Positions 1-53,037 of a DNA stretch of 53,037 nucleotides are shown here, in pieces. Position 1 is the first letter of the stretch, and every line of letters starts with the position of its first letter. The position numbers and the translations under genes were made by a program. The notes beneath the pieces were generated by a model. The model searched no databases. It had not been told where the DNA came from and saw only the letters and a program-made list of their open reading frames with translations. Origin of the DNA: Opitutales bacterium (GTDB taxonomy: Bacteria > Verrucomicrobiota > Verrucomicrobiia > Opitutales > Seribacteraceae); NCBI GenBank assembly GCA_028042835.1, contig JAOFOL010000012.1:1-53037 (forward strand), in the 5' to 3' direction.

Positions 1-1
1 A

Positions 2-1252
2 GAAGGTGAAACTGCTCTCTACGAGAAATTATTACAGATTGTTCTCACAGAAATTGACACCTTACTTCGTGCAAGAAAAACGAGGAAAGAAACTGGTTTT
101 ACTAGACAATTACAAATATTCTCAAATCTTAATGGGTACTTACTCTCAAGGATGCCAGAGGACTGGAGAAACTTAGGACAAAGAAGATTGGTGATTGTTG
201 TGGGTGCCGGTCCTTCGCTTGATATAACTCTTAGACATATAAAATGTGGTTTGCCCCCCTCTATTATTGTTGCCGCAGATAGCAGTCTGAAGGCTCTAGC
301 AAAAGAAGATATCACTCCGCACTTCGTTGTTAGCATTGATCCGGATAAAAGTGCCGATACCTGCACAGAAAGCTCCTTAAACCCAGGAATTGCGATACTC
401 TCATCTCAATCTCACCCTAGTTGGGCTGAGGCTTGGTCTAATAAATGCTATATCTCTGGAAGAGTCATTACCGAAGATTGGCTTGCAGAAAGAGGTGTAG
501 GGAAAACATCATTACTTGCAATTAATAACGCAGGACTTACCGCTCTAGCATTTGCGGATTTCATAAATCCTGCCGCTATTCTTTTGATCGGTTTGGACTT
601 ATCGGGAGGCGGGGAAGGTAATATTCGGTATGCAAAGAATACCGGCAGATCGCATATCGAAATCAATGCATCTATTTTTCATGATATTCCAGGGAATTTT
701 GAAAAAACAGTAAAAACTCCCTTCTTTTCTGATTGGAAGGAAACATCAGAGCTCTGCTTAACTTTTAGTTCTAGAAGAACGATCATTAATTTAAACGATC
801 GCGGGGCTATGCTCGAAGGCTCTAGCTTAGTTCACCCTGATGACTTTGAAGAGGTAAAGAAAGTACTAAATGAGAACATCGAACCCATCGAATTGACCGA
901 AGTAAATATTTTAGAAAACCGCCGTTCAATTAAAGGGTTAGGTTTAACTCAAGTCCTAACTCTTCTAGCGACAAAGTGCGACCAAATCTGGAATAGATTA
1001 GAAGAGGAAAATTTAGATATAAATCCATCAGCTTTCTTCCGCAATATATTATCAGATAAAGATACCGCATCAATGCTCGGAGACTTTGCTTTTTCAATTA
1101 TGCCAAATCTTGCAAACTCAGATAATCATGAATCTCTTCTTGCCGAAGTGGATCAACTTAAGCATTTAATATGGAAACTTGAAGACGGCATTTTAGAATG
1201 TGATCCACCAGAAGAATTCATTATTAGATTCCTGACAGAAAAATTCTCATAA
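2..1252 (+). CDS. DUF115/Maf-like motility glycosyltransferase, 5' partial
   Basis: The reading frame is open back to base 2, so the true start lies outside the window and the ATG at 152 is probably internal. The segment VIVVGAGPSLD, followed by a stretch ending VVSIDPD, is the nucleotide-binding-like signature of the DUF115 (6-hydroxymethylpterin pyrophosphokinase MptE-like) family. That family includes the motility-associated factors (Maf) that attach nonulosonic acids to flagellins. A second conserved segment, INNAGLTALAFADF followed by ILLIGLDLSGG, fits the same fold. The stop codon overlaps the convergent aminotransferase by six bases. A flagellin-glycosylation role is inferred from family and from the flagellar cluster nearby; the acceptor is not visible here. 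Confidence 0.8.
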   Translation, partial: EGETALYEKLLQIVLTEIDTLLRARKTRKETGFTRQLQIFSNLNGYLLSRMPEDWRNLGQRRLVIVVGAGPSLDITLRHIKCGLPPSIIVAADSSLKALAKEDITPHFVVSIDPDKSADTCTESSLNPGIAILSSQSHPSWAEAWSNKCYISGRVITEDWLAERGVGKTSLLAINNAGLTALAFADFINPAAILLIGLDLSGGGEGNIRYAKNTGRSHIEINASIFHDIPGNFEKTVKTPFFSDWKETSELCLTFSSRRTIINLNDRGAMLEGSSLVHPDDFEEVKKVLNENIEPIELTEVNILENRRSIKGLGLTQVLTLLATKCDQIWNRLEEENLDINPSAFFRNILSDKDTASMLGDFAFSIMPNLANSDNHESLLAEVDQLKHLIWKLEDGILECDPPEEFIIRFLTEKFS

Positions 1253-2473
1253 TTCGTTTTTCATTTCTTCGAAACTGTGCTGAGCCAAAGAAAGAGCATT
1301 ATCTAATGTACCTTTATCATGGGCGTTACTAATAAACCAATTGTGATGGGGATGAAAAAATAACCCTTGGGCAGATGCGGCCTGACAAAATTTTTGTATT
1401 TGAAATAAATTCTCATCCCCCTCAAACCATGGATATGGCATTGATGCAGGCCCTGTCATCTGTAATTGAAAATCGAATTCTAAAGCTAATCTTTCTAAAG
1501 CCTCACAGAAATAATTCCCTTTTTCAAGAACTGACTTTGCGACTGATTCATTTCCACAAAGTTCGATTGAAGTAAGTGCTGCACGCATAGCGACTGCATC
1601 ATTCCAGCAGCTACCTGTTAAAAAAACTTCTGATGCCGCATTTTTTAGTTGTGGAATACCCACACAGGCGGAAATTGCATACCCATTCCCTAAAGCTTTC
1701 GAATAAACCGACATATCAGGAGTAAAATTAAAATATCGATGAGAACCACCGTCATGCAGCCTCCATCCTGTCCTTACATCATCCAGAATTAAAACTGTTT
1801 CATGGTTATCGCAAAGAGACCTTACATTTGACCAAAAATCTTCATTTGGCATAACCGAAGGAGCAAAAGCCGCGTGGTGATATGGGGTAAGTATAACCGC
1901 CGCGATTTGTCCATCATTAGACTTAAATAATTCTTCAAGTTGATTTAAGTTATTCCATTCAAATTCTAAAATATCAGACCGATCAGATTTAACTCGTCCA
2001 CCCATCCCGGGGTCACACCAAGCATCAACTCCATGATATGCACCTTTTGCCTTTATCACTATCGGTCGTTTAGTGTGCTCTCTTGCCACCCGGATTGACC
2101 ATGTCGTTAAATCTGAACCGTTCTTGGCAAAAACAGACCAAGAGGCAAAATCTATGACTTCAGTGAGCTTCTCGGCCAACTCGACTGTAATTTCATGCGG
2201 ATGATTAAAAACTGTTCCTTGCAAGCGCTGTTTCTCAACAGCAGATTCAATCGCTGGGTTTTGATAACCATGAATAACCGCTCCATAGGCACACATAAAA
2301 TCTAGCCACCGATTACCATCAACATCTGTAAACTCGATACCCTCCCCTGCTGAACAAAAATGAGCAAAGTGTCGAGGAAGAGAACCCGCAGGAGATACAT
2401 GCCCATAAGTGCCATTGGGTATAACCGCTGATGCTCTCGTAGATAATTGATCTGATTTATTATGAGACCTCAT
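1247..2473 (-). CDS. Class-III PLP aminotransferase, glutamate-1-semialdehyde aminomutase-like
   Basis: This 408-residue protein has the class-III (fold type I) aminotransferase layout. It has an early FMCAYGAVIHGYQNP segment (substrate/PLP pocket), an ILDDVRTGWR segment in which the Asp contacts the pyridine nitrogen, and the Schiff-base lysine in VYSKALGNGY at about residue 259. Length and motifs are closest to the glutamate-1-semialdehyde 2,1-aminomutase (HemL) subgroup. The sequence context is a glycosyltransferase block rather than a haem pathway, and paralogues of this kind occur in surface-sugar clusters. I infer amination or isomerisation of a sugar or glycan precursor, not tetrapyrrole synthesis. 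The gene starts four bases inside the end of the upstream gene, so the two are probably translated together. Confidence 0.85.
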   Translation of the reverse strand: MRSHNKSDQLSTRASAVIPNGTYGHVSPAGSLPRHFAHFCSAGEGIEFTDVDGNRWLDFMCAYGAVIHGYQNPAIESAVEKQRLQGTVFNHPHEITVELAEKLTEVIDFASWSVFAKNGSDLTTWSIRVAREHTKRPIVIKAKGAYHGVDAWCDPGMGGRVKSDRSDILEFEWNNLNQLEELFKSNDGQIAAVILTPYHHAAFAPSVMPNEDFWSNVRSLCDNHETVLILDDVRTGWRLHDGGSHRYFNFTPDMSVYSKALGNGYAISACVGIPQLKNAASEVFLTGSCWNDAVAMRAALTSIELCGNESVAKSVLEKGNYFCEALERLALEFDFQLQMTGPASMPYPWFEGDENLFQIQKFCQAASAQGLFFHPHHNWFISNAHDKGTLDNALSLAQHSFEEMKNEL

Positions 2474-3156
2474 GTAATAAGAATTGGCAGTTCATTGCCT
2501 GTTATTCGAGCACAATATCCGATCTTATCCATTAAAGGAAGATACCCATCTATCGTATATTTCCCAAGTGACGATGAAACTTGTGGGTTCAACTGCCCCA
2601 AGCATGACTGAATTCCTATATCTATATCTTTAAAAGTTATTCTAACTCGTGGATTTTTCATTGGCTGATTAAGAACTACCCTCCATTTGCCTCCGTTCTC
2701 TTTATCTAAACTTGCAATGGGTCGTTCATCTCCATTGAGATAAAACTCAACTAAGCCAGTGTCATTACCCATAATTCCTGAGCATAGCTGATTTTGATTC
2801 ATGTAAACTGAGGTTGCCTCCAACCCGACTCCTAAAAGTAGAGTTAGGAATCTTTTATCTTCTTTAGTAGATTTTAGGGAATATCCAATTTTCTTAACTG
2901 TAAGAATTTTCCTAAAAGCATAAAGCGGACTCGATAGCAGAAATCGTAATTCAGGGAAAGCAAATCCTTTAGAATGCAAAATTATCAAGTTTTGCTTTGT
3001 AAAAACAAGCCCTTTACTAGTACCGAAAGATATAAGTTTATCGTTCAACAAAACAGGTTTAATACAATTTTCCTTTGTAAATTTCAGCCCGAGAGCATTT
3101 GCTCCTTTATGTAGTGACCGGGCGATCGCCCATGCTTTTATACAATTTGTATCCAC
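2470..3156 (-). CDS. Unrecognised protein in the glycosylation block
   Basis: This 228-residue protein matches no family I can name. It starts with GTG inside a TAGTG junction with the upstream glycosyltransferase gene, which makes it a coupled member of the same short operon. It is basic and has no obvious signal peptide or long membrane segment. Residues about 85-100 (RFLLSSPLYAFRKIL) could form an amphipathic helix. The second half (for example TGLVEFYLNGDERPIAS and MKNPRVRITFKDI) looks like alternating beta strands. From its position I would guess surface glycan assembly or modification, but nothing in the sequence proves it. Confidence 0.65.
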   Translation of the reverse strand: MDTNCIKAWAIARSLHKGANALGLKFTKENCIKPVLLNDKLISFGTSKGLVFTKQNLIILHSKGFAFPELRFLLSSPLYAFRKILTVKKIGYSLKSTKEDKRFLTLLLGVGLEATSVYMNQNQLCSGIMGNDTGLVEFYLNGDERPIASLDKENGGKWRVVLNQPMKNPRVRITFKDIDIGIQSCLGQLNPQVSSSLGKYTIDGYLPLMDKIGYCARITGNELPILIT

Positions 3157-4262
3157 TAGTAAGACAAAAGCTTTTTTATTTCTTGCACAATCAATTCACG
3201 ATCAACTAAAAGATTCGGGTACTTTCCTCTTTTCATATGCCGAAGGTTCCTTGATAGTTTAGCAGCATTCTTTATGAGAACAGGTTCATGCCCTGAACTT
3301 CTCCAAAAATTTAAATTATTTTGCTCTTGTGGCATAATACCCTTTGATGTGTCAAAGTACATAAATTTACCGGCAGAGATCACTTCTGAGGTAAGACCCG
3401 CTCCAGGGCGACCAAAAACCCAATCGCTCATATCCAAAAGAATCTTCATATCATTTGCGTTAATGGACATGAGGGGAATAACTTTGATTTTCGACTTTCC
3501 TTGAAAATCTTTTAATTGGTTAAAAAGCAAAGTGGATTTACCACAAAGTGCTATAATTTGAGTACCTATTGCCGTTTTCGCAAGCCCATGAAGAACCTCC
3601 TTATGTGAATTCACCCCATTTGCACCTGTGGCAAGAATACCTACGGGAAGACTTGGATTAATTTGATACTTCAGGCAAAATGAATTTACCTCTATTAAGT
3701 CTTTACTCCGGTAAAAAGAAGAGCGAAGAAGGGCTCCCCAAACTTTACATTTCTTTGCCGGCATACCCCGTTTAATCGCTGCATCAATGGTTTTCTTAGT
3801 CGGGCCACAAAACAGGTCTGCACGTGAATTAACCCAATGTTTACTAAAACCGATACCATCAGCAAGTTCTCCGCAGTATATAGCAAACTTTGGTGGTTTA
3901 TGCTTATTAATTCTCTTTGATAATTCTAGAAAACCGTGATTTAGATGTGCATGAACACTAATGACAAGATTAGGATAAAATCCGTTCATTTTTCTTAAAA
4001 ACTCACGACTACCGATAATTTTATTGGCATGGTTATGAAGGGAAGCATACTCAAGCCATCTGAAATAAAGACAATGTAACCGGGGGTAAAACCTTTGTAT
4101 CCAATTGTACAGATGTGTTCCAAAAAGATAAAGATGAGAGTCAGTCTCTAATGGTCTTAATATTATGCTTTCAATATCTAGATCATTACAAATCTCCTGA
4201 ATCGCTTGAGCACGCATTTCATGACCACCGCCGGTTTTAGAGCTTAAAACAACTAATCTCAT
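3156..4262 (-). CDS. MGDG synthase/GT28-like glycosyltransferase
   Basis: I place the start at the ATG at 4262 (about 368 residues); the longer frame begins with TTG at 4280. The N-terminus LSSKTGGGHEMRAQAI is the glycine-rich loop plus histidine typical of the MGDG-synthase N-terminal domain and of MurG-like GT-B enzymes. Near the C-terminus, FGRPGAGLTSEVISAGK resembles the GKPGGLT-SE nucleotide-sugar motif of the same family. A GT-B glycosyltransferase acting at the membrane on a lipid or polyprenyl acceptor is the expected role. It is followed directly by the unknown gene and the aminotransferase, and all read leftward. The donor sugar cannot be read from the sequence. Confidence 0.8.
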   Translation of the reverse strand: MRLVVLSSKTGGGHEMRAQAIQEICNDLDIESIILRPLETDSHLYLFGTHLYNWIQRFYPRLHCLYFRWLEYASLHNHANKIIGSREFLRKMNGFYPNLVISVHAHLNHGFLELSKRINKHKPPKFAIYCGELADGIGFSKHWVNSRADLFCGPTKKTIDAAIKRGMPAKKCKVWGALLRSSFYRSKDLIEVNSFCLKYQINPSLPVGILATGANGVNSHKEVLHGLAKTAIGTQIIALCGKSTLLFNQLKDFQGKSKIKVIPLMSINANDMKILLDMSDWVFGRPGAGLTSEVISAGKFMYFDTSKGIMPQEQNNLNFWRSSGHEPVLIKNAAKLSRNLRHMKRGKYPNLLVDRELIVQEIKKLLSY

Positions 4263-4328
4263 AAAATAATAACGAAACAATAATTCACGGACTAAAACAG
4301 ATAATTAATCCGACATATGGGAATAAAA

Positions 4329-5570
4329 TTATTCCAATTCGTGAACAAACAAACCACTTCTGAGCTTAGGTTCAAACCAAGTTGATTTGGGGGGCATAAT
4401 CTTTCCTGCATCTGCAACAGCGAGTAATTCGCTCATAGAGGCAGGATACAAGGCAAATGCAACAGCCATCTCTCCAGAATTTACTCTTCTTTCAAGTTCT
4501 TCAAGTCCACGAATTCCACCAACAAAATCAATTCTTTCGTCTTTTCTTTGATCTTTAATTCCAAGAATAGGTTCAAAAACAACATCTGAAAGGTAACTCA
4601 CATCAAGATTTGAAACAGGATCTTGAGTCACAGTTATGTTAACAGGTCTGAAGCAGTACCAGTGATTCGCAATGTAGACAGAAAAATCGCCTTTAATTGA
4701 CGGTCTGATAGGTTCTGGCGAATCACTCACCACAGAACAGCATTTTTTAATTTCAGAAATAAATTCAGACTCAGATAATCCATTTAGATCTTTAACAACT
4801 CTGTTATATTCAAAAATTTCTAATTCTTGATCAGAGAACAAAACAGCCAGGAACAAATTATATTCTTCATCACCCGTGTGTTTAGGGTTAGATTCTTTTC
4901 GTTTTTGCCCAATCCTTGCTGCTGCTGCGGTACGATGATGACCGTCCGCCACATATAAAGAAGGTACATCCTCAAAAAGCTTTTCGAAGGCAACTATTTT
5001 AGATTCATCATCAACAACCCAAAGCTCATGCCTTATTTTGTCTGCGGCAACAAAATCATACTCAGTAGGACCAGCTAAAATTTGGTCAATTAAATCATTA
5101 ATTTCAGATTTGGCTCTGTATGAGAAAAAAACTGGCTCTGCATTTGCATTAAGAGCTTCGACATGTTTAACCCTGTCCTCTTCTTTGGCCACCCTAGTGA
5201 GTTCATGTTTTTTAATTTGGCCGGAAAAATACTCCTCAAAATTGCAACAACCAACTACTCCAGTTTGAGTCCTACCATCCATGGTTAGCCGATAAATGTA
5301 GAAACAAGCTTTAGCATCTTGGCTCAAAACACCTTTGCTCTTGAAATCATTAAAAACATCAGCACCGTGTTGATAAACTTCTTCTGAATAAGGATTGGTA
5401 TTTTCAGGCAACCCTATTTCAGGTTTAATTACATGAAGAAATGATTTAGGGTTACCATCTGCCTCTTGTCTTGCTTCTGATGAATTTAGTACATCATAAG
5501 GTCTTGAAGCGACTGAAAATGCGTTAATCGGGGCAGGTCGGTAAGCACGAAAAGGCTTGAATACAGCCAT
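4329..5570 (-). CDS. DUF1015 family protein
   Basis: This 413-residue protein opens with MAVFKPFRAYRP and a following RPYDVLNSSEAR segment, which is the typical N-terminus of DUF1015 proteins. The family signature ADGHHRTAAAARIG lies around residues 207-220. The DGHHR motif recalls the ParB/SerK superfamily, so a phosphotransfer or nucleotide-hydrolysing activity is conceivable but unproven. The family is common outside flagellar loci. It lies 31 bases after csrA in the same direction, so it may be read through from the flagellar operon, though it is probably a housekeeping gene of its own. Confidence 0.85.
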   Translation of the reverse strand: MAVFKPFRAYRPAPINAFSVASRPYDVLNSSEARQEADGNPKSFLHVIKPEIGLPENTNPYSEEVYQHGADVFNDFKSKGVLSQDAKACFYIYRLTMDGRTQTGVVGCCNFEEYFSGQIKKHELTRVAKEEDRVKHVEALNANAEPVFFSYRAKSEINDLIDQILAGPTEYDFVAADKIRHELWVVDDESKIVAFEKLFEDVPSLYVADGHHRTAAAARIGQKRKESNPKHTGDEEYNLFLAVLFSDQELEIFEYNRVVKDLNGLSESEFISEIKKCCSVVSDSPEPIRPSIKGDFSVYIANHWYCFRPVNITVTQDPVSNLDVSYLSDVVFEPILGIKDQRKDERIDFVGGIRGLEELERRVNSGEMAVAFALYPASMSELLAVADAGKIMPPKSTWFEPKLRSGLFVHELE

Positions 5571-5601
5571 CTTATATTATTTTGGGATTAATGTTATAAA
5601 A

Positions 5602-5913
5602 TTACTTTTGAGAAAGCTTCTCACTTTTCAGTGCCTCAGCAGCAGCTTTCTTGGCGCGTACTTGAGCTATAAGCTTTTTGGCAGAACCTGCAGCCAATGT
5701 ACTTTTTAAGTTTACTTTTTGGGGAGTGAGAGATACAGCTGCAGCTTGGTTAGAAGACTGCATTTCCTCCAAAATTTCGCGCCTTAGAATCGAGATAGAA
5801 CGGGGTGCAGAGATTCCGATTTTAACTGAATCACCCTCGATTTTAGTAATAGAAATTTCAATTTCATCTCCAATCGATATTCCTTGGTCAATTTTTCTTG
5901 AAAGAATAAGCAT
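5602..5913 (-). CDS. csrA: Carbon storage regulator CsrA with C-terminal extension
   Basis: Residues 1-52 are a classic CsrA: MLILSRKIDQGISIGDEIEI, then a KIGISAPRSISILRREI segment containing the RNA-contacting R and E residues. CsrA dimers bind GGA motifs in mRNA leaders, and in many flagellate bacteria they repress flagellin translation. The usual length is 60-75 residues. This one has 103, with an Ala/Lys/Gln-rich tail of about 50 residues that looks disordered and basic. It lies 17 bases after fliW, its antagonist, as in Bacillus and many other flagellar loci. Confidence 0.95.
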   Translation of the reverse strand: MLILSRKIDQGISIGDEIEISITKIEGDSVKIGISAPRSISILRREILEEMQSSNQAAAVSLTPQKVNLKSTLAAGSAKKLIAQVRAKKAAAEALKSEKLSQK

Positions 5914-5930
5914 GGTCTCTACACGACAGG

Positions 5931-6386
5931 TCAGAGACCTTCACCACCGACATCAAGTAAATGGCGAGCTGAAAATTCTTCATGGTTGTTAATAATACAC
6001 TGCTTTCCAACAAGTGTTCTACGGTTAACAATAATGGGACCAACTAAGTTTAATGAGATCTTACCCACTTGATCAGGCGGAAGAGTTACAATATTCAAAA
6101 TCATTGTATCTTCAGGACCCGTTATACCTAAGACTTGTACATCCGCATCAGATACTTCTACAGAATAATTTGGTATAATTCCTCCTGGTTCGAGAACGAT
6201 AAAAGCTAAACCATCTTTTTTCTCTTCCCTAAGCCACATGAAGGGAAGTTCCTCTTCATCATAAACAAGATCTAGAAACCTAACATCAGCAAATCCGAAA
6301 AGACCTTGGGGAAGAGAAACTCGATTACTGATCTGTGTCCCGACAATGTCAGGATTATTCGAGTCTTCATCAATTGTGAGTTTCAT
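5931..6386 (-). CDS. fliW: Flagellar assembly factor FliW
   Basis: This 151-residue protein has the FliW pattern: LPQGLFGFADVRFLDLV near residues 25-41, PFMWLREEKKDGLAFIVLEP, and C-terminal NLVGPIIVNRRTLVGKQCI. FliW binds CsrA allosterically and frees flagellin mRNA; flagellin in turn sequesters FliW, which couples flagellin synthesis to export. The gene sits between flgL and csrA, the widely conserved arrangement. No Shine-Dalgarno sequence is evident upstream. Confidence 0.95.
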   Translation of the reverse strand: MKLTIDEDSNNPDIVGTQISNRVSLPQGLFGFADVRFLDLVYDEEELPFMWLREEKKDGLAFIVLEPGGIIPNYSVEVSDADVQVLGITGPEDTMILNIVTLPPDQVGKISLNLVGPIIVNRRTLVGKQCIINNHEEFSARHLLDVGGEGL

Positions 6387-6406
6387 TACTTTAATTCAGG
6401 TTTGTA

Positions 6407-9400
6407 TTAAAGATAGTTTAATAAAGATGTATTTAGTAACTGGGCTCCAACTTGCATAGCTGCTTGATAAGCGGTAGATACTCGAGTCAGCCGCATTATG
6501 GCCTCTGACATATCAATTTCTAAATCTTTGGAAATTTGTTTATCCAATGCCATGACATAGTCCTCGTCATGAGTACGCACAGTCTCCATCCTCACCATCG
6601 TAGCAGAAAGCTCTCCCATTCTATCGATGATTGTGTCCTCCAGAGCAATAAGATCTTTTTCAGTCTCAGGGACAGTGCTCGGGGAAGTACTTTTTGCTGC
6701 GTCAAATAATCCATCTCGTAATTCAACTAGTGAATTTACAGCATTACCAAGAACTGCGGTGTTACCATTAGAGGCATTAAGCGTATAGGAAACATCGGTG
6801 TCTTTACCTACACGGGTTAAAGCATTCTCCTCACCTCCTTGATAAGTCACACTTAAAAGTTTACCATCATCATCTCTATGATCAAGGAAAGTTTTGGATC
6901 CTGTTGCAAATGAAAATGTATCACCAACTCGAGGGGAACTGAGTGCATTGTGATCAATGGCCTGACCATCATCAACTAATTCAAATCCCGATATTCTAAA
7001 CGGTCCGGGGTCAGCAGGGTTTTCTTCCCAAATAATATTAGCCATGAGTTGGGTCCCGTCTTGCAGAGTAATTGATGCTTTCTCAAAATCAGGGGGTACA
7101 ACACCATCGCTTGAAGAACCAAAAAAGTATCTTCCAGGGTCAAGTAATTTTAGCCCAACAACATCACCATCAGCATCTACAATTGCTTCTGCACTAGCAT
7201 CTTTACCAGAAGTACCTGCAGGATAAATTGAAACTTTAGGTGAATCTTCATGGGTAGTTTTAAACTTAAAAACATAATCAAGAGATTCTCCGAGAGGCAG
7301 CCAAATATCATTGGCAATTTCTTGGCCTTGTTCGTTAGTAATGAACTCATCATCCGGTTTGACTGCGACTTGGGAACCTTCAATATCTTGAAGAGCAATT
7401 TTGTTACTAAAATTGTCCACTTGACACTGAAAATAATTCCCTTTGTAGAGGACAATTTGTCCTTGATCATAAACCGAAGAAGATGACCATTCTGCACCTT
7501 GTCTTGTAGAATAGGAAGGTAAAGTTCCAAAAATAGTATCGTCTTCCAAATTTGGTTGATTAGTAAAATCTTGCAGTGCAACATGATACTGGGCGATCGG
7601 ATTACCTTCAGGGTCAAAAACACGACTAAACACATAGTCTCCTTTCTTCCCGGAAATAGAATCTCCATCCTGAAAAATAAGCTCTTTACCTTCTTTTGGC
7701 AGGTCTTTACCAAGAAAGAAAACGCCCCCACCCTCCCGGTTAGTCTCCTGAAGGTTGGGTAACTCAGTTACATCAAAAGACAGAGGATCCGTTGAAAGGT
7801 AATAATTACCTTCATAAGAAAACACTGAGCCTTGTGCCGGTTGAAAACCGTCAGTATACCTGTCAATTTGCCCCTTCAAATAAGGTGCGTCAATCACATC
7901 CCCGCCTTTTTGTGCAGCTGAAAGAGCATATTCTAGGGTCTTTGGATCGAATGTTGCGATCGCATTGGATATCGAACCTTGAACTGAGAAGTCGGTGACT
8001 GCGTACTTAACTTGCTTTACAAGAGCTTGTACATCTCCTTGAAGGGTGGCTGGATCATTGTACAGGCGGTTTGTTGAGTTAAGAAGTAAATCAGATGTGT
8101 ACTGAAGAGCGTCAGTATCATCTTCAAACATTTGTCCATCAGGAGACATGTAAAAAAATCGCTGTTTAACCCCGACGGCTTCAAGTTCCCAGTCTTCCCT
8201 CTCTCCAGAATAATCAGAGGGTAGTTCCTTCCAATAAAGATCTGACTCAAGAGAAGGTTTGTGGTTGGTATTATTTGGGATTTGAGACTCCCAAAACTTA
8301 CCTTCAAACTCTACTACATTACCTAATTTGAATGTCTGAAGCCTTTTCCATTGTTCTGAATGAATCGTGTCAAAAGAAGAAGTACCGTTAGATAAACTAC
8401 CTGAAACACTAATCGTTCTTTCCCAAGAAGTAGCGGGAATATCTCCTACAGGATTAATAGTATTGTTAGAAAAATAAGCCTCAACATCCAGAGCATTGCT
8501 GTATACAAGTGGGTCAATTTGGGTTTGATTTATAACACTGCCTGATCTTCTCCATGCATCATTGGTGAAAGTGACATCCTCTAGATAGAGTTGTGCCCCC
8601 TTATCGATAATAACAAAATCACCACCTACCGAACCTGTCTGTCCAGTAAGTTGATCCATCTGAGGACCAGTCAAATTGTAAACAGGTAAATCATCGGAGA
8701 AAACATGGCTACGAACTAAATCTTTGTCCTGAGCGGTAAGGTCGTCGTATCTTGAACCAGGAAACAATTCACTGGTTTTCTCGTTCAATTTACTATCAAC
8801 CTGCTCAGGGAAATACAAAGTCGGGTCCCATGTAGTAACAAAAGTTGCTGAAGCACTAAAATCTTCATCCACGGTTCCATATACCTCGAGATCGCCCGAC
8901 GCAGAAATCTTGGCATATAATTGAGCTTGTTGGTTCCGGTAATCATGAGGAGGCGGAGCCACTCGAACAAATGCTTCGTAACCGGCACTAGGGTCCGCCG
9001 GATTAGGTAAAGATGGAGAATCCGCTAAAATGCCCTGATCTTGATTAATCAAGTCTTTGGCAATTTCAGTAATTTGATCGGTGGATAAACCATCAGTCGT
9101 TGCCTTGACCACATACTCACGACCATTTAATTGGAAAACGACAGATTCAGTTGATTTAATCTCACGGGAACCGCTTATACCGTCGGTGCCAACCATACCA
9201 TTCTTTAAAGATATAGTTTTCTGCCTCTCCTGGCCAACTTGTACATCCGTACTACCAAAATTAGGTTTGTATTCAGTCCCAGCAAATAAAGAGCGACCTC
9301 TATGTTGAGCATTAATTCGATTGAGGGCTTCTTCAACCAATTGTTCTATCTCATGACCATAAGTCTCAGCAGCTGATTGGTTAATTTGAGATCCAGCAAC

Positions 9401-9685
9401 CCTGGAAATTTCCTGTGCTCTTTGATTAAGCTGTTGCAGATTATCTAAGTTAAGATGACCTGCATTCAAAAACTCGGATGCATAAGAAGCATTCCTCTGA
9501 TATTGGGCAAGTTTACCTTTTAATGCATCGGTCTGAATAAGTCTCCCAGTACGAATACCATCATCTTCAGGATATGTAATTTTTTGCCCTGTGGAAATTT
9601 GACGATCGAGCAAAAACCTCTGTTGATCTAAATCACGAATAGTGTTCGTGACATTACTAGAGACATTGAGGTTGGTAATTCGCAT
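6407..9685 (-). CDS. flgL: Giant hook-filament junction protein FlgL with carbohydrate-binding-like insert
   Basis: Residues 1 to about 145 are a normal flagellin-like N-terminal D0/D1 region (MRITNLNVSSNVTNTIRDLD, a coiled helix pair, then GRSLFAGTEY). About the last 120 residues are the matching C-terminal helices (VSTAYQAAMQVGAQLLNTSL). Typical FlgL is about 300 residues; this is 1092, with roughly 800 inserted between the two halves. Two insert segments (about 442-494 and 729-806) have the CBM5/12 pattern: W, then an aromatic with G-V, then Y/F-x-G-x-Y/W, ending W-x-x-L. A shorter copy lies around 612-635. FlgL is secreted by the flagellar export system and joins hook to filament, so the insert should be exposed on the cell exterior. 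It follows flgK by 2 bases. Confidence 0.92.
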   Translation of the reverse strand: MRITNLNVSSNVTNTIRDLDQQRFLLDRQISTGQKITYPEDDGIRTGRLIQTDALKGKLAQYQRNASYASEFLNAGHLNLDNLQQLNQRAQEISRVAGSQINQSAAETYGHEIEQLVEEALNRINAQHRGRSLFAGTEYKPNFGSTDVQVGQERQKTISLKNGMVGTDGISGSREIKSTESVVFQLNGREYVVKATTDGLSTDQITEIAKDLINQDQGILADSPSLPNPADPSAGYEAFVRVAPPPHDYRNQQAQLYAKISASGDLEVYGTVDEDFSASATFVTTWDPTLYFPEQVDSKLNEKTSELFPGSRYDDLTAQDKDLVRSHVFSDDLPVYNLTGPQMDQLTGQTGSVGGDFVIIDKGAQLYLEDVTFTNDAWRRSGSVINQTQIDPLVYSNALDVEAYFSNNTINPVGDIPATSWERTISVSGSLSNGTSSFDTIHSEQWKRLQTFKLGNVVEFEGKFWESQIPNNTNHKPSLESDLYWKELPSDYSGEREDWELEAVGVKQRFFYMSPDGQMFEDDTDALQYTSDLLLNSTNRLYNDPATLQGDVQALVKQVKYAVTDFSVQGSISNAIATFDPKTLEYALSAAQKGGDVIDAPYLKGQIDRYTDGFQPAQGSVFSYEGNYYLSTDPLSFDVTELPNLQETNREGGGVFFLGKDLPKEGKELIFQDGDSISGKKGDYVFSRVFDPEGNPIAQYHVALQDFTNQPNLEDDTIFGTLPSYSTRQGAEWSSSSVYDQGQIVLYKGNYFQCQVDNFSNKIALQDIEGSQVAVKPDDEFITNEQGQEIANDIWLPLGESLDYVFKFKTTHEDSPKVSIYPAGTSGKDASAEAIVDADGDVVGLKLLDPGRYFFGSSSDGVVPPDFEKASITLQDGTQLMANIIWEENPADPGPFRISGFELVDDGQAIDHNALSSPRVGDTFSFATGSKTFLDHRDDDGKLLSVTYQGGEENALTRVGKDTDVSYTLNASNGNTAVLGNAVNSLVELRDGLFDAAKSTSPSTVPETEKDLIALEDTIIDRMGELSATMVRMETVRTHDEDYVMALDKQISKDLEIDMSEAIMRLTRVSTAYQAAMQVGAQLLNTSLLNYL

Positions 9686-9687
9686 AG

Positions 9688-12600
9688 TTATTTAAGCAAT
9701 CCCATAACAACCAATTCTAACATTTTGTCGAGAGTATTTAATACCCGTGAGGATGCCTGGAATGATCTTTGAAATTGCATTAAATCGGCAACTTCTTCGT
9801 CAATTGAAACTGAACTGACAGACCTTCTCTGATCTAAAAGTAAATTCTCTAATGATTTCTGATGATCATAATTATCACTTAAGTCAGACATTTTATTTCC
9901 TATATCAGCATTTAAAGTCGAAATCTTGAGATTAAATTCACCATCTGCTAAAGCACCAATTTCGTAAGCAATATCGCTTGCACCCTCAGGTGTTGCCTCC
10001 GAAGACTTCAATAGATCAGGTGTTAAATCACTATCAACTTTTAAACTAGCTGCTAAATTCCAAGGGTTAGCCAAGACTGCATCGAAAGTGAAATTATCGC
10101 CAAGCAAGAAAGCTTGTGAACCTTGTTCTACACGAAATGGAATCTCCTCGTAAGCAAGCATTAATGACCGCCCTTCATCTCCTGTACCAATTAGTCCATC
10201 TTCCCCTATATAATTAGGGTCACCTTCAAAAGATATATGCTGCATTCTCCTGGCACTTCCGAAAAACTCATAAAATTGTCCTCCATCAGGACTGTCTAGT
10301 AAATTTTCTGTGTAGTCGTCGCCTCTAACGAAAAATGCATCGGGATTTGTTTGTAGTTCTGCAGGAAAAATCGGGGTTGAATTAACAATCTCAAAAGTAT
10401 CTGTCTCCGCAAATGGCAAAGTCATGTTCACTTCCTCATCAAATACCTTGAAAGTGCCATTTCCTTCCACTCCATATAGACCGTATTCCTCTTCCATTAT
10501 CTTATTATTACCCATTACGGGTCGTGACAGAAAGGAATCAAAACCAAACAAGTATCCCCCGGGTTCATCAGTCGGGTTATGTAAACCATTTACTTTCTCA
10601 ACAAATGAAGAGACCAGACCGTTTAATTCCGTCCTGTACAGTTCAATTCCGTTAACCCGGGCATTTTGGTAACCAGCAAGAACACCTGATTCGGTAACAA
10701 TCTCGAGAGCTTGCCCAGCTTCATTACCTTCAATTAAGATAGCATCATTACTCGGGAAGCCATTCCCTTTATTAATTATATTAAATCCTTTAATTTCACC
10801 GCCACTTACAACAGCTTCCGCTAGGCCTAAATTGACTTCCACCAAGACTCCTGTATTCACATCATAACCTGAAGGTGAATTTAGCCTGACCACTTCTTCT
10901 GGATTATCAGCGCTGACCTGAGCTTTGAAAAGTTTAAAATTTGACTTCCATTGGTTGTCGTTCGGATTGAAATTAGCTATTTCAAGAGGATCAGATATAG
11001 GCAGGTCCGGAGCAGATTTGATTAAATAGTGATTTCCATCAAATAATAAAACATCACCTTCAGTATTACTGAAATCAAGTTCTTGTGCTTGAGTGGTGTT
11101 ATTGAAGGCAAGAAAATCATCAACCTTTTTTGTAGTTTCTGAAAAAGCACTAACTTTAAGAAACTGCTCAGAAGCAGATGGTGCGGTGGGATTAGCGACT
11201 AGATCTACATCATCAAGCGCAATGTAGTAATCATAAGAAATCTCACCGACTCCAGATCCGTTATCTACCCTAAGGTAATCACCTTTATCCACAGTAGCAT
11301 CAAGTAAAGGATCTTTTATTTCAGGATCGTTTAAATTGGGGAGAGTATTACCTAAGGCAACTACACTTCCCGCAACACCGGTTTCACCAAAAACATTCAA
11401 TGAAACCAGCTCACCTTTTTCTCGACCTTGAAGGTTTACTTCTAATTCAGCATTTCGAGCGATATTAGTCGATGCCTGAAAATATGAGTCTCCAAATTTG
11501 AAAATATCATTTTTAAGATAATTTCGGCCTGAAGATTGATTGCCTGTTTCTTCAGAAACAGGAGAAACAGTAGATGTGGCTTGGTATAATTTACCTTCGT
11601 AGTAAATCTGATCACCTGCATCAAAAGATTCAAGATCTGAAAAAGATTTCTTAACTTCGTTCACCTGACCATTCGGAAATTGAGTAATTTCCATGAAAAG
11701 ATTACTACCATTCGGGTCAGTACCTGCTATGGTGTTGTCAAGTGCTTGCCACAGAGCAGTCTCACCATCTGGTTTTTGAAAATAGAATACATCTCCCTTA
11801 TTTCTTTTTAAATTTTCAGCGGGCGCAACAACAGCGTTAGCCACTTCGTTGAGTAATTCACTCAACCCTGCTCCATCGTCAACAGGCTGCCCTGCCGGAA
11901 GAACATCAACCGCACCTTGTGCAGCCGCAGTCTGCGGGGCTACTTGTGCATTGGCAGCAACGTCATCTGAAATAGGTTTAGGAGGGAGTAGGCTAACCAA
12001 AATAGGACCATCTGTGTCATCAAACAAGGTTCCACTATTTTGGACTTCAAGAAAACCTAACTGCCCGTTGGAGTCGATCTTAGCATGAATTTTTGCATCA
12101 GTACCGTTAACTCCATTGGAAGAAAGTGAGAAGTCTTGATTCCACTTATTGGTGAGCTTCTTTGGACCGGTAGAGTCAAGAAGCTTAATCTGCTGCCCGT
12201 CTTTTGATGTAGCAAACACATTAAGGAAACCAGTTGCCTCACCAGTGTTTAGATCGGCGGCATCTTCAACCTTAACTTCCATTAACTTTGAGAGATCTTC
12301 CAGTAAAGCTTGTCTACGGTCCCGATAGGTAACGGCTTTACCCTTATCTTGTAACTCAAACCTTCTAACCTGTTTATTGACCTCGTGAAGTTGACTGAGG
12401 ATTCTATTTACATCATCAATACTTCGAGCAACCGTTTGAGTAAGGTCGTACTCAATATCCTCTAAGCTTTGACCTGCATCGTTAAACCTTTTTGTTAATG
12501 TTTGAGTTTTATTGTAAAGTTCCTGCCTGATCGTGGCTTCATCAGGGGAAGCTGAAAGTTCTTGGAATGCATTGAAAAAGTCATTGAGAGCTCTTGCTAA

Positions 12601-12978
12601 ACTACCAGGAGCTAAAATACTATCGTGAGTATCGTCTAAGCCTGCATTAATTTGAGGACTAGTTAATGTTTCACCCAAAGCCGCCTGCAATAGGTCAAAA
12701 ACCTCCTTTTCAGCCTCCAAGGCCGCAGTTTGCCCGACTTCATCGACCACTCTGCGGTCGAGGAAATCATTTCTTACATGCTCCAAACCTCCGGATTCAA
12801 GACCTGAAGTCAACAATCCACCATGCGATCCATACATAACGCCCTCTCTAGCCAGAACTCTCTGGCGGGCATATGTTTCATCATTTACATGAGCTAAATT
12901 CTGACCTGCAATCTCAGCAGTCTTCGCATGATAACGAAGTGCTTCGCTACTTTTGCTTATTTCTCCGAGTAAAGACAT
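9688..12978 (-). CDS. flgK: Giant hook-associated protein FlgK with repeated insert modules
   Basis: The N-terminus (MSLLGEISKSSEALRYHAKT, then AGQNLAHVNDETYARQRV) and the C-terminus (VSIDEEVADLMQFQRSFQAS, then LNTLDKMLELVV) are standard FlgK D0/D1 regions. The first 290 residues follow the family closely. The protein is 1096 residues, against about 550 normally. The central insert holds repeated short beta modules with the pattern G-D-x-I/V-x-Y/F-x-G-x-x-Y-x-A/S: at about 447-470 (GDQIYYEGKLYQAT), 485-505 (FKFGDSYFQAS) and 637-687 (GDVLLFDGNHYLI, followed by W). Similar modules occur in FlgL, encoded next door. Like FlgL it is exported and lies at the hook-filament junction. Confidence 0.92.
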   Translation of the reverse strand: MSLLGEISKSSEALRYHAKTAEIAGQNLAHVNDETYARQRVLAREGVMYGSHGGLLTSGLESGGLEHVRNDFLDRRVVDEVGQTAALEAEKEVFDLLQAALGETLTSPQINAGLDDTHDSILAPGSLARALNDFFNAFQELSASPDEATIRQELYNKTQTLTKRFNDAGQSLEDIEYDLTQTVARSIDDVNRILSQLHEVNKQVRRFELQDKGKAVTYRDRRQALLEDLSKLMEVKVEDAADLNTGEATGFLNVFATSKDGQQIKLLDSTGPKKLTNKWNQDFSLSSNGVNGTDAKIHAKIDSNGQLGFLEVQNSGTLFDDTDGPILVSLLPPKPISDDVAANAQVAPQTAAAQGAVDVLPAGQPVDDGAGLSELLNEVANAVVAPAENLKRNKGDVFYFQKPDGETALWQALDNTIAGTDPNGSNLFMEITQFPNGQVNEVKKSFSDLESFDAGDQIYYEGKLYQATSTVSPVSEETGNQSSGRNYLKNDIFKFGDSYFQASTNIARNAELEVNLQGREKGELVSLNVFGETGVAGSVVALGNTLPNLNDPEIKDPLLDATVDKGDYLRVDNGSGVGEISYDYYIALDDVDLVANPTAPSASEQFLKVSAFSETTKKVDDFLAFNNTTQAQELDFSNTEGDVLLFDGNHYLIKSAPDLPISDPLEIANFNPNDNQWKSNFKLFKAQVSADNPEEVVRLNSPSGYDVNTGVLVEVNLGLAEAVVSGGEIKGFNIINKGNGFPSNDAILIEGNEAGQALEIVTESGVLAGYQNARVNGIELYRTELNGLVSSFVEKVNGLHNPTDEPGGYLFGFDSFLSRPVMGNNKIMEEEYGLYGVEGNGTFKVFDEEVNMTLPFAETDTFEIVNSTPIFPAELQTNPDAFFVRGDDYTENLLDSPDGGQFYEFFGSARRMQHISFEGDPNYIGEDGLIGTGDEGRSLMLAYEEIPFRVEQGSQAFLLGDNFTFDAVLANPWNLAASLKVDSDLTPDLLKSSEATPEGASDIAYEIGALADGEFNLKISTLNADIGNKMSDLSDNYDHQKSLENLLLDQRRSVSSVSIDEEVADLMQFQRSFQASSRVLNTLDKMLELVVMGLLK

Positions 12979-12989
12979 CTTAAAAAATA

Positions 12990-13517
12990 TTAAGCAGACT
13001 CACTAAGGTTTGATCTTCCACTTGATAACCGTTTTAAATTACCGTCACGCGTGTAAGTCTTGGTTTGGGAACTAGGATCAGTAACGCTTAAAATTTGATC
13101 AGTAACTTCACTCAATCGCATTAATAATCTTTGATTCTGCTCAATTTTTTTCCTAACCTGTGAAATCAAGCTGTTAATCTCTTCGATGATACTATGAAAC
13201 ATGGGTTGAGTAACATCCGGAAAATGATCTACGATCTCACTAAGAGATGAATTTTCTGATTCGCCAAAACCTTGAGCCAAACTTGAAACAAAACCTTGCC
13301 TACGCTTATGCAGTATTTGACTTGCTTCCATTTGGGTCTGCACAGACTGATTTAATTCCATTAGACTATCAGGCCTCCGATTCAAAATACTTTGTTGTTG
13401 AGCACTCAATAACCCTATCAATCCACCATATTCTTGCAACTCATCTCGTAGAAGAGTGAGAAGATCTTCCCAACTAAAAGTTAGATTTGGGGATACTTTT
13501 TGTGAAACATTAACCAT
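12990..13517 (-). CDS. flgN: Flagellar export chaperone FlgN
   Basis: This 175-residue, largely helical protein has heptad-like spacing throughout and lies directly upstream of flgK, where flgN is expected. FlgN is the type III export chaperone for FlgK and FlgL. Residues about 20-110 (LLTLLRDELQEYGGLIGLLS and onward) resemble the FlgN helical domain. The last 30 residues are Ser/Arg-rich and probably disordered. Sequence conservation in FlgN is weak, so the call rests on helical content, size and position. Confidence 0.8.
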   Translation of the reverse strand: MVNVSQKVSPNLTFSWEDLLTLLRDELQEYGGLIGLLSAQQQSILNRRPDSLMELNQSVQTQMEASQILHKRRQGFVSSLAQGFGESENSSLSEIVDHFPDVTQPMFHSIIEEINSLISQVRKKIEQNQRLLMRLSEVTDQILSVTDPSSQTKTYTRDGNLKRLSSGRSNLSESA

Positions 13518-13519
13518 CT

Positions 13520-13879
13520 CTAGTTTTTACTTTCAACATTGGTTTCTCCGGAATTATCCGAGGATTCTCCAACCTGCCTGTTTAATTGTTGCTGAAGGAT
13601 ATTGGAAACACCGAAACCACCACCTGTTGCAATGCTTTCAGAAATGGCGTCGGTAAAAAAGTGCCGGTACATTCTATGAGCTCCACCGTCTTCATTAAAA
13701 ACTCCTTTAAACATAGGCTTAAGTGCTTCTTTCAAAAATTGTTTAACCAATACTGATTCAAATTGCTGACTGACCGCAGCATTTTTTTCCAAATCTGTAG
13801 CATGCTTGGAGTGGGCCATCTCCATAAGCATAGAGGTATCCATGCCCACATACTTACTGTCTATATTTGAAGATTCCAT
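13520..13879 (-). CDS. flgJ: FlgJ-type rod-binding protein, lacking the muramidase domain
   Basis: The 119 residues cover only the rod-binding half of FlgJ. QFESVLVKQFLKEALKPMF is followed by a histidine-containing RMYRHFFTDAISESIATGGG segment, the family signature. The peptidoglycan hydrolase domain of enteric FlgJ is absent, as is common outside gammaproteobacteria, so a separate lytic enzyme must open the wall. The protein caps the growing rod in the periplasm. An AGG lies a few bases before the ATG. The gene is 6 bases after flgI. Confidence 0.9.
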   Translation of the reverse strand: MESSNIDSKYVGMDTSMLMEMAHSKHATDLEKNAAVSQQFESVLVKQFLKEALKPMFKGVFNEDGGAHRMYRHFFTDAISESIATGGGFGVSNILQQQLNRQVGESSDNSGETNVESKN

Positions 13880-13885
13880 TACCTA

Positions 13886-14989
13886 TTAGTTAATAATCAA
13901 CTCTGCTTGTAGTGCACCAGCATTTTTGATCGATTGAAGGATTGATGTCATCTCCCTCGTTGTCAGCCCCAAACGATTGAGAGCAGATGCAAGATCGTTA
14001 ACCGTTGATGCCCCTACAGGGTCGAGTTCTTCGATTGTATCAAAACGACCGATTTCTTCAATCAGTTCGGCGTTTTCACCTTCTAAAATCGTTGTTGCTC
14101 CCTGTGAAAAAGGCAAAGGTTGACTCACCCCAGTTGTCGGGTTCAAAAATATAGTTATGTTACTATTACTTACCGCCACCGGTGATATCCTCACATTTTC
14201 TGTAGCTACGATAGTTCCAGTCCTTTCATTAATTATAACTCGAGCGGGAACATTAGGTCGGACATCAATTGTGCCAATAGCAGCAAGAAAATTAGTCGTT
14301 TGACCAAGAAACTCACGGGGTAATCTTACATTCACAGAACCTCCATCATTGGCAATAGATGTGCCTGGATAATATTTGTTGATTGCATCAGCAACCTTCA
14401 CAGCAGTCATCGAATCAGGTGAACGAAGGAGTAACTCGATAGACCCATTGTTTAAAACCTTACTATCAATTTCTTTCTCAACCAAGGCTCCATTTGAAAC
14501 AATACCAACAGTCGGATGATTGACCTGAACATTCGCACCACCGGCATTCCCCGCAGAAAGACCACCAACAGAAACCGGTCCTTGTGCTACAGCATAGACA
14601 TTTCCATCCGCACCTTCAAGTGCAGCCTGCAATAAGATTCCACCCTGCAAAGCATCTGCATTACCAATGGAAGAAACGGTAACATCAATCCTGGAACCAT
14701 GTTTGGCAAAAGGACCTATATCGGCTGTAACCATAACAGCAGCTATGTTTCTTGATTTGTCAGCCTTATCAGCCCGGATACCCAGTCTTTCCAATGCATT
14801 CAGAATACCTAGCTCTGTGTACTCAATACGGGAATCGCCCTGACCAGCTAAACCAGTAACGATTCCATACCCAAACAGCTGATTACTCCTACTACCACGA
14901 ACATCAGTTAGATCCTCAATACGGGCAGCATTTAAAAAGCAAAAAGTTGCCGAAGCAAAAAGTAAACAAATTTTGAATATTACGGACAT
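13886..14989 (-). CDS. flgI: Flagellar P-ring protein FlgI
   Basis: This 367-residue protein has a signal peptide at about residues 1-21, then ARIEDLTDVRGSRSNQLFGYG, the hallmark of mature FlgI. Further conserved blocks are GIVTGLAGQGDS, the glycine-rich GPVSVGGLSAGNAGG, and near the C-terminus ALNRLGLTTREMTSILQSIK. FlgI subunits form the P-ring around the rod in the peptidoglycan layer. Length is typical. Confidence 0.97.
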   Translation of the reverse strand: MSVIFKICLLFASATFCFLNAARIEDLTDVRGSRSNQLFGYGIVTGLAGQGDSRIEYTELGILNALERLGIRADKADKSRNIAAVMVTADIGPFAKHGSRIDVTVSSIGNADALQGGILLQAALEGADGNVYAVAQGPVSVGGLSAGNAGGANVQVNHPTVGIVSNGALVEKEIDSKVLNNGSIELLLRSPDSMTAVKVADAINKYYPGTSIANDGGSVNVRLPREFLGQTTNFLAAIGTIDVRPNVPARVIINERTGTIVATENVRISPVAVSNSNITIFLNPTTGVSQPLPFSQGATTILEGENAELIEEIGRFDTIEELDPVGASTVNDLASALNRLGLTTREMTSILQSIKNAGALQAELIIN

Positions 14990-14998
14990 TCTAAGATC

Positions 14999-15634
14999 TT
15001 AGAAAGGGTTTAAGATTGAGGCTAATCGTTGGTACCATGATTCCTTTTGGGCATCATTGAGACTACCTTTAGAAACAAATTCAATTTGTGCATCTGCAAT
15101 ATATTGGGAGGAAATTATATTTCTATATCTCAAACCATCCTTAAATCCATATCCGATATCTTCTTCCCGTACCATTCCTTTTAATACAGCATAATAGCTT
15201 TCACCCGAAAAAGTTACCATACGAGCTCCCTCGATTACAAGAACCCTGTTGGGTAATACATCAATGATGACAACACTGACCCTTCCTTTTAGGTCGGAAG
15301 TATTAGCTATGGAACCTCCGCCCTGATTACTACTCTTAGTTTCGATCTCAGTGGCTGGCAAATTCCCCTTGTGTTTTCCCATGCCACTGTTTGCAAATAA
15401 AAACTGTTGGACAGCATTTTCGATTTGCGACTGTCTGTTTCGAACCGAATTTTGGGAAGCAGCAAGCGAGGAACTCTCTGCAACATCAATAGTAATAAGA
15501 TCGCCTACGGAATAAGCACGCTTACCAGCATACAATCCTCTTTGAGAATTGGAACTCTTCGTCCACAGAGATGTAGCACAAACAAAAAGAGTTGCACTAA
15601 AAAAAGAAAAAATGATTAAGAAATATTTGATCAT
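14999..15634 (-). CDS. flgH: Flagellar L-ring protein FlgH
   Basis: This 211-residue protein has an N-terminal hydrophobic segment (residues 4-18). The FlgH signature VGDLITIDVAESSSLA and the later block VLVIEGARMVTFSGE with a following R-x-D-I-x-x-x-N/Q-like stretch support the call. FlgH forms the L-ring in the outer membrane, so its presence shows a diderm envelope. Canonical FlgH is a lipoprotein. The only cysteine at the signal region is Cys19, preceded by Leu-Phe-Val, which is a poor lipobox. It lies between flgA and flgI. Confidence 0.93.
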   Translation of the reverse strand: MIKYFLIIFSFFSATLFVCATSLWTKSSNSQRGLYAGKRAYSVGDLITIDVAESSSLAASQNSVRNRQSQIENAVQQFLFANSGMGKHKGNLPATEIETKSSNQGGGSIANTSDLKGRVSVVIIDVLPNRVLVIEGARMVTFSGESYYAVLKGMVREEDIGYGFKDGLRYRNIISSQYIADAQIEFVSKGSLNDAQKESWYQRLASILNPF

Positions 15635-15638
15635 AGGA

Positions 15639-16487
15639 TTATAATTGGACTTTCACACTCTTTTCATTCAAAACTTTCGCTTGAAATTCTTTATCAGAAG
15701 ACAAATTACGGACTTTTACAAAACCACCTTCTACACCGTTCTCTAAAGCCATTCCTTTCATTGAAATATAAATTCCACTTCCAGAAGCGTAGACATCAAC
15801 GATCTCACCTTTCTTAACGAGAGCAACTTTTGTTAAATGACTCCATTTTAAAACTGAATTTTCTCTGAGATTAACCCCTAATTGATACCCTTTTAGATTA
15901 GTTCCGACAGGTACCGCACCCACATGTTGCTTCAAAACATCAACGGGACGACCAATCAAATTATCGCCTTTGACCTTTGATCCTCTTGGTAGTAAGCCTT
16001 TGGTATAGAAAGCTTCAACAAAATGAGAAACGCGAATCGGTTCAGCAAACTCTCCAATGTTTACACCATTATCCCAAATTGCAAATCTTATGAATGTGCT
16101 AGGGCAAAGTTGGTCAGGCATACAATCTCTAATTTTAATTATGAAGTTACCGCTTAATTTCACAGGACTCCATTGCCTGGTTACATAGGCGGTTATCTTT
16201 CCAGAGACTTGATACCTGTGAGAAAGTAATTCTCCAAGCTTCGCTTCTAAAAGTTCGCGGGAAAGTAGAAAATCTACAGGAACGGAAGAATGCTCAGGAA
16301 TATTGAAATCTGAATTCCTAAGAAATTTCGACGGTGCAATGGATGCCGAAGTTTTATTCCCTACGATAGAACCTGGATTGAAAGAGGATGGACGGATAGA
16401 AATAGGATCCAGGAAACGCGTAACATCCCCAAACAAAAAGCATGGTAATACCAAAATGATAAAGTATGTAGCGATTCCCTTGAACAT
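15639..16487 (-). CDS. flgA: P-ring assembly chaperone FlgA
   Basis: This 282-residue protein starts with a signal-like hydrophobic stretch (residues 5-20). The C-terminal half contains SAF-type motifs: LLPRGSKVKGDNLIGRPVDV, then SVLKWSHLTKVALVKKGEIV and a closing NLSSDKEFQAKVLNEKSVKV, which are typical of FlgA. FlgA is the periplasmic chaperone for FlgI polymerisation. The start at 16487 is supported by an AAGG that spans the end of flgG, 7 bases before the ATG. Confidence 0.92.
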   Translation of the reverse strand: MFKGIATYFIILVLPCFLFGDVTRFLDPISIRPSSFNPGSIVGNKTSASIAPSKFLRNSDFNIPEHSSVPVDFLLSRELLEAKLGELLSHRYQVSGKITAYVTRQWSPVKLSGNFIIKIRDCMPDQLCPSTFIRFAIWDNGVNIGEFAEPIRVSHFVEAFYTKGLLPRGSKVKGDNLIGRPVDVLKQHVGAVPVGTNLKGYQLGVNLRENSVLKWSHLTKVALVKKGEIVDVYASGSGIYISMKGMALENGVEGGFVKVRNLSSDKEFQAKVLNEKSVKVQL

Positions 16488-16491
16488 AGAA

Positions 16492-17274
16492 TTACCTTTT
16501 CAACTGATTAACTCTCGAAAGCATATCATCAGATGTTTGAATAGACTTGGAGTTAATTTCGTAAGCACGCTGTGCAATAATCATATTTACCATCTCTTCA
16601 ACAACATTCACATTGGACATTTCTAAGTAACCTTGTTGCAAAACACCAAAACCATTTTCTCCCGGAGCACCAATCTCAGGAGGACCGCTCGCTTCAGTTT
16701 CAGTGTAAAGGTTTCCCCCTTGTGCTTTTAAACCCGCGTGATTGGGAAACCGGACAAGTTCAAGTTGACCAATAATTTGAGTTCCATCCGCAGTCTCCAC
16801 AGAAACCTCACCGGTTGGAGATACAAAAACATTGGTAACTTCTGGGTCAATTTGAAGACCAGCAGCAAGAGGAAGAGCATCTGCAGTGGTAATTTGACCA
16901 TCGGGACCTACCTTAAATGCACCATCACGAGTGTACGCTTCAGTGCCATCAGGTCGCTCAACTTGGAAAAAACCGACCCCATCTATGGCGATATCCATTT
17001 TTTCACTAGTTTGCGTGAGTTGTCCTTGGGTAAAGATTTTTGCAGTAGATACAACTTTGGTTCCATTTCCCATCTCAACACCTGTAGGAATAACATTACC
17101 TGCACCAGTTTGCCCACCTGCTTGTCGAGGGTTCTGGTAAAGTAAATCTTGGAATTCTATTTTGTTCTTTTTAAAACCGGTGGTGTTAACATTGGCTATG
17201 TTATTGGAAATAACATTGAGATTTAATTGCTGTGCCTGCATTCCTGTGGCACCTGAGTAAAGAGATAAGTTCAT
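16492..17274 (-). CDS. flgG: Flagellar distal rod protein FlgG
   Basis: This 260-residue protein has the FlgG N-terminus MNLSLYSGATGMQAQQLNLN, the rod/hook consensus VISNNIANVNTTGFKK, the mid-region DGVGFFQVERPDGTEAYTRDG, and the C-terminal VVEEMVNMIIAQRAYEINSK. FlgG builds the distal rod. Length and motifs are normal. It directly follows flgF and precedes flgA. Confidence 0.97.
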   Translation of the reverse strand: MNLSLYSGATGMQAQQLNLNVISNNIANVNTTGFKKNKIEFQDLLYQNPRQAGGQTGAGNVIPTGVEMGNGTKVVSTAKIFTQGQLTQTSEKMDIAIDGVGFFQVERPDGTEAYTRDGAFKVGPDGQITTADALPLAAGLQIDPEVTNVFVSPTGEVSVETADGTQIIGQLELVRFPNHAGLKAQGGNLYTETEASGPPEIGAPGENGFGVLQQGYLEMSNVNVVEEMVNMIIAQRAYEINSKSIQTSDDMLSRVNQLKR

Positions 17275-17289
17275 ATTTTTATTATTTTA

Positions 17290-18051
17290 TTAAGCTGTTT
17301 GCCCTAAAGTTCCGATTGCCTTGCCGAGATTTTCATCGAATGTTGTGATCATTTTTTGATTAGCTTCATGCGCTCTTGATACTTCAATAAGGCCGATCAT
17401 TTCTTGGATCGCAGAAACATTACTATCTTCAAGATATCCCTGCATGATTGTAAACTGCTCAGGATCACCAAGTTCTGGTTCAATTCCATCTTCCTTCGCA
17501 ACAAATCCACCTCCAACTTTTTGTAGATCCATCAAAGGATCATTAAAAACAAAAACTCCGACTTGACCTATGTTCTGCTCACCCTGAAAAACTTGACCAC
17601 TTTTGTCTATTGTTAGATCTCCACCACCAGGAATAGTTTGAATATTATTGCCACCAGCATCAGAGAATTCATGCCCCATACTATTAACCATGACACCGTC
17701 TGCATTAATGTAATGCTGACCGTCTCGAGTGTAAACAGGGTCTCCATTTGCATTCATCAGAGCAAAAAAACCATCTCCTCTTAACGCCATATCTAAAGGA
17801 TTATTTGTTTCACGCATTTCACCCTCATTGTAGTCGACTTGATTCTTCATAACAGGAAATGATCCTGGCATTTCGTTCCTAAGTCGATCGTGGGTACTTC
17901 TAGCTATTTCTCCACCTTCGACAGCTTCAAAACTAACTGCAACCTTTTTGAAACCAGAGACATGGCTTGCCGCAATGTTGTTTGCAATAACATTTTGGTA
18001 CTGCTCTAATCCCCTAAGTGCTGATGCATTTTCATATAAAGATAGATTCAC
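17290..18051 (-). CDS. flgF: Flagellar proximal rod protein FlgF
   Basis: This 253-residue protein starts with GTG and begins MNLSLYENASALRGLEQYQN, so the start is fixed by similarity to its neighbour FlgG. It has VIANNIAASHVSGFKK, ALRGDGFFALMNANGDPVYT, and C-terminal AIQEMIGLIEVSRAHEANQK, which place it in the FlgF/FlgG rod family. Being upstream of flgG, it is best called FlgF. It is the first gene after a 56-base gap that holds a sigma-54-like promoter, and so heads the flgF-to-csrA unit. Confidence 0.9.
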   Translation of the reverse strand: MNLSLYENASALRGLEQYQNVIANNIAASHVSGFKKVAVSFEAVEGGEIARSTHDRLRNEMPGSFPVMKNQVDYNEGEMRETNNPLDMALRGDGFFALMNANGDPVYTRDGQHYINADGVMVNSMGHEFSDAGGNNIQTIPGGGDLTIDKSGQVFQGEQNIGQVGVFVFNDPLMDLQKVGGGFVAKEDGIEPELGDPEQFTIMQGYLEDSNVSAIQEMIGLIEVSRAHEANQKMITTFDENLGKAIGTLGQTA

Positions 18052-18063
18052 ACATCTATCAAA

Positions 18064-18080
18064 GCATTTTTCATGCCATC
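18064..18080 (-). promoter_or_regulatory. Sigma-54 (-24/-12) promoter-like element before flgF
   Basis: On the minus strand the sequence reads GATGGCATGAAAAATGC, giving the invariant GG and GC separated by ten bases as sigma-54 RNA polymerase requires (consensus TGGCACG-N4-TTGC). GG is at 18077-18076 and GC at 18065-18064. The final C is 13 bases before the GTG start codon of flgF, so the predicted transcript would start within a base or so of the start codon. The element differs from the one before flgB at only 2 of 15 core positions. Confidence 0.7.
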
Positions 18081-18107
18081 AGTTCGCAACAAAAGGCAAG
18101 AGAGGCT

Positions 18108-18374
18108 CTAGTATTCGCAATTTATTTTCAGCAAACGACCATCTTCCAAATGAACAACGATTTGGGAAGGTTTAGAATCGACAGAAATCACTTCTACTTT
18201 AGGGCAATTCTTTTCGTCGAAAATAACTTCAGAAACGCCTTGCTCAGCCGATTCGGAATCAACTGAAGTAATTGGCGAATCAGTAGGTTCACTCAGAAAA
18301 GACCGAAAAGAAGAATCTTTTTTAGATGCTTCAAAACTGTGCCCACCTTCTCTACCTGTAAGATAATTTTCCAT
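18108..18374 (-). CDS. Small hypothetical protein between motB and flgF
   Basis: This 88-residue frame fills most of the 355 bases between motB and flgF. I recognise no family. The first 60 residues are polar, Ser/Glu-rich and probably disordered. The last 25 (VEVISVDSKPSQIVVHLEDG then RLLKINCEY) look like a small beta hairpin. It ends before the sigma-54-like element of flgF, consistent with being the last gene of the flgB-motB unit. No clear ribosome binding site is visible. It could be a small flagellar accessory factor. Confidence 0.5.
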   Translation of the reverse strand: MENYLTGREGGHSFEASKKDSSFRSFLSEPTDSPITSVDSESAEQGVSEVIFDEKNCPKVEVISVDSKPSQIVVHLEDGRLLKINCEY

Positions 18375-18406
18375 CTAATAAAATTAAGCAAGAGTCATAC
18401 CGAATA

Positions 18407-19204
18407 TTATTTATACTGAGCTAAATTTTCCTTACTCATGTCTAAGACAAGGCTCAGTTCAACTCTTCGGTTTTTTTGAGGTTGGTTGGGAAAACGTGAG
18501 TCATTTGGTTTGGTATACCCATGACCCGTAACTCTCTCCAATTTATCGTCAAGATCATTGGCAGAATAATAAGAAAGGGCATTCGTCACTTCAAGTGCTT
18601 GCATTAAAGACATATCCCAAGGATTCCCGCCATCAACACTAAGACTATCTTTTAAATGACTCGTGTGTGAATCAACTCTATAAACCAAAACATGTTGAGA
18701 TAATAACCAAGACATTCTCTGCATAACTTTCCTGCCATGAGTGGTAAGTCGAGGCGATGAATTCTCAAAGATAGGCTTTTCATCACCATGGAATAAAACG
18801 ACTTTCAAACCATCGGCGGTCGCATCAATCTGAATAATAGAATCATCAATCTCGTGTAAGCGAAGGCGAGCATACCAATCCTGAGCAATTCGGTGCAATA
18901 CATCGATATCAATTGATGTAGTGTCGTTGGTATTTCGCATGGTTGTGTCAGATCTCCCGACAATTTGATCCACCATACTTCCAGGACGTGCATCTTTTTG
19001 CTCAACTGGAGTAGATTTAGGTACACCGGCTTTGTAGGGATCTCGGAAAAAACGAGTAGTAGCAATAATTACTTCCTCGTCCTGAGACAAAATCCACAAA
19101 ACCAAAAATAAAGACATCATTCCTGTCACAAAGTCAGCATATGCAACTTTCCAAGCACCACCATGAGCAAACCTAACGGACTTAATTTGAGATTGGCGAG
19201 ACAT
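18407..19204 (-). CDS. motB: Flagellar stator protein MotB
   Basis: This 265-residue protein has a short cytoplasmic N-terminus, then WKVAYADFVTGMMSLFLVLW, which holds the ion-binding Asp24 in the single membrane helix. The OmpA-type peptidoglycan-binding domain occupies the C-terminal half (VDSHTSHL, MSLMQALEVTNALSYY, and NQPQKNRRVELSLVL with the NRR motif). MotB anchors the stator to the wall and carries the ion-translocating carboxylate. It lies 34 bases after motA. Confidence 0.95.
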   Translation of the reverse strand: MSRQSQIKSVRFAHGGAWKVAYADFVTGMMSLFLVLWILSQDEEVIIATTRFFRDPYKAGVPKSTPVEQKDARPGSMVDQIVGRSDTTMRNTNDTTSIDIDVLHRIAQDWYARLRLHEIDDSIIQIDATADGLKVVLFHGDEKPIFENSSPRLTTHGRKVMQRMSWLLSQHVLVYRVDSHTSHLKDSLSVDGGNPWDMSLMQALEVTNALSYYSANDLDDKLERVTGHGYTKPNDSRFPNQPQKNRRVELSLVLDMSKENLAQYK

Positions 19205-19238
19205 AGGTAGGAAGAATGAAATCTAGAAAATCGATGGA

Positions 19239-20099
19239 TCAGCCCCCTTTGGCCGCATCTTTGCATTTTTCTTCCAATTCATCTGCAGAAGGTTGAATTT
19301 GCTTATCCAAAGACCTTCTTCCAATTTCAACTGCCATGATGGGAGATAGTCCAGTCGCAAAACCAGAAACAGATCTTTCAACAATCCTGAAATACAAGAA
19401 TTCTTGCGTTTGATTCAATGATACTAGTCGGCTGAGTGGTACACCTATGCCGTATGCTAAGAAAATCCCTAAGAATGTACCACTTAGAGCAGCGGCAACT
19501 TTGTATCCAACTGACTCCGGGTCTTCTAGATTGGACATTGTATTAATAATACCAAGTACAGCAGCAACAATACCTACCCCTGGCAAAGCATCCGAGATCA
19601 TATCGATTGCCTTGATTGATCGAGTTGCTTCAGCCTCTCGACTAGTAAGTTCAGCGTTCAAAATACCACCAATTTCCCCAGGTTTACATCTACCATCTAC
19701 GATAGGACGCAATGAATTACACAAAAACTCAACCAAAGCCTGATCCTTTAGAAAAGAAGGATATTTCGTGAAGATAGAACTATTTTGAGGATCACTTACA
19801 TGCTCATCAAGAGCAGGTGTACCTTTTCTTCTACCAAGCATAAACAGTTCATATAGAAGAACAAGCAGGTCGATAAATTTACTCGGATTCGAAATCCCTC
19901 CCTTGAAAGCTTTTATTATATCATCCTTTAAGTTCATTAGAACAGCCTTGGGACTTGAAACTACAAGGATGCCCAGTCCGATTCCGCAGATGATCATGAT
20001 CTCACCAGCGTGAATAAGCGTGATTGGATTTCCACCCGAAACAGTGAAACCACCTATGCAGGCGACGAACACTATAATAATACCGACTGTTAAAAGCAT
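19239..20099 (-). CDS. motA: Flagellar stator protein MotA
   Basis: This 286-residue protein has four predicted membrane helices (near residues 2-20, 30-48, 170-190 and 203-222). The MotA signature DALPGVGIVAAVLGIINTM, containing the functional Pro, is followed by GTFLGIFLAYGIGVPLSRL. The cytoplasmic loop of about 110 residues (RRKGTPALDEHV and so on) carries the charges that interact with FliG. The length is that of the proteobacterial long MotA type. It follows fliA by 15 bases. Confidence 0.96.
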   Translation of the reverse strand: MLLTVGIIIVFVACIGGFTVSGGNPITLIHAGEIMIICGIGLGILVVSSPKAVLMNLKDDIIKAFKGGISNPSKFIDLLVLLYELFMLGRRKGTPALDEHVSDPQNSSIFTKYPSFLKDQALVEFLCNSLRPIVDGRCKPGEIGGILNAELTSREAEATRSIKAIDMISDALPGVGIVAAVLGIINTMSNLEDPESVGYKVAAALSGTFLGIFLAYGIGVPLSRLVSLNQTQEFLYFRIVERSVSGFATGLSPIMAVEIGRRSLDKQIQPSADELEEKCKDAAKGG

Positions 20100-20114
20100 T
20101 TGTTAGAAATTATT

Positions 20115-20909
20115 TTAAGATTTAAATTGAGCTTTGAGAGTAAGCAGCGTCTGGGAAAGAATTTGACTTATTCTCCCTTCGGTCAAGTCAAAGATGTGAG
20201 CAATCTCCACTAACCTTAATTCTTCAAAGTAATAGAGCATTAGGATTTTCTTTTGCTGATCAGGTAAATTTTTGATTTTGTCTCTGAGCAGAAGAATTCT
20301 CTCCTTTTGCTCAAGCTTTTCAGCAGAAGTTACTTCAGTAGGGTCATCAAGAGTTTCACTAAGCGGAAGATTTTCATCACCCGCTGCGTCTTGAGTACTC
20401 CCATCTATAGGTACAAATGAAATTGGTTGTGTCTCTTTAAGTAATTTAGCGTACTCGAAAGAAGTCAGATCAAGTTCATTACATATCTCTTCTTCGCTAG
20501 GAGTACGGTTATGCTTGAGTTCGAAATCACGGATAGTCGCTTGAAGCGAGCGGGCTTTAGCCCTGTTAGCTCTTGGTAAACAATCCAACTTTCGCAATTC
20601 GTCTAAAAGAGACCCTCTGATTCGCAAAGCCGCATAATTCCCAAATGACTTTCCTTTAGTTGGATCGAACTGATTTACCGAAACAACTAATGCTTTAACA
20701 GCGACTCCATACATATCCTCCATGTCATAGTGGTCAGGGAAGTTATGGCGCATCCTAACAACAATTGACTTAACCAAAGGTAAGTAGTCCTCTATAAGCT
20801 TATCTCGTTCCTGCTCAGAACGCATTGCCTTCTTGTAATTATCACTAGCAATTTTTACACGCGGTGAATTGACCGGAGGTTGTGACAATGCGTTAGAGGA
20901 AGGTTTCAT
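20115..20909 (-). CDS. fliA: Flagellar sigma factor FliA/WhiG (sigma-28)
   Basis: This 264-residue sigma-70-family factor has region 2 (LIEDYLPLVKSIVVRMRHNF, DMEDMYGVAVKAL, FGNYAALRIRGSLLDELR), a region 3 of FliA type (ELKHNRTPSEEEICNELDLT) and region 4 helix-turn-helix (LRLVEIAHIFDLTEGRISQI). DELRKLDCLPRANR after region 2 is characteristic of FliA/WhiG. It directs late flagellar genes such as flagellin, which lie outside this window. No FlgM anti-sigma gene is visible here. Confidence 0.95.
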   Translation of the reverse strand: MKPSSNALSQPPVNSPRVKIASDNYKKAMRSEQERDKLIEDYLPLVKSIVVRMRHNFPDHYDMEDMYGVAVKALVVSVNQFDPTKGKSFGNYAALRIRGSLLDELRKLDCLPRANRAKARSLQATIRDFELKHNRTPSEEEICNELDLTSFEYAKLLKETQPISFVPIDGSTQDAAGDENLPLSETLDDPTEVTSAEKLEQKERILLLRDKIKNLPDQQKKILMLYYFEELRLVEIAHIFDLTEGRISQILSQTLLTLKAQFKS

Positions 20910-20915
20910 TCCAAT

Positions 20916-21257
20916 CTATACTTTCTCGTCCACCATCGGTTTCTCCACTTGAGAACTCGAATTGCTAGCCTTGCGTGTGATAGACTTTGGTAGAGTCTTC
21001 CGACTCCTTGATGCTTGATTCTCCACTTTTAGGGATGATACGGGTTTTGTGGTAATAGTAGAAGGATTGCTCGTTAAGCTCGATTTCAAAAGAATACCTA
21101 AAAGAAACCTGCCGTAAATAGCAAAAGTTAAACACCCAATAGTGCCATGCACAAGCGATATCGCAAAATTCTTATGAATCAAAGATGCGATTAAATAAAA
21201 TAATAAAAATCCCACAAAACCTGTGAAACAAAAAAGGAACCTAGCATCATTTTTCAT
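20916..21257 (-). CDS. Unknown small membrane protein in the flhG position
   Basis: This 113-residue protein has two hydrophobic helices (about residues 6-26 and 33-57), then a basic Ser/Thr/Lys-rich cytoplasmic tail (KPVSSLKVENQASRSRKTLP and beyond). I recognise no family. It sits exactly between flhF and fliA, where many bacteria carry flhG (a MinD-like ATPase), but it has no P-loop and is too short. The tight spacing to both neighbours (6 and 12 bases) suggests it is a real flagellar-operon gene. A role in polar placement or membrane anchoring is only a guess. Confidence 0.7.
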   Translation of the reverse strand: MKNDARFLFCFTGFVGFLLFYLIASLIHKNFAISLVHGTIGCLTFAIYGRFLLGILLKSSLTSNPSTITTKPVSSLKVENQASRSRKTLPKSITRKASNSSSQVEKPMVDEKV

Positions 21258-21269
21258 TTATGTATTATA

Positions 21270-22406
21270 TTATATTCTTTGATATGTAGAAAAGCCCTTG
21301 GAATAGAGTTCTTCAGGGAAAGTTTTTGCAATAAATTGGTTTAAAACACTAGTCGAAAAATCTCCGGTTACATTTTGTCCATTACAAACGCAGATCGGAG
21401 TGAGGTTAGAATTAAATACAATAGGCCAAAGTTTCGTGGAATTCGACATTTCATCAAAATGCGTAATCGCGATATGCGAAGCGTTGACATACCTAGCACT
21501 CCTTATTGATTTGTAAATAATCTCTTTATCATAAGCACCATTGATAACCAAAATGCGAGTCTCTACCCCAAGGTTATCAAGTACATTGTTTGTATTTCTC
21601 CACTCATCAATTTCAGAAATACCCAAACCAGGAAAATCCAAAAATAATGGATTATTTTGATCTATATTCGGCAGACTTTCAGATTCCCTAAAGAGGGTAA
21701 CGCCCACAACCTCGCAAAATATTCTAAGTGCGTCATCGGGATTAGGTACTCCATTCTCTATCTTTAAAACACTTGGAGTGGTTTTGTTCATGAATACTTC
21801 GTGAGCAAGAAATTTGCATAGGGTTGTAGTTTTCCCAACTCCAGGTCCGCCAAGTAAGGCTATTTTTTCTGTAGTTGGGGTAACTTCGAGTCCACGAAAT
21901 CGATCGCTCAAACCTATCGTTATCTCTTTAAGTACATCAGCAATAGAAGATTTTTCTAAAAGTTCCCAGTTCGACCAAGATCGGATGTCAGATAACAAAC
22001 CTTGATCAAAACCGAATTTTGCAAGCAAATCGGAATTACTAGATGATTTCGGATCAGTGCTATCAGATGGAACAACTGGTTCCACCAGTTTGGGTTTAGG
22101 GTCTGGTGGGACCTGGTCTTCTTTGGTTAAGGGCGACTTCTGTTCGCTTTCAACTTTAATAACTTCTGGTTTAATTGCTTCCTCAACTACATCATCCTCT
22201 TCAACAACTTGAGCAATAACCTCCAGTTTAGGAGACGAGATAAAACGCTTTAACCCCTCTCCACCTACCTGCCTTACTGATAAAACTTTTGCTTTATCAC
22301 CTAACTTGTCGCGGATTACTCGTACGGCTTCTTCAGCCGAACGAACAACCAAACGGAATTTTTTTCCGCTTTGATCTTCTGTTTTAGTTTTCACTAGAGT
22401 CGACAT
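21270..22406 (-). CDS. flhF: Flagellar biosynthesis GTPase FlhF
   Basis: This 378-residue SRP-type GTPase has an N-terminal basic domain (FRLVVRSAEEAVRVIRDKLG), a disordered Pro/Asp/Lys-rich linker at about 95-125, an N-domain and a G-domain. The P-loop ALLGGPGVGKTTTLCKFLA has Lys192. The G3-like DFPGLG replaces the canonical DTAGR, and the G4-like segment is ITHFDEM rather than TKxD. FlhF places the flagellum and recruits the first basal-body parts at the pole. The divergent G3/G4 motifs suggest weakened GTP hydrolysis or altered nucleotide use. Confidence 0.9.
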   Translation of the reverse strand: MSTLVKTKTEDQSGKKFRLVVRSAEEAVRVIRDKLGDKAKVLSVRQVGGEGLKRFISSPKLEVIAQVVEEDDVVEEAIKPEVIKVESEQKSPLTKEDQVPPDPKPKLVEPVVPSDSTDPKSSSNSDLLAKFGFDQGLLSDIRSWSNWELLEKSSIADVLKEITIGLSDRFRGLEVTPTTEKIALLGGPGVGKTTTLCKFLAHEVFMNKTTPSVLKIENGVPNPDDALRIFCEVVGVTLFRESESLPNIDQNNPLFLDFPGLGISEIDEWRNTNNVLDNLGVETRILVINGAYDKEIIYKSIRSARYVNASHIAITHFDEMSNSTKLWPIVFNSNLTPICVCNGQNVTGDFSTSVLNQFIAKTFPEELYSKGFSTYQRI

Positions 22407-22422
22407 CTTGCAATTCCTTTAG

Positions 22423-24648
22423 TTAAGCAGGGATAGAAACAGGTTCTTCGGGAGTTTGACTGAGTTGCGGGTTATCGTTCATTGCCTGCAAAACTTCGGG
22501 AGGCAATGCTTGATTTGGAAGTGTAATTGAACCATATGGCTCGATTCTAGTTTCAGTAGGTAACTCTTGATAAGAAAGTATAATAAGCTGGGGATATGAC
22601 GGCTCCATAAAACGCCTAAACGCCAATCTCAACTCTGAGGTAGTGATTAGTAGAGGAGTAAGTCCCTGTTCAGTCATCTCCTTAATTTTTGGATCTATCT
22701 CTTGTAGTATTCCTTCGGTGATCTCTGGATCCATGACTAAACCAACATCAAATTGACTTCTCTTTACTCGTCCGATCAAAGATTGCTCCAAGGTGGGCTC
22801 AAAAGTAAGAGCTAGCAGTTTTTCAGGTTCTACTTCAAATTCTTTAACAAAATACATCCCTAGCCTCCTTCTCGCTTGCTCCGATAATTCGTCAGGATTT
22901 TTCGTTATCGGAGCCATATCAGCAATAGTCTCCAATATAAGAGTAAGGTTTTTGATTGAAATCCTTTCTCTAAGTAAATTTTGTAAAGTACGCTGGATTA
23001 CTCCAACATTTACAAGATCAGGTAGAAGCTCGCTTACCAATGTAGGGTTCTTGTCCTTAATTAAATCAAGGAGTTTTTGGGTACCTTCGCGCTCAAGAAT
23101 AAGATATGCAAATCTCTTTAGAACATCAGAAAGATGAGTGACCAATACAGAAGATGGGTCAACCACTGTACAACCCTCTACCTCAGCCTCCCTTTTATTA
23201 TCTTCGGCAATCCAAGTTGCTCCAATTCCAAAGACTGGTTCGATAGTAGGAATTCCATCAAGTTTTGTTGCATCCCCTCCCCCCATACTCATCGCCAAAA
23301 CACGGTCAGGAATGACACTGGATCTAATAATTTCTTTACCACGAAGTAAAAATCGATACTCATTCGGTTCGAGTTCAATATTATCACGAACCCCAATTGT
23401 TGGTAAAAGCATTCCCATCTCCCGGGCGAAATTAGTTCTCGCACCTGTAATCCGATCCAATAAGTCTCCACCCTTCTTTTTGTCGGCAAGAACCAATAAT
23501 CCATATCCCATCTCTAAGCCAAAAACTTCTTGCTCGATTGCACTCTCCATGGGTGAAAGTGCAGGTTCACTTGATCCCGGATCTCCAGTCGGATTAGCTC
23601 CTGTAGGAGAAGCCTGTCCGCCAGTTAATGCATTTGCATTCCCATCAAAAGAAGCAGGCTCGGCCTGAGAATCTGCTTCTTCAGCATTCTGTTTGACCAT
23701 GTAAGCGGTCACAAAACAAGCCATGGAAAGGATAAAGAATGGCCAAAATGTCTCGTAAAGAAACAGTGAAAAGAGTAACAGCAAAGCACCAGCAATTGCA
23801 ATTGCCCGGGGATAAATTAGCAGTTGCCGGGTCACATATTCACCTAAGTCCGATTCTTCTGAAGATCGGGTAACTAGAATACCTGCTGCAATCGAAACTA
23901 TAATGGAAGGGACTTGAGTAACCAAACCATCACCAATCGATAAAATTGTGTAGGTTTCCAAGGCTTGGGTTATTTCCATGTCGCGTTGGAAAAATCCAAT
24001 TAAAATACCACCTACGACATTAATGACAGTGATAATAATTCCCGCAACTGCATCTCCTCGGACAAATTTACTAGCACCATCCATTGAACCATAAAAGTCA
24101 GCTTGCTTTTGCAATTTATCTCGCTTTTCGAGCGCTTGGGCTTCCGTGATTACACCATTCTGCATTTCAGCATCGATAGACATCTGCTTTCCAGGCATTG
24201 CATCCAATGTAAACCTAGCGGTTACCTCTGCAATTCGACCTGCACCTTTGGTAATGACCACAAAATTAATGATTACAAGAATGAGAAAAATAACCGTACC
24301 TACGACATAATTCCCTCTCACCACAAAACTTCCAAAAGCCTCAATTACAGAACCTGCATCACCGTCTAATAAAATCAGTCGAGTAGAGGCTACATTCAAA
24401 CCTAAACGATAAAGAGTAACCGCAAGTAAAAGTGTTGGGAAAACGGAAAACTCAGCAGGATCCTTTAAGTAAATAATGGTCAGTAGAATTAGTAGCGAAA
24501 TCGCAATACTTATAACCAATAATAAACTTAGTAAATCTTTGTGAACTGGGACAACCAAGAGGAAAATAGCGAGAAATAAACCACCAACAAACCCAAGGTC
24601 GCCATACCCTTTAAGCATCGAAAGTTTTTCCTTGATAGTATCAATCAT
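22423..24648 (-). CDS. flhA: Flagellar export gate protein FlhA
   Basis: This 741-residue protein has eight membrane helices in roughly the first 330 residues. It contains the FHIPEP family signature (GASKFVRGDAVAGIIITVIN) and the N-terminal VASTRLILLDGDAGSVIEAFG stretch. An acidic and Ala/Gly/Pro-rich linker follows (about 330-370), then the cytoplasmic export-platform domain (MGYGLLVLADKKKGGDLLDR, MLPTIGVRDNIELEPNEYRF). FlhA forms the nonameric ring that docks substrate-chaperone complexes. The gene is 10 bases after flhB. Confidence 0.97.
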   Translation of the reverse strand: MIDTIKEKLSMLKGYGDLGFVGGLFLAIFLLVVPVHKDLLSLLLVISIAISLLILLTIIYLKDPAEFSVFPTLLLAVTLYRLGLNVASTRLILLDGDAGSVIEAFGSFVVRGNYVVGTVIFLILVIINFVVITKGAGRIAEVTARFTLDAMPGKQMSIDAEMQNGVITEAQALEKRDKLQKQADFYGSMDGASKFVRGDAVAGIIITVINVVGGILIGFFQRDMEITQALETYTILSIGDGLVTQVPSIIVSIAAGILVTRSSEESDLGEYVTRQLLIYPRAIAIAGALLLLFSLFLYETFWPFFILSMACFVTAYMVKQNAEEADSQAEPASFDGNANALTGGQASPTGANPTGDPGSSEPALSPMESAIEQEVFGLEMGYGLLVLADKKKGGDLLDRITGARTNFAREMGMLLPTIGVRDNIELEPNEYRFLLRGKEIIRSSVIPDRVLAMSMGGGDATKLDGIPTIEPVFGIGATWIAEDNKREAEVEGCTVVDPSSVLVTHLSDVLKRFAYLILEREGTQKLLDLIKDKNPTLVSELLPDLVNVGVIQRTLQNLLRERISIKNLTLILETIADMAPITKNPDELSEQARRRLGMYFVKEFEVEPEKLLALTFEPTLEQSLIGRVKRSQFDVGLVMDPEITEGILQEIDPKIKEMTEQGLTPLLITTSELRLAFRRFMEPSYPQLIILSYQELPTETRIEPYGSITLPNQALPPEVLQAMNDNPQLSQTPEEPVSIPA

Positions 24649-24657
24649 CAGTTCAAA

Positions 24658-25779
24658 TTAAGTGAGTGAAGGGGATTTTTTTCGGGCGAGAAGCCTCCTC
24701 GCTTTTAATCGATGGAAATAATAAGAGTGAGCTTTGTAAACATTTGCAAGGATCTCTGCTACAACACGATACAACTCTAAAGGAATAGCCTCCCCTATCC
24801 GTCCCAATGCAAAAAGTGAACGAGCGACCGGTTTATTCTCGACTAAGGGCACTTCGTACTCAATGGCAATGGCTTTTATTCTTCTAGCTAACATATTTTC
24901 TCCTTTCGCAACCACTACTGGAGCATGATCTGTGCCCTTTTGGTAACGAAGTGCAACTGCATAGTGAGTTGGGTTCGTTACAACCACATCAGCAGTGGAA
25001 ACATCCTGCGCCCCAGAACTGCTAAGAATTTCTCTGGCTTTCTGCCTCAATGCTGATTTAACCTCAGGTGCAATATCCTTGGCTTTATTTTCATCTTTTA
25101 CCTCCTGTTTGGTCATTTTCATCTCCTCATGATTCTCTTTTTTCTTAATGATGAAATTTATTACAGCAATGACTAGGAGCATCAGCACAAGAATAGTAAA
25201 AAGAACTAAAAATAATTTATAAATAAATCTTAAGACTTCTTCAATGGGGATGGGTGCGTAAAAAATGGGATGATCAAGGAATATAAGTAAAGTTAACCAA
25301 ACCACTGTCCCAATTGCACAAAACTTAAGGAAATCTATAAGGAAAGTCTTTAAACCCTTGATCCCAAATATCTTTTTGGCACCACTGATTGGATTAAACT
25401 TACTTAATTTCGGCTCAATTACTTTAGGAGTGTATCTAAATCCTGTCTGCATACCTTCTGACACAAATGCAGCGACGAAACAACCAACCATTAAAGGAAG
25501 CACAATGAAAGCCATCGTTAAATAAGCTTCACTGAGCATAAAACTAGCACCACCTTGGTTCAGGATTATGGAGTCTAAATTCTCAAGTAAGCTTTTAGTA
25601 AATTCTGCGAGGTACTCGGCTTTAGCAGGAGCTAAGAATAAGATTACAAGTAAACCAGCAAGTAAAGTCGTGGTCATCGAGATCTCAGGTGCTTTAGCAA
25701 ATTGACCTTTCGCATGTGATTCTCCTAATTTTTTTTCAGTAGGTTCTTCAGTCTTTGAACTTTTATCTACATCTGACAT
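24658..25779 (-). CDS. flhB: Flagellar export switch protein FlhB
   Basis: This 373-residue protein has an N-terminal KTEEPTEKKLGESHAKGQFA motif, four membrane helices and a cytoplasmic domain. It contains the self-cleaving NPTH motif (VVVTNPTHYAVALRYQKG); Asn269-Pro270 is the scissile site by analogy with enteric FlhB. FlhB switches export from hook/rod to filament substrates when FliK signals that the hook is complete. It lies between fliR and flhA. Confidence 0.97.
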   Translation of the reverse strand: MSDVDKSSKTEEPTEKKLGESHAKGQFAKAPEISMTTTLLAGLLVILFLAPAKAEYLAEFTKSLLENLDSIILNQGGASFMLSEAYLTMAFIVLPLMVGCFVAAFVSEGMQTGFRYTPKVIEPKLSKFNPISGAKKIFGIKGLKTFLIDFLKFCAIGTVVWLTLLIFLDHPIFYAPIPIEEVLRFIYKLFLVLFTILVLMLLVIAVINFIIKKKENHEEMKMTKQEVKDENKAKDIAPEVKSALRQKAREILSSSGAQDVSTADVVVTNPTHYAVALRYQKGTDHAPVVVAKGENMLARRIKAIAIEYEVPLVENKPVARSLFALGRIGEAIPLELYRVVAEILANVYKAHSYYFHRLKARRLLARKKSPSLT

Positions 25780-25787
25780 CGCGAAGC

Positions 25788-26552
25788 CTATCCTATTTGA
25801 ATAATATCTAGCATTACTTCAACCGATCTTCTGCTGTGCTCCAAGATATAAGATGTAAAAAGTAAAAGCGAGGCGACTAAGATGATCAAACCAGAAAGAA
25901 TACGAATCGAAAAACTTGTCATAAATACATTCATTTTTGGTACAGCTTTTCCAAGGACAGCAAATGATACATTGATGAGAAAATTTAAGGCAATGAAAGG
26001 TGCCGCTATAAGCGTCCCGACTACGAAAACTTTGGCAACTTCAGCAACATACTCCTCCATAGGGTTTGCCTGTAAGAAAAAGCTACCAATAGGTAATATT
26101 TCAAAACTCATGATGAAGGCTCGGATTACATCATAGTGTACCCCTGCTACAAAAAAAATCAGCAGACTGAAATAATAAAGTAAGGTCGTGATTGTGGCAT
26201 CAGATCCACCAAGTAATGGATTGACACTGTTACTTGCCATCAAACCAATCTCATAGGAAATTAAATGACCAGCCAATTCAACCGCAAAAAATACCATTCT
26301 TACCATCATCGCAAGCATGAGCCCGATGCATACTTCGTTCAAAGAGAGCAAAATTGCACCAGCAAAATGAGTTGCGAGTTCCAAATTCGCAGGAACAAGG
26401 GGATTGATTAAAATAGATAGAAGTAAACCAAAAGCAGTTTTTACTTTCACGGGAAGCATTTTTCCGGCGAATAATGGTATACCTAAAAAAAATGCACCTG
26501 TGCGGAGAAATACAAGTACCCAAACTACAATTTCCCCTGCCTCAATGGTCAT
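25788..26552 (-). CDS. fliR: Flagellar export gate protein FliR
   Basis: This 254-residue, very hydrophobic protein has about six membrane helices. Typical FliR segments include VLVFLRTGAFFLGIPLF near the start, NEVCIGLMLAMMVRMVFFAV and a conserved glycine-rich ELAGHLISYEIGLMASNSVN. FliR joins FliP and FliQ in the export gate. Its start codon overlaps the fliQ stop by four bases (ATGA), indicating translational coupling. Confidence 0.95.
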   Translation of the reverse strand: MTIEAGEIVVWVLVFLRTGAFFLGIPLFAGKMLPVKVKTAFGLLLSILINPLVPANLELATHFAGAILLSLNEVCIGLMLAMMVRMVFFAVELAGHLISYEIGLMASNSVNPLLGGSDATITTLLYYFSLLIFFVAGVHYDVIRAFIMSFEILPIGSFFLQANPMEEYVAEVAKVFVVGTLIAAPFIALNFLINVSFAVLGKAVPKMNVFMTSFSIRILSGLIILVASLLLFTSYILEHSRRSVEVMLDIIQIG

Positions 26553-26818
26553 TGAGCCATATTTGGAATCATATTAAACATTGAAATACAAAAATCAGTA
26601 AGAGTTTTAAGAATGAAGTTAGCTGATAGAACAATCGCTAACGACACGCAGACGAGTTTGGGGACAAAGGTAAGAGTTTGCTCCTGTAGACTTGTTATAG
26701 ACTGAATAAAACTAACTAACAACCCTACCACAGTTGCTGTTCCAAGAATTGGGATGGCAAGCAATAATGCTGTCTGCAAGAGATTTCTCATAATATCAAC
26801 TGCCAATTCCAATGTCAT
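26549..26818 (-). CDS. fliQ: Flagellar export gate protein FliQ
   Basis: This 89-residue protein has two membrane helices, with the FliQ pattern LLLAIPILGTATVVGLLVSF and then QSITSLQEQTLTFVPKLV. The length is normal for the family. FliQ assembles around FliP/FliR in the export gate. It is 12 bases after fliP and overlaps fliR. Confidence 0.96.
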   Translation of the reverse strand: MTLELAVDIMRNLLQTALLLAIPILGTATVVGLLVSFIQSITSLQEQTLTFVPKLVCVSLAIVLSANFILKTLTDFCISMFNMIPNMAQ

Positions 26819-26830
26819 TTTAAAATTCTC

Positions 26831-27586
26831 TCAAACTATATTAAAACTATTTACCACGGATTGAATAACCAGATACCATCCATCTACTAGCACAAATAGT
26901 AGTAATTTGAATGGCATAGAAATAACAACTGGCGGCATCATCATCATTCCCATAGACATTAACGAAGAAGCCACAATGAAATCTACAATAATAAAGGGAA
27001 TAAAAATAAGAAAACCCATCTGGAAAGCAGTACGAAGTTCACTAAGAACAAAAGACGGCACAACAATGCTGAGGGGCAACTCATCGCGGGTCATTGCTCC
27101 TTGTCTTGAAATTTCTAGAAAAAACTGTGCATCCTCTTGCCTTGTTTGATTCATCATAAAATCTTTCATATGAGCAGTAGCAACAGTTAAGGCATCACCA
27201 GACTTCATGGTAGCATCCATGTAGGGAACGACAGCATCATCATAAATACGATCCCAAATGGGACCCATCACAAAAAAGGTAAGAAAAAGGGCCAGACCAA
27301 TAATAATTTGACTAGAAGGTGCAGCATTGACTCCAATAGCATTTCTAACAAAACCGAGCACTATAATAATTCTAGTAAAACAAGTCATCATCATGATAAC
27401 AGATGGACCGAGCGTTAAAATTGTCATTGCGACTACCAATTGAATCGCAACACCAAAATCTCCATCTTCGTTAGAACCAGTAACATCAATCCTAAGACCC
27501 GGTGCACCTGTGCCTGTGCTTTGCCCCATTAAATCGCCAACAATTAGCACACCAAATATTATCATCACAAATGATAAACTTTTCAT
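26831..27586 (-). CDS. fliP: Flagellar export gate protein FliP
   Basis: I choose the ATG at 27586 (about 251 residues). It begins with a signal-like MKSLSFVMIIFGVLIVGDLM and sits 4 bases after the fliO stop, whereas the longer frame would overlap fliO by 77 bases with no signal sequence. Conserved blocks include MTILTLGPSVIMMMTCFTRI, VLGFVRNAIGVNAAPSSQII, FMMNQTRQEDAQFFLE and MSMGMMMMPPVVISMPFKLL. FliP forms the pore of the type III export gate. All motifs are intact. Confidence 0.96.
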   Translation of the reverse strand: MKSLSFVMIIFGVLIVGDLMGQSTGTGAPGLRIDVTGSNEDGDFGVAIQLVVAMTILTLGPSVIMMMTCFTRIIIVLGFVRNAIGVNAAPSSQIIIGLALFLTFFVMGPIWDRIYDDAVVPYMDATMKSGDALTVATAHMKDFMMNQTRQEDAQFFLEISRQGAMTRDELPLSIVVPSFVLSELRTAFQMGFLIFIPFIIVDFIVASSLMSMGMMMMPPVVISMPFKLLLFVLVDGWYLVIQSVVNSFNIV

Positions 27587-27590
27587 ATTC

Positions 27591-27965
27591 TTAATCTGTA
27601 GCAGATGCACTACTGTCGCTAGTAATCGTTTGATTCGAAGAGTTACAATTCTTGGAGAGATCAGCAAGATGCGAAATACCAGAAGAACTTACTGCCAGTA
27701 AGTGCTTATCAGACTCATACTGAGCGACCACCAAAAATTGACGGTTTCCCAACGAACAGGTGTCAACCACACTTAATTTACTTTTACCAGACATTGGAGA
27801 TCTAAGATTTTTCTTTCTGGAAAAATAATTAAGGAAAAAAGCTCCTAGCCCAAGTAACAATAAAAAAACAAAAACCTTTACCCAAATCCAAGGACTTTCT
27901 AGGTTCGTTGCTGATACTGTAGTGGCATCAAGTAAAAGAGACACTGGGATTAAAGAGTTTCCCAT
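27591..27965 (-). CDS. fliO: Flagellar export protein FliO
   Basis: This 124-residue protein has one N-terminal membrane helix (about residues 27-47, WVKVFVFLLLLGLGAFFLNY). A small cytoplasmic domain follows whose LSVVDTCSLGNRQFLVVAQY matches the FliO consensus (V-x-x-x-x-LG-x-x-x-x-x-V). FliO assists FliP assembly. It sits between fliN and fliP, the standard position. The sequence is weakly conserved, so position carries part of the call. Confidence 0.88.
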   Translation of the reverse strand: MGNSLIPVSLLLDATTVSATNLESPWIWVKVFVFLLLLGLGAFFLNYFSRKKNLRSPMSGKSKLSVVDTCSLGNRQFLVVAQYESDKHLLAVSSSGISHLADLSKNCNSSNQTITSDSSASATD

Positions 27966-28000
27966 AGATTATCATGGGATAAAGAATACCATGAAGACGA

Positions 28001-28249
28001 TCAAGAAGGAGAGTCAACAATTTCAGTAACCTTCAATCCAAACTTATCATCAATAACTACAACCTCACCGTGGGCTATAAGTTTCCCATTAACTAGGAGA
28101 CTAACCGGATCCTTTGCATTTTGCTTAAGTTGAATTTGAGCACCAGGACTTAATTCGACGACTTCTTTCATTGGAAGTTCTGCAGTTCCTAATTGGACAG
28201 TGACATTTACTTTCACGTCCATAACGATATCCATTTTTTTGCTATCCAT
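28001..28249 (-). CDS. fliN: Flagellar switch protein FliN, short form
   Basis: The 82 residues are essentially a bare SpoA/C-ring domain: MDVKVNVTVQLGTAELPMKE, LSPGAQIQLKQNAKDPVSLL, VNGKLIAHGEVVVIDDKFGL. FliN usually has an additional N-terminal tail and 100-140 residues. It forms the lower C-ring with FliM and binds FliH. The start overlaps the fliM stop by eight bases. Confidence 0.93.
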   Translation of the reverse strand: MDSKKMDIVMDVKVNVTVQLGTAELPMKEVVELSPGAQIQLKQNAKDPVSLLVNGKLIAHGEVVVIDDKFGLKVTEIVDSPS

Positions 28250-29258
28250 TTTTTTTGCCGATTAATTTTACTGCTTCAGAAATACTTTCATTTACTTGAA
28301 ACGCTACTTGATCGCCCTCGAGCCCGATCTCACCAATAAAGCAAGTTCGCCCCTCTACTCGTAATTGAGTATCTGAAATTAAATCAGCACTCATCTCTAT
28401 TACATCATCAACTTGCAAATTTGATAGATCTCTTATCGTGAGATCAAAAGCATCCCATTCTGCAGAGACCTGAACTGGGATGTCATCATAAATCTCATGC
28501 CATCGAGGCATTTTAGCGACGGGCTTTTTCTCTTCCGTTGTAACTGAAGAGAGCAACCTACTGAGAACAGGTTCCATCGTGTAATAAGGAACTGCAATTC
28601 TCATTGGACCAGAAACATCACCAAACGATGCCTCCATACTTAATACTAAAACCATCGCATCAGCAGGGGAAGTTTGAAGAAATTTACCAGTGCTTTCATT
28701 TCCAATGATAGATGGGGTGAGTTGCATTGAACTCGACCATTGCTTACACCATTCTTCAAGAATGATAAGGTTGAAGTCTTCTACAAGAGCTTTTTCAATA
28801 TCAGTCAATCCTCGTTCCTCAGGATTAGTGGAACCTCTACCTCCTAAAATTCGATCTACAACTGTAACAGAAAGGTGAGAATTAACATCTAATAGGCATA
28901 CACCATTCAATTCTTGGATTTTAAACAAGGATATACAAGAAGGATTCTTTATAGATTGTGTGAAATTTGAATATAAATCAGCATTCAAATCCTCGAGTTC
29001 GAGATTAAACTCGGTTCTGAGAAACATCGAAAGATGCCCTGATAAATAATATACAAACTGCTCAGATTTAGTTTTAAGTTTACTTAAATCAGCATCTGAT
29101 AAAACAATTGGGTTAGTAAAATCATATTTTTTTACGCTGATCTCTGAAGCATCTTGTACCTTTGTACCGTCGTGCAAGAAAAGAGGACCAGTTGCAACTG
29201 AGCCTTCGATTTCACTAATATCGAAACTTTCGTCGTCAAATTTGGAATCTTCAGGCAT
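28242..29258 (-). CDS. fliM: Flagellar switch protein FliM
   Basis: This 338-residue protein has a CheC-like middle domain. VDRILGGRGSTNPEERGLTD carries the GGxG motif, followed by IEKALVEDFNLIILEEWCKQW. The C-terminal SpoA domain includes DIPVQVSAEWDAFDLTIRDL. FliM forms the middle of the C-ring and normally binds phosphorylated CheY with an N-terminal LSQ-x-EID-x-LL motif. Here the N-terminus is acidic (MPEDSKFDDESFDISEIEGS), and only a weak IS-EIE remnant could correspond. Confidence 0.94.
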   Translation of the reverse strand: MPEDSKFDDESFDISEIEGSVATGPLFLHDGTKVQDASEISVKKYDFTNPIVLSDADLSKLKTKSEQFVYYLSGHLSMFLRTEFNLELEDLNADLYSNFTQSIKNPSCISLFKIQELNGVCLLDVNSHLSVTVVDRILGGRGSTNPEERGLTDIEKALVEDFNLIILEEWCKQWSSSMQLTPSIIGNESTGKFLQTSPADAMVLVLSMEASFGDVSGPMRIAVPYYTMEPVLSRLLSSVTTEEKKPVAKMPRWHEIYDDIPVQVSAEWDAFDLTIRDLSNLQVDDVIEMSADLISDTQLRVEGRTCFIGEIGLEGDQVAFQVNESISEAVKLIGKKNG

Positions 29259-29281
29259 GTAAAAAAGAAATTATCTAAAAT

Positions 29282-29824
29282 TCATTGAACAACGAACTGC
29301 ATGAAATAAATTTGGCGAATTAAGTCACTCTCACCATCTCGATACTTCCTGAGTACGGAAGAAAAACCTTTTTTCAAATCGACGCGAACACGCTCCTGAA
29401 AACCGTCCAACTGAGCATCCTCATAGCTGTATCCACCCATAATCGAGAGAGCTTTGTCACGAATTCTATGCTCATTCATTTCAAGAATTTTCTCAAAATC
29501 ACCTGCCAAACCTTCAAGTTTCAAATCTAGGTTAATGTATCTAGATTTTATCGGTCCGCCTAAATTAGTTATAAGTTGGCTTAGCTCGTAGAATTTCTCT
29601 TCCCCAGATGGTTCCATATTGAGAGGTTGCCCACCCTCAGTAATCTGAGGTTTGATAGTATCTTTTGGTTTGTTAAGATTGATCAAAAAATACATCGCAC
29701 CAACTGTTAATGCGGGTGCAAGAACAATTGCTATCAATGCTGGGACCAAGTTACCCCCTGAACTACTTTTCTTTTCAGCAGGTTCGTTATCTTCAGGAAT
29801 TTCGTCTAATTGAGCAGCACACAT
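29282..29824 (-). CDS. fliL: Flagellar stator-associated protein FliL
   Basis: This 180-residue single-pass protein has an acidic, lysine-containing cytoplasmic head and one helix at about residues 24-47 (NLVPALIAIVLAPALTVGAM). The periplasmic domain carries FliL features (YINLDLKLEG, EHRIRDKALSIMGGYSYED and a final IYFMQFVVQ). FliL surrounds the stator and stabilises torque generation. It lies between flgE and fliM, the usual position. Confidence 0.9.
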   Translation of the reverse strand: MCAAQLDEIPEDNEPAEKKSSSGGNLVPALIAIVLAPALTVGAMYFLINLNKPKDTIKPQITEGGQPLNMEPSGEEKFYELSQLITNLGGPIKSRYINLDLKLEGLAGDFEKILEMNEHRIRDKALSIMGGYSYEDAQLDGFQERVRVDLKKGFSSVLRKYRDGESDLIRQIYFMQFVVQ

Positions 29825-29854
29825 ATCAAATAAATATTTAGAATTTAGAGAATA

Positions 29855-30640
29855 TTATCGTTTTAAATTAATTGCTTCTTGGAGAATGGAATCTGAAGTA
29901 GTAACTACACGAGAACCTGCTTGAAAAGATCTTTGATGGGAGATCATAGAAGCGAATTGATTAGTTAAGTCTACATTAGAAAGTTCGAGAGAGTACTGCT
30001 TTAGTTTACCATTTGAACCACTGGCCGGGATAGGGTTATCTACAGCACCCGCAAGATTTTCGCCGGGCGACCCATTAGAGAAAAAACCATTCCCTGCCCT
30101 CCTCAAATATTGTGGCGATTGAAAATTAACAATACTAATTTGACCAACATTACGGATAATATCTTCAGTTCCCCCGTTAGCGTCTTCTTTTGAAACAACA
30201 AGGTTGATCCTACCATCCTCCTCGATTCTCCTGGCGAGCAAAGTTTCACCTTCTTCCAATGATACCTGAAGTCCACCGTTAATTCCTTGAAGCTGGTAAC
30301 GGTATTGGTCACGAGTAACTAGTAAACCTTGATTTGTCGCTTCGAAAGCTCCTGCTCTCGTAAAGTAGACTTCTTCAGTGTTAGGATCGACCACCTGAAA
30401 GAAACCTCCAGCATTGGGTAATGCTTCTCCTTGGATGGCAACATCTAGATCCAATCCGGTGACCTCGATTGTGCCCTGATTAAAGTCAGAAGATATCGAA
30501 CTAACATGGACGCCTGTACCATGTTGTTGAAGATTGTTGCTTGGTACGCCACCTTCTCCGGATTCAGCATCATTTAAATGAAGATAAAAAATTGTCTGAA
30601 TAATTAGCTCTAGAAGATTTGTATCCCAATGAGTTAACAT
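29855..30640 (-). CDS. flgE: Flagellar hook protein FlgE, main part (out of frame with its N-terminus)
   Basis: From about residue 24 onward this frame is a clear hook protein: LQQHGTGVHVSSISSDFNQG, LDLDVAIQGEALPNAGGFFQ, YFTRAGAFEATNQGLLVTRD, and C-terminal LSNVDLTNQFASMISHQRSF. The first 22 or so residues of the open frame are not family-like. The real N-terminus is encoded one frame away at 30570-30722. Joined, the protein would be about 290 residues, shorter than the usual 400 or more, because the outer D2-type domain is reduced. See the N-terminal entry and the T6 tract for the break. Confidence 0.88.
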   Translation of the reverse strand: MLTHWDTNLLELIIQTIFYLHLNDAESGEGGVPSNNLQQHGTGVHVSSISSDFNQGTIEVTGLDLDVAIQGEALPNAGGFFQVVDPNTEEVYFTRAGAFEATNQGLLVTRDQYRYQLQGINGGLQVSLEEGETLLARRIEEDGRINLVVSKEDANGGTEDIIRNVGQISIVNFQSPQYLRRAGNGFFSNGSPGENLAGAVDNPIPASGSNGKLKQYSLELSNVDLTNQFASMISHQRSFQAGSRVVTTSDSILQEAINLKR

Positions 30641-30722
30641 TTGCGATATTATTGCCTAAAACTTGTAGACCTTTAGTCAAACTTTGAAGAGCGGTAACTC
30701 CATTATGAAGTGAGGCTAACAT
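30570..30722 (-). CDS. flgE: FlgE N-terminal fragment (apparent frameshift)
   Basis: Translation from the ATG at 30722 gives MLASLHNGVTALQSLTKGLQ, then VLGNNIANVNSLGYKSSRAN, the universally conserved FlgE/rod N-terminus. It stops at a TGA (30572-30570) after 50 codons. The continuation is in the next frame (+1 relative), so the DNA has one base too many between codon 44 and the stop; a run of six T lies at 30586-30591. The ATG overlaps the flgD stop as TAATG, so flgD and flgE are coupled. Without this segment FlgE lacks its D0 helix and could not be exported or polymerise. Confidence 0.88.
   Translation of the reverse strand: MLASLHNGVTALQSLTKGLQVLGNNIANVNSLGYKSSRANYSDNFLSSFK
30586..30591 (-). 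other. T6 homopolymer at the flgE frame break
   Basis: Six consecutive T on the coding strand lie within codons 44-46 of flgE. Removing one T would fuse the 50-codon N-terminal frame to the rest of flgE without a stop. An alternative site for the shift is the AAA-TGA-T junction at 30575-30569, where skipping one T at the stop would do the same. Confidence 0.6.
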
Positions 30723-31156
30723 TACTTAACTTCTCCAGAAGCAGACACCCGAGTAATATCCTGTGGATCATAAGATTTTCCGTTAACTTGAACAGAAATT
30801 TCACCATCATCTGCCTTGTCTACGGCTTCAACTACTCCAGTTACACTACGATCATTATCCTTGATGTTAACTTGCCGTCCCAAATAAGCTTGAGCAACCA
30901 TATCTTTGTGAGAATCAGCAAAGGTTTCAAACCCTTTTGAAAACTGTTCCATTTGTTCGAGTGATGCTATGTTGGCCATTTGAGAAATAAATTCAGTATC
31001 CTTCATAGGTTCTAAAGGATCTTGATTAGCTATTTGTGCGGTAAGCAACTGTAAAAAATCATCCATTTGCATGGTAGCACCATCCCTTTTGCCCTGTTCT
31101 GCAATTGCGTTTGATCTTGGGTTTAATGCCAGTGAAGAGGATATTGCGTCGATCAT
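30722..31156 (-). CDS. flgD: Flagellar hook capping protein FlgD, short form
   Basis: This 144-residue protein has the FlgD signature MDDFLQLLTAQIANQDPLEP, then MKDTEFISQMANIASLEQME and a small C-terminal beta region (YLGRQVNIKDNDRSVTGVVE). FlgD caps the growing hook. The FLN/FNIII-like and Tudor hook-cap domains of enteric FlgD (about 230 residues) are mostly missing, which matches the small FlgE. It lies 7 bases after fliK and its stop overlaps the flgE start. Confidence 0.95.
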   Translation of the reverse strand: MIDAISSSLALNPRSNAIAEQGKRDGATMQMDDFLQLLTAQIANQDPLEPMKDTEFISQMANIASLEQMEQFSKGFETFADSHKDMVAQAYLGRQVNIKDNDRSVTGVVEAVDKADDGEISVQVNGKSYDPQDITRVSASGEVK

Positions 31157-31163
31157 AATTAAG

Positions 31164-31598
31164 TTAAGCTGCTTTTTTGAAATGAGAGTCCATTTCCTTG
31201 TAAGATTTGAACAAATTAATTGCTATTGATGATACTGGAGATTCTCCGCGGTCTCCGGAAAACATTTCGCGAATGTATTCCAGAACTTCGACGGAGTCGG
31301 AATCATCTGAAATAAAGGATAGTGAAAGTTCAGAAGATTTTTGCTCGATGCGAATACTCAAGGGAGAACCATTGGGTAGATCGATTGCCATACGAACTAC
31401 TTTTCTATCATTTTTATCCATGTAAGATAATTTTGATGCTACTTCACGTGCTATATGCTCCAATATTCTAAGGGAACGATTTGTGAACCGATTCTCAGAC
31501 TTGGCACTCGTCACAACACGAGATACAAAATTGTCGATATTTTCGAAAAGAGTCATGGATAGATCGATGTGAGCATTTTTTTGTGCCATGCTTTCCAT
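31164..31598 (-). CDS. fliK: FliK C-terminal part (out of frame with N-terminal part)
   Basis: This 144-residue frame has the hook-length-control C-domain pattern: a helix, then VVRMAIDLPNGSPLSIRIEQ followed by SSELSLSFISD and a last helix, resembling the FliK domain that contacts FlhB. It is +1 relative to the upstream frame and overlaps it. Translation could begin at the ATG at 31589 (MAQKNAHID), with GGAA just upstream. Alternatively it is reached by one-base slippage at the A7 tract at 31582-31576. As a separate protein it would lack the ruler and export signal. Confidence 0.72.
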   Translation of the reverse strand: MESMAQKNAHIDLSMTLFENIDNFVSRVVTSAKSENRFTNRSLRILEHIAREVASKLSYMDKNDRKVVRMAIDLPNGSPLSIRIEQKSSELSLSFISDDSDSVEVLEYIREMFSGDRGESPVSSIAINLFKSYKEMDSHFKKAA

Positions 31599-32127
31599 TC
31601 TTTTGACGACTACTATCTTCCTCTTTATCTCCTACTTGTAAATGATTTTCCTTTTCTCGTAAATTTCCTTCTAACTGCTCACCACTTTTCTTCTCAGAAA
31701 ATCGATTCAGTCCAAGTTTATGGAGTAGAGGAACATCACCTTTCCCTTGTAATGAAGAATACACCGTTTGTTGGGGTGTTCTAGTAGAATTAACTAAAGT
31801 AGACTTTATTTGGTTGCCTGAATGAGAAGGTTTGCTTGGTAAAAATTGATTGGTGTTAGATTGAGATGAAGCCTTATTCGCTGTGTTCTGTACTCCCTTA
31901 GGATTGCTCAACGAACTTGATTGCTTTGTGGATGATTTTGCGGCGGTAGACTTGGCCAATTTTGAAGAATTTTCACTAGAAATATTTTTTTTGTCAAAAG
32001 TTTTAAGCTTCGATGAAAAGCTATCCTTCGAAGCTGGAGGCAACCAAAATGTTCCGTTTTTACCAACAGATTTATGACTAGGCACATTTCCCAACCTGCT
32101 CGTAAATGAATTAGTTACCGAATCCAT
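31495..32127 (-). CDS. fliK: FliK N-terminal part, Ser/Lys/Gln-rich ruler region
   Basis: This 210-residue frame starts MDSVTNSFTSRLGNVPSHKS and is strongly enriched in Ser, Lys, Asn and Gln with little hydrophobic content. Such composition is typical of the disordered secreted ruler half of FliK. Its last about 25 residues (CSHRSIHDSFRKYRQFCISC) are an artefact-like tail beyond an A7 tract and do not resemble FliK. It lies between the MotE-like gene and flgD, a normal fliK position. It contains an A8 tract at about 31986-31993 that is in frame. Confidence 0.72.
   Translation of the reverse strand: MDSVTNSFTSRLGNVPSHKSVGKNGTFWLPPASKDSFSSKLKTFDKKNISSENSSKLAKSTAAKSSTKQSSSLSNPKGVQNTANKASSQSNTNQFLPSKPSHSGNQIKSTLVNSTRTPQQTVYSSLQGKGDVPLLHKLGLNRFSEKKSGEQLEGNLREKENHLQVGDKEEDSSRQKNGKHGTKKCSHRSIHDSFRKYRQFCISCCDECQV
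31576..31582 (-). other. A7 homopolymer at the fliK frame break
   Basis: Seven consecutive A on the coding strand lie where the N-terminal fliK frame (GTKK) and the C-terminal frame (QKNAHID) overlap. Reading six A instead of seven joins the two into one protein of about 320 residues. Tracts of this length can support polymerase slippage or mutate frequently. Confidence 0.6.
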
Positions 32128-32133
32128 CGAAAA

Positions 32134-32799
32134 TTAATTCTGCAAAGGATTAGCGATATTCTCTGCCTCCATACTTGGAAGAAGTCCGCGATCTCGCATA
32201 GCCAAAGCATCGGCTAATTCGATCAATGAATCCTCATCGCTATTAAGCATAAAGGCTATAATCGGAGCCTTTTCTTCGGCTTTAAGAAATTCAAATATAG
32301 TTAAAGCTTCTTCAAATCGCCTTTTTTGTCGCCAATTTTGGATCTCCACACTGGCCACTTCAGGTCCCATTTCTATCCATCGTCTAGATGTGTCTTTATA
32401 CTCCTTCAGTTGCTCTTCGCTAAGATCCTGACCTTGCTTTGCTTCAAAGTCAGCAAGTCTCGATGCTAAATCTTCTCTTATTTGCTTTAGTTCTTTCTTT
32501 TGCTTTTCAAGAGATTCAAGATCCATCGAAATTGCGGATTCGCGAGCATCCAATTCATTCTCTCTCTCTAAAAGTCTCTCTTTTAATGCAGTTAATTCTT
32601 TAGAAAGCTGATTCATTGAATGAGTTTCAGCAGGAGAATAACTCGTATCGTCCGCATCAAACTCAACACTCGTAAACTCTGCTTCAATTACAGGTTTAGG
32701 TTTAAACAATGCGTCGTAATTCAAGTACAGCATGGCACCTGCACTGCCAACCGATAGAACAACCGCAAGTAAAACTAATAAAGTAGGTGAGATTTTCAT
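32134..32799 (-). CDS. MotE-like / MgtE N-terminal-domain flagellar protein
   Basis: This 221-residue protein has an N-terminal membrane helix (about residues 7-27) and a long coiled coil at about 62-125 (ELTALKERLLERENELDARE and on). The C-terminal helical domain (EEALTIFEFLKAEEKAPIIA, LIELADALAMRDRG) resembles the MgtE N-terminal helical repeat found in MotE, a chaperone for the periplasmic protein MotC, and in related FliJ-adjacent proteins. It sits between fliJ and fliK, the usual place. Whether it serves the stator or the export apparatus is not clear. Confidence 0.75.
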   Translation of the reverse strand: MKISPTLLVLLAVVLSVGSAGAMLYLNYDALFKPKPVIEAEFTSVEFDADDTSYSPAETHSMNQLSKELTALKERLLERENELDARESAISMDLESLEKQKKELKQIREDLASRLADFEAKQGQDLSEEQLKEYKDTSRRWIEMGPEVASVEIQNWRQKRRFEEALTIFEFLKAEEKAPIIAFMLNSDEDSLIELADALAMRDRGLLPSMEAENIANPLQN

Positions 32800-32804
32800 A
32801 ATGA

Positions 32805-33257
32805 TTAGTTAATTATATTATTAAAAACAAAACGACCACCGATGATATCTTCAAGTTCTCGCTCTTCTTTTAAAGATTCAGTGTAAAAATGTTCCTCATA
32901 TTGCTTTTCCTTCAACTTCAACAAACTTTTATATTCGGAGTCAGCTTTCAGATAAATGCCCTTCTTCGCATTTTCAGTTTGTAATGCTTGTTGCAAATCT
33001 TGATTGGCATCTAAAATTTTCTCTTTCGCATGACTTACAGATAAATCAAACGATTCCTGTTTGGAACCAGTAAAACTATTTTTTCTTCTTTCTCCAATCT
33101 GATGGTGAAGAGACTCTAGATACAACTGACAATCTCTCAGTACTCTTTCTTTCTCCTGCCTTGCGTTAATTGAATGAGCGTAATTAGATAATGCCTTGTC
33201 TCTAGAAATTTCCCTCAAATGCAGAAGAGTTCCGAGTCTGAACTTGAAAGCCTTCAC
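32805..33257 (-). CDS. fliJ: Flagellar export protein FliJ
   Basis: The 150 residues are almost entirely charged coiled coil, starting MKAFKFRLGTLLHLREISRD, which is the FliJ start pattern (F-R-L-x-x-L-L-x-L-R). FliJ is the central stalk of the FliI hexamer and carries chaperones to FlhA. Its ATG overlaps the fliI stop by four bases, so the pair is coupled. Confidence 0.9.
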   Translation of the reverse strand: MKAFKFRLGTLLHLREISRDKALSNYAHSINARQEKERVLRDCQLYLESLHHQIGERRKNSFTGSKQESFDLSVSHAKEKILDANQDLQQALQTENAKKGIYLKADSEYKSLLKLKEKQYEEHFYTESLKEERELEDIIGGRFVFNNIIN

Positions 33258-34576
33258 CTAAAAATACCCCCTAATTCTTTAAATGCATCAGCTCTCGTAC
33301 TAAGTGTATCATACCGTTGTTTTAAAAAACCTTCAATATGATCAAATTTTTCAATAGCTCGATCAATCTTCGGGTTACTCTTCTTTACATAAGCCCCAAC
33401 ATTTATGAGATCTTCATTCTGCCTGTAAATCGATAACAAATCACGAGCTTCAGAGATAAGTGACATCTCTTTCTCTGAGCAAACGGCGCGATCTAAGCGA
33501 CTAACACTACTTAAAACATCGACCGCAGGGAAATGGTTAGCATTGGCTAATTTTCTACTTAACACAATATGTCCATCCAAGAATCCTCTTACTGCATCAG
33601 CAACTGGTTCGTTCATATCGTCACCTTCAACTAAAACAGTATAGATTGCGGTTATAGCCCCAGTTGCGGATGTGCCTGTACGTTCAAGGATTTTAGGGAG
33701 CATAGAAAATACTGATGGGACATATCCCCTGGAGGCAGGAGGTTCCCCGGTCGCTAATCCAATTTCACGCTGTGCCATTGCAAAACGCGTCAAGGAATCC
33801 ATAAGCAAGAGTACATTTTTTCCCTCATTTCTAAAACCTTCAGAAATAGCGGTGGCGAGAACAGAAGCTCTTATCCTCATGGGGGCAGGTTGATCAGAGG
33901 TGGAAACAACGATTACTGAACGAGCCAACCCTTCAGGACCAAGATCTTTCTCAACAAATTCTTTGAGTTCACGACCTCGCTCTCCAACTAGAGAAATAAC
34001 ATTTACTTCGGAGTCAGATCCCCGGGCAATCATGCCAAGAAGTATAGACTTCCCTACCCCACTACCGGCAAAAATTCCAATCCGTTGTCCTATACCCATA
34101 GGTATAAAAGTATCGATAGACTTAATTCCAGTACTGAAATGCTCAGAGATCAAACCTCTCGATAAAGGATTGGGGGGTTCTGCATGAAAACCATCTCTAT
34201 GTGGTGCGAGCAAAGGACCTTTACCATCTAACGGGCGCCCCATACCATCAATAATCCTGCCTAGAAGCGAAGATCCGCTGGGTACTGAATTAGAATTTTT
34301 CTTAGAAATAACTTTGCAACCAGGATGGATAAGATGAACACTTTCTAATGCCATTAAAAGAACTGCGTTTTCACGAAATCCAACTATTTGTGCTTCTATA
34401 CTCTGCCCATGTCTCTCAGATGTGATTGAACAAACTTGTCCAATTGAAGCTTCAGGTCCCTCTGATTCAATAATCAAACCGGTTACTTTTTTAACAGTGC
34501 CAATTTTATCGGTAGTACGAACACCGCGTATACCCTGTTCCATAAAAGAAAATCTTTCATGCAAAGAATCAATCAT
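33254..34576 (-). CDS. fliI: Flagellar export ATPase FliI
   Basis: This 440-residue F1-like ATPase has the Walker A GIFAGSGVGKSILLGMIARG (Lys176), Walker B with NVLLLMDSLTRFAMAQREIG, and the export-ATPase block GEPPASRGYVPSVFSMLPKI. SHLD-like elements toward the C-terminus (DGHIVLSRKLANANHFPAVD, then VLSSVSRL) complete the family pattern. FliI powers substrate unloading at the export gate. It overlaps both fliH upstream (8 bases) and fliJ downstream (4 bases). Confidence 0.97.
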   Translation of the reverse strand: MIDSLHERFSFMEQGIRGVRTTDKIGTVKKVTGLIIESEGPEASIGQVCSITSERHGQSIEAQIVGFRENAVLLMALESVHLIHPGCKVISKKNSNSVPSGSSLLGRIIDGMGRPLDGKGPLLAPHRDGFHAEPPNPLSRGLISEHFSTGIKSIDTFIPMGIGQRIGIFAGSGVGKSILLGMIARGSDSEVNVISLVGERGRELKEFVEKDLGPEGLARSVIVVSTSDQPAPMRIRASVLATAISEGFRNEGKNVLLLMDSLTRFAMAQREIGLATGEPPASRGYVPSVFSMLPKILERTGTSATGAITAIYTVLVEGDDMNEPVADAVRGFLDGHIVLSRKLANANHFPAVDVLSSVSRLDRAVCSEKEMSLISEARDLLSIYRQNEDLINVGAYVKKSNPKIDRAIEKFDHIEGFLKQRYDTLSTRADAFKELGGIFR

Positions 34577-35246
34577 TTCCCTTAAGTTCCTCCTCTATCT
34601 TGCGCAGTTTTGTGGCAATTCTACCATCCAGAAGACCAAACCGGCTTTTAATTTGACAATCACCACTTTGGAGCGAACCATCTTCGAAAAATTTCACTTC
34701 AGGATATTCACTCAAGAGTGCATCATCGCCATCTAGCCCGTCAAAAATACCTGCTATAGCACTGGCAAAACCTTCACCTTCTTCCTCATCCCCGGAACTA
34801 GAATCGTCCACAGTTTTACGTAATCCTTTAAGAAGTTCGAGATCCGAAGGTGATAGAAAGACCTCAAGTTTTTCGTCTTCTTCAGAAAATTCTGCGATCA
34901 TTGACTTAACTAACTCCTCAATCGAATTTCCATCAAGCGTGATTTGTCCAAGCACTCGTTCTGCGATACCCAGAACCAAGTCCGGAAGTCGATTTTCTAA
35001 TTCGCCAACGGTAGAAAGAACCTTTTGGTTTATATCGCCGAGGAGTTGATTTTGCCGAGTTGCAATCTCTTCTCTTAATTTTTTAACTTCTGCCTGATAA
35101 AAAATAGTAGCTTCTTGTTTTCCACGATTGTAGGCTTCTTGCTTAGAATTATCGCTGACGGAAACAGGAATATCCGGTTTTCCAATGTAAGAAACTTTAA
35201 ACCCAGAAGGCTGAGTAGGGAAAGATATGGATTTATTGAACGACAA
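34569..35246 (-). CDS. fliH: Flagellar export regulator FliH
   Basis: This 225-residue protein has a polar N-terminus, a helical middle (REEIATRQNQLLGDINQKVL) and a C-terminal V-ATPase-E-like region (LVLGIAERVLGQITLDGNSI). FliH binds the FliI N-terminus and FliN. An acidic stretch at about 150-160 (SSGDEEEGEG) is unusual. The last part (GDCQIKSRFGLLDGRIATKL) matches the conserved FliH ending. It overlaps fliG by 14 bases. Confidence 0.9.
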   Translation of the reverse strand: MSFNKSISFPTQPSGFKVSYIGKPDIPVSVSDNSKQEAYNRGKQEATIFYQAEVKKLREEIATRQNQLLGDINQKVLSTVGELENRLPDLVLGIAERVLGQITLDGNSIEELVKSMIAEFSEEDEKLEVFLSPSDLELLKGLRKTVDDSSSGDEEEGEGFASAIAGIFDGLDGDDALLSEYPEVKFFEDGSLQSGDCQIKSRFGLLDGRIATKLRKIEEELKGND

Positions 35247-36276
35247 CGTCGCTGCCTCCAGTGTCGAGGATTATTTCCTCATCCTCTTCGAGTTCGCGAA
35301 CGATTTGGATAACTCGATCTTGTGCTGCCTCAACTTCTGACAGACGCTTGGGTCCAAGAAAGCCAAGTTGTTCCTCCAAAGCTTCAACCGCTCTTTTCGA
35401 CATGGTTGTATAAATAACTTTCTTCAACTCTGCTGATGCATTTTTTAAAGCTATAACAAGATCATCCTGATCAACCTCCTTGGTAATTTTACCAATATCT
35501 CCAGGACTAAGACGAACAAGGTCTTCGAAGCGGAACATTCGTTGCCTTATTGAACCACCAAGCTTTGGATTTCTCTTCTCGATACTTTTAAGTAGTTCTT
35601 TTCCTTCTTCCTTGTCGAACCAGTTAAGCAGATCAGCTGCAGATTTAACACCACCTGTTTTAACTTGAGGCGATTGCCCTTTTGAACCAACCCTAGATCC
35701 TAAAGTGTTGGCAACTACTTCGATCTGATCCATCGGGGTTGTTTCCATCGAGCCAACTCTTTCAATAACTTGTTCCTGAACATTCGGGGCCATTAATTGC
35801 AAAACCTCCGAAGCCTTATCTGCATCAACATTAGCCAAAACAAAAGCAATTGTCTGAGGTTGCTCGAATCGTAAAACATTGTAAATCTGACCGGAATCCA
35901 TCTCTTTGATATCATCCATAAAATCTAAAGAATCCCTTACAGGTGCAATGCGGTTCATGATGTTATTTGCCTTCAATGATCCATGTGCCATTTCTAAGGT
36001 TTTTTGGGCAAAATTCATTCCACCAAGGTTAGAATTTACACTCGATTCAATGATCTCCGAGAATTCATCGAGAACACAATCCTTTAATTCTTGTTCAACG
36101 ATTGGAAAATCTCCTATCTTTTTACAAATATTTTCGGCATCTTTGGCATCGAAACGCTTCAGGAGAGTCGAAGCTGCATCAGGACCCAACGCAATCATAA
36201 GCAAAGCAAGTTTATCGTGCTTTGCCATTTTTGTGTAACGATCTGCTACGCTTTCCTCTTCTTCAATTTCTTCCAT
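35233..36276 (-). CDS. fliG: Flagellar motor switch protein FliG
   Basis: This 347-residue protein has the three FliG domains. The N-domain (LALLMIALGPDAASTLLKRF) binds FliF. The middle domain carries RFEQPQTIAFVLANVDADKA, the EHPQ-type motif with Gln in place of His. The C-domain (MFRFEDLVRLSPGDIGKITK, LGFLGPKRLSEVEAAQDRVI) carries the torque helix. FliG is the rotor protein touched by MotA. The acidic C-terminal tail (ELEEDEEIILDTGGSD) is a little longer than usual. Confidence 0.97.
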   Translation of the reverse strand: MEEIEEEESVADRYTKMAKHDKLALLMIALGPDAASTLLKRFDAKDAENICKKIGDFPIVEQELKDCVLDEFSEIIESSVNSNLGGMNFAQKTLEMAHGSLKANNIMNRIAPVRDSLDFMDDIKEMDSGQIYNVLRFEQPQTIAFVLANVDADKASEVLQLMAPNVQEQVIERVGSMETTPMDQIEVVANTLGSRVGSKGQSPQVKTGGVKSAADLLNWFDKEEGKELLKSIEKRNPKLGGSIRQRMFRFEDLVRLSPGDIGKITKEVDQDDLVIALKNASAELKKVIYTTMSKRAVEALEEQLGFLGPKRLSEVEAAQDRVIQIVRELEEDEEIILDTGGSDVVVQ

Positions 36277-36323
36277 GACTACTAGAAAGTTTTTTCTATT
36301 ATTTAATCAAAAGCTGAAAGGAT

Positions 36324-37883
36324 TTACTTAGCTCCAGTCTCTAAATATTTCCTTAATGCCGTTCCCACATTATCAGGTTTTTCCTGAATAAGATCATTCA
36401 GCAATTCAGGTGTTAGTCCACTACCTAGACTTCTAGTTCCGCTAAGAAGTTGCTGATCATCCTCATCAAGAACTTGGACTTCAGCATCACTTGGTTTGAA
36501 TTTTTTGAGCATACGTAGAAACATAACGAAAATTACTAATGCGATTACTATACCGAGTAGATTTTTAATATGATGCCCATATGTTTCTAAGATGTGTTCA
36601 AATTGGTTTAGACTCTCACCCGCTGGACCCATAAAAGCTGGCAAAAACTCAACTTCATGAACGGTAACATGTGTTTGCAGGTCAACTTGATCGAATCGTG
36701 CACCAATTGCATTTACTACCGCGTCATGGATACTTTGAATTTGATCAGTAGTTCTTGGTGATTCTCCTTTGGCAATTAGTACCGCAGCACTACGACCAAT
36801 AATCGCTCCTGGTTCTTGCATTTCTTCTTTAAGTGTTCGGCTAATTTCAAAATCCGTGGTTTTAGATTCACGCTTTTCATCACTCTGAGCCATAATGGGA
36901 TCTTGCTGTGTCGCATCTTGGCTTACATTAGGAACATTAGCACCCATGCCGGTCGCGTTGCTCTGGGGTTGAGTTTCAACCGTCGTGGCTTCGTCTTTAT
37001 CTGTTGTTGAAGTTCTAGGAACTTGCCCTTCCGGGTCAAACTTTTCATCCAGGAGAGTAGAAGATTTAGTATCTAAATTTACTGAAACACGGGCGACCAC
37101 ATTCTCTTTACCTACAATCCTGGCAAGCATTGTTTCAATCTTTTGCTCAAGTCTTCTCTCTTGCGCCTGATAAGCCTTCATCAGTTGCCCGGCGACTCCT
37201 GCAGCTCCACCACCATCCTCACTTTCATCCGAAAGTAAATTACCTTGATTATCCATCACGGCAACTTGGGATTTGTTCACTCCTTTAACTGCTCTGGAAA
37301 CTAGAAACTGCACTGCAGTGACCGTACTTTTATCTAATGTGTTTCCACCAGTATCTACATACACAGAGGCACTGGGGCGATCGTTTGGATCCTCGCTAAG
37401 TAATAAATTGTTTTCAGGTTTAACTACAAAAACTTTAGCAGAGCGAATTGCATCCATCATGCTGATCGTTCTGGCTAGTTCTCCTTGAATGGCACGAGTG
37501 TGATTAGTTCTTTGGACAAAATCACTTATTCCAAAGTTACCTTCGTCAAAAATCTCAAAGCCAACATCCCCAGTTTTTGGTAAACCTTTCATCGCCAACT
37601 CCATTCTCATTGAAGCCCTTTTATCCTCGGGCACAAGAATTGAATCACCAGCCTCGTTATATTCATAAGGAATTTGATTGGTTTTAAGAATTTCAACAAC
37701 CTCTCCAAGATCCTTCGCATCTGCACCACTTACAAGAACACGCATCTGTGTACTACCTCCAGAGAAAGAAAGAATGGCTGCACTCAATCCAATAATGCCG
37801 AAAGCAGCAACTACTAGAGTAATTTTTTTTCCGCTAGGTAAATTTTGCCATAGCTCGGAAAGTTTTTCAAATCGTTCCTTCAT
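36324..37883 (-). CDS. fliF: Flagellar MS-ring protein FliF
   Basis: This 519-residue protein has two membrane helices (about residues 21-41 and 435-452). The first ring-building motif follows the start (MRVLVSGADAKDLGEVVEIL), then GLPKTGDVGFEIFDEGNFGI and FVQRTNHTRAIQGELARTIS, all classic FliF. The C-terminus (TPELLNDLIQEKPDNVGTAL) is the FliG-binding tail. FliF forms the MS ring in the inner membrane and houses the export gate. It contains an intact T8 tract on the plus strand near 37823. Confidence 0.97.
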   Translation of the reverse strand: MKERFEKLSELWQNLPSGKKITLVVAAFGIIGLSAAILSFSGGSTQMRVLVSGADAKDLGEVVEILKTNQIPYEYNEAGDSILVPEDKRASMRMELAMKGLPKTGDVGFEIFDEGNFGISDFVQRTNHTRAIQGELARTISMMDAIRSAKVFVVKPENNLLLSEDPNDRPSASVYVDTGGNTLDKSTVTAVQFLVSRAVKGVNKSQVAVMDNQGNLLSDESEDGGGAAGVAGQLMKAYQAQERRLEQKIETMLARIVGKENVVARVSVNLDTKSSTLLDEKFDPEGQVPRTSTTDKDEATTVETQPQSNATGMGANVPNVSQDATQQDPIMAQSDEKRESKTTDFEISRTLKEEMQEPGAIIGRSAAVLIAKGESPRTTDQIQSIHDAVVNAIGARFDQVDLQTHVTVHEVEFLPAFMGPAGESLNQFEHILETYGHHIKNLLGIVIALVIFVMFLRMLKKFKPSDAEVQVLDEDDQQLLSGTRSLGSGLTPELLNDLIQEKPDNVGTALRKYLETGAK

Positions 37884-37900
37884 AGTAATAGATTACAGCA

Positions 37901-38320
37901 CTACACTTGCATCCGCATAAGTTCCTTGTAGGAATCAACTAGTTTATTCCTGACTTCAATCATCAGATTGAAAGCCACTCCTGCTTCTTGTGACTTAACT
38001 ACTGCTTCTTGAATATTGTCAGATCTTCCAAGGATTAAATCTTGAGTCTCTTTGGCAGAAACTTTCTTTTTGTGATCAACACCTTGAATAAACTTTTCAA
38101 ACATCTGGGCAAAACCAGGTGCAGTAACTCGATCAACCGGAGATGTTCGATCCAGAGCAATGGTACTTGCTCCGTTGGCAAGCATACCGTTTGGAGAGCC
38201 AATACTGTTTGATTTATTCTCAAAATTCTGAGCAAACCTATCGGCTTGACTGTTTGGTCGAAGGTTAGGATTTTGCGTTAACAAATCGTTGAGGCTAGGT
38301 AATGCGGATATTTCGTTCAC
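37901..38320 (-). CDS. fliE: Flagellar hook-basal body protein FliE
   Basis: This 139-residue protein has the FliE C-terminal pattern in its last 60 residues (DNIQEAVVKSQEAGVAFNLM, then IEVRNKLVDSYKELMRMQV). FliE joins the MS ring to the rod and starts axial export. The N-terminal about 70 residues are a polar, probably disordered extension beyond the usual 100-110 residues. It lies between flgC and fliF, the conserved order. Confidence 0.94.
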   Translation of the reverse strand: MNEISALPSLNDLLTQNPNLRPNSQADRFAQNFENKSNSIGSPNGMLANGASTIALDRTSPVDRVTAPGFAQMFEKFIQGVDHKKKVSAKETQDLILGRSDNIQEAVVKSQEAGVAFNLMIEVRNKLVDSYKELMRMQV

Positions 38321-38328
38321 GATCTAAA

Positions 38329-38769
38329 TTATTTTCCAATAGCCATTGCTTGTTGGGCCATTCTTCTTGAGGTTTTTACAACAGTTAAATTTGCTTCGTA
38401 AGCTCTGGATGCACTTATTAAATCAACCATTTCACGAGATACATCGACATTAGGCATTTCTACCATTCCATCTTCATTGGCATGAGGATGCCCGGGATTG
38501 TAGATCATTCTGCCAGGAGTTTCATCATCGATTACATCGGTTACTCTTACGCCTTGGTAAAGATTTTCGTCCACATAACCAGGAACTCTTCTTTCAGGAG
38601 TCTTAATAAATTCTTCAAATACAACTTCTTTCCTCTTGTAGACATTACCGGATGCATCTTGTGTGGTGTTAGAATTCGCAATATTTTGGGCAATTATTTC
38701 TAATCGAATCTTTTCGGCAGATAAAGCACTCCCCGTTGATTCAATTCCTGGTATTAAATTCATGCTCAT
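38329..38769 (-). CDS. flgC: Flagellar proximal rod protein FlgC
   Basis: This 146-residue protein has EIIAQNIANSNTTQDASGNV, the rod-protein N-terminal motif, and KRKEVVFEEF. It then has YNPGHPHANEDGMVEMPNVD and the C-terminal VSREMVDLISASRAYEANLT, all standard FlgC. FlgC forms part of the proximal rod in the periplasm. It follows flgB by 15 bases. Confidence 0.97.
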   Translation of the reverse strand: MSMNLIPGIESTGSALSAEKIRLEIIAQNIANSNTTQDASGNVYKRKEVVFEEFIKTPERRVPGYVDENLYQGVRVTDVIDDETPGRMIYNPGHPHANEDGMVEMPNVDVSREMVDLISASRAYEANLTVVKTSRRMAQQAMAIGK

Positions 38770-38784
38770 GGTAAAAATTTCCTA

Positions 38785-39174
38785 CTAAACGCGCCCTCTT
38801 ATTGCTTGATTGATAGTTTTGATTGTTCCTCCTACAGCACCTGTAAGGTATTCGTAATTCAACGCATTTCTGTTCATTGCCAACATTTCCTCGTCCACTT
38901 GTACAGTATTTCCATCCATCCGCACTGGTTTAGCTTGTCGATCTTCTGCACTTCTTGGGAGTAAAGCTTTCACTCGACGAAAGTCACTACGGTCTACTGC
39001 CCTTCTAAGTTCAACGGAAAAGTTTTTAGGTAAATCCCTTCGCTTAAAACCTGGGGTTTCTACATTGGCGATGTTGTTCGCTAAAGTCTCGTGCCTCAAC
39101 TGGGTAGCATCAAGAAGCTTCTTGGAAATAAGATAGTTTTCTTGACTGTATAGATTATCGAGTACGGCTGCCAT
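38785..39174 (-). CDS. flgB: Flagellar proximal rod protein FlgB
   Basis: This 129-residue protein has RHETLANNIANVETPGFKRR near residue 27, the FlgB signature, and the C-terminal VDEEMLAMNRNALNYEYLTG. It is the first gene of the long leftward flagellar operon. The ATG at 39174 has no Shine-Dalgarno sequence, and a sigma-54-like element ends 13 bases before it, so the mRNA may be leaderless. No other ATG, GTG or TTG lies close enough downstream to be a better start. Confidence 0.96.
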   Translation of the reverse strand: MAAVLDNLYSQENYLISKKLLDATQLRHETLANNIANVETPGFKRRDLPKNFSVELRRAVDRSDFRRVKALLPRSAEDRQAKPVRMDGNTVQVDEEMLAMNRNALNYEYLTGAVGGTIKTINQAIRGRV

Positions 39175-39184
39175 ACGATTTACA

Positions 39185-39203
39185 GTGCATTAATCATGCC
39201 AAG
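39185..39203 (-). promoter_or_regulatory. Sigma-54 (-24/-12) promoter-like element before flgB
   Basis: On the minus strand the sequence reads CTTGGCATGATTAATGCAC. This matches the sigma-54 consensus YTGGCACG-N4-TTGCW at all but two positions, with exact GG-N10-GC spacing (GG at 39200-39199, GC at 39188-39187). The C of the -12 GC is 13 bases before the flgB ATG, the same distance as at flgF. The element implies RpoN plus an enhancer-binding activator encoded elsewhere; the divergent histidine kinase could be the sensor. Confidence 0.75.
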
Positions 39204-39299
39204 TACAAATATGAAATATCTGTAAAAGAGTTACCCTAACAATGTCAGCAAGTTGGTTGCCAATATTGCATTTTAAATATATCAAAAAATCTCATAAGT

Positions 39300-40907
39300 A
39301 TGAAAACTCCACACTTTGAAAATTGCCAAGTTGCCTTAAACCCAGATGGGTCGATTTACGAAGTTTCAAAAGAATTCTGTGATTGGATAGGAATTTCTTC
39401 GGATAAAGTTATTGGGGAATCATTTCGACAGCTAATGATCGGAATAGAGCAATCTTGGGATTCATCTCTACCAACGAAGCTTTATTCAGATCATGAAAAA
39501 TTTTTTCTTCCACTTGTAGCAAGTGATCGAAGTTCATCCATTGGTCTTCACATTACTCTTCAAAGGTATGAAAAACTTAAAGTTTCAATTCTATCTATAA
39601 CTACAGGACTTGCACCCCATGATTCCTTGAAGGATGCTTTCCTCGGAGATTTGATGCAAAACCCAAAAGCCATCGCGAGTACTCTTGTAAGGCTTCAAAA
39701 GGCAGAAAGTCGCCTATCAGATTACATAAGTAATTTCCCTGGGATATTCTTCACTCAACGCCCCGACATGACATTTAGCTATTTGTCAAAAGGAATTCGT
39801 CCACTATTCCCCGAGGACTACAGAGAATTCTCTAGGGATAGTGGTTTATTTCTATCCAAAATTTTTGAACAGGACAGGGAGCACTTCGTCAATGAAACAA
39901 ACCCGCAGAAACAAAAAAATCAAACATACAGCTTTACCTACCGTGTGGTTTTACCCCCAAGTAATCAAATAATCTATTTTTTGGATGTTCGTACTCCAAG
40001 TATGACTAAACACGGGAAACTATTAGGGTATGATGGAGTACTTATCGACATAACTAGGCAGGCAATAGCTGAGCACCGCTTGACTAATTCAGTATGGAGA
40101 GAAGGTCTGGCTACTCTAACCAATGGTCTTGTTCACGATTTCAGTAACCTTATGGCAGGAATTTTTTCCATCAGTGAATTATACTTTGGTATGATGGAAA
40201 AAGATGACCCTATGGCAAACGGTATGGGGCAAATTAAGAAAAGTGCGATGCAGGCACAGAAGCTAGTAAGGAGGATTATTGACCTCCATCGAGAAAAACC
40301 TGCAAATCGTGCGGTCCAAGACCTTAGGCTTCTCTTAAAAGATCAGATGGACTTATTGGAAATAATTATTCCAAGAAGTGCAAAAATTAAGACAAGTTTC
40401 GGCAAAGATGCACTTCCCGCATTCATCGAAGAAACAGGATTTAGACAAGTTATTCTAAATTTGGCAATTAATGCAAGAGATGCAATCGGTAGGTCAGGGA
40501 AAATATCAATCTCAATTCGAAGAGTGGACAAAGGTTCATTGCTTTTATCCGGCAAAGGCAACTCCCTGCCTAAGGCAAAATGCATTGGGGCCGAGGTTTC
40601 TATATCTGACAATGGAAAAGGGATCCCCGAAGATATAAGAGAGAATCTTTTCGCACCCTTCTTTTCTACTAAAGATGCATCGAAAGGTTCTGGGTTTGGT
40701 CTATATAATTCCAAGTTATTTATCGAAGACCATAATGGAGAAATAGGATTTATATCAGAAGAGGGGAAAGGTAGTACATTCTTTCTATTTATCCCGTTAT
40801 TTATAAACGATGAATCAAAAAAGAAGAATTTGAAAAAAGCGAGACGTGCGACGCGTGAATTCGTAAAAGTAAGAAAATCGACCCCGCCTAAAAACTCACC
40901 TGCCTAA
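39300..40907 (+). CDS. PAS-domain sensor histidine kinase divergent from the flagellar operon
   Basis: This 535-residue protein has no membrane segment, so it should be cytoplasmic. A PAS-like region covers about residues 1-110 and a second about 130-255 (ending YDGVLIDITRQAIAEH). The phospho-acceptor is His279 in GLVHDFSNLMAGIFSISELY, the HDF-x-N type of H-box. The ATPase domain has the N-box (VILNLAINARDAIGRSGKIS), G1 (ISDNGKGIPEDI), F-box (FFSTKDASKG) and G2 (SGFGLYNS). No response regulator is adjacent. Divergence from flgB across 125 bases suggests it senses for flagellar control, in the manner of FlrB/FlgS, with sigma-54; this is inference. Confidence 0.9.
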   Translation: MKTPHFENCQVALNPDGSIYEVSKEFCDWIGISSDKVIGESFRQLMIGIEQSWDSSLPTKLYSDHEKFFLPLVASDRSSSIGLHITLQRYEKLKVSILSITTGLAPHDSLKDAFLGDLMQNPKAIASTLVRLQKAESRLSDYISNFPGIFFTQRPDMTFSYLSKGIRPLFPEDYREFSRDSGLFLSKIFEQDREHFVNETNPQKQKNQTYSFTYRVVLPPSNQIIYFLDVRTPSMTKHGKLLGYDGVLIDITRQAIAEHRLTNSVWREGLATLTNGLVHDFSNLMAGIFSISELYFGMMEKDDPMANGMGQIKKSAMQAQKLVRRIIDLHREKPANRAVQDLRLLLKDQMDLLEIIIPRSAKIKTSFGKDALPAFIEETGFRQVILNLAINARDAIGRSGKISISIRRVDKGSLLLSGKGNSLPKAKCIGAEVSISDNGKGIPEDIRENLFAPFFSTKDASKGSGFGLYNSKLFIEDHNGEIGFISEEGKGSTFFLFIPLFINDESKKKNLKKARRATREFVKVRKSTPPKNSPA

Positions 40908-41359
40908 TCTTCCATTTTTAATGGAACAAGTACGCCATCTTCATATTGCATCACAGATCGAATATTTCCACTAGTTCCATAAAATGTCATTTTCCCATGC
41001 AGTTTTCCATCCTTGTAATTTGCTTCAACCCATGAACCGTCTACGGATTTCCTTATTGAAACGCCTTGTAATTTTCCTTTTTCATATCCATCCAGACTCA
41101 AACGACTAGAAGATTTCCTTTCAACCGATCCTGTAAACGGTTGGTCATCCCCTTTCCTGTAAAGGGTTTCATCAAAATCTGATGAATCTAAGATTTGTTT
41201 AGATTCAAAAGAATCTTCAAATGTATCAAACCCACCCTTCCATTCAATTTCATCAGGCTCTTCAATATCTTCGGAACAAGAAGTTGAAAACACAATCAAC
41301 ATGGTAGATAATAATAAACCATTATAATGATTTAATTTAGATATATTCTCTAAAATCAT
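40904..41359 (-). CDS. Putative lipoprotein with MORN-like repeats
   Basis: This 151-residue protein has a hydrophobic N-terminal stretch ending MLIVFSTSCSED, a plausible signal peptidase II site with Cys at about residue 28. An acidic linker follows. The C-terminal half contains degenerate MORN/YwqK-like repeats (LDGYEKGKLQGVSIRKSVDG, EANYKDGKLHGKMTFYGTSG). Its stop overlaps the kinase stop by four bases. It starts 23 bases inside the end of the FmdB-like gene, so they are likely co-translated. The function is unknown; an outer-envelope location is expected. Confidence 0.7.
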   Translation of the reverse strand: MILENISKLNHYNGLLLSTMLIVFSTSCSEDIEEPDEIEWKGGFDTFEDSFESKQILDSSDFDETLYRKGDDQPFTGSVERKSSSRLSLDGYEKGKLQGVSIRKSVDGSWVEANYKDGKLHGKMTFYGTSGNIRSVMQYEDGVLVPLKMED

Positions 41360-41897
41360 AAAGTTCTGGATCTCTCTTGGATCGGTTGAGCAATAGCTTT
41401 CTTAACTTTGATTGAGCTGATTCTTCTTCCCCTTCAACCGTTGCTCCAGCATCACCATCTTCTCCCATAAATTCACCTATCCGGGCCTCTAAATCTTCTG
41501 GATTCATACCCTCTTCAAGTTTTCGAACAACCTCCTCCATAGGCTCATCCATTGTTTCGCCGCTTAACTCGCACATTCTACGCATCAGTGATCCCATTTG
41601 CTTAGGATCGGGATTATCTTCATCCATTCCTGAAATAGAGTGCTCAAGCTCCTGCATCATTTGACTAGCTTGATTCTCATCCATACCTGCAAAGGGGTCA
41701 TCCGGATCATTATTTATTGGTTCTGTTTTCGGTTCGTCATTCTGCTTGCCGGTTATTGAAAAACCCGAGACTAGCTTCTGCATTTTATTTTTTTTACCAT
41801 CAGGGCACTTTGGTACCAGCTCAGAGAAGCTAAATGATGGTGCATAAAAAGAATAGATTTTACCTGTATCAGGAGAATGAAATTCGTAGATTGGCAT
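41337..41897 (-). CDS. FmdB-like protein lacking most zinc-ribbon cysteines
   Basis: This 186-residue protein begins MPIYEFHSPDTGKIYSFYAP, the start pattern of the FmdB/CxxC_CxxC_SSSS regulators, and has KCPDGKKNKMQKLVSGF near residue 30. The usual first CxxC is replaced by HSPDTG, and only one Cys of the second pair remains, so zinc binding is doubtful. The remainder is an acidic, Met/Glu-rich region (MDENQASQMMQELEHSISGM and on) that looks helical. Its role is not known; members of this type recur in Verrucomicrobiota-like genomes as far as I can recall. Confidence 0.7.
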   Translation of the reverse strand: MPIYEFHSPDTGKIYSFYAPSFSFSELVPKCPDGKKNKMQKLVSGFSITGKQNDEPKTEPINNDPDDPFAGMDENQASQMMQELEHSISGMDEDNPDPKQMGSLMRRMCELSGETMDEPMEEVVRKLEEGMNPEDLEARIGEFMGEDGDAGATVEGEEESAQSKLRKLLLNRSKRDPELYDFREYI

Positions 41898-41970
41898 TGT
41901 TTAATATTATTATAATTGTATTAACCATTTATAAGCAAAAATGGAAGTTCAGAACTTATAATTAAGCATC

Positions 41971-42426
41971 ATGTATAAATTTCTGTATGTAATTTATTTC
42001 CCCAAAAGTAAAGCTATACGAAAAATCATTCCCTTCCTTTACGCTAGTTTCCTGCAACTCATTACAGGAGTCCCCAAACCAGAAGCCTTAAAAAATTTCG
42101 ATGTCGCAGAATTTGCGATTATGTTTTCTGAACAGTTGTATGATTATCCTTATTGGCTCCAGGATCTAAGTCACCTCCCTCTTTTCCTCACCTTCACCTG
42201 GATGTCACATTGGTTTTTCTCTGGTCCGAACCCCTCATTTGATTTAAACCGGAAAGCTGTCATCGCCTCGATTATATACGCGGTTTTTAACGAAGGAATT
42301 CAAGCGATCATTCCTGACCGATTCCCATCTTTAGGAGATTTAATCATGAACTTACTTGGAGTGATCTTAGCAATCTTTGTATATAAAATGCTGGGAAAAT
42401 ATTTATGTTCAGTCAACAGGACTTAG
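41971..42426 (+). CDS. VanZ-like membrane protein
   Basis: This 151-residue protein has about four hydrophobic segments (near residues 18-35, 65-82, 93-110 and 120-143). It ends in the VanZ-family block FNEGIQAIIPDRFPSLGDLI, then MNLLGVILAIFVYKML. VanZ relatives are small integral membrane proteins of unclear biochemical role; the founding member gives low-level teicoplanin resistance. The gene lies alone between a divergent and a convergent neighbour, so it probably has its own promoter in the 73 bases upstream. Confidence 0.85.
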   Translation: MYKFLYVIYFPKSKAIRKIIPFLYASFLQLITGVPKPEALKNFDVAEFAIMFSEQLYDYPYWLQDLSHLPLFLTFTWMSHWFFSGPNPSFDLNRKAVIASIIYAVFNEGIQAIIPDRFPSLGDLIMNLLGVILAIFVYKMLGKYLCSVNRT

Positions 42427-42430
42427 AGTT

Positions 42431-43687
42431 TTAGAGGGAATCCAAGGCATTTTTCCTATCAAAGAAAGTAGGATGTGAATAGTGGAAAAATACAAGTAAC
42501 CAATGCGGGGAAGGATGGGAAAGATTTTCTCGATATAATTGTCGTAACGCTTCGACCAATTCATTTCCACCATTCATTGCCTCTTTAGCAAAACGATCGG
42601 CTTCGTATTCATGTTTACGGGAGAAAATATTTGAAATTGGCGACAACCAATATGTAAAATTGGGGATTATCAAAATGGCTCCGATAAGAACCGCACTCAT
42701 CGAACCGATATATTGAGCAGGTAAATTCAATCCACTAAATAACCATTCTTGTAACATACCTAATGAAAGCAGATAAAAACCGAGCAAACCAGTAAGAAAA
42801 GAAAAGAACAAACGTTTAGGGATATGCCCTTTCTTGTAATGCCCGATTTCATGAGCAAGAACTGCCTCAACTTGACTTTCTTCCATCTGATTGATCAATG
42901 TATCGTACAATACTATTCTACGAAACTTTCCAAATCCTGTAAAAAAAGCATTGGAATGAGAAGACCTCTTACTGCCATCAATAACATCGATTGTTTGGGC
43001 TGCAAAACCTGTTCTCTTCGCCAAATCAAAAAGTCTTTCTTTCAATGAACCATCTTCAAGTGGCGAAAGTTTATTAAAAAGTGGTAAAATAAATTTCGGC
43101 CAAAGTACCATCATTACTAATTGAAAAAGAAAGAAAGCACTAAAGGCAAAAAACCACCAGTATTCAGACAAATCAGATAAAATGCGAAACAACCAAATAA
43201 GTAGTCCGAAAATAAGAGTGCCTAAAATTAGACCCAAGATATTCTCTTTCAATTTATCAACCACCCACAACTTTGGATTTGATTTATTAAAGCCAAACTT
43301 CTCCTCCAAGTGAAATTGCTTAAACCAATCGAAAATTAAACCCGGAAACTGAACTACAAGTAAAAAAGCCACCGAAATAAATGCACATTGAAATATTCCT
43401 GCTGCTTTCGTGACATCCCAGTTTTGAAAAACCCAAGGAAAAAGAAATATGATTATAGGAATAAAAAGAACGAAGCTAAAAAAATCCTGGCACAAGGAAA
43501 ATTTCGTTTTCCCAATTGTATAGTCAGTGGCGTCCCGCCACTGGGTTTCGTTCATTATAGCTTTGGTCTCTTCAGGTTGTAGGTCCTTCGACTTTAATAG
43601 TTTCCTTAAATTTAAAAGATTAAGACAAGATTCAAAACAGACATGAAGAAGAGCAAAGGCTACAATTATAATTTGAAGGTCAGACAT
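42431..43687 (-). CDS. M48 family (Ste24/CAAX-type) membrane metalloprotease
   Basis: This 418-residue protein has several membrane helices, and the zinc motif VLAHEIGHYKKGHI has His279, Glu280 and His283. The third ligand Glu360 lies in SRKHEYEADRFAKEAM. The N-terminal region (FDWFKQFHLEEKFGFNKSNP) is the Ste24/M48A pattern. It should sit in the inner membrane and degrade or process membrane-associated proteins. It ends 4 bases from the convergent VanZ gene. Confidence 0.93.
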   Translation of the reverse strand: MSDLQIIIVAFALLHVCFESCLNLLNLRKLLKSKDLQPEETKAIMNETQWRDATDYTIGKTKFSLCQDFFSFVLFIPIIIFLFPWVFQNWDVTKAAGIFQCAFISVAFLLVVQFPGLIFDWFKQFHLEEKFGFNKSNPKLWVVDKLKENILGLILGTLIFGLLIWLFRILSDLSEYWWFFAFSAFFLFQLVMMVLWPKFILPLFNKLSPLEDGSLKERLFDLAKRTGFAAQTIDVIDGSKRSSHSNAFFTGFGKFRRIVLYDTLINQMEESQVEAVLAHEIGHYKKGHIPKRLFFSFLTGLLGFYLLSLGMLQEWLFSGLNLPAQYIGSMSAVLIGAILIIPNFTYWLSPISNIFSRKHEYEADRFAKEAMNGGNELVEALRQLYRENLSHPSPHWLLVFFHYSHPTFFDRKNALDSL

Positions 43688-43783
43688 TTAAATTATCCTA
43701 CCACAATCAGCGGAAATGTCTATGGCCATTACCTTCATTTTACAGGATTGCGAAATGCTTTTTTCAAACTATTGTGAGTTGTG

Positions 43784-44026
43784 ATGCCTACAAGTAATAA
43801 TCCATCTCCACAAAAAGAGCACATAAATCTTAAATTCGAAGATGCAATCAATCAGCTTGATGAAATTGTTTCAAAAATGGAGCACACTGAAGTTGACCTA
43901 GATTCAATGATTAAAAATTACCAATCAGGCATATCACTACTCAAACACTGCCAAAAAAAGATAGAGGAAGCTGAATTCAAACTCAATGAGGTTTCTTCCG
44001 ACAAGGTGGATTCTGACCACAACTAA
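43784..44026 (+). CDS. xseB: Exodeoxyribonuclease VII small subunit
   Basis: This 80-residue protein contains NLKFEDAINQLDEIVSKMEH, then YQSGISLLKHCQKKIEEAEF, the family pattern. XseB joins XseA in the nuclease that degrades single-stranded DNA. I prefer the ATG at 43784; a GTG immediately before it (43781) would add one residue. It lies 2 bases before dxs, the xseB-dxs linkage seen in many bacteria (often with ispA between). Confidence 0.93.
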   Translation: MPTSNNPSPQKEHINLKFEDAINQLDEIVSKMEHTEVDLDSMIKNYQSGISLLKHCQKKIEEAEFKLNEVSSDKVDSDHN

Positions 44027-44028
44027 TT

Positions 44029-45963
44029 ATGTCACTGTCTAGTTCTGCGGATTATTCCATTCTACCAAAAGTCAACTCTCCTGCTGATCTAAGAAAGCTA
44101 CCTAAGGAAGAGCTAAGCATTCTTGCTAAAGAAATCCGGCATCGACTTATTCAGGTAACATCAAAGAATGGCGGTCATGTTGGTCCAAACCTTGGCGTGG
44201 TTGAACTAACTATTGCCCTTCACTTAGCTTTCGATTCCCCAACAGATAAATTTTGCTGGGATGTATCTCATCAAGGTTATGTACACAAAATTCTTACAGG
44301 TAGGAATGATGAACGTTTTGACAAAATTAGGAACGACGGAGGATTAAGTGGTTTCCTCAATATCGAAGAAAGCTCACATGATTCATTTGGAGCAGGGCAC
44401 GCGGGAACCGCCCTTTCGAGTGCACTAGGAATGTGCGTTGCTAGAGATCTAAAAGGAAGCAGCAACCATGTTGTCTCAATTGCTGGTGATGCAGCATTTA
44501 CATGCGGTATTACTTTGGAAGCACTTAACAACATCGCATGTACAACAAAAAATTTCATTTTAATATTAAACGATAATGAATGGTCTATTGCAAAAAATGT
44601 TGGTGCTCTAGCGAAATACTTTAACGAATTAATAACAAAGCCTGTATATAATAGATTTCACAAGGAAGCTGAATCTTTTCTTTCTCAAATTCCGTATGGT
44701 AAGTCTTTCATTAAATTAGTTTCTAAAGCAAAACGAGATACCAAAGAATTAATTGCACCCTCGAGTATCTTTGAGAAGCTCGGCATCCGATATTTAGGGC
44801 CTATTGACGGGCATGATATCGAAGGACTCGTACACTTTTTCGAGTTTGCAAAAAAATCAAACGAACCAATCGTACTGCATTTGCTAACTAAGAAAGGTAA
44901 AGGTTTTCCCGTTGCTGTTGAGGAGCCCGAAAAATGGCATGGTGCAGGTCCATTTGATTTAAGCACAGGGAAAGCTCCTCCAAGCACGAAGAATGCTCCA
45001 CCTAAATATCAGGATGTTTTTGGATGCTGCCTAGCGAAACTAGCAAAACGAAATAAGAAAATTGTTGGTATCACCGCCGCTATGCCAAGTGGCACCGGAC
45101 TGGATGCCCTTCAAAATACGATTCCTGAAAGATTTCATGATGTTGGCATTGCCGAAGAACACGCTGTGTTGCTCGCTGCAGGTATGGCATCTCAAGGCAT
45201 GAGTCCAGTTTGTGCAATTTATTCCACATTCTTGCAACGGGCATACGATCCAATCATTCATGATGTTTGCCTGCAAAATTTACCCGTCACCTTCTGCTTG
45301 GACAGGGCTGGGCTTTCTCCTAACGATGGTCCCACCCACCATGGGCTTTTTGATCTGTCTTATCTTCGCTGTGTTCCAAATTCTATTATCATGGCTCCAT
45401 CCAATGAAGATGAACTTCAGGATATGATACATAGCGGGATTTGTTACAAAAAACCCTCATTTATTCGTTACCCAAGAGGATCGGGTACTGGAATTAAACT
45501 CAAAGAAAATCCCGAACAACTTGATTTAGGAAAAGCTAAGGTTGTACAAGATGGAGAAATACTTTCTATTTGGGCACTTGGGAGTTTTTTAGAAAATGCA
45601 AAGGAAATTTCTAATTTGATCTCAGAAAAATATGGTTTTACCCCAACGATAGTTGACCCAAGATTTATTAAACCCTTTGATGTAACTCTACTGGAAGAGC
45701 AATGCACTTCCCATCAATGTATAGTCACCATGGAAGACAATGTCCTCGCCGGAGGTTTTGGCTCCGGTATTCTCGAAATATTGGAGATTAAGAAAATGCA
45801 GTTCCCATTGAAAAGGATCGGTTGGCCGGATCAATTTATTGAGCATGGAAATTCTATTGAATCTTTAAGACAAAAATACGAGTTGGATAATCAATCAATT
45901 TTCCACAATATAGATGTTTTCCTACATGATATAAATGTCACGCTTCCAAGCGTTGCAGTATAG
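44029..45963 (+). CDS. dxs: 1-deoxy-D-xylulose-5-phosphate synthase
   Basis: This 644-residue thiamine-diphosphate enzyme condenses pyruvate and glyceraldehyde 3-phosphate in the MEP isoprenoid pathway. The N-terminus has GGHVGPNLGVVELTIALHLA and WDVSHQGYVHKILTGR. The TPP/Mg motif is AGDAAFTCGITLEALNNIA with NDNEWSIAKNVGAL. The catalytic Glu is Glu376 in VGIAEEHAVLLAAGMASQGM, followed by the DRAGLSPNDGPTHHG block. The motif reads GDA instead of the usual GDG, and NDNEW instead of NDNEM, so this is a divergent branch, though complete. Confidence 0.95.
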   Translation: MSLSSSADYSILPKVNSPADLRKLPKEELSILAKEIRHRLIQVTSKNGGHVGPNLGVVELTIALHLAFDSPTDKFCWDVSHQGYVHKILTGRNDERFDKIRNDGGLSGFLNIEESSHDSFGAGHAGTALSSALGMCVARDLKGSSNHVVSIAGDAAFTCGITLEALNNIACTTKNFILILNDNEWSIAKNVGALAKYFNELITKPVYNRFHKEAESFLSQIPYGKSFIKLVSKAKRDTKELIAPSSIFEKLGIRYLGPIDGHDIEGLVHFFEFAKKSNEPIVLHLLTKKGKGFPVAVEEPEKWHGAGPFDLSTGKAPPSTKNAPPKYQDVFGCCLAKLAKRNKKIVGITAAMPSGTGLDALQNTIPERFHDVGIAEEHAVLLAAGMASQGMSPVCAIYSTFLQRAYDPIIHDVCLQNLPVTFCLDRAGLSPNDGPTHHGLFDLSYLRCVPNSIIMAPSNEDELQDMIHSGICYKKPSFIRYPRGSGTGIKLKENPEQLDLGKAKVVQDGEILSIWALGSFLENAKEISNLISEKYGFTPTIVDPRFIKPFDVTLLEEQCTSHQCIVTMEDNVLAGGFGSGILEILEIKKMQFPLKRIGWPDQFIEHGNSIESLRQKYELDNQSIFHNIDVFLHDINVTLPSVAV

Positions 45964-45969
45964 TTAGTT

Positions 45970-48900
45970 TTAAAACTGAGACCACACTTTATTCTTAAAG
46001 TCGTAAGCGTTTAGCTCCGGACTCGGACCATTTTCGGTCCAAAAAACCCAAGAAGAAATATCAGAGCGGTATAGATAGCCCGAACTCTCATTCTCCCACA
46101 AGCTATGCTCCGTCCATAACCACCCCCACCCTTCTTTCCAGAGCCAAAATGAGTCGTTATCAATCTCTTCGAGAAATAACCACCCCAATTGATAATGAAA
46201 ACTCCATCCGTTTTCGAAATCTAATCTATTACTAATCAAGGAATTATTATTTTCAGAATTCCCAGCATCTATATCTTGGTTGTCCTCTATTTTATTTAAG
46301 ATCAGTTTAACTTTAAACATATTTGATTCACCCGAATTGTCAGAAGCAAATATTTTTAAATCAAATTCACCCGAGGTATTATTATTATCTAAAATTAGCA
46401 GCGCTTGATCAGCATGGCTTCTTTGAACCGTAGCCCAACTTGGTCCCTCTACATGTAAGTCTACATCATCTCCGTCTAGATCAAAAATCTTGAATTCAAC
46501 TTTTTTATTTTCTCCCTCGAACATAACAATTTCTTTGGGAATATCTAATTCAGGCAAAACATTCTCCTCAGTTGATAATTCTAAATTAAACTTTAAGCGT
46601 AAATCATCATCGCTCTGCGTTTCAATGATAGAAAAATCGAATGGTATAATTGCTTCAAAATTAGGTGCGATTCCATGAAATCGCACATTACCTAGACTAT
46701 CAATCTCCACATGTATCCATTTATAATTTTTCTCTTCATCAAATAATGAAACTTCAAACATACCATTTTTAACGGACCAAGATTCTGTATATATAGTGAA
46801 ATCAAATGGAAATGATGAATTAAGGTGGGTTGGTGGGGCATTGAGAGCTCTAGGTTTATTTGGCTTTTCTCCAAAGGTATTGAGGAAAGACTGCTCAGTT
46901 TTTGTAATAGGCGAATAAGTCTTTCCGCCCACAAGCATAAACTCATTCGTCATAACCCCTAAAACATCAATTCTATCTTCTTTAACAGTTGAAAGATGAT
47001 AGTTATCAAAAAGTCGATGATTTTCAGTGTGAATTTTAGATATTAATGCATCACTAGATCCCATTGCTTGAAAAGTTTCATTTCCAACTTTGATATTTTG
47101 ATAAAAACTGGATGCAACAACATATGAATTCAGCCCAATACAGCTCATAGAGGTTAAACGGTCGTTCCATGGACCACCGATACTAGAGTAGTGGCTGCTT
47201 AAAAGCCCATTCTCTGTTGAACTATTAAAAATATCGAATCCTCCATTAGAGGAAAGGTTGCCGTTTGCCCAAGATAATTCCTTTTCAAATTCAAAGGAAA
47301 AAACAACTAAATTAGAAGTAGGTGCTCTTGCTAATAAACCATTATTTATTCGACCGGATGAAAAATAGTTACTTTCATTAACTAGACTACCGTTATCATC
47401 TAATTGAATTAAACGGAAAAACATTTTTGGATTTGTTAATCGATCCGCCTGATTATCGACCTCGCCTACCATTCCAACTACAGATTGATTGTTTTTTAAA
47501 GGAACAATATCATTAGCGTAATCATCTCCGCTCTCGCCAAAACATTTAACCCATTTAAAATCATAAAAATTCAGTCGATCAATTTGAGCAACGAAACTAT
47601 CACTAGAATTACCTTTTGCCGTATATTCATTTCCTCCGAACTTAGTCGATGAATTAAAGGAACCGCAAATTATCAGATTCTCTTCATTGACTAATATGCC
47701 ACCAGCTTTTTCTGCATACACATGACCAAATTGTTTGCTTTGGATGATATTACCATTTCGGTCAACTTCTAGAATAAACAGGTCTGAAGAACCTCTCGAA
47801 GAAAGTACTTTTGAACCGACCCTCAGTGAATTACTAAAATTACCATAAAGAAAAACAGTACCTTCTTTAGAAACCTTTAAATCAGCTAGATGGACCGGTG
47901 ATCCAGAATGAATCGAAATAATTTCTGTTAAAGTCATATCTTCAGACAAATATTTTAATTTGTAATTATAATTCGAAGCATTTGTAGACTCCTCAGGGAA
48001 ACGACCAGCAACTACCCATCCAAAATCAGAAAACCCCGAGATATGGGAGAACTCATCACGACGATTAAGGGCAATATAAGAATTATCGTTCTTTTCGGGT
48101 AGTAAGCCTAATTCTCGATCCAACTGCTCGTTTCTCTTAAATGTTACGGGTATCTTTTTTTCTTTATACGCTCCATCAATAGTGAAAACCACTACACTCA
48201 AATCGTCCACATTCTCAATATCTTCCAGAAGTAAGTCTTGGGTATTTCCAGAAATTTGTGCGGTGCCATTTGCTCCATCGATTTCTGTTAATTCCATCCA
48301 TGAAGGACCTGATTTAATTTCAAAAAATAAATACTCAGGATGTAATGCATTCAATTGAAAAGAAAATGAACCGAGGTTTTCGATTTCTAATTTCTCTGTC
48401 GTAATTATCGGTAGACCTGTTTTCGGAAGCAATGCAACTCCATGAATTTCCTCTGAGGTAGTCTGAGAAAAAGCCACATCATCTTGATACAATCCTAAAC
48501 TCGTTTGGAAAAAAAGAAAAGGCGTACCGTAAGAGTTTAACTTCAGTGAATTGACTGTTTCATTACCATCTCCCCCGATATGCTTATCCCAAATTTGTCC
48601 ACCATCATCAGCATCCAATAGAGACAACTGCAAGTCACAGCCTCCCTTGGCTACTAGTGAACCAATAGCATGATTTATCTCACCTGAAAACTCTTGGACC
48701 ACAAATAAATCTCCCCAATAATCAATTTCAACATCACGGATGCTTGAGACTCCTGAACTGGGAAAAGATCTTGCCCAACTAAGGTTCCCATAACTATCAG
48801 CAGAAATAATAAAAGCAGTTTGTTGCATACTTGAAAAAACTAATTGTTGCTCACTTGAAACAGCTCCCGAAAAATCTCCTCCTATAAACAATCTATTATT

Positions 48901-51900
48901 ACTAACCTCAAAATCATGCACAGAAACACTTTCATTGGAATCAAACCAAAATTCATCCAATACTTTAAATGTTTCATCAATTGTCAAAAAATGTGCTCTA
49001 TTAGCAACGCTGCCTGCAGGTACTGTTAATGCAACATATTTGTCTCCTCCAAAGCTTTTAAAACTCTTCAACTTAGAACCTAAAATTAATGGAATACTCT
49101 TACTTGTAGATAAATCTCCTTCTGCCGAAAATCTGCATACAAAAAAGTTTGATGCATTAGACTCTAAACTATTTGCATAATCGTCAAAATAAAGATCAGA
49201 GGAATAATTTCCCGCGAGAACCACATCCCCTCCGTTATCAACGAGTAAGCTTAAATTGTTTAAAGGAGTTGTTGTCCCAATAGTTTTAATCCAAACCAAC
49301 TCCCCAATATCTGAATATGCGGCAAGAAAAGTACTATGATTAAAATCCGATGAAACTCTTTTTGAAGAAACGGTCAATAATCCTGAAAAATCCCCTGCTA
49401 TATAAGTTCTCTCAGGACTTCTTGCTATTTTAACTAAACTCACATTCTCTGCGAAGAATTCTGAATTAACTCTCCATGCCGAGAAATCACTTGCCAACGA
49501 TATCCATGACGATGTTTTCAAATCAATAGCATCTGTGAGTTCACCGTTGATTTCTAGTGTCTGAAAAGATGAGGAAATTATATCAACTTCGTCATTTTTT
49601 CGCCACCCATATTCCTTACTTTCACCAAGAAACTTAATCCGGTTTTCACTTAAAACTAAAGCACTACCTTCGTACTCTTTTATTAGGCGTCCTGCATGGG
49701 CTTTATTACCGAAAATATCAGCCACCTCGTATTCCATTTTGCTAAAACCATAATCATCAGTCCCCCCTTCTGTAACTTTCACATCACTAGTTAAATCATT
49801 ACTCCTTGCATCCGTTGCATCGTAACCGCGTTCTTGAAAAGGTCTAAGGTTTGAAATCCTCACAACAGAATCCCCCTGTAATATAATTTTGGGTGGTCTT
49901 CCATCTGTTACATTTATTTCAAAATCCAGCTCCTCCGTACTACCCTCTCCTCGCACACTTACTACCATACTGTAAACCCCGGCACTTCCGATCGGTGCAA
50001 CTCCACTGATCTCGTAATTATCATCCGTTCCTTGCGAGAGGTTTACCCACTCAGGGCGGTGCAATATTTTCATTTCAATATCAGCTAATTCATTAGATGA
50101 GTTAACGAATATTATTTGCGAGAAACCTTGCGTTTCTTTTATTGAAATTGGTCCGCTTACACCTGAGACGGTCAGATTATTATCCCAATTAACAATTGGT
50201 TCAATAACTATGGAATCACTACTAACACCATCGGTAGATTTTATTTCAAATTTATCATAATTTGATTTTATTGCTGTTGGTTTAAAAAGGAATTTGTCAG
50301 GAAGACTACCATTTCCTTCTACAACTATTTCTCCATCGGTATATTCATCACCATCAATCAATGACCACATGAGAATGTCACCATCTAAATCGATTGCTCT
50401 CATTGAGTCGTAATTAGAAATGGGAACCCCGTCCTGGCTAAAAATTACCTGCAGTGCAGTCGGTATAATTGAAGGGGGTGAATTGACTCCATTCACATCA
50501 AAAGTAATACCCTGATTTGAAATTAATCCCGTATCGTCAATTAATACAATAGTGTATGGAAAAACCTTTCCATTTACTCCAACTTGAGGAACTCCACGGA
50601 GAAAAAACTCACCTGTTATATTTCCTTCATCTACGCTTAACCAGGGGTCAACTTCCCAAGAAGGGCCAACAAGGCGGCATTGAATCTCTTGAGAATCAAC
50701 ATCCCCAGCAAGTATCTTCAATTCAAATAAATCACTCTCATTAACAATATAAGAGGATTGCAATGCAGTGATAAAATAAGGAGGATCAGGAACTTCAGAC
50801 ACTCGAATCTCAAAATCCATTTCAGTAGTTCTATCACCTTCATCCATAATTAAACTGAAATAATCTATTCCTGAAAAGTTTTTTGGCGGAGTGTATTTGA
50901 AAAGACTGGGTTTCCCTCCTGCCCCCCCAACGCTAAGATTGCTACCAATGATAGAGTTTCTGGCAATAGACCAATTAATTTCAGCGTAATCATCACTATC
51001 AGGATCAGGGTTAACTGCCATGAATCCCTTTGGGTTTATCCAATTACTTATTTCTTCATCTTCTTTGAGATAAAGTGTAATATTTTTCAAAACTGTACTA
51101 GTTTTTAGTGATTTAAATACTGGCGGAAAATCTCTTACGATAAGATTGAGTAAGAATGTTTGAGTTGTAGTGTTACCAGCTAAGTCAAAAACATTAATCT
51201 TTATTCTGTGTAATCCAGCATCGGAGATACTCGCATTTCCGTGAAGTTTCCCTTGCCCATTTCCCTGATCTTCAAATTTCAGCCAACTTGGAAGAGAGGC
51301 GGCAATTACAGTTAATTCATCTTCGGGCATATCTCCGTCAGTAGCTTCAAATTGATAAGAAAAAGGCTGATCCTCATATGCCTCCTTGGGTGGAGATGTT
51401 AAAATAGCGGGAACATCCTCAACTGGACTTATATTAATAGTAAAACTTACCTCATCAAACTTTGAATCTCCATTTGTTGTGCCTGAGTCATCCACTCTTA
51501 CAGTAAATTGGTCATTACCATAGTAGTCATTGTGAGGCGTGTAGAAAACGGATTGTAAATTTGTAGCGGCAGAAAAGGAAATATCTCCATGGTTAGGACC
51601 ATTTATAATACTCCACACATGACCACTAGATTGATCTTCATCGCTCACTGTCAGATCGATTAACTTCGCAGAACCTTGATCTTCATCTATATCCAAGTCA
51701 TCAAACCCAACATTAATTTGAGGTGGATAATTAAGTACAACCACTTTGATATCAAAAGAAAGAGTGCTGAATAGATCTGTGTGATCAATCACTTTTACTT
51801 CAAAGGTGCTATTTCCCTCATCCTCTACAGCGGGACTGCCTGACAAATAAAGTTCACCTGATGTAAAATTACTTTCATTTACTGATAGCCAGTCCGGTTT

Positions 51901-53037
51901 AGAAAGAATTTCATATTTATTCAGATCATTATCTCCATCTATAAAAGTAACCAGTTGCTGGACAAGATCGCCATCTTCATAACTTAAAACCAAACCATTT
52001 TGGTTAGAGGTAAAAATTGGCGTATCATCAGCACTTAAAATCGTAAAATAATATGTGAATTCATCTGTATCAATACCATCACTCACTTCAATAGTAACGA
52101 AATCATTTCCATAGAAATTCTTAATGGGTGAATACTTTATAAATGAGAAATCATCTTCATCAGTAGAAATGACGACTTCTCCATTTGATGGTTCCGCAAC
52201 GACTTCCCATAACAATCTTTGATTATTTTGATCTGTGCAAGTTAATGGATTCTGCATTTCCCAATAACCATCCTCTACCATTTCAACATTTAAAGATTCA
52301 CCTTCGTTGATCACAGGTGGAGCATTTTCAAGTAAAACATTTACACTAAATATTTGAGTGCCATGCAAACCGGTATTATCAACGACACCTAATGTAACTT
52401 CAAATTCCCCTACATCACCTACATCGGGTTTTCCTCTTATACTAGCTTTTGTAATATTGCCTTCTGAATCATCAACCGTATTAAGCCAAGATACATCTAG
52501 TGGAATATTCGAAAAAGTGACGGATTGGTTTACATCACCATCTACTGCAAAGTAATTATAATACCACTCATATCCGACAACTGCATCGGTGTATTTTGGG
52601 ACTGAACTTATTACCGGATTATCCTCTACACTTCTTATGCTGATTGGAATGGTAAGAGTATCGCTTGAATTACTATCTACTGGGGGGTTGAAAATCTTTA
52701 CCCTGACATTATCAATTCCACTAAAGTTTCCATCAGGAGTGTAATCTATAAAAGCTGCACTCCCCTGAATATCTAATGTAATATCGCCATAACTTGGCTG
52801 CTCCAAAACTTGCCATTCCACAGATTCATTTGGATCATCACTGAGGTCATAGTAAGTCAAAGGTATTCTTAAACTTACATCTTCGTCAGTAAAGCGGGTT
52901 TCATTATCTTCATTATAAAATGTCGGCGGATAATTAATTGGAATGACTCTCACTAAGAGAATCTTAGAGTCACTCAATCCCCCAGGGTCTGTTACAGTCA
53001 AAGTAACTTCATCAGGACTAGCTTTATAATCATTCCA
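45970..53037 (-). CDS. Giant cadherin-like and beta-propeller surface protein, 5' partial
   Basis: The frame is open to the right edge, giving 2355 residues without the N-terminus. Residues about 1-1045 are tandem Ig/cadherin-like units with recurring YYGNDQFTV-, D-x-D and P-x-F-type patterns plus He_PIG-like PSWL...GNAS pieces. About 1045-1115 is DUF5011-like (LQGDSVVRISNLRPFQERGY). About 1180-1545 and 1660-1995 are SBBP-type propeller repeats (GDVVLAGNYSSDLYFDDYAN). Ig-like units follow, and the last 85 residues are Trp-rich (LGWLFLEEIDNDSFWLWKEG, WGWLWTEHSLWENESSGYLY), a C-terminal module I associate with large secreted Verrucomicrobiota proteins. It is expected to be secreted and perhaps adhesive. 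It ends 6 bases from the convergent dxs. Confidence 0.9.
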   Translation of the reverse strand, partial: WNDYKASPDEVTLTVTDPGGLSDSKILLVRVIPINYPPTFYNEDNETRFTDEDVSLRIPLTYYDLSDDPNESVEWQVLEQPSYGDITLDIQGSAAFIDYTPDGNFSGIDNVRVKIFNPPVDSNSSDTLTIPISIRSVEDNPVISSVPKYTDAVVGYEWYYNYFAVDGDVNQSVTFSNIPLDVSWLNTVDDSEGNITKASIRGKPDVGDVGEFEVTLGVVDNTGLHGTQIFSVNVLLENAPPVINEGESLNVEMVEDGYWEMQNPLTCTDQNNQRLLWEVVAEPSNGEVVISTDEDDFSFIKYSPIKNFYGNDFVTIEVSDGIDTDEFTYYFTILSADDTPIFTSNQNGLVLSYEDGDLVQQLVTFIDGDNDLNKYEILSKPDWLSVNESNFTSGELYLSGSPAVEDEGNSTFEVKVIDHTDLFSTLSFDIKVVVLNYPPQINVGFDDLDIDEDQGSAKLIDLTVSDEDQSSGHVWSIINGPNHGDISFSAATNLQSVFYTPHNDYYGNDQFTVRVDDSGTTNGDSKFDEVSFTINISPVEDVPAILTSPPKEAYEDQPFSYQFEATDGDMPEDELTVIAASLPSWLKFEDQGNGQGKLHGNASISDAGLHRIKINVFDLAGNTTTQTFLLNLIVRDFPPVFKSLKTSTVLKNITLYLKEDEEISNWINPKGFMAVNPDPDSDDYAEINWSIARNSIIGSNLSVGGAGGKPSLFKYTPPKNFSGIDYFSLIMDEGDRTTEMDFEIRVSEVPDPPYFITALQSSYIVNESDLFELKILAGDVDSQEIQCRLVGPSWEVDPWLSVDEGNITGEFFLRGVPQVGVNGKVFPYTIVLIDDTGLISNQGITFDVNGVNSPPSIIPTALQVIFSQDGVPISNYDSMRAIDLDGDILMWSLIDGDEYTDGEIVVEGNGSLPDKFLFKPTAIKSNYDKFEIKSTDGVSSDSIVIEPIVNWDNNLTVSGVSGPISIKETQGFSQIIFVNSSNELADIEMKILHRPEWVNLSQGTDDNYEISGVAPIGSAGVYSMVVSVRGEGSTEELDFEINVTDGRPPKIILQGDSVVRISNLRPFQERGYDATDARSNDLTSDVKVTEGGTDDYGFSKMEYEVADIFGNKAHAGRLIKEYEGSALVLSENRIKFLGESKEYGWRKNDEVDIISSSFQTLEINGELTDAIDLKTSSWISLASDFSAWRVNSEFFAENVSLVKIARSPERTYIAGDFSGLLTVSSKRVSSDFNHSTFLAAYSDIGELVWIKTIGTTTPLNNLSLLVDNGGDVVLAGNYSSDLYFDDYANSLESNASNFFVCRFSAEGDLSTSKSIPLILGSKLKSFKSFGGDKYVALTVPAGSVANRAHFLTIDETFKVLDEFWFDSNESVSVHDFEVSNNRLFIGGDFSGAVSSEQQLVFSSMQQTAFIISADSYGNLSWARSFPSSGVSSIRDVEIDYWGDLFVVQEFSGEINHAIGSLVAKGGCDLQLSLLDADDGGQIWDKHIGGDGNETVNSLKLNSYGTPFLFFQTSLGLYQDDVAFSQTTSEEIHGVALLPKTGLPIITTEKLEIENLGSFSFQLNALHPEYLFFEIKSGPSWMELTEIDGANGTAQISGNTQDLLLEDIENVDDLSVVVFTIDGAYKEKKIPVTFKRNEQLDRELGLLPEKNDNSYIALNRRDEFSHISGFSDFGWVVAGRFPEESTNASNYNYKLKYLSEDMTLTEIISIHSGSPVHLADLKVSKEGTVFLYGNFSNSLRVGSKVLSSRGSSDLFILEVDRNGNIIQSKQFGHVYAEKAGGILVNEENLIICGSFNSSTKFGGNEYTAKGNSSDSFVAQIDRLNFYDFKWVKCFGESGDDYANDIVPLKNNQSVVGMVGEVDNQADRLTNPKMFFRLIQLDDNGSLVNESNYFSSGRINNGLLARAPTSNLVVFSFEFEKELSWANGNLSSNGGFDIFNSSTENGLLSSHYSSIGGPWNDRLTSMSCIGLNSYVVASSFYQNIKVGNETFQAMGSSDALISKIHTENHRLFDNYHLSTVKEDRIDVLGVMTNEFMLVGGKTYSPITKTEQSFLNTFGEKPNKPRALNAPPTHLNSSFPFDFTIYTESWSVKNGMFEVSLFDEEKNYKWIHVEIDSLGNVRFHGIAPNFEAIIPFDFSIIETQSDDDLRLKFNLELSTEENVLPELDIPKEIVMFEGENKKVEFKIFDLDGDDVDLHVEGPSWATVQRSHADQALLILDNNNTSGEFDLKIFASDNSGESNMFKVKLILNKIEDNQDIDAGNSENNNSLISNRLDFENGWSFHYQLGWLFLEEIDNDSFWLWKEGWGWLWTEHSLWENESSGYLYRSDISSWVFWTENGPSPELNAYDFKNKVWSQF

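Follow-up and report, generated by a model that had tools for sequence, protein, structure and literature searches.

CBM5/12-like modules in enlarged junction proteins suggest a lineage-specific rebuilding of the flagellar exterior in a Verrucomicrobiota family

Introduction

Flagellar proteins with enlarged outer domains are known from several bacterial groups. FlgL of 750–950 residues has been described in Campylobacter and related organisms (PMC5691160) and, in the published sections cited here, the junction proteins of Campylobacter are oversized with extra outer domains, FlgK and FlgL have changed together, and FliD has an extra domain (PMC5691160, PMC12221982). Giant flagellins occur in many lineages, Verrucomicrobia not being among those named in section 12 of PMC6248924; in those of marine gammaproteobacteria, which exceed 1000 residues and contain repeat domains, an insert replaces D2/D3 (PMC6248924). 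In flagellinolysin, the variable region of an axial protein holds a functional-type domain, a metallopeptidase (PMC5595980).

The proteins described here, from a marine Verrucomicrobiota family, differ from all of these. Campylobacter belongs to another phylum, and 'carbohydrate' has no occurrence in the main texts of the two papers (PMC5691160, PMC12221982), which in the parts cited mention no CBM5/12 module. In the marine gammaproteobacteria it is flagellin that is enlarged (PMC6248924), whereas the enlargement described here falls chiefly on FlgL and FlgK and, in several relatives, extends to FliD and a flagellin. Flagellinolysin is a protease with reported activity (PMC5595980), whereas the modules here are of a predicted non-catalytic type. 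Flagellins and the junction proteins of Campylobacter already provide cases of outer-domain growth; the new part is one module type common to four axial proteins. In the open-licence literature, which lacks most subscription papers, we found no earlier description of FlgL, FlgK or FliD carrying CBM-type modules. The recurrence of a module type in FlgK, FlgL, FliD and flagellin raises two questions: does the part of the flagellar surface that does not serve motility evolve as a single mosaic, and do pelagic polysaccharide specialists hold food by the flagellum?

Results

An enlarged FlgL whose insert is kept as protein

We analysed a stretch of 53,037 nucleotides (the window) from a fragmented draft genome that is 63% complete and 2.1 Mb in size. 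The window carries a minus-strand flagellar cluster in which flgK lies directly upstream of flgL, followed by fliW and csrA. Pfam names in the cluster include FlgN, FlgI, FlgH, FlgA, rod/hook-type proteins, FlhA, FlhB, FliF, FliH and FliM, and we infer from its position that the T3SS-type ATPase is FliI. A hook/rod-type protein of the cluster (29855–30640, 261 aa) is of normal size. The following features define the FlgL gene and its ends.

6407–9685, minus strand: flgL, giant hook-filament junction protein (HAP3), 1092 aa (ORF, profile matches and the neighbours flgK, fliW and csrA)
9275–9673, minus strand: N-terminal D0/D1 of FlgL, Flagellin_N at residues 5–137 (Pfam E 9.7e-7, 29.4 bits, cut-off 26.6)
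6410–6592, minus strand: C-terminal D1/D0 of FlgL, Flagellin_C at residues 1032–1092 (Pfam E 0.031, under the cut-off)

The ORF begins with ATG and has no internal stops. The NCBIfam model flagell_flgL matched it in two stretches, which are its two ends (118.5 bits, under the cut-off of 127.2), and the NCBIfam FlgL models of 749 and 827 positions likewise match the window's FlgL at the ends alone. The C-terminal positions were conserved in an alignment of 31 FlgLs, four of them ordinary-sized. The original prediction of a FlgL with FlgL-type ends around an insert of ~800 residues was borne out. Its statement that FlgL normally has ~300 residues agrees with the sister families (297–298 aa) but not with Campylobacter (750–950 residues in the cited part of PMC5691160), and the span that it marked, 7280–8360, covers modules A to C but is not the whole gene. 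An AF2 model of the whole FlgL, built from five sequences, was set aside as too poor (mean pLDDT 37.1, pTM 0.27). Neither FlgL nor FlgK of the window matched PHROGs at E ≤0.01, and no FlgL relative was confirmed on viral contigs. Four viral loci had mainly the first half of module C in common.

To a small extent the fragmented state of the draft speaks for a fused or misassembled ORF, but the gene is intact at 78–85% identity in three other named records and there are 25 complete family genes of 930–1500 aa. We therefore rejected this explanation, which has next to no probability. Among four close relatives, pN in the insert was 0.08–0.16 against a pS of 0.75–0.82, with synonymous sites near saturation, and pN in the N-terminal D0/D1 region was 0.03–0.07. 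The low pN beside near-saturated pS indicates that the insert is kept as protein; in these comparisons, purifying selection acts on its amino acids. The selection seen in the four relatives, together with two module positions that are kept throughout the family, argues against the idea that the modules are decoys or shields whose domains vary against, for example, flagellum-binding phages or grazers, and makes it very unlikely.

Two CBM5/12-like modules in the insert

Four features were distinguished within the FlgL insert.

8216–8356, minus strand: module A, residues 444–490, CBM5/12-like, with conserved W-K-R-L, N-x-N-H-x-P and W-K-E-L (profiles, AF2 model, fold comparison)
7628–7837, minus strand: weak candidate module B, residues 617–686 (E 0.031, with the iterated module C profile alone; left out of the module count)
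7292–7501, minus strand: module C, residues 729–798, CBM5/12-like (Pfam CBM_5_12 over cut-off at residues 732–760)
7124–7192, minus strand: second shared element, residues 832–854, AEAxVDxxGxVVGLKxxxPGRYF (pattern search; present in FlgK too)

A chitin-binding type 3 layout had been predicted for two stretches that correspond to FlgL residues ~442–494 and 729–802. Both contain the aromatics, the glycines and the closing W-x-x-L, as W446, F452, G455, V458, G462, W465 and W485-K-E-L488 in module A and W733, Y739, G742, I744, G749, F752 and W795-L-P-L798 in module C. Module C passed the curated cut-off of Pfam CBM_5_12 (E 2.6e-6, 27.8 bits against 26.2), and its place in a six-frame genome search fell just below it (25.7 bits). 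Module A of the window's FlgL had no Pfam match at E up to 1, and its sequence alone found no PDB sequence under E 0.31, so profiles were needed. The module A profile aligned with the module C profile over 28 columns (probability 92%, E 6e-7), which ties it to the segment recognised by Pfam; on these profile comparisons, modules A and C belong to one module family.

The module C family profile matched two chitin-binding domains of known structure, 1ED7 (E 2.5e-4) and 4NY2 (E 4.3e-6), and the module A profile matched 7B5H, the All3316 protein (E 0.0016), which we take to be a contractile injection system. Module A was weakly modelled as a CBM5/12-type fold (AF2 pLDDT 66). Chitinases and chitin deacetylases were on top when the model was compared with the best 110 Foldseek chains, among which the one row that was not a chitin-active enzyme was a phage fibre, a weak match to the cyanophage tail fibre 8KEC. 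Thus 7B5H and 8KEC, which belong to other machines, share CBM5/12-like segments with FlgL, the first by a sequence-profile match and the second by a weak fold match. The known CBM5/CBM12 domains (1ED7, 2RTS, 2D49 and the Vibrio chitin deacetylases 4NY2 and 3WX7) resemble the modules in profile match and core aromatics; unlike them, the modules lack the two consecutive aromatics of the binding face.

None of 535 shuffled proteins matched the module A or C profile at E <0.01, and ten residues (W446, R448, L449, G455, S467, N472, N474, P477, W485 and Y492) were identical in 33/33 module A sequences, from a set from which one extra-module row had been dropped; the modules are therefore more than chance. 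The module C set lost seven rows, four for long insertions and three because cut genes had yielded module A in its place, and one more that had an undetermined residue; rows above the E-value limits were left out as well. In the N-x-N-H-x-P loop of module A, the two N and the P were present in 33/33 sequences and the H in 30/33, and this loop is possibly a site or a turn.

The enlarged form is limited to one family

FlgL was found in 51 of the 92 genomes searched. In the window's family, complete FlgL had 930–1500 aa (25 genes) and complete FlgK 1020–1724 aa (28 genes, all enlarged), and in four genomes of sister families FlgL had 297–298 aa and FlgK 464–476 aa. The 16 of the 51 FlgL-bearing genomes that lie outside the family had open frames of 271–339 aa, except one (G051) at 519. 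A phylum-wide search gave FlgL-model matches in at least 31 of 288 genomes. Its best 26 rows were all outside the family, with frames of 301–521 aa apart from two of 987 and 1019 aa in which the FlgL match covered just ~296 codons; flagellin-like frames of up to 769 aa were among the lower matches listed. The N-terminal part of FlgL was matched in 34/42 family genomes, including G005, and the match in G013 was weak and flagellin-like.

A 26th complete family FlgL, of 513 aa (G005), was identical at 512/513 positions to that of G051, which belongs to another family, and is probably bin contamination (the two genes lie at L039:1442-2980 and L064:2809-4347). A single CBM5/12-like module is present in the 513-aa FlgL of G051, which may represent an intermediate state. 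With this exception, the large form was limited to one bacterial family in the samples searched, and the outer flagellar proteins of this marine family are about 2–4 times the usual size. Named relatives include the Verrucomicrobiota/Opitutia records TMED44, ARS1007, AG-891-C06 and AG-919-G08, all presumably marine. Module number and insert length differ between relatives.

Modules recur in FlgK, FliD and flagellins

FlgK of the window is enlarged as well.

9688–12978, minus strand: flgK, 1096 aa (FlgK_D1 E 6.5e-30, Flg_bbr_C E 6.5e-9, TIGR02492 188 bits over cut-off)
11401–11649, minus strand: two weak CBM5/12-like modules, FlgK residues 444–526 (E 4e-7 and 2e-6, from an iterated profile that itself includes FlgKs)
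10756–10821, minus strand: AEAxV element, FlgK residues 720–741 (pattern search)

The window's FlgK had no Pfam CBM match. Pfam CBM_5_12 matched 26/31 FlgL (a set that includes the suspected contaminant from G005) and 5/32 FlgK at E ≤0.1, and 6/14 FliD and 5/6 giant flagellins at E ≤0.01. Profiles built from FlgL only were run on 654 ORFs of fetched loci. The module A profile gave 35 matches (33 FlgL, 2 FliD) and the module C profile 43 (33 FlgL, 8 FlgK, 1 flagellin and 1 oxidase-like protein); the FlgL matches arise by construction, and those in other classes do not. FlgL-only profiles thus reached minorities of the other classes, namely 8/34 FlgK, 2/16 FliD and 1/7 large flagellins. Iterated FlgL+FlgK profiles, which are in-sample for FlgK, found at least one module at E ≤0.01 in 29 FlgK and 8 FliD. 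Two cross-class hits were dropped in sorting FlgL from FlgK.

The AEAxV element occurred in 26/41 FlgL and 17/35 FlgK, compared with 0.8 of 99 shuffled proteins per round, and the pattern search found it in 0/16 FliD and 0/7 flagellins. When inserts were compared across classes without the terminal regions (the first 170 and last 130 residues), there were 41 alignments, of which 27 were flagellin–FlgL, 12 FlgK–FlgL and 2 FlgL–FliD. The best joined a flagellin and a FlgL at 44% over 232 aa (E 9e-43). The related insert stretches, with the shared AEAxV element, point to a mosaic growth of the flagellar exterior.

FliD reached 1951 aa in relatives. Two caps, at L091:2843-8614 (1923 aa) and L098:5419-11274 (1951 aa), were very long, with module matches absent or weak. 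No module was found in FliD of the near relatives G022 and G020 (775–776 aa) or in the window genome's cut FliD, of which 573 aa are present. Of 57 genomes searched, 11 had at least one flagellin frame of ~940–1035 aa in which the match covered almost all of the giant flagellin; one of them (G008) has two, and in three giant-flagellin rows the match ran across a stop codon. The window's own genome, at 63% completeness, yielded no giant flagellin; its flagellin-type frames among the matches listed had 276–318 aa, one of them cut by a contig end. Multigene families of normal-sized flagellins (G007:C35, G001:C42, G008 contigs and others) were seen, often with at least ten matches per genome and in some genomes beside giants.

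The canonical chitin-binding residues are missing

In CBM5 domains a consecutive aromatic pair is almost fully conserved and contacts chitin together with a third aromatic, and two further aromatics form the core, according to the cited parts of PMC8449059. From the same source we took a consecutive exposed aromatic pair, Y-W or W-W, as the mark of the binding face (PMC8449059). We aligned 195 module segments, mostly of FlgL (105) and FlgK (65), to the profile; the core aromatics were retained across them, and 18 had no residue at one of the tested places, leaving 177. At these places, which we take to be four and five residues after the core aromatic, the profile alignment showed no aromatic at either one, and the pair was found in 0/177 segments. 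Model position 32, to which ChiA1 W687 aligns and which is presumably the place of the CBM12 chitin-binding tryptophan, was mostly H, N or D and aromatic in ~1% of 121 rows. Aromatics were present at model position 17 in about half of the rows and at position 21 in 62%, so that another aromatic face is conceivable. Regular-expression tests for the pair had flagged 60/187 merged modules and 37/310 cores and were replaced by the profile-column test; the printed cases among the 37 were the core doublet (G-x-Y-Y and the like), mis-anchored, and not the binding pair.

A CBM_5_12 module (E 3e-7) was also found in a 226-aa protein (L097:2607-3287, G000:C30) that resembles caa3 oxidase subunit IV, the NCBIfam match to that subunit being below its curated cut-off. 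Because sugar binding is unexpected in an oxidase-like subunit, the module alone does not imply sugar binding. Frames of ~230–243 aa with a CBM_5_12 match occur in several relatives.

The window's genome had 70 sulfatase matches (at least two genes counted twice), consistent with the polysaccharide-degrader setting that had been proposed. A single GH18 match, partial and covering profile positions 64–238 of 317, passed the cut-off there (58 bits). A GH18 match was present in 15/42 family genomes, many of them incomplete. Given 70 sulfatase matches and sparse GH18, any glycan that is bound would more probably be a sulfated algal polysaccharide than chitin.

These data bear on a strong form of the original prediction, in which the modules would be genuine CBM5/12 domains and the flagellum would grip particles by their binding to chitin or a comparable crystalline glycan. 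The Pfam match over cut-off, the profile matches to chitin-binding domains, the chitin-active enzymes on top of the fold comparison and the GH18 match in the window's genome are in its favour, but the pair is missing in 177/177 segments and GH18 is found in 15/42 family genomes only. We consider it highly improbable and rejected a chitin specialist on these two grounds. Canonical chitin binding by the modules is unlikely from their residues, and a grip on chitin through the known face failed at both the pair and the ChiA1 W687 place.

Discussion

Judged from sequence, the best explanation is that this lineage has rebuilt the exterior of its flagellum with CBM5/12-like modules. FlgL would still function at the hook-filament junction, to which its helical ends would contribute in the ordinary way, and its outward D2 region would be an array of small CBM5/12 (ChtBD3) beta modules and other segments. 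In the solved Salmonella junction, D2 of the junction proteins is exposed (cited part of PMC12221982), and the insert sits where D2 sits and would hence face outward. The placing of CBM5/12-family modules in an outward-facing part of FlgL, as originally proposed, is supported by the Pfam and profile matches together with this structure. The FlgL ring, FlgK below it and, in relatives, FliD and a flagellin would each bear projecting stacks of modules; the remodelling extends to FlgK in 28/28 complete family cases and to FliD and a giant flagellin in several relatives. Standing out from the junction, the cap and parts of the filament, the modules may touch material outside the cell, which in this sulfatase-rich lineage would most likely be gel or particles of algal polysaccharide, through a binding face other than the canonical chitin face.

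We put the probability that the modules form a contact surface for outside material at roughly one half (about 0.48). The exposed D2 of Salmonella (PMC12221982), the sulfatase-rich genome, the selection on the insert and the homology of inserts across proteins are consistent with it. Against it stand the absent chitin-contacting aromatics (0/177), the module in the oxidase-like membrane protein, the failure of the stricter FlgL-only profiles to reach most FlgK, FliD and flagellins, and the lack of modules in FliD of G022 and G020 and in the window's cut FliD and of a giant flagellin in the window's 63% complete genome. Campylobacter also argues against it, with its bulky FlgL and extra FliD domain and no occurrence of 'carbohydrate' in the main texts (PMC5691160, PMC12221982).

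Alternatively, the modules could bind no sugar and act as beta-sheet spacers, making the junction, cap and filament thicker or stiffer or locking them. We regard this structural role as nearly as likely as a plausible polysaccharide contact surface. It is consistent with the absence of the canonical sugar-contacting aromatics in all 177 segments, the joint enlargement of FlgL and FlgK, and the presence of the module type in the solved machine 7B5H and in the oxidase-like subunit. The modules may be likened to the bulky outer domains of Campylobacter or of marine gammaproteobacterial giant flagellins; in the cited sections, the bulky FlgL D2 and FliD D4 of C. jejuni affect cap packing (PMC12221982), and the divergence of Campylobacter FlgK has been proposed to match changes in the proteins that it contacts (PMC5691160). 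However, module number and insert length vary among relatives, of which a load-bearing packing is not obviously tolerant, and the conserved polar N-x-N-H-x-P of module A may be a site, or a turn.

A broader form of the contact-surface reading would apply to the whole family: the flagellar exterior, including the junction, the cap and part of the filament, would be a modular glycan-contact organelle of shuffled modules with a new binding face, touching or holding sulfated algal polysaccharide. We consider this doubtful. In MB11C04 Verrucomicrobiota, sulfatase-rich bloom populations that may or may not include the present family, flagellar components were prominently abundant in metaproteomes of the late bloom (cited part of PMC8857213).

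Two further observations concern the loci themselves. A likely surface protein of 2343 aa, whose ORF lies at 45970–53001 of the window, has domains of the bacterial Ig, He_PIG and cadherin-like types. In one bin, two different flgK–flgL pairs were found (G008:C142 and G008:C268), with FlgK of 1094 and 1724 aa, which might reflect duplication, transfer or contamination; the second FlgK is close in size to those of genus g2 (1660 and 1709 aa).
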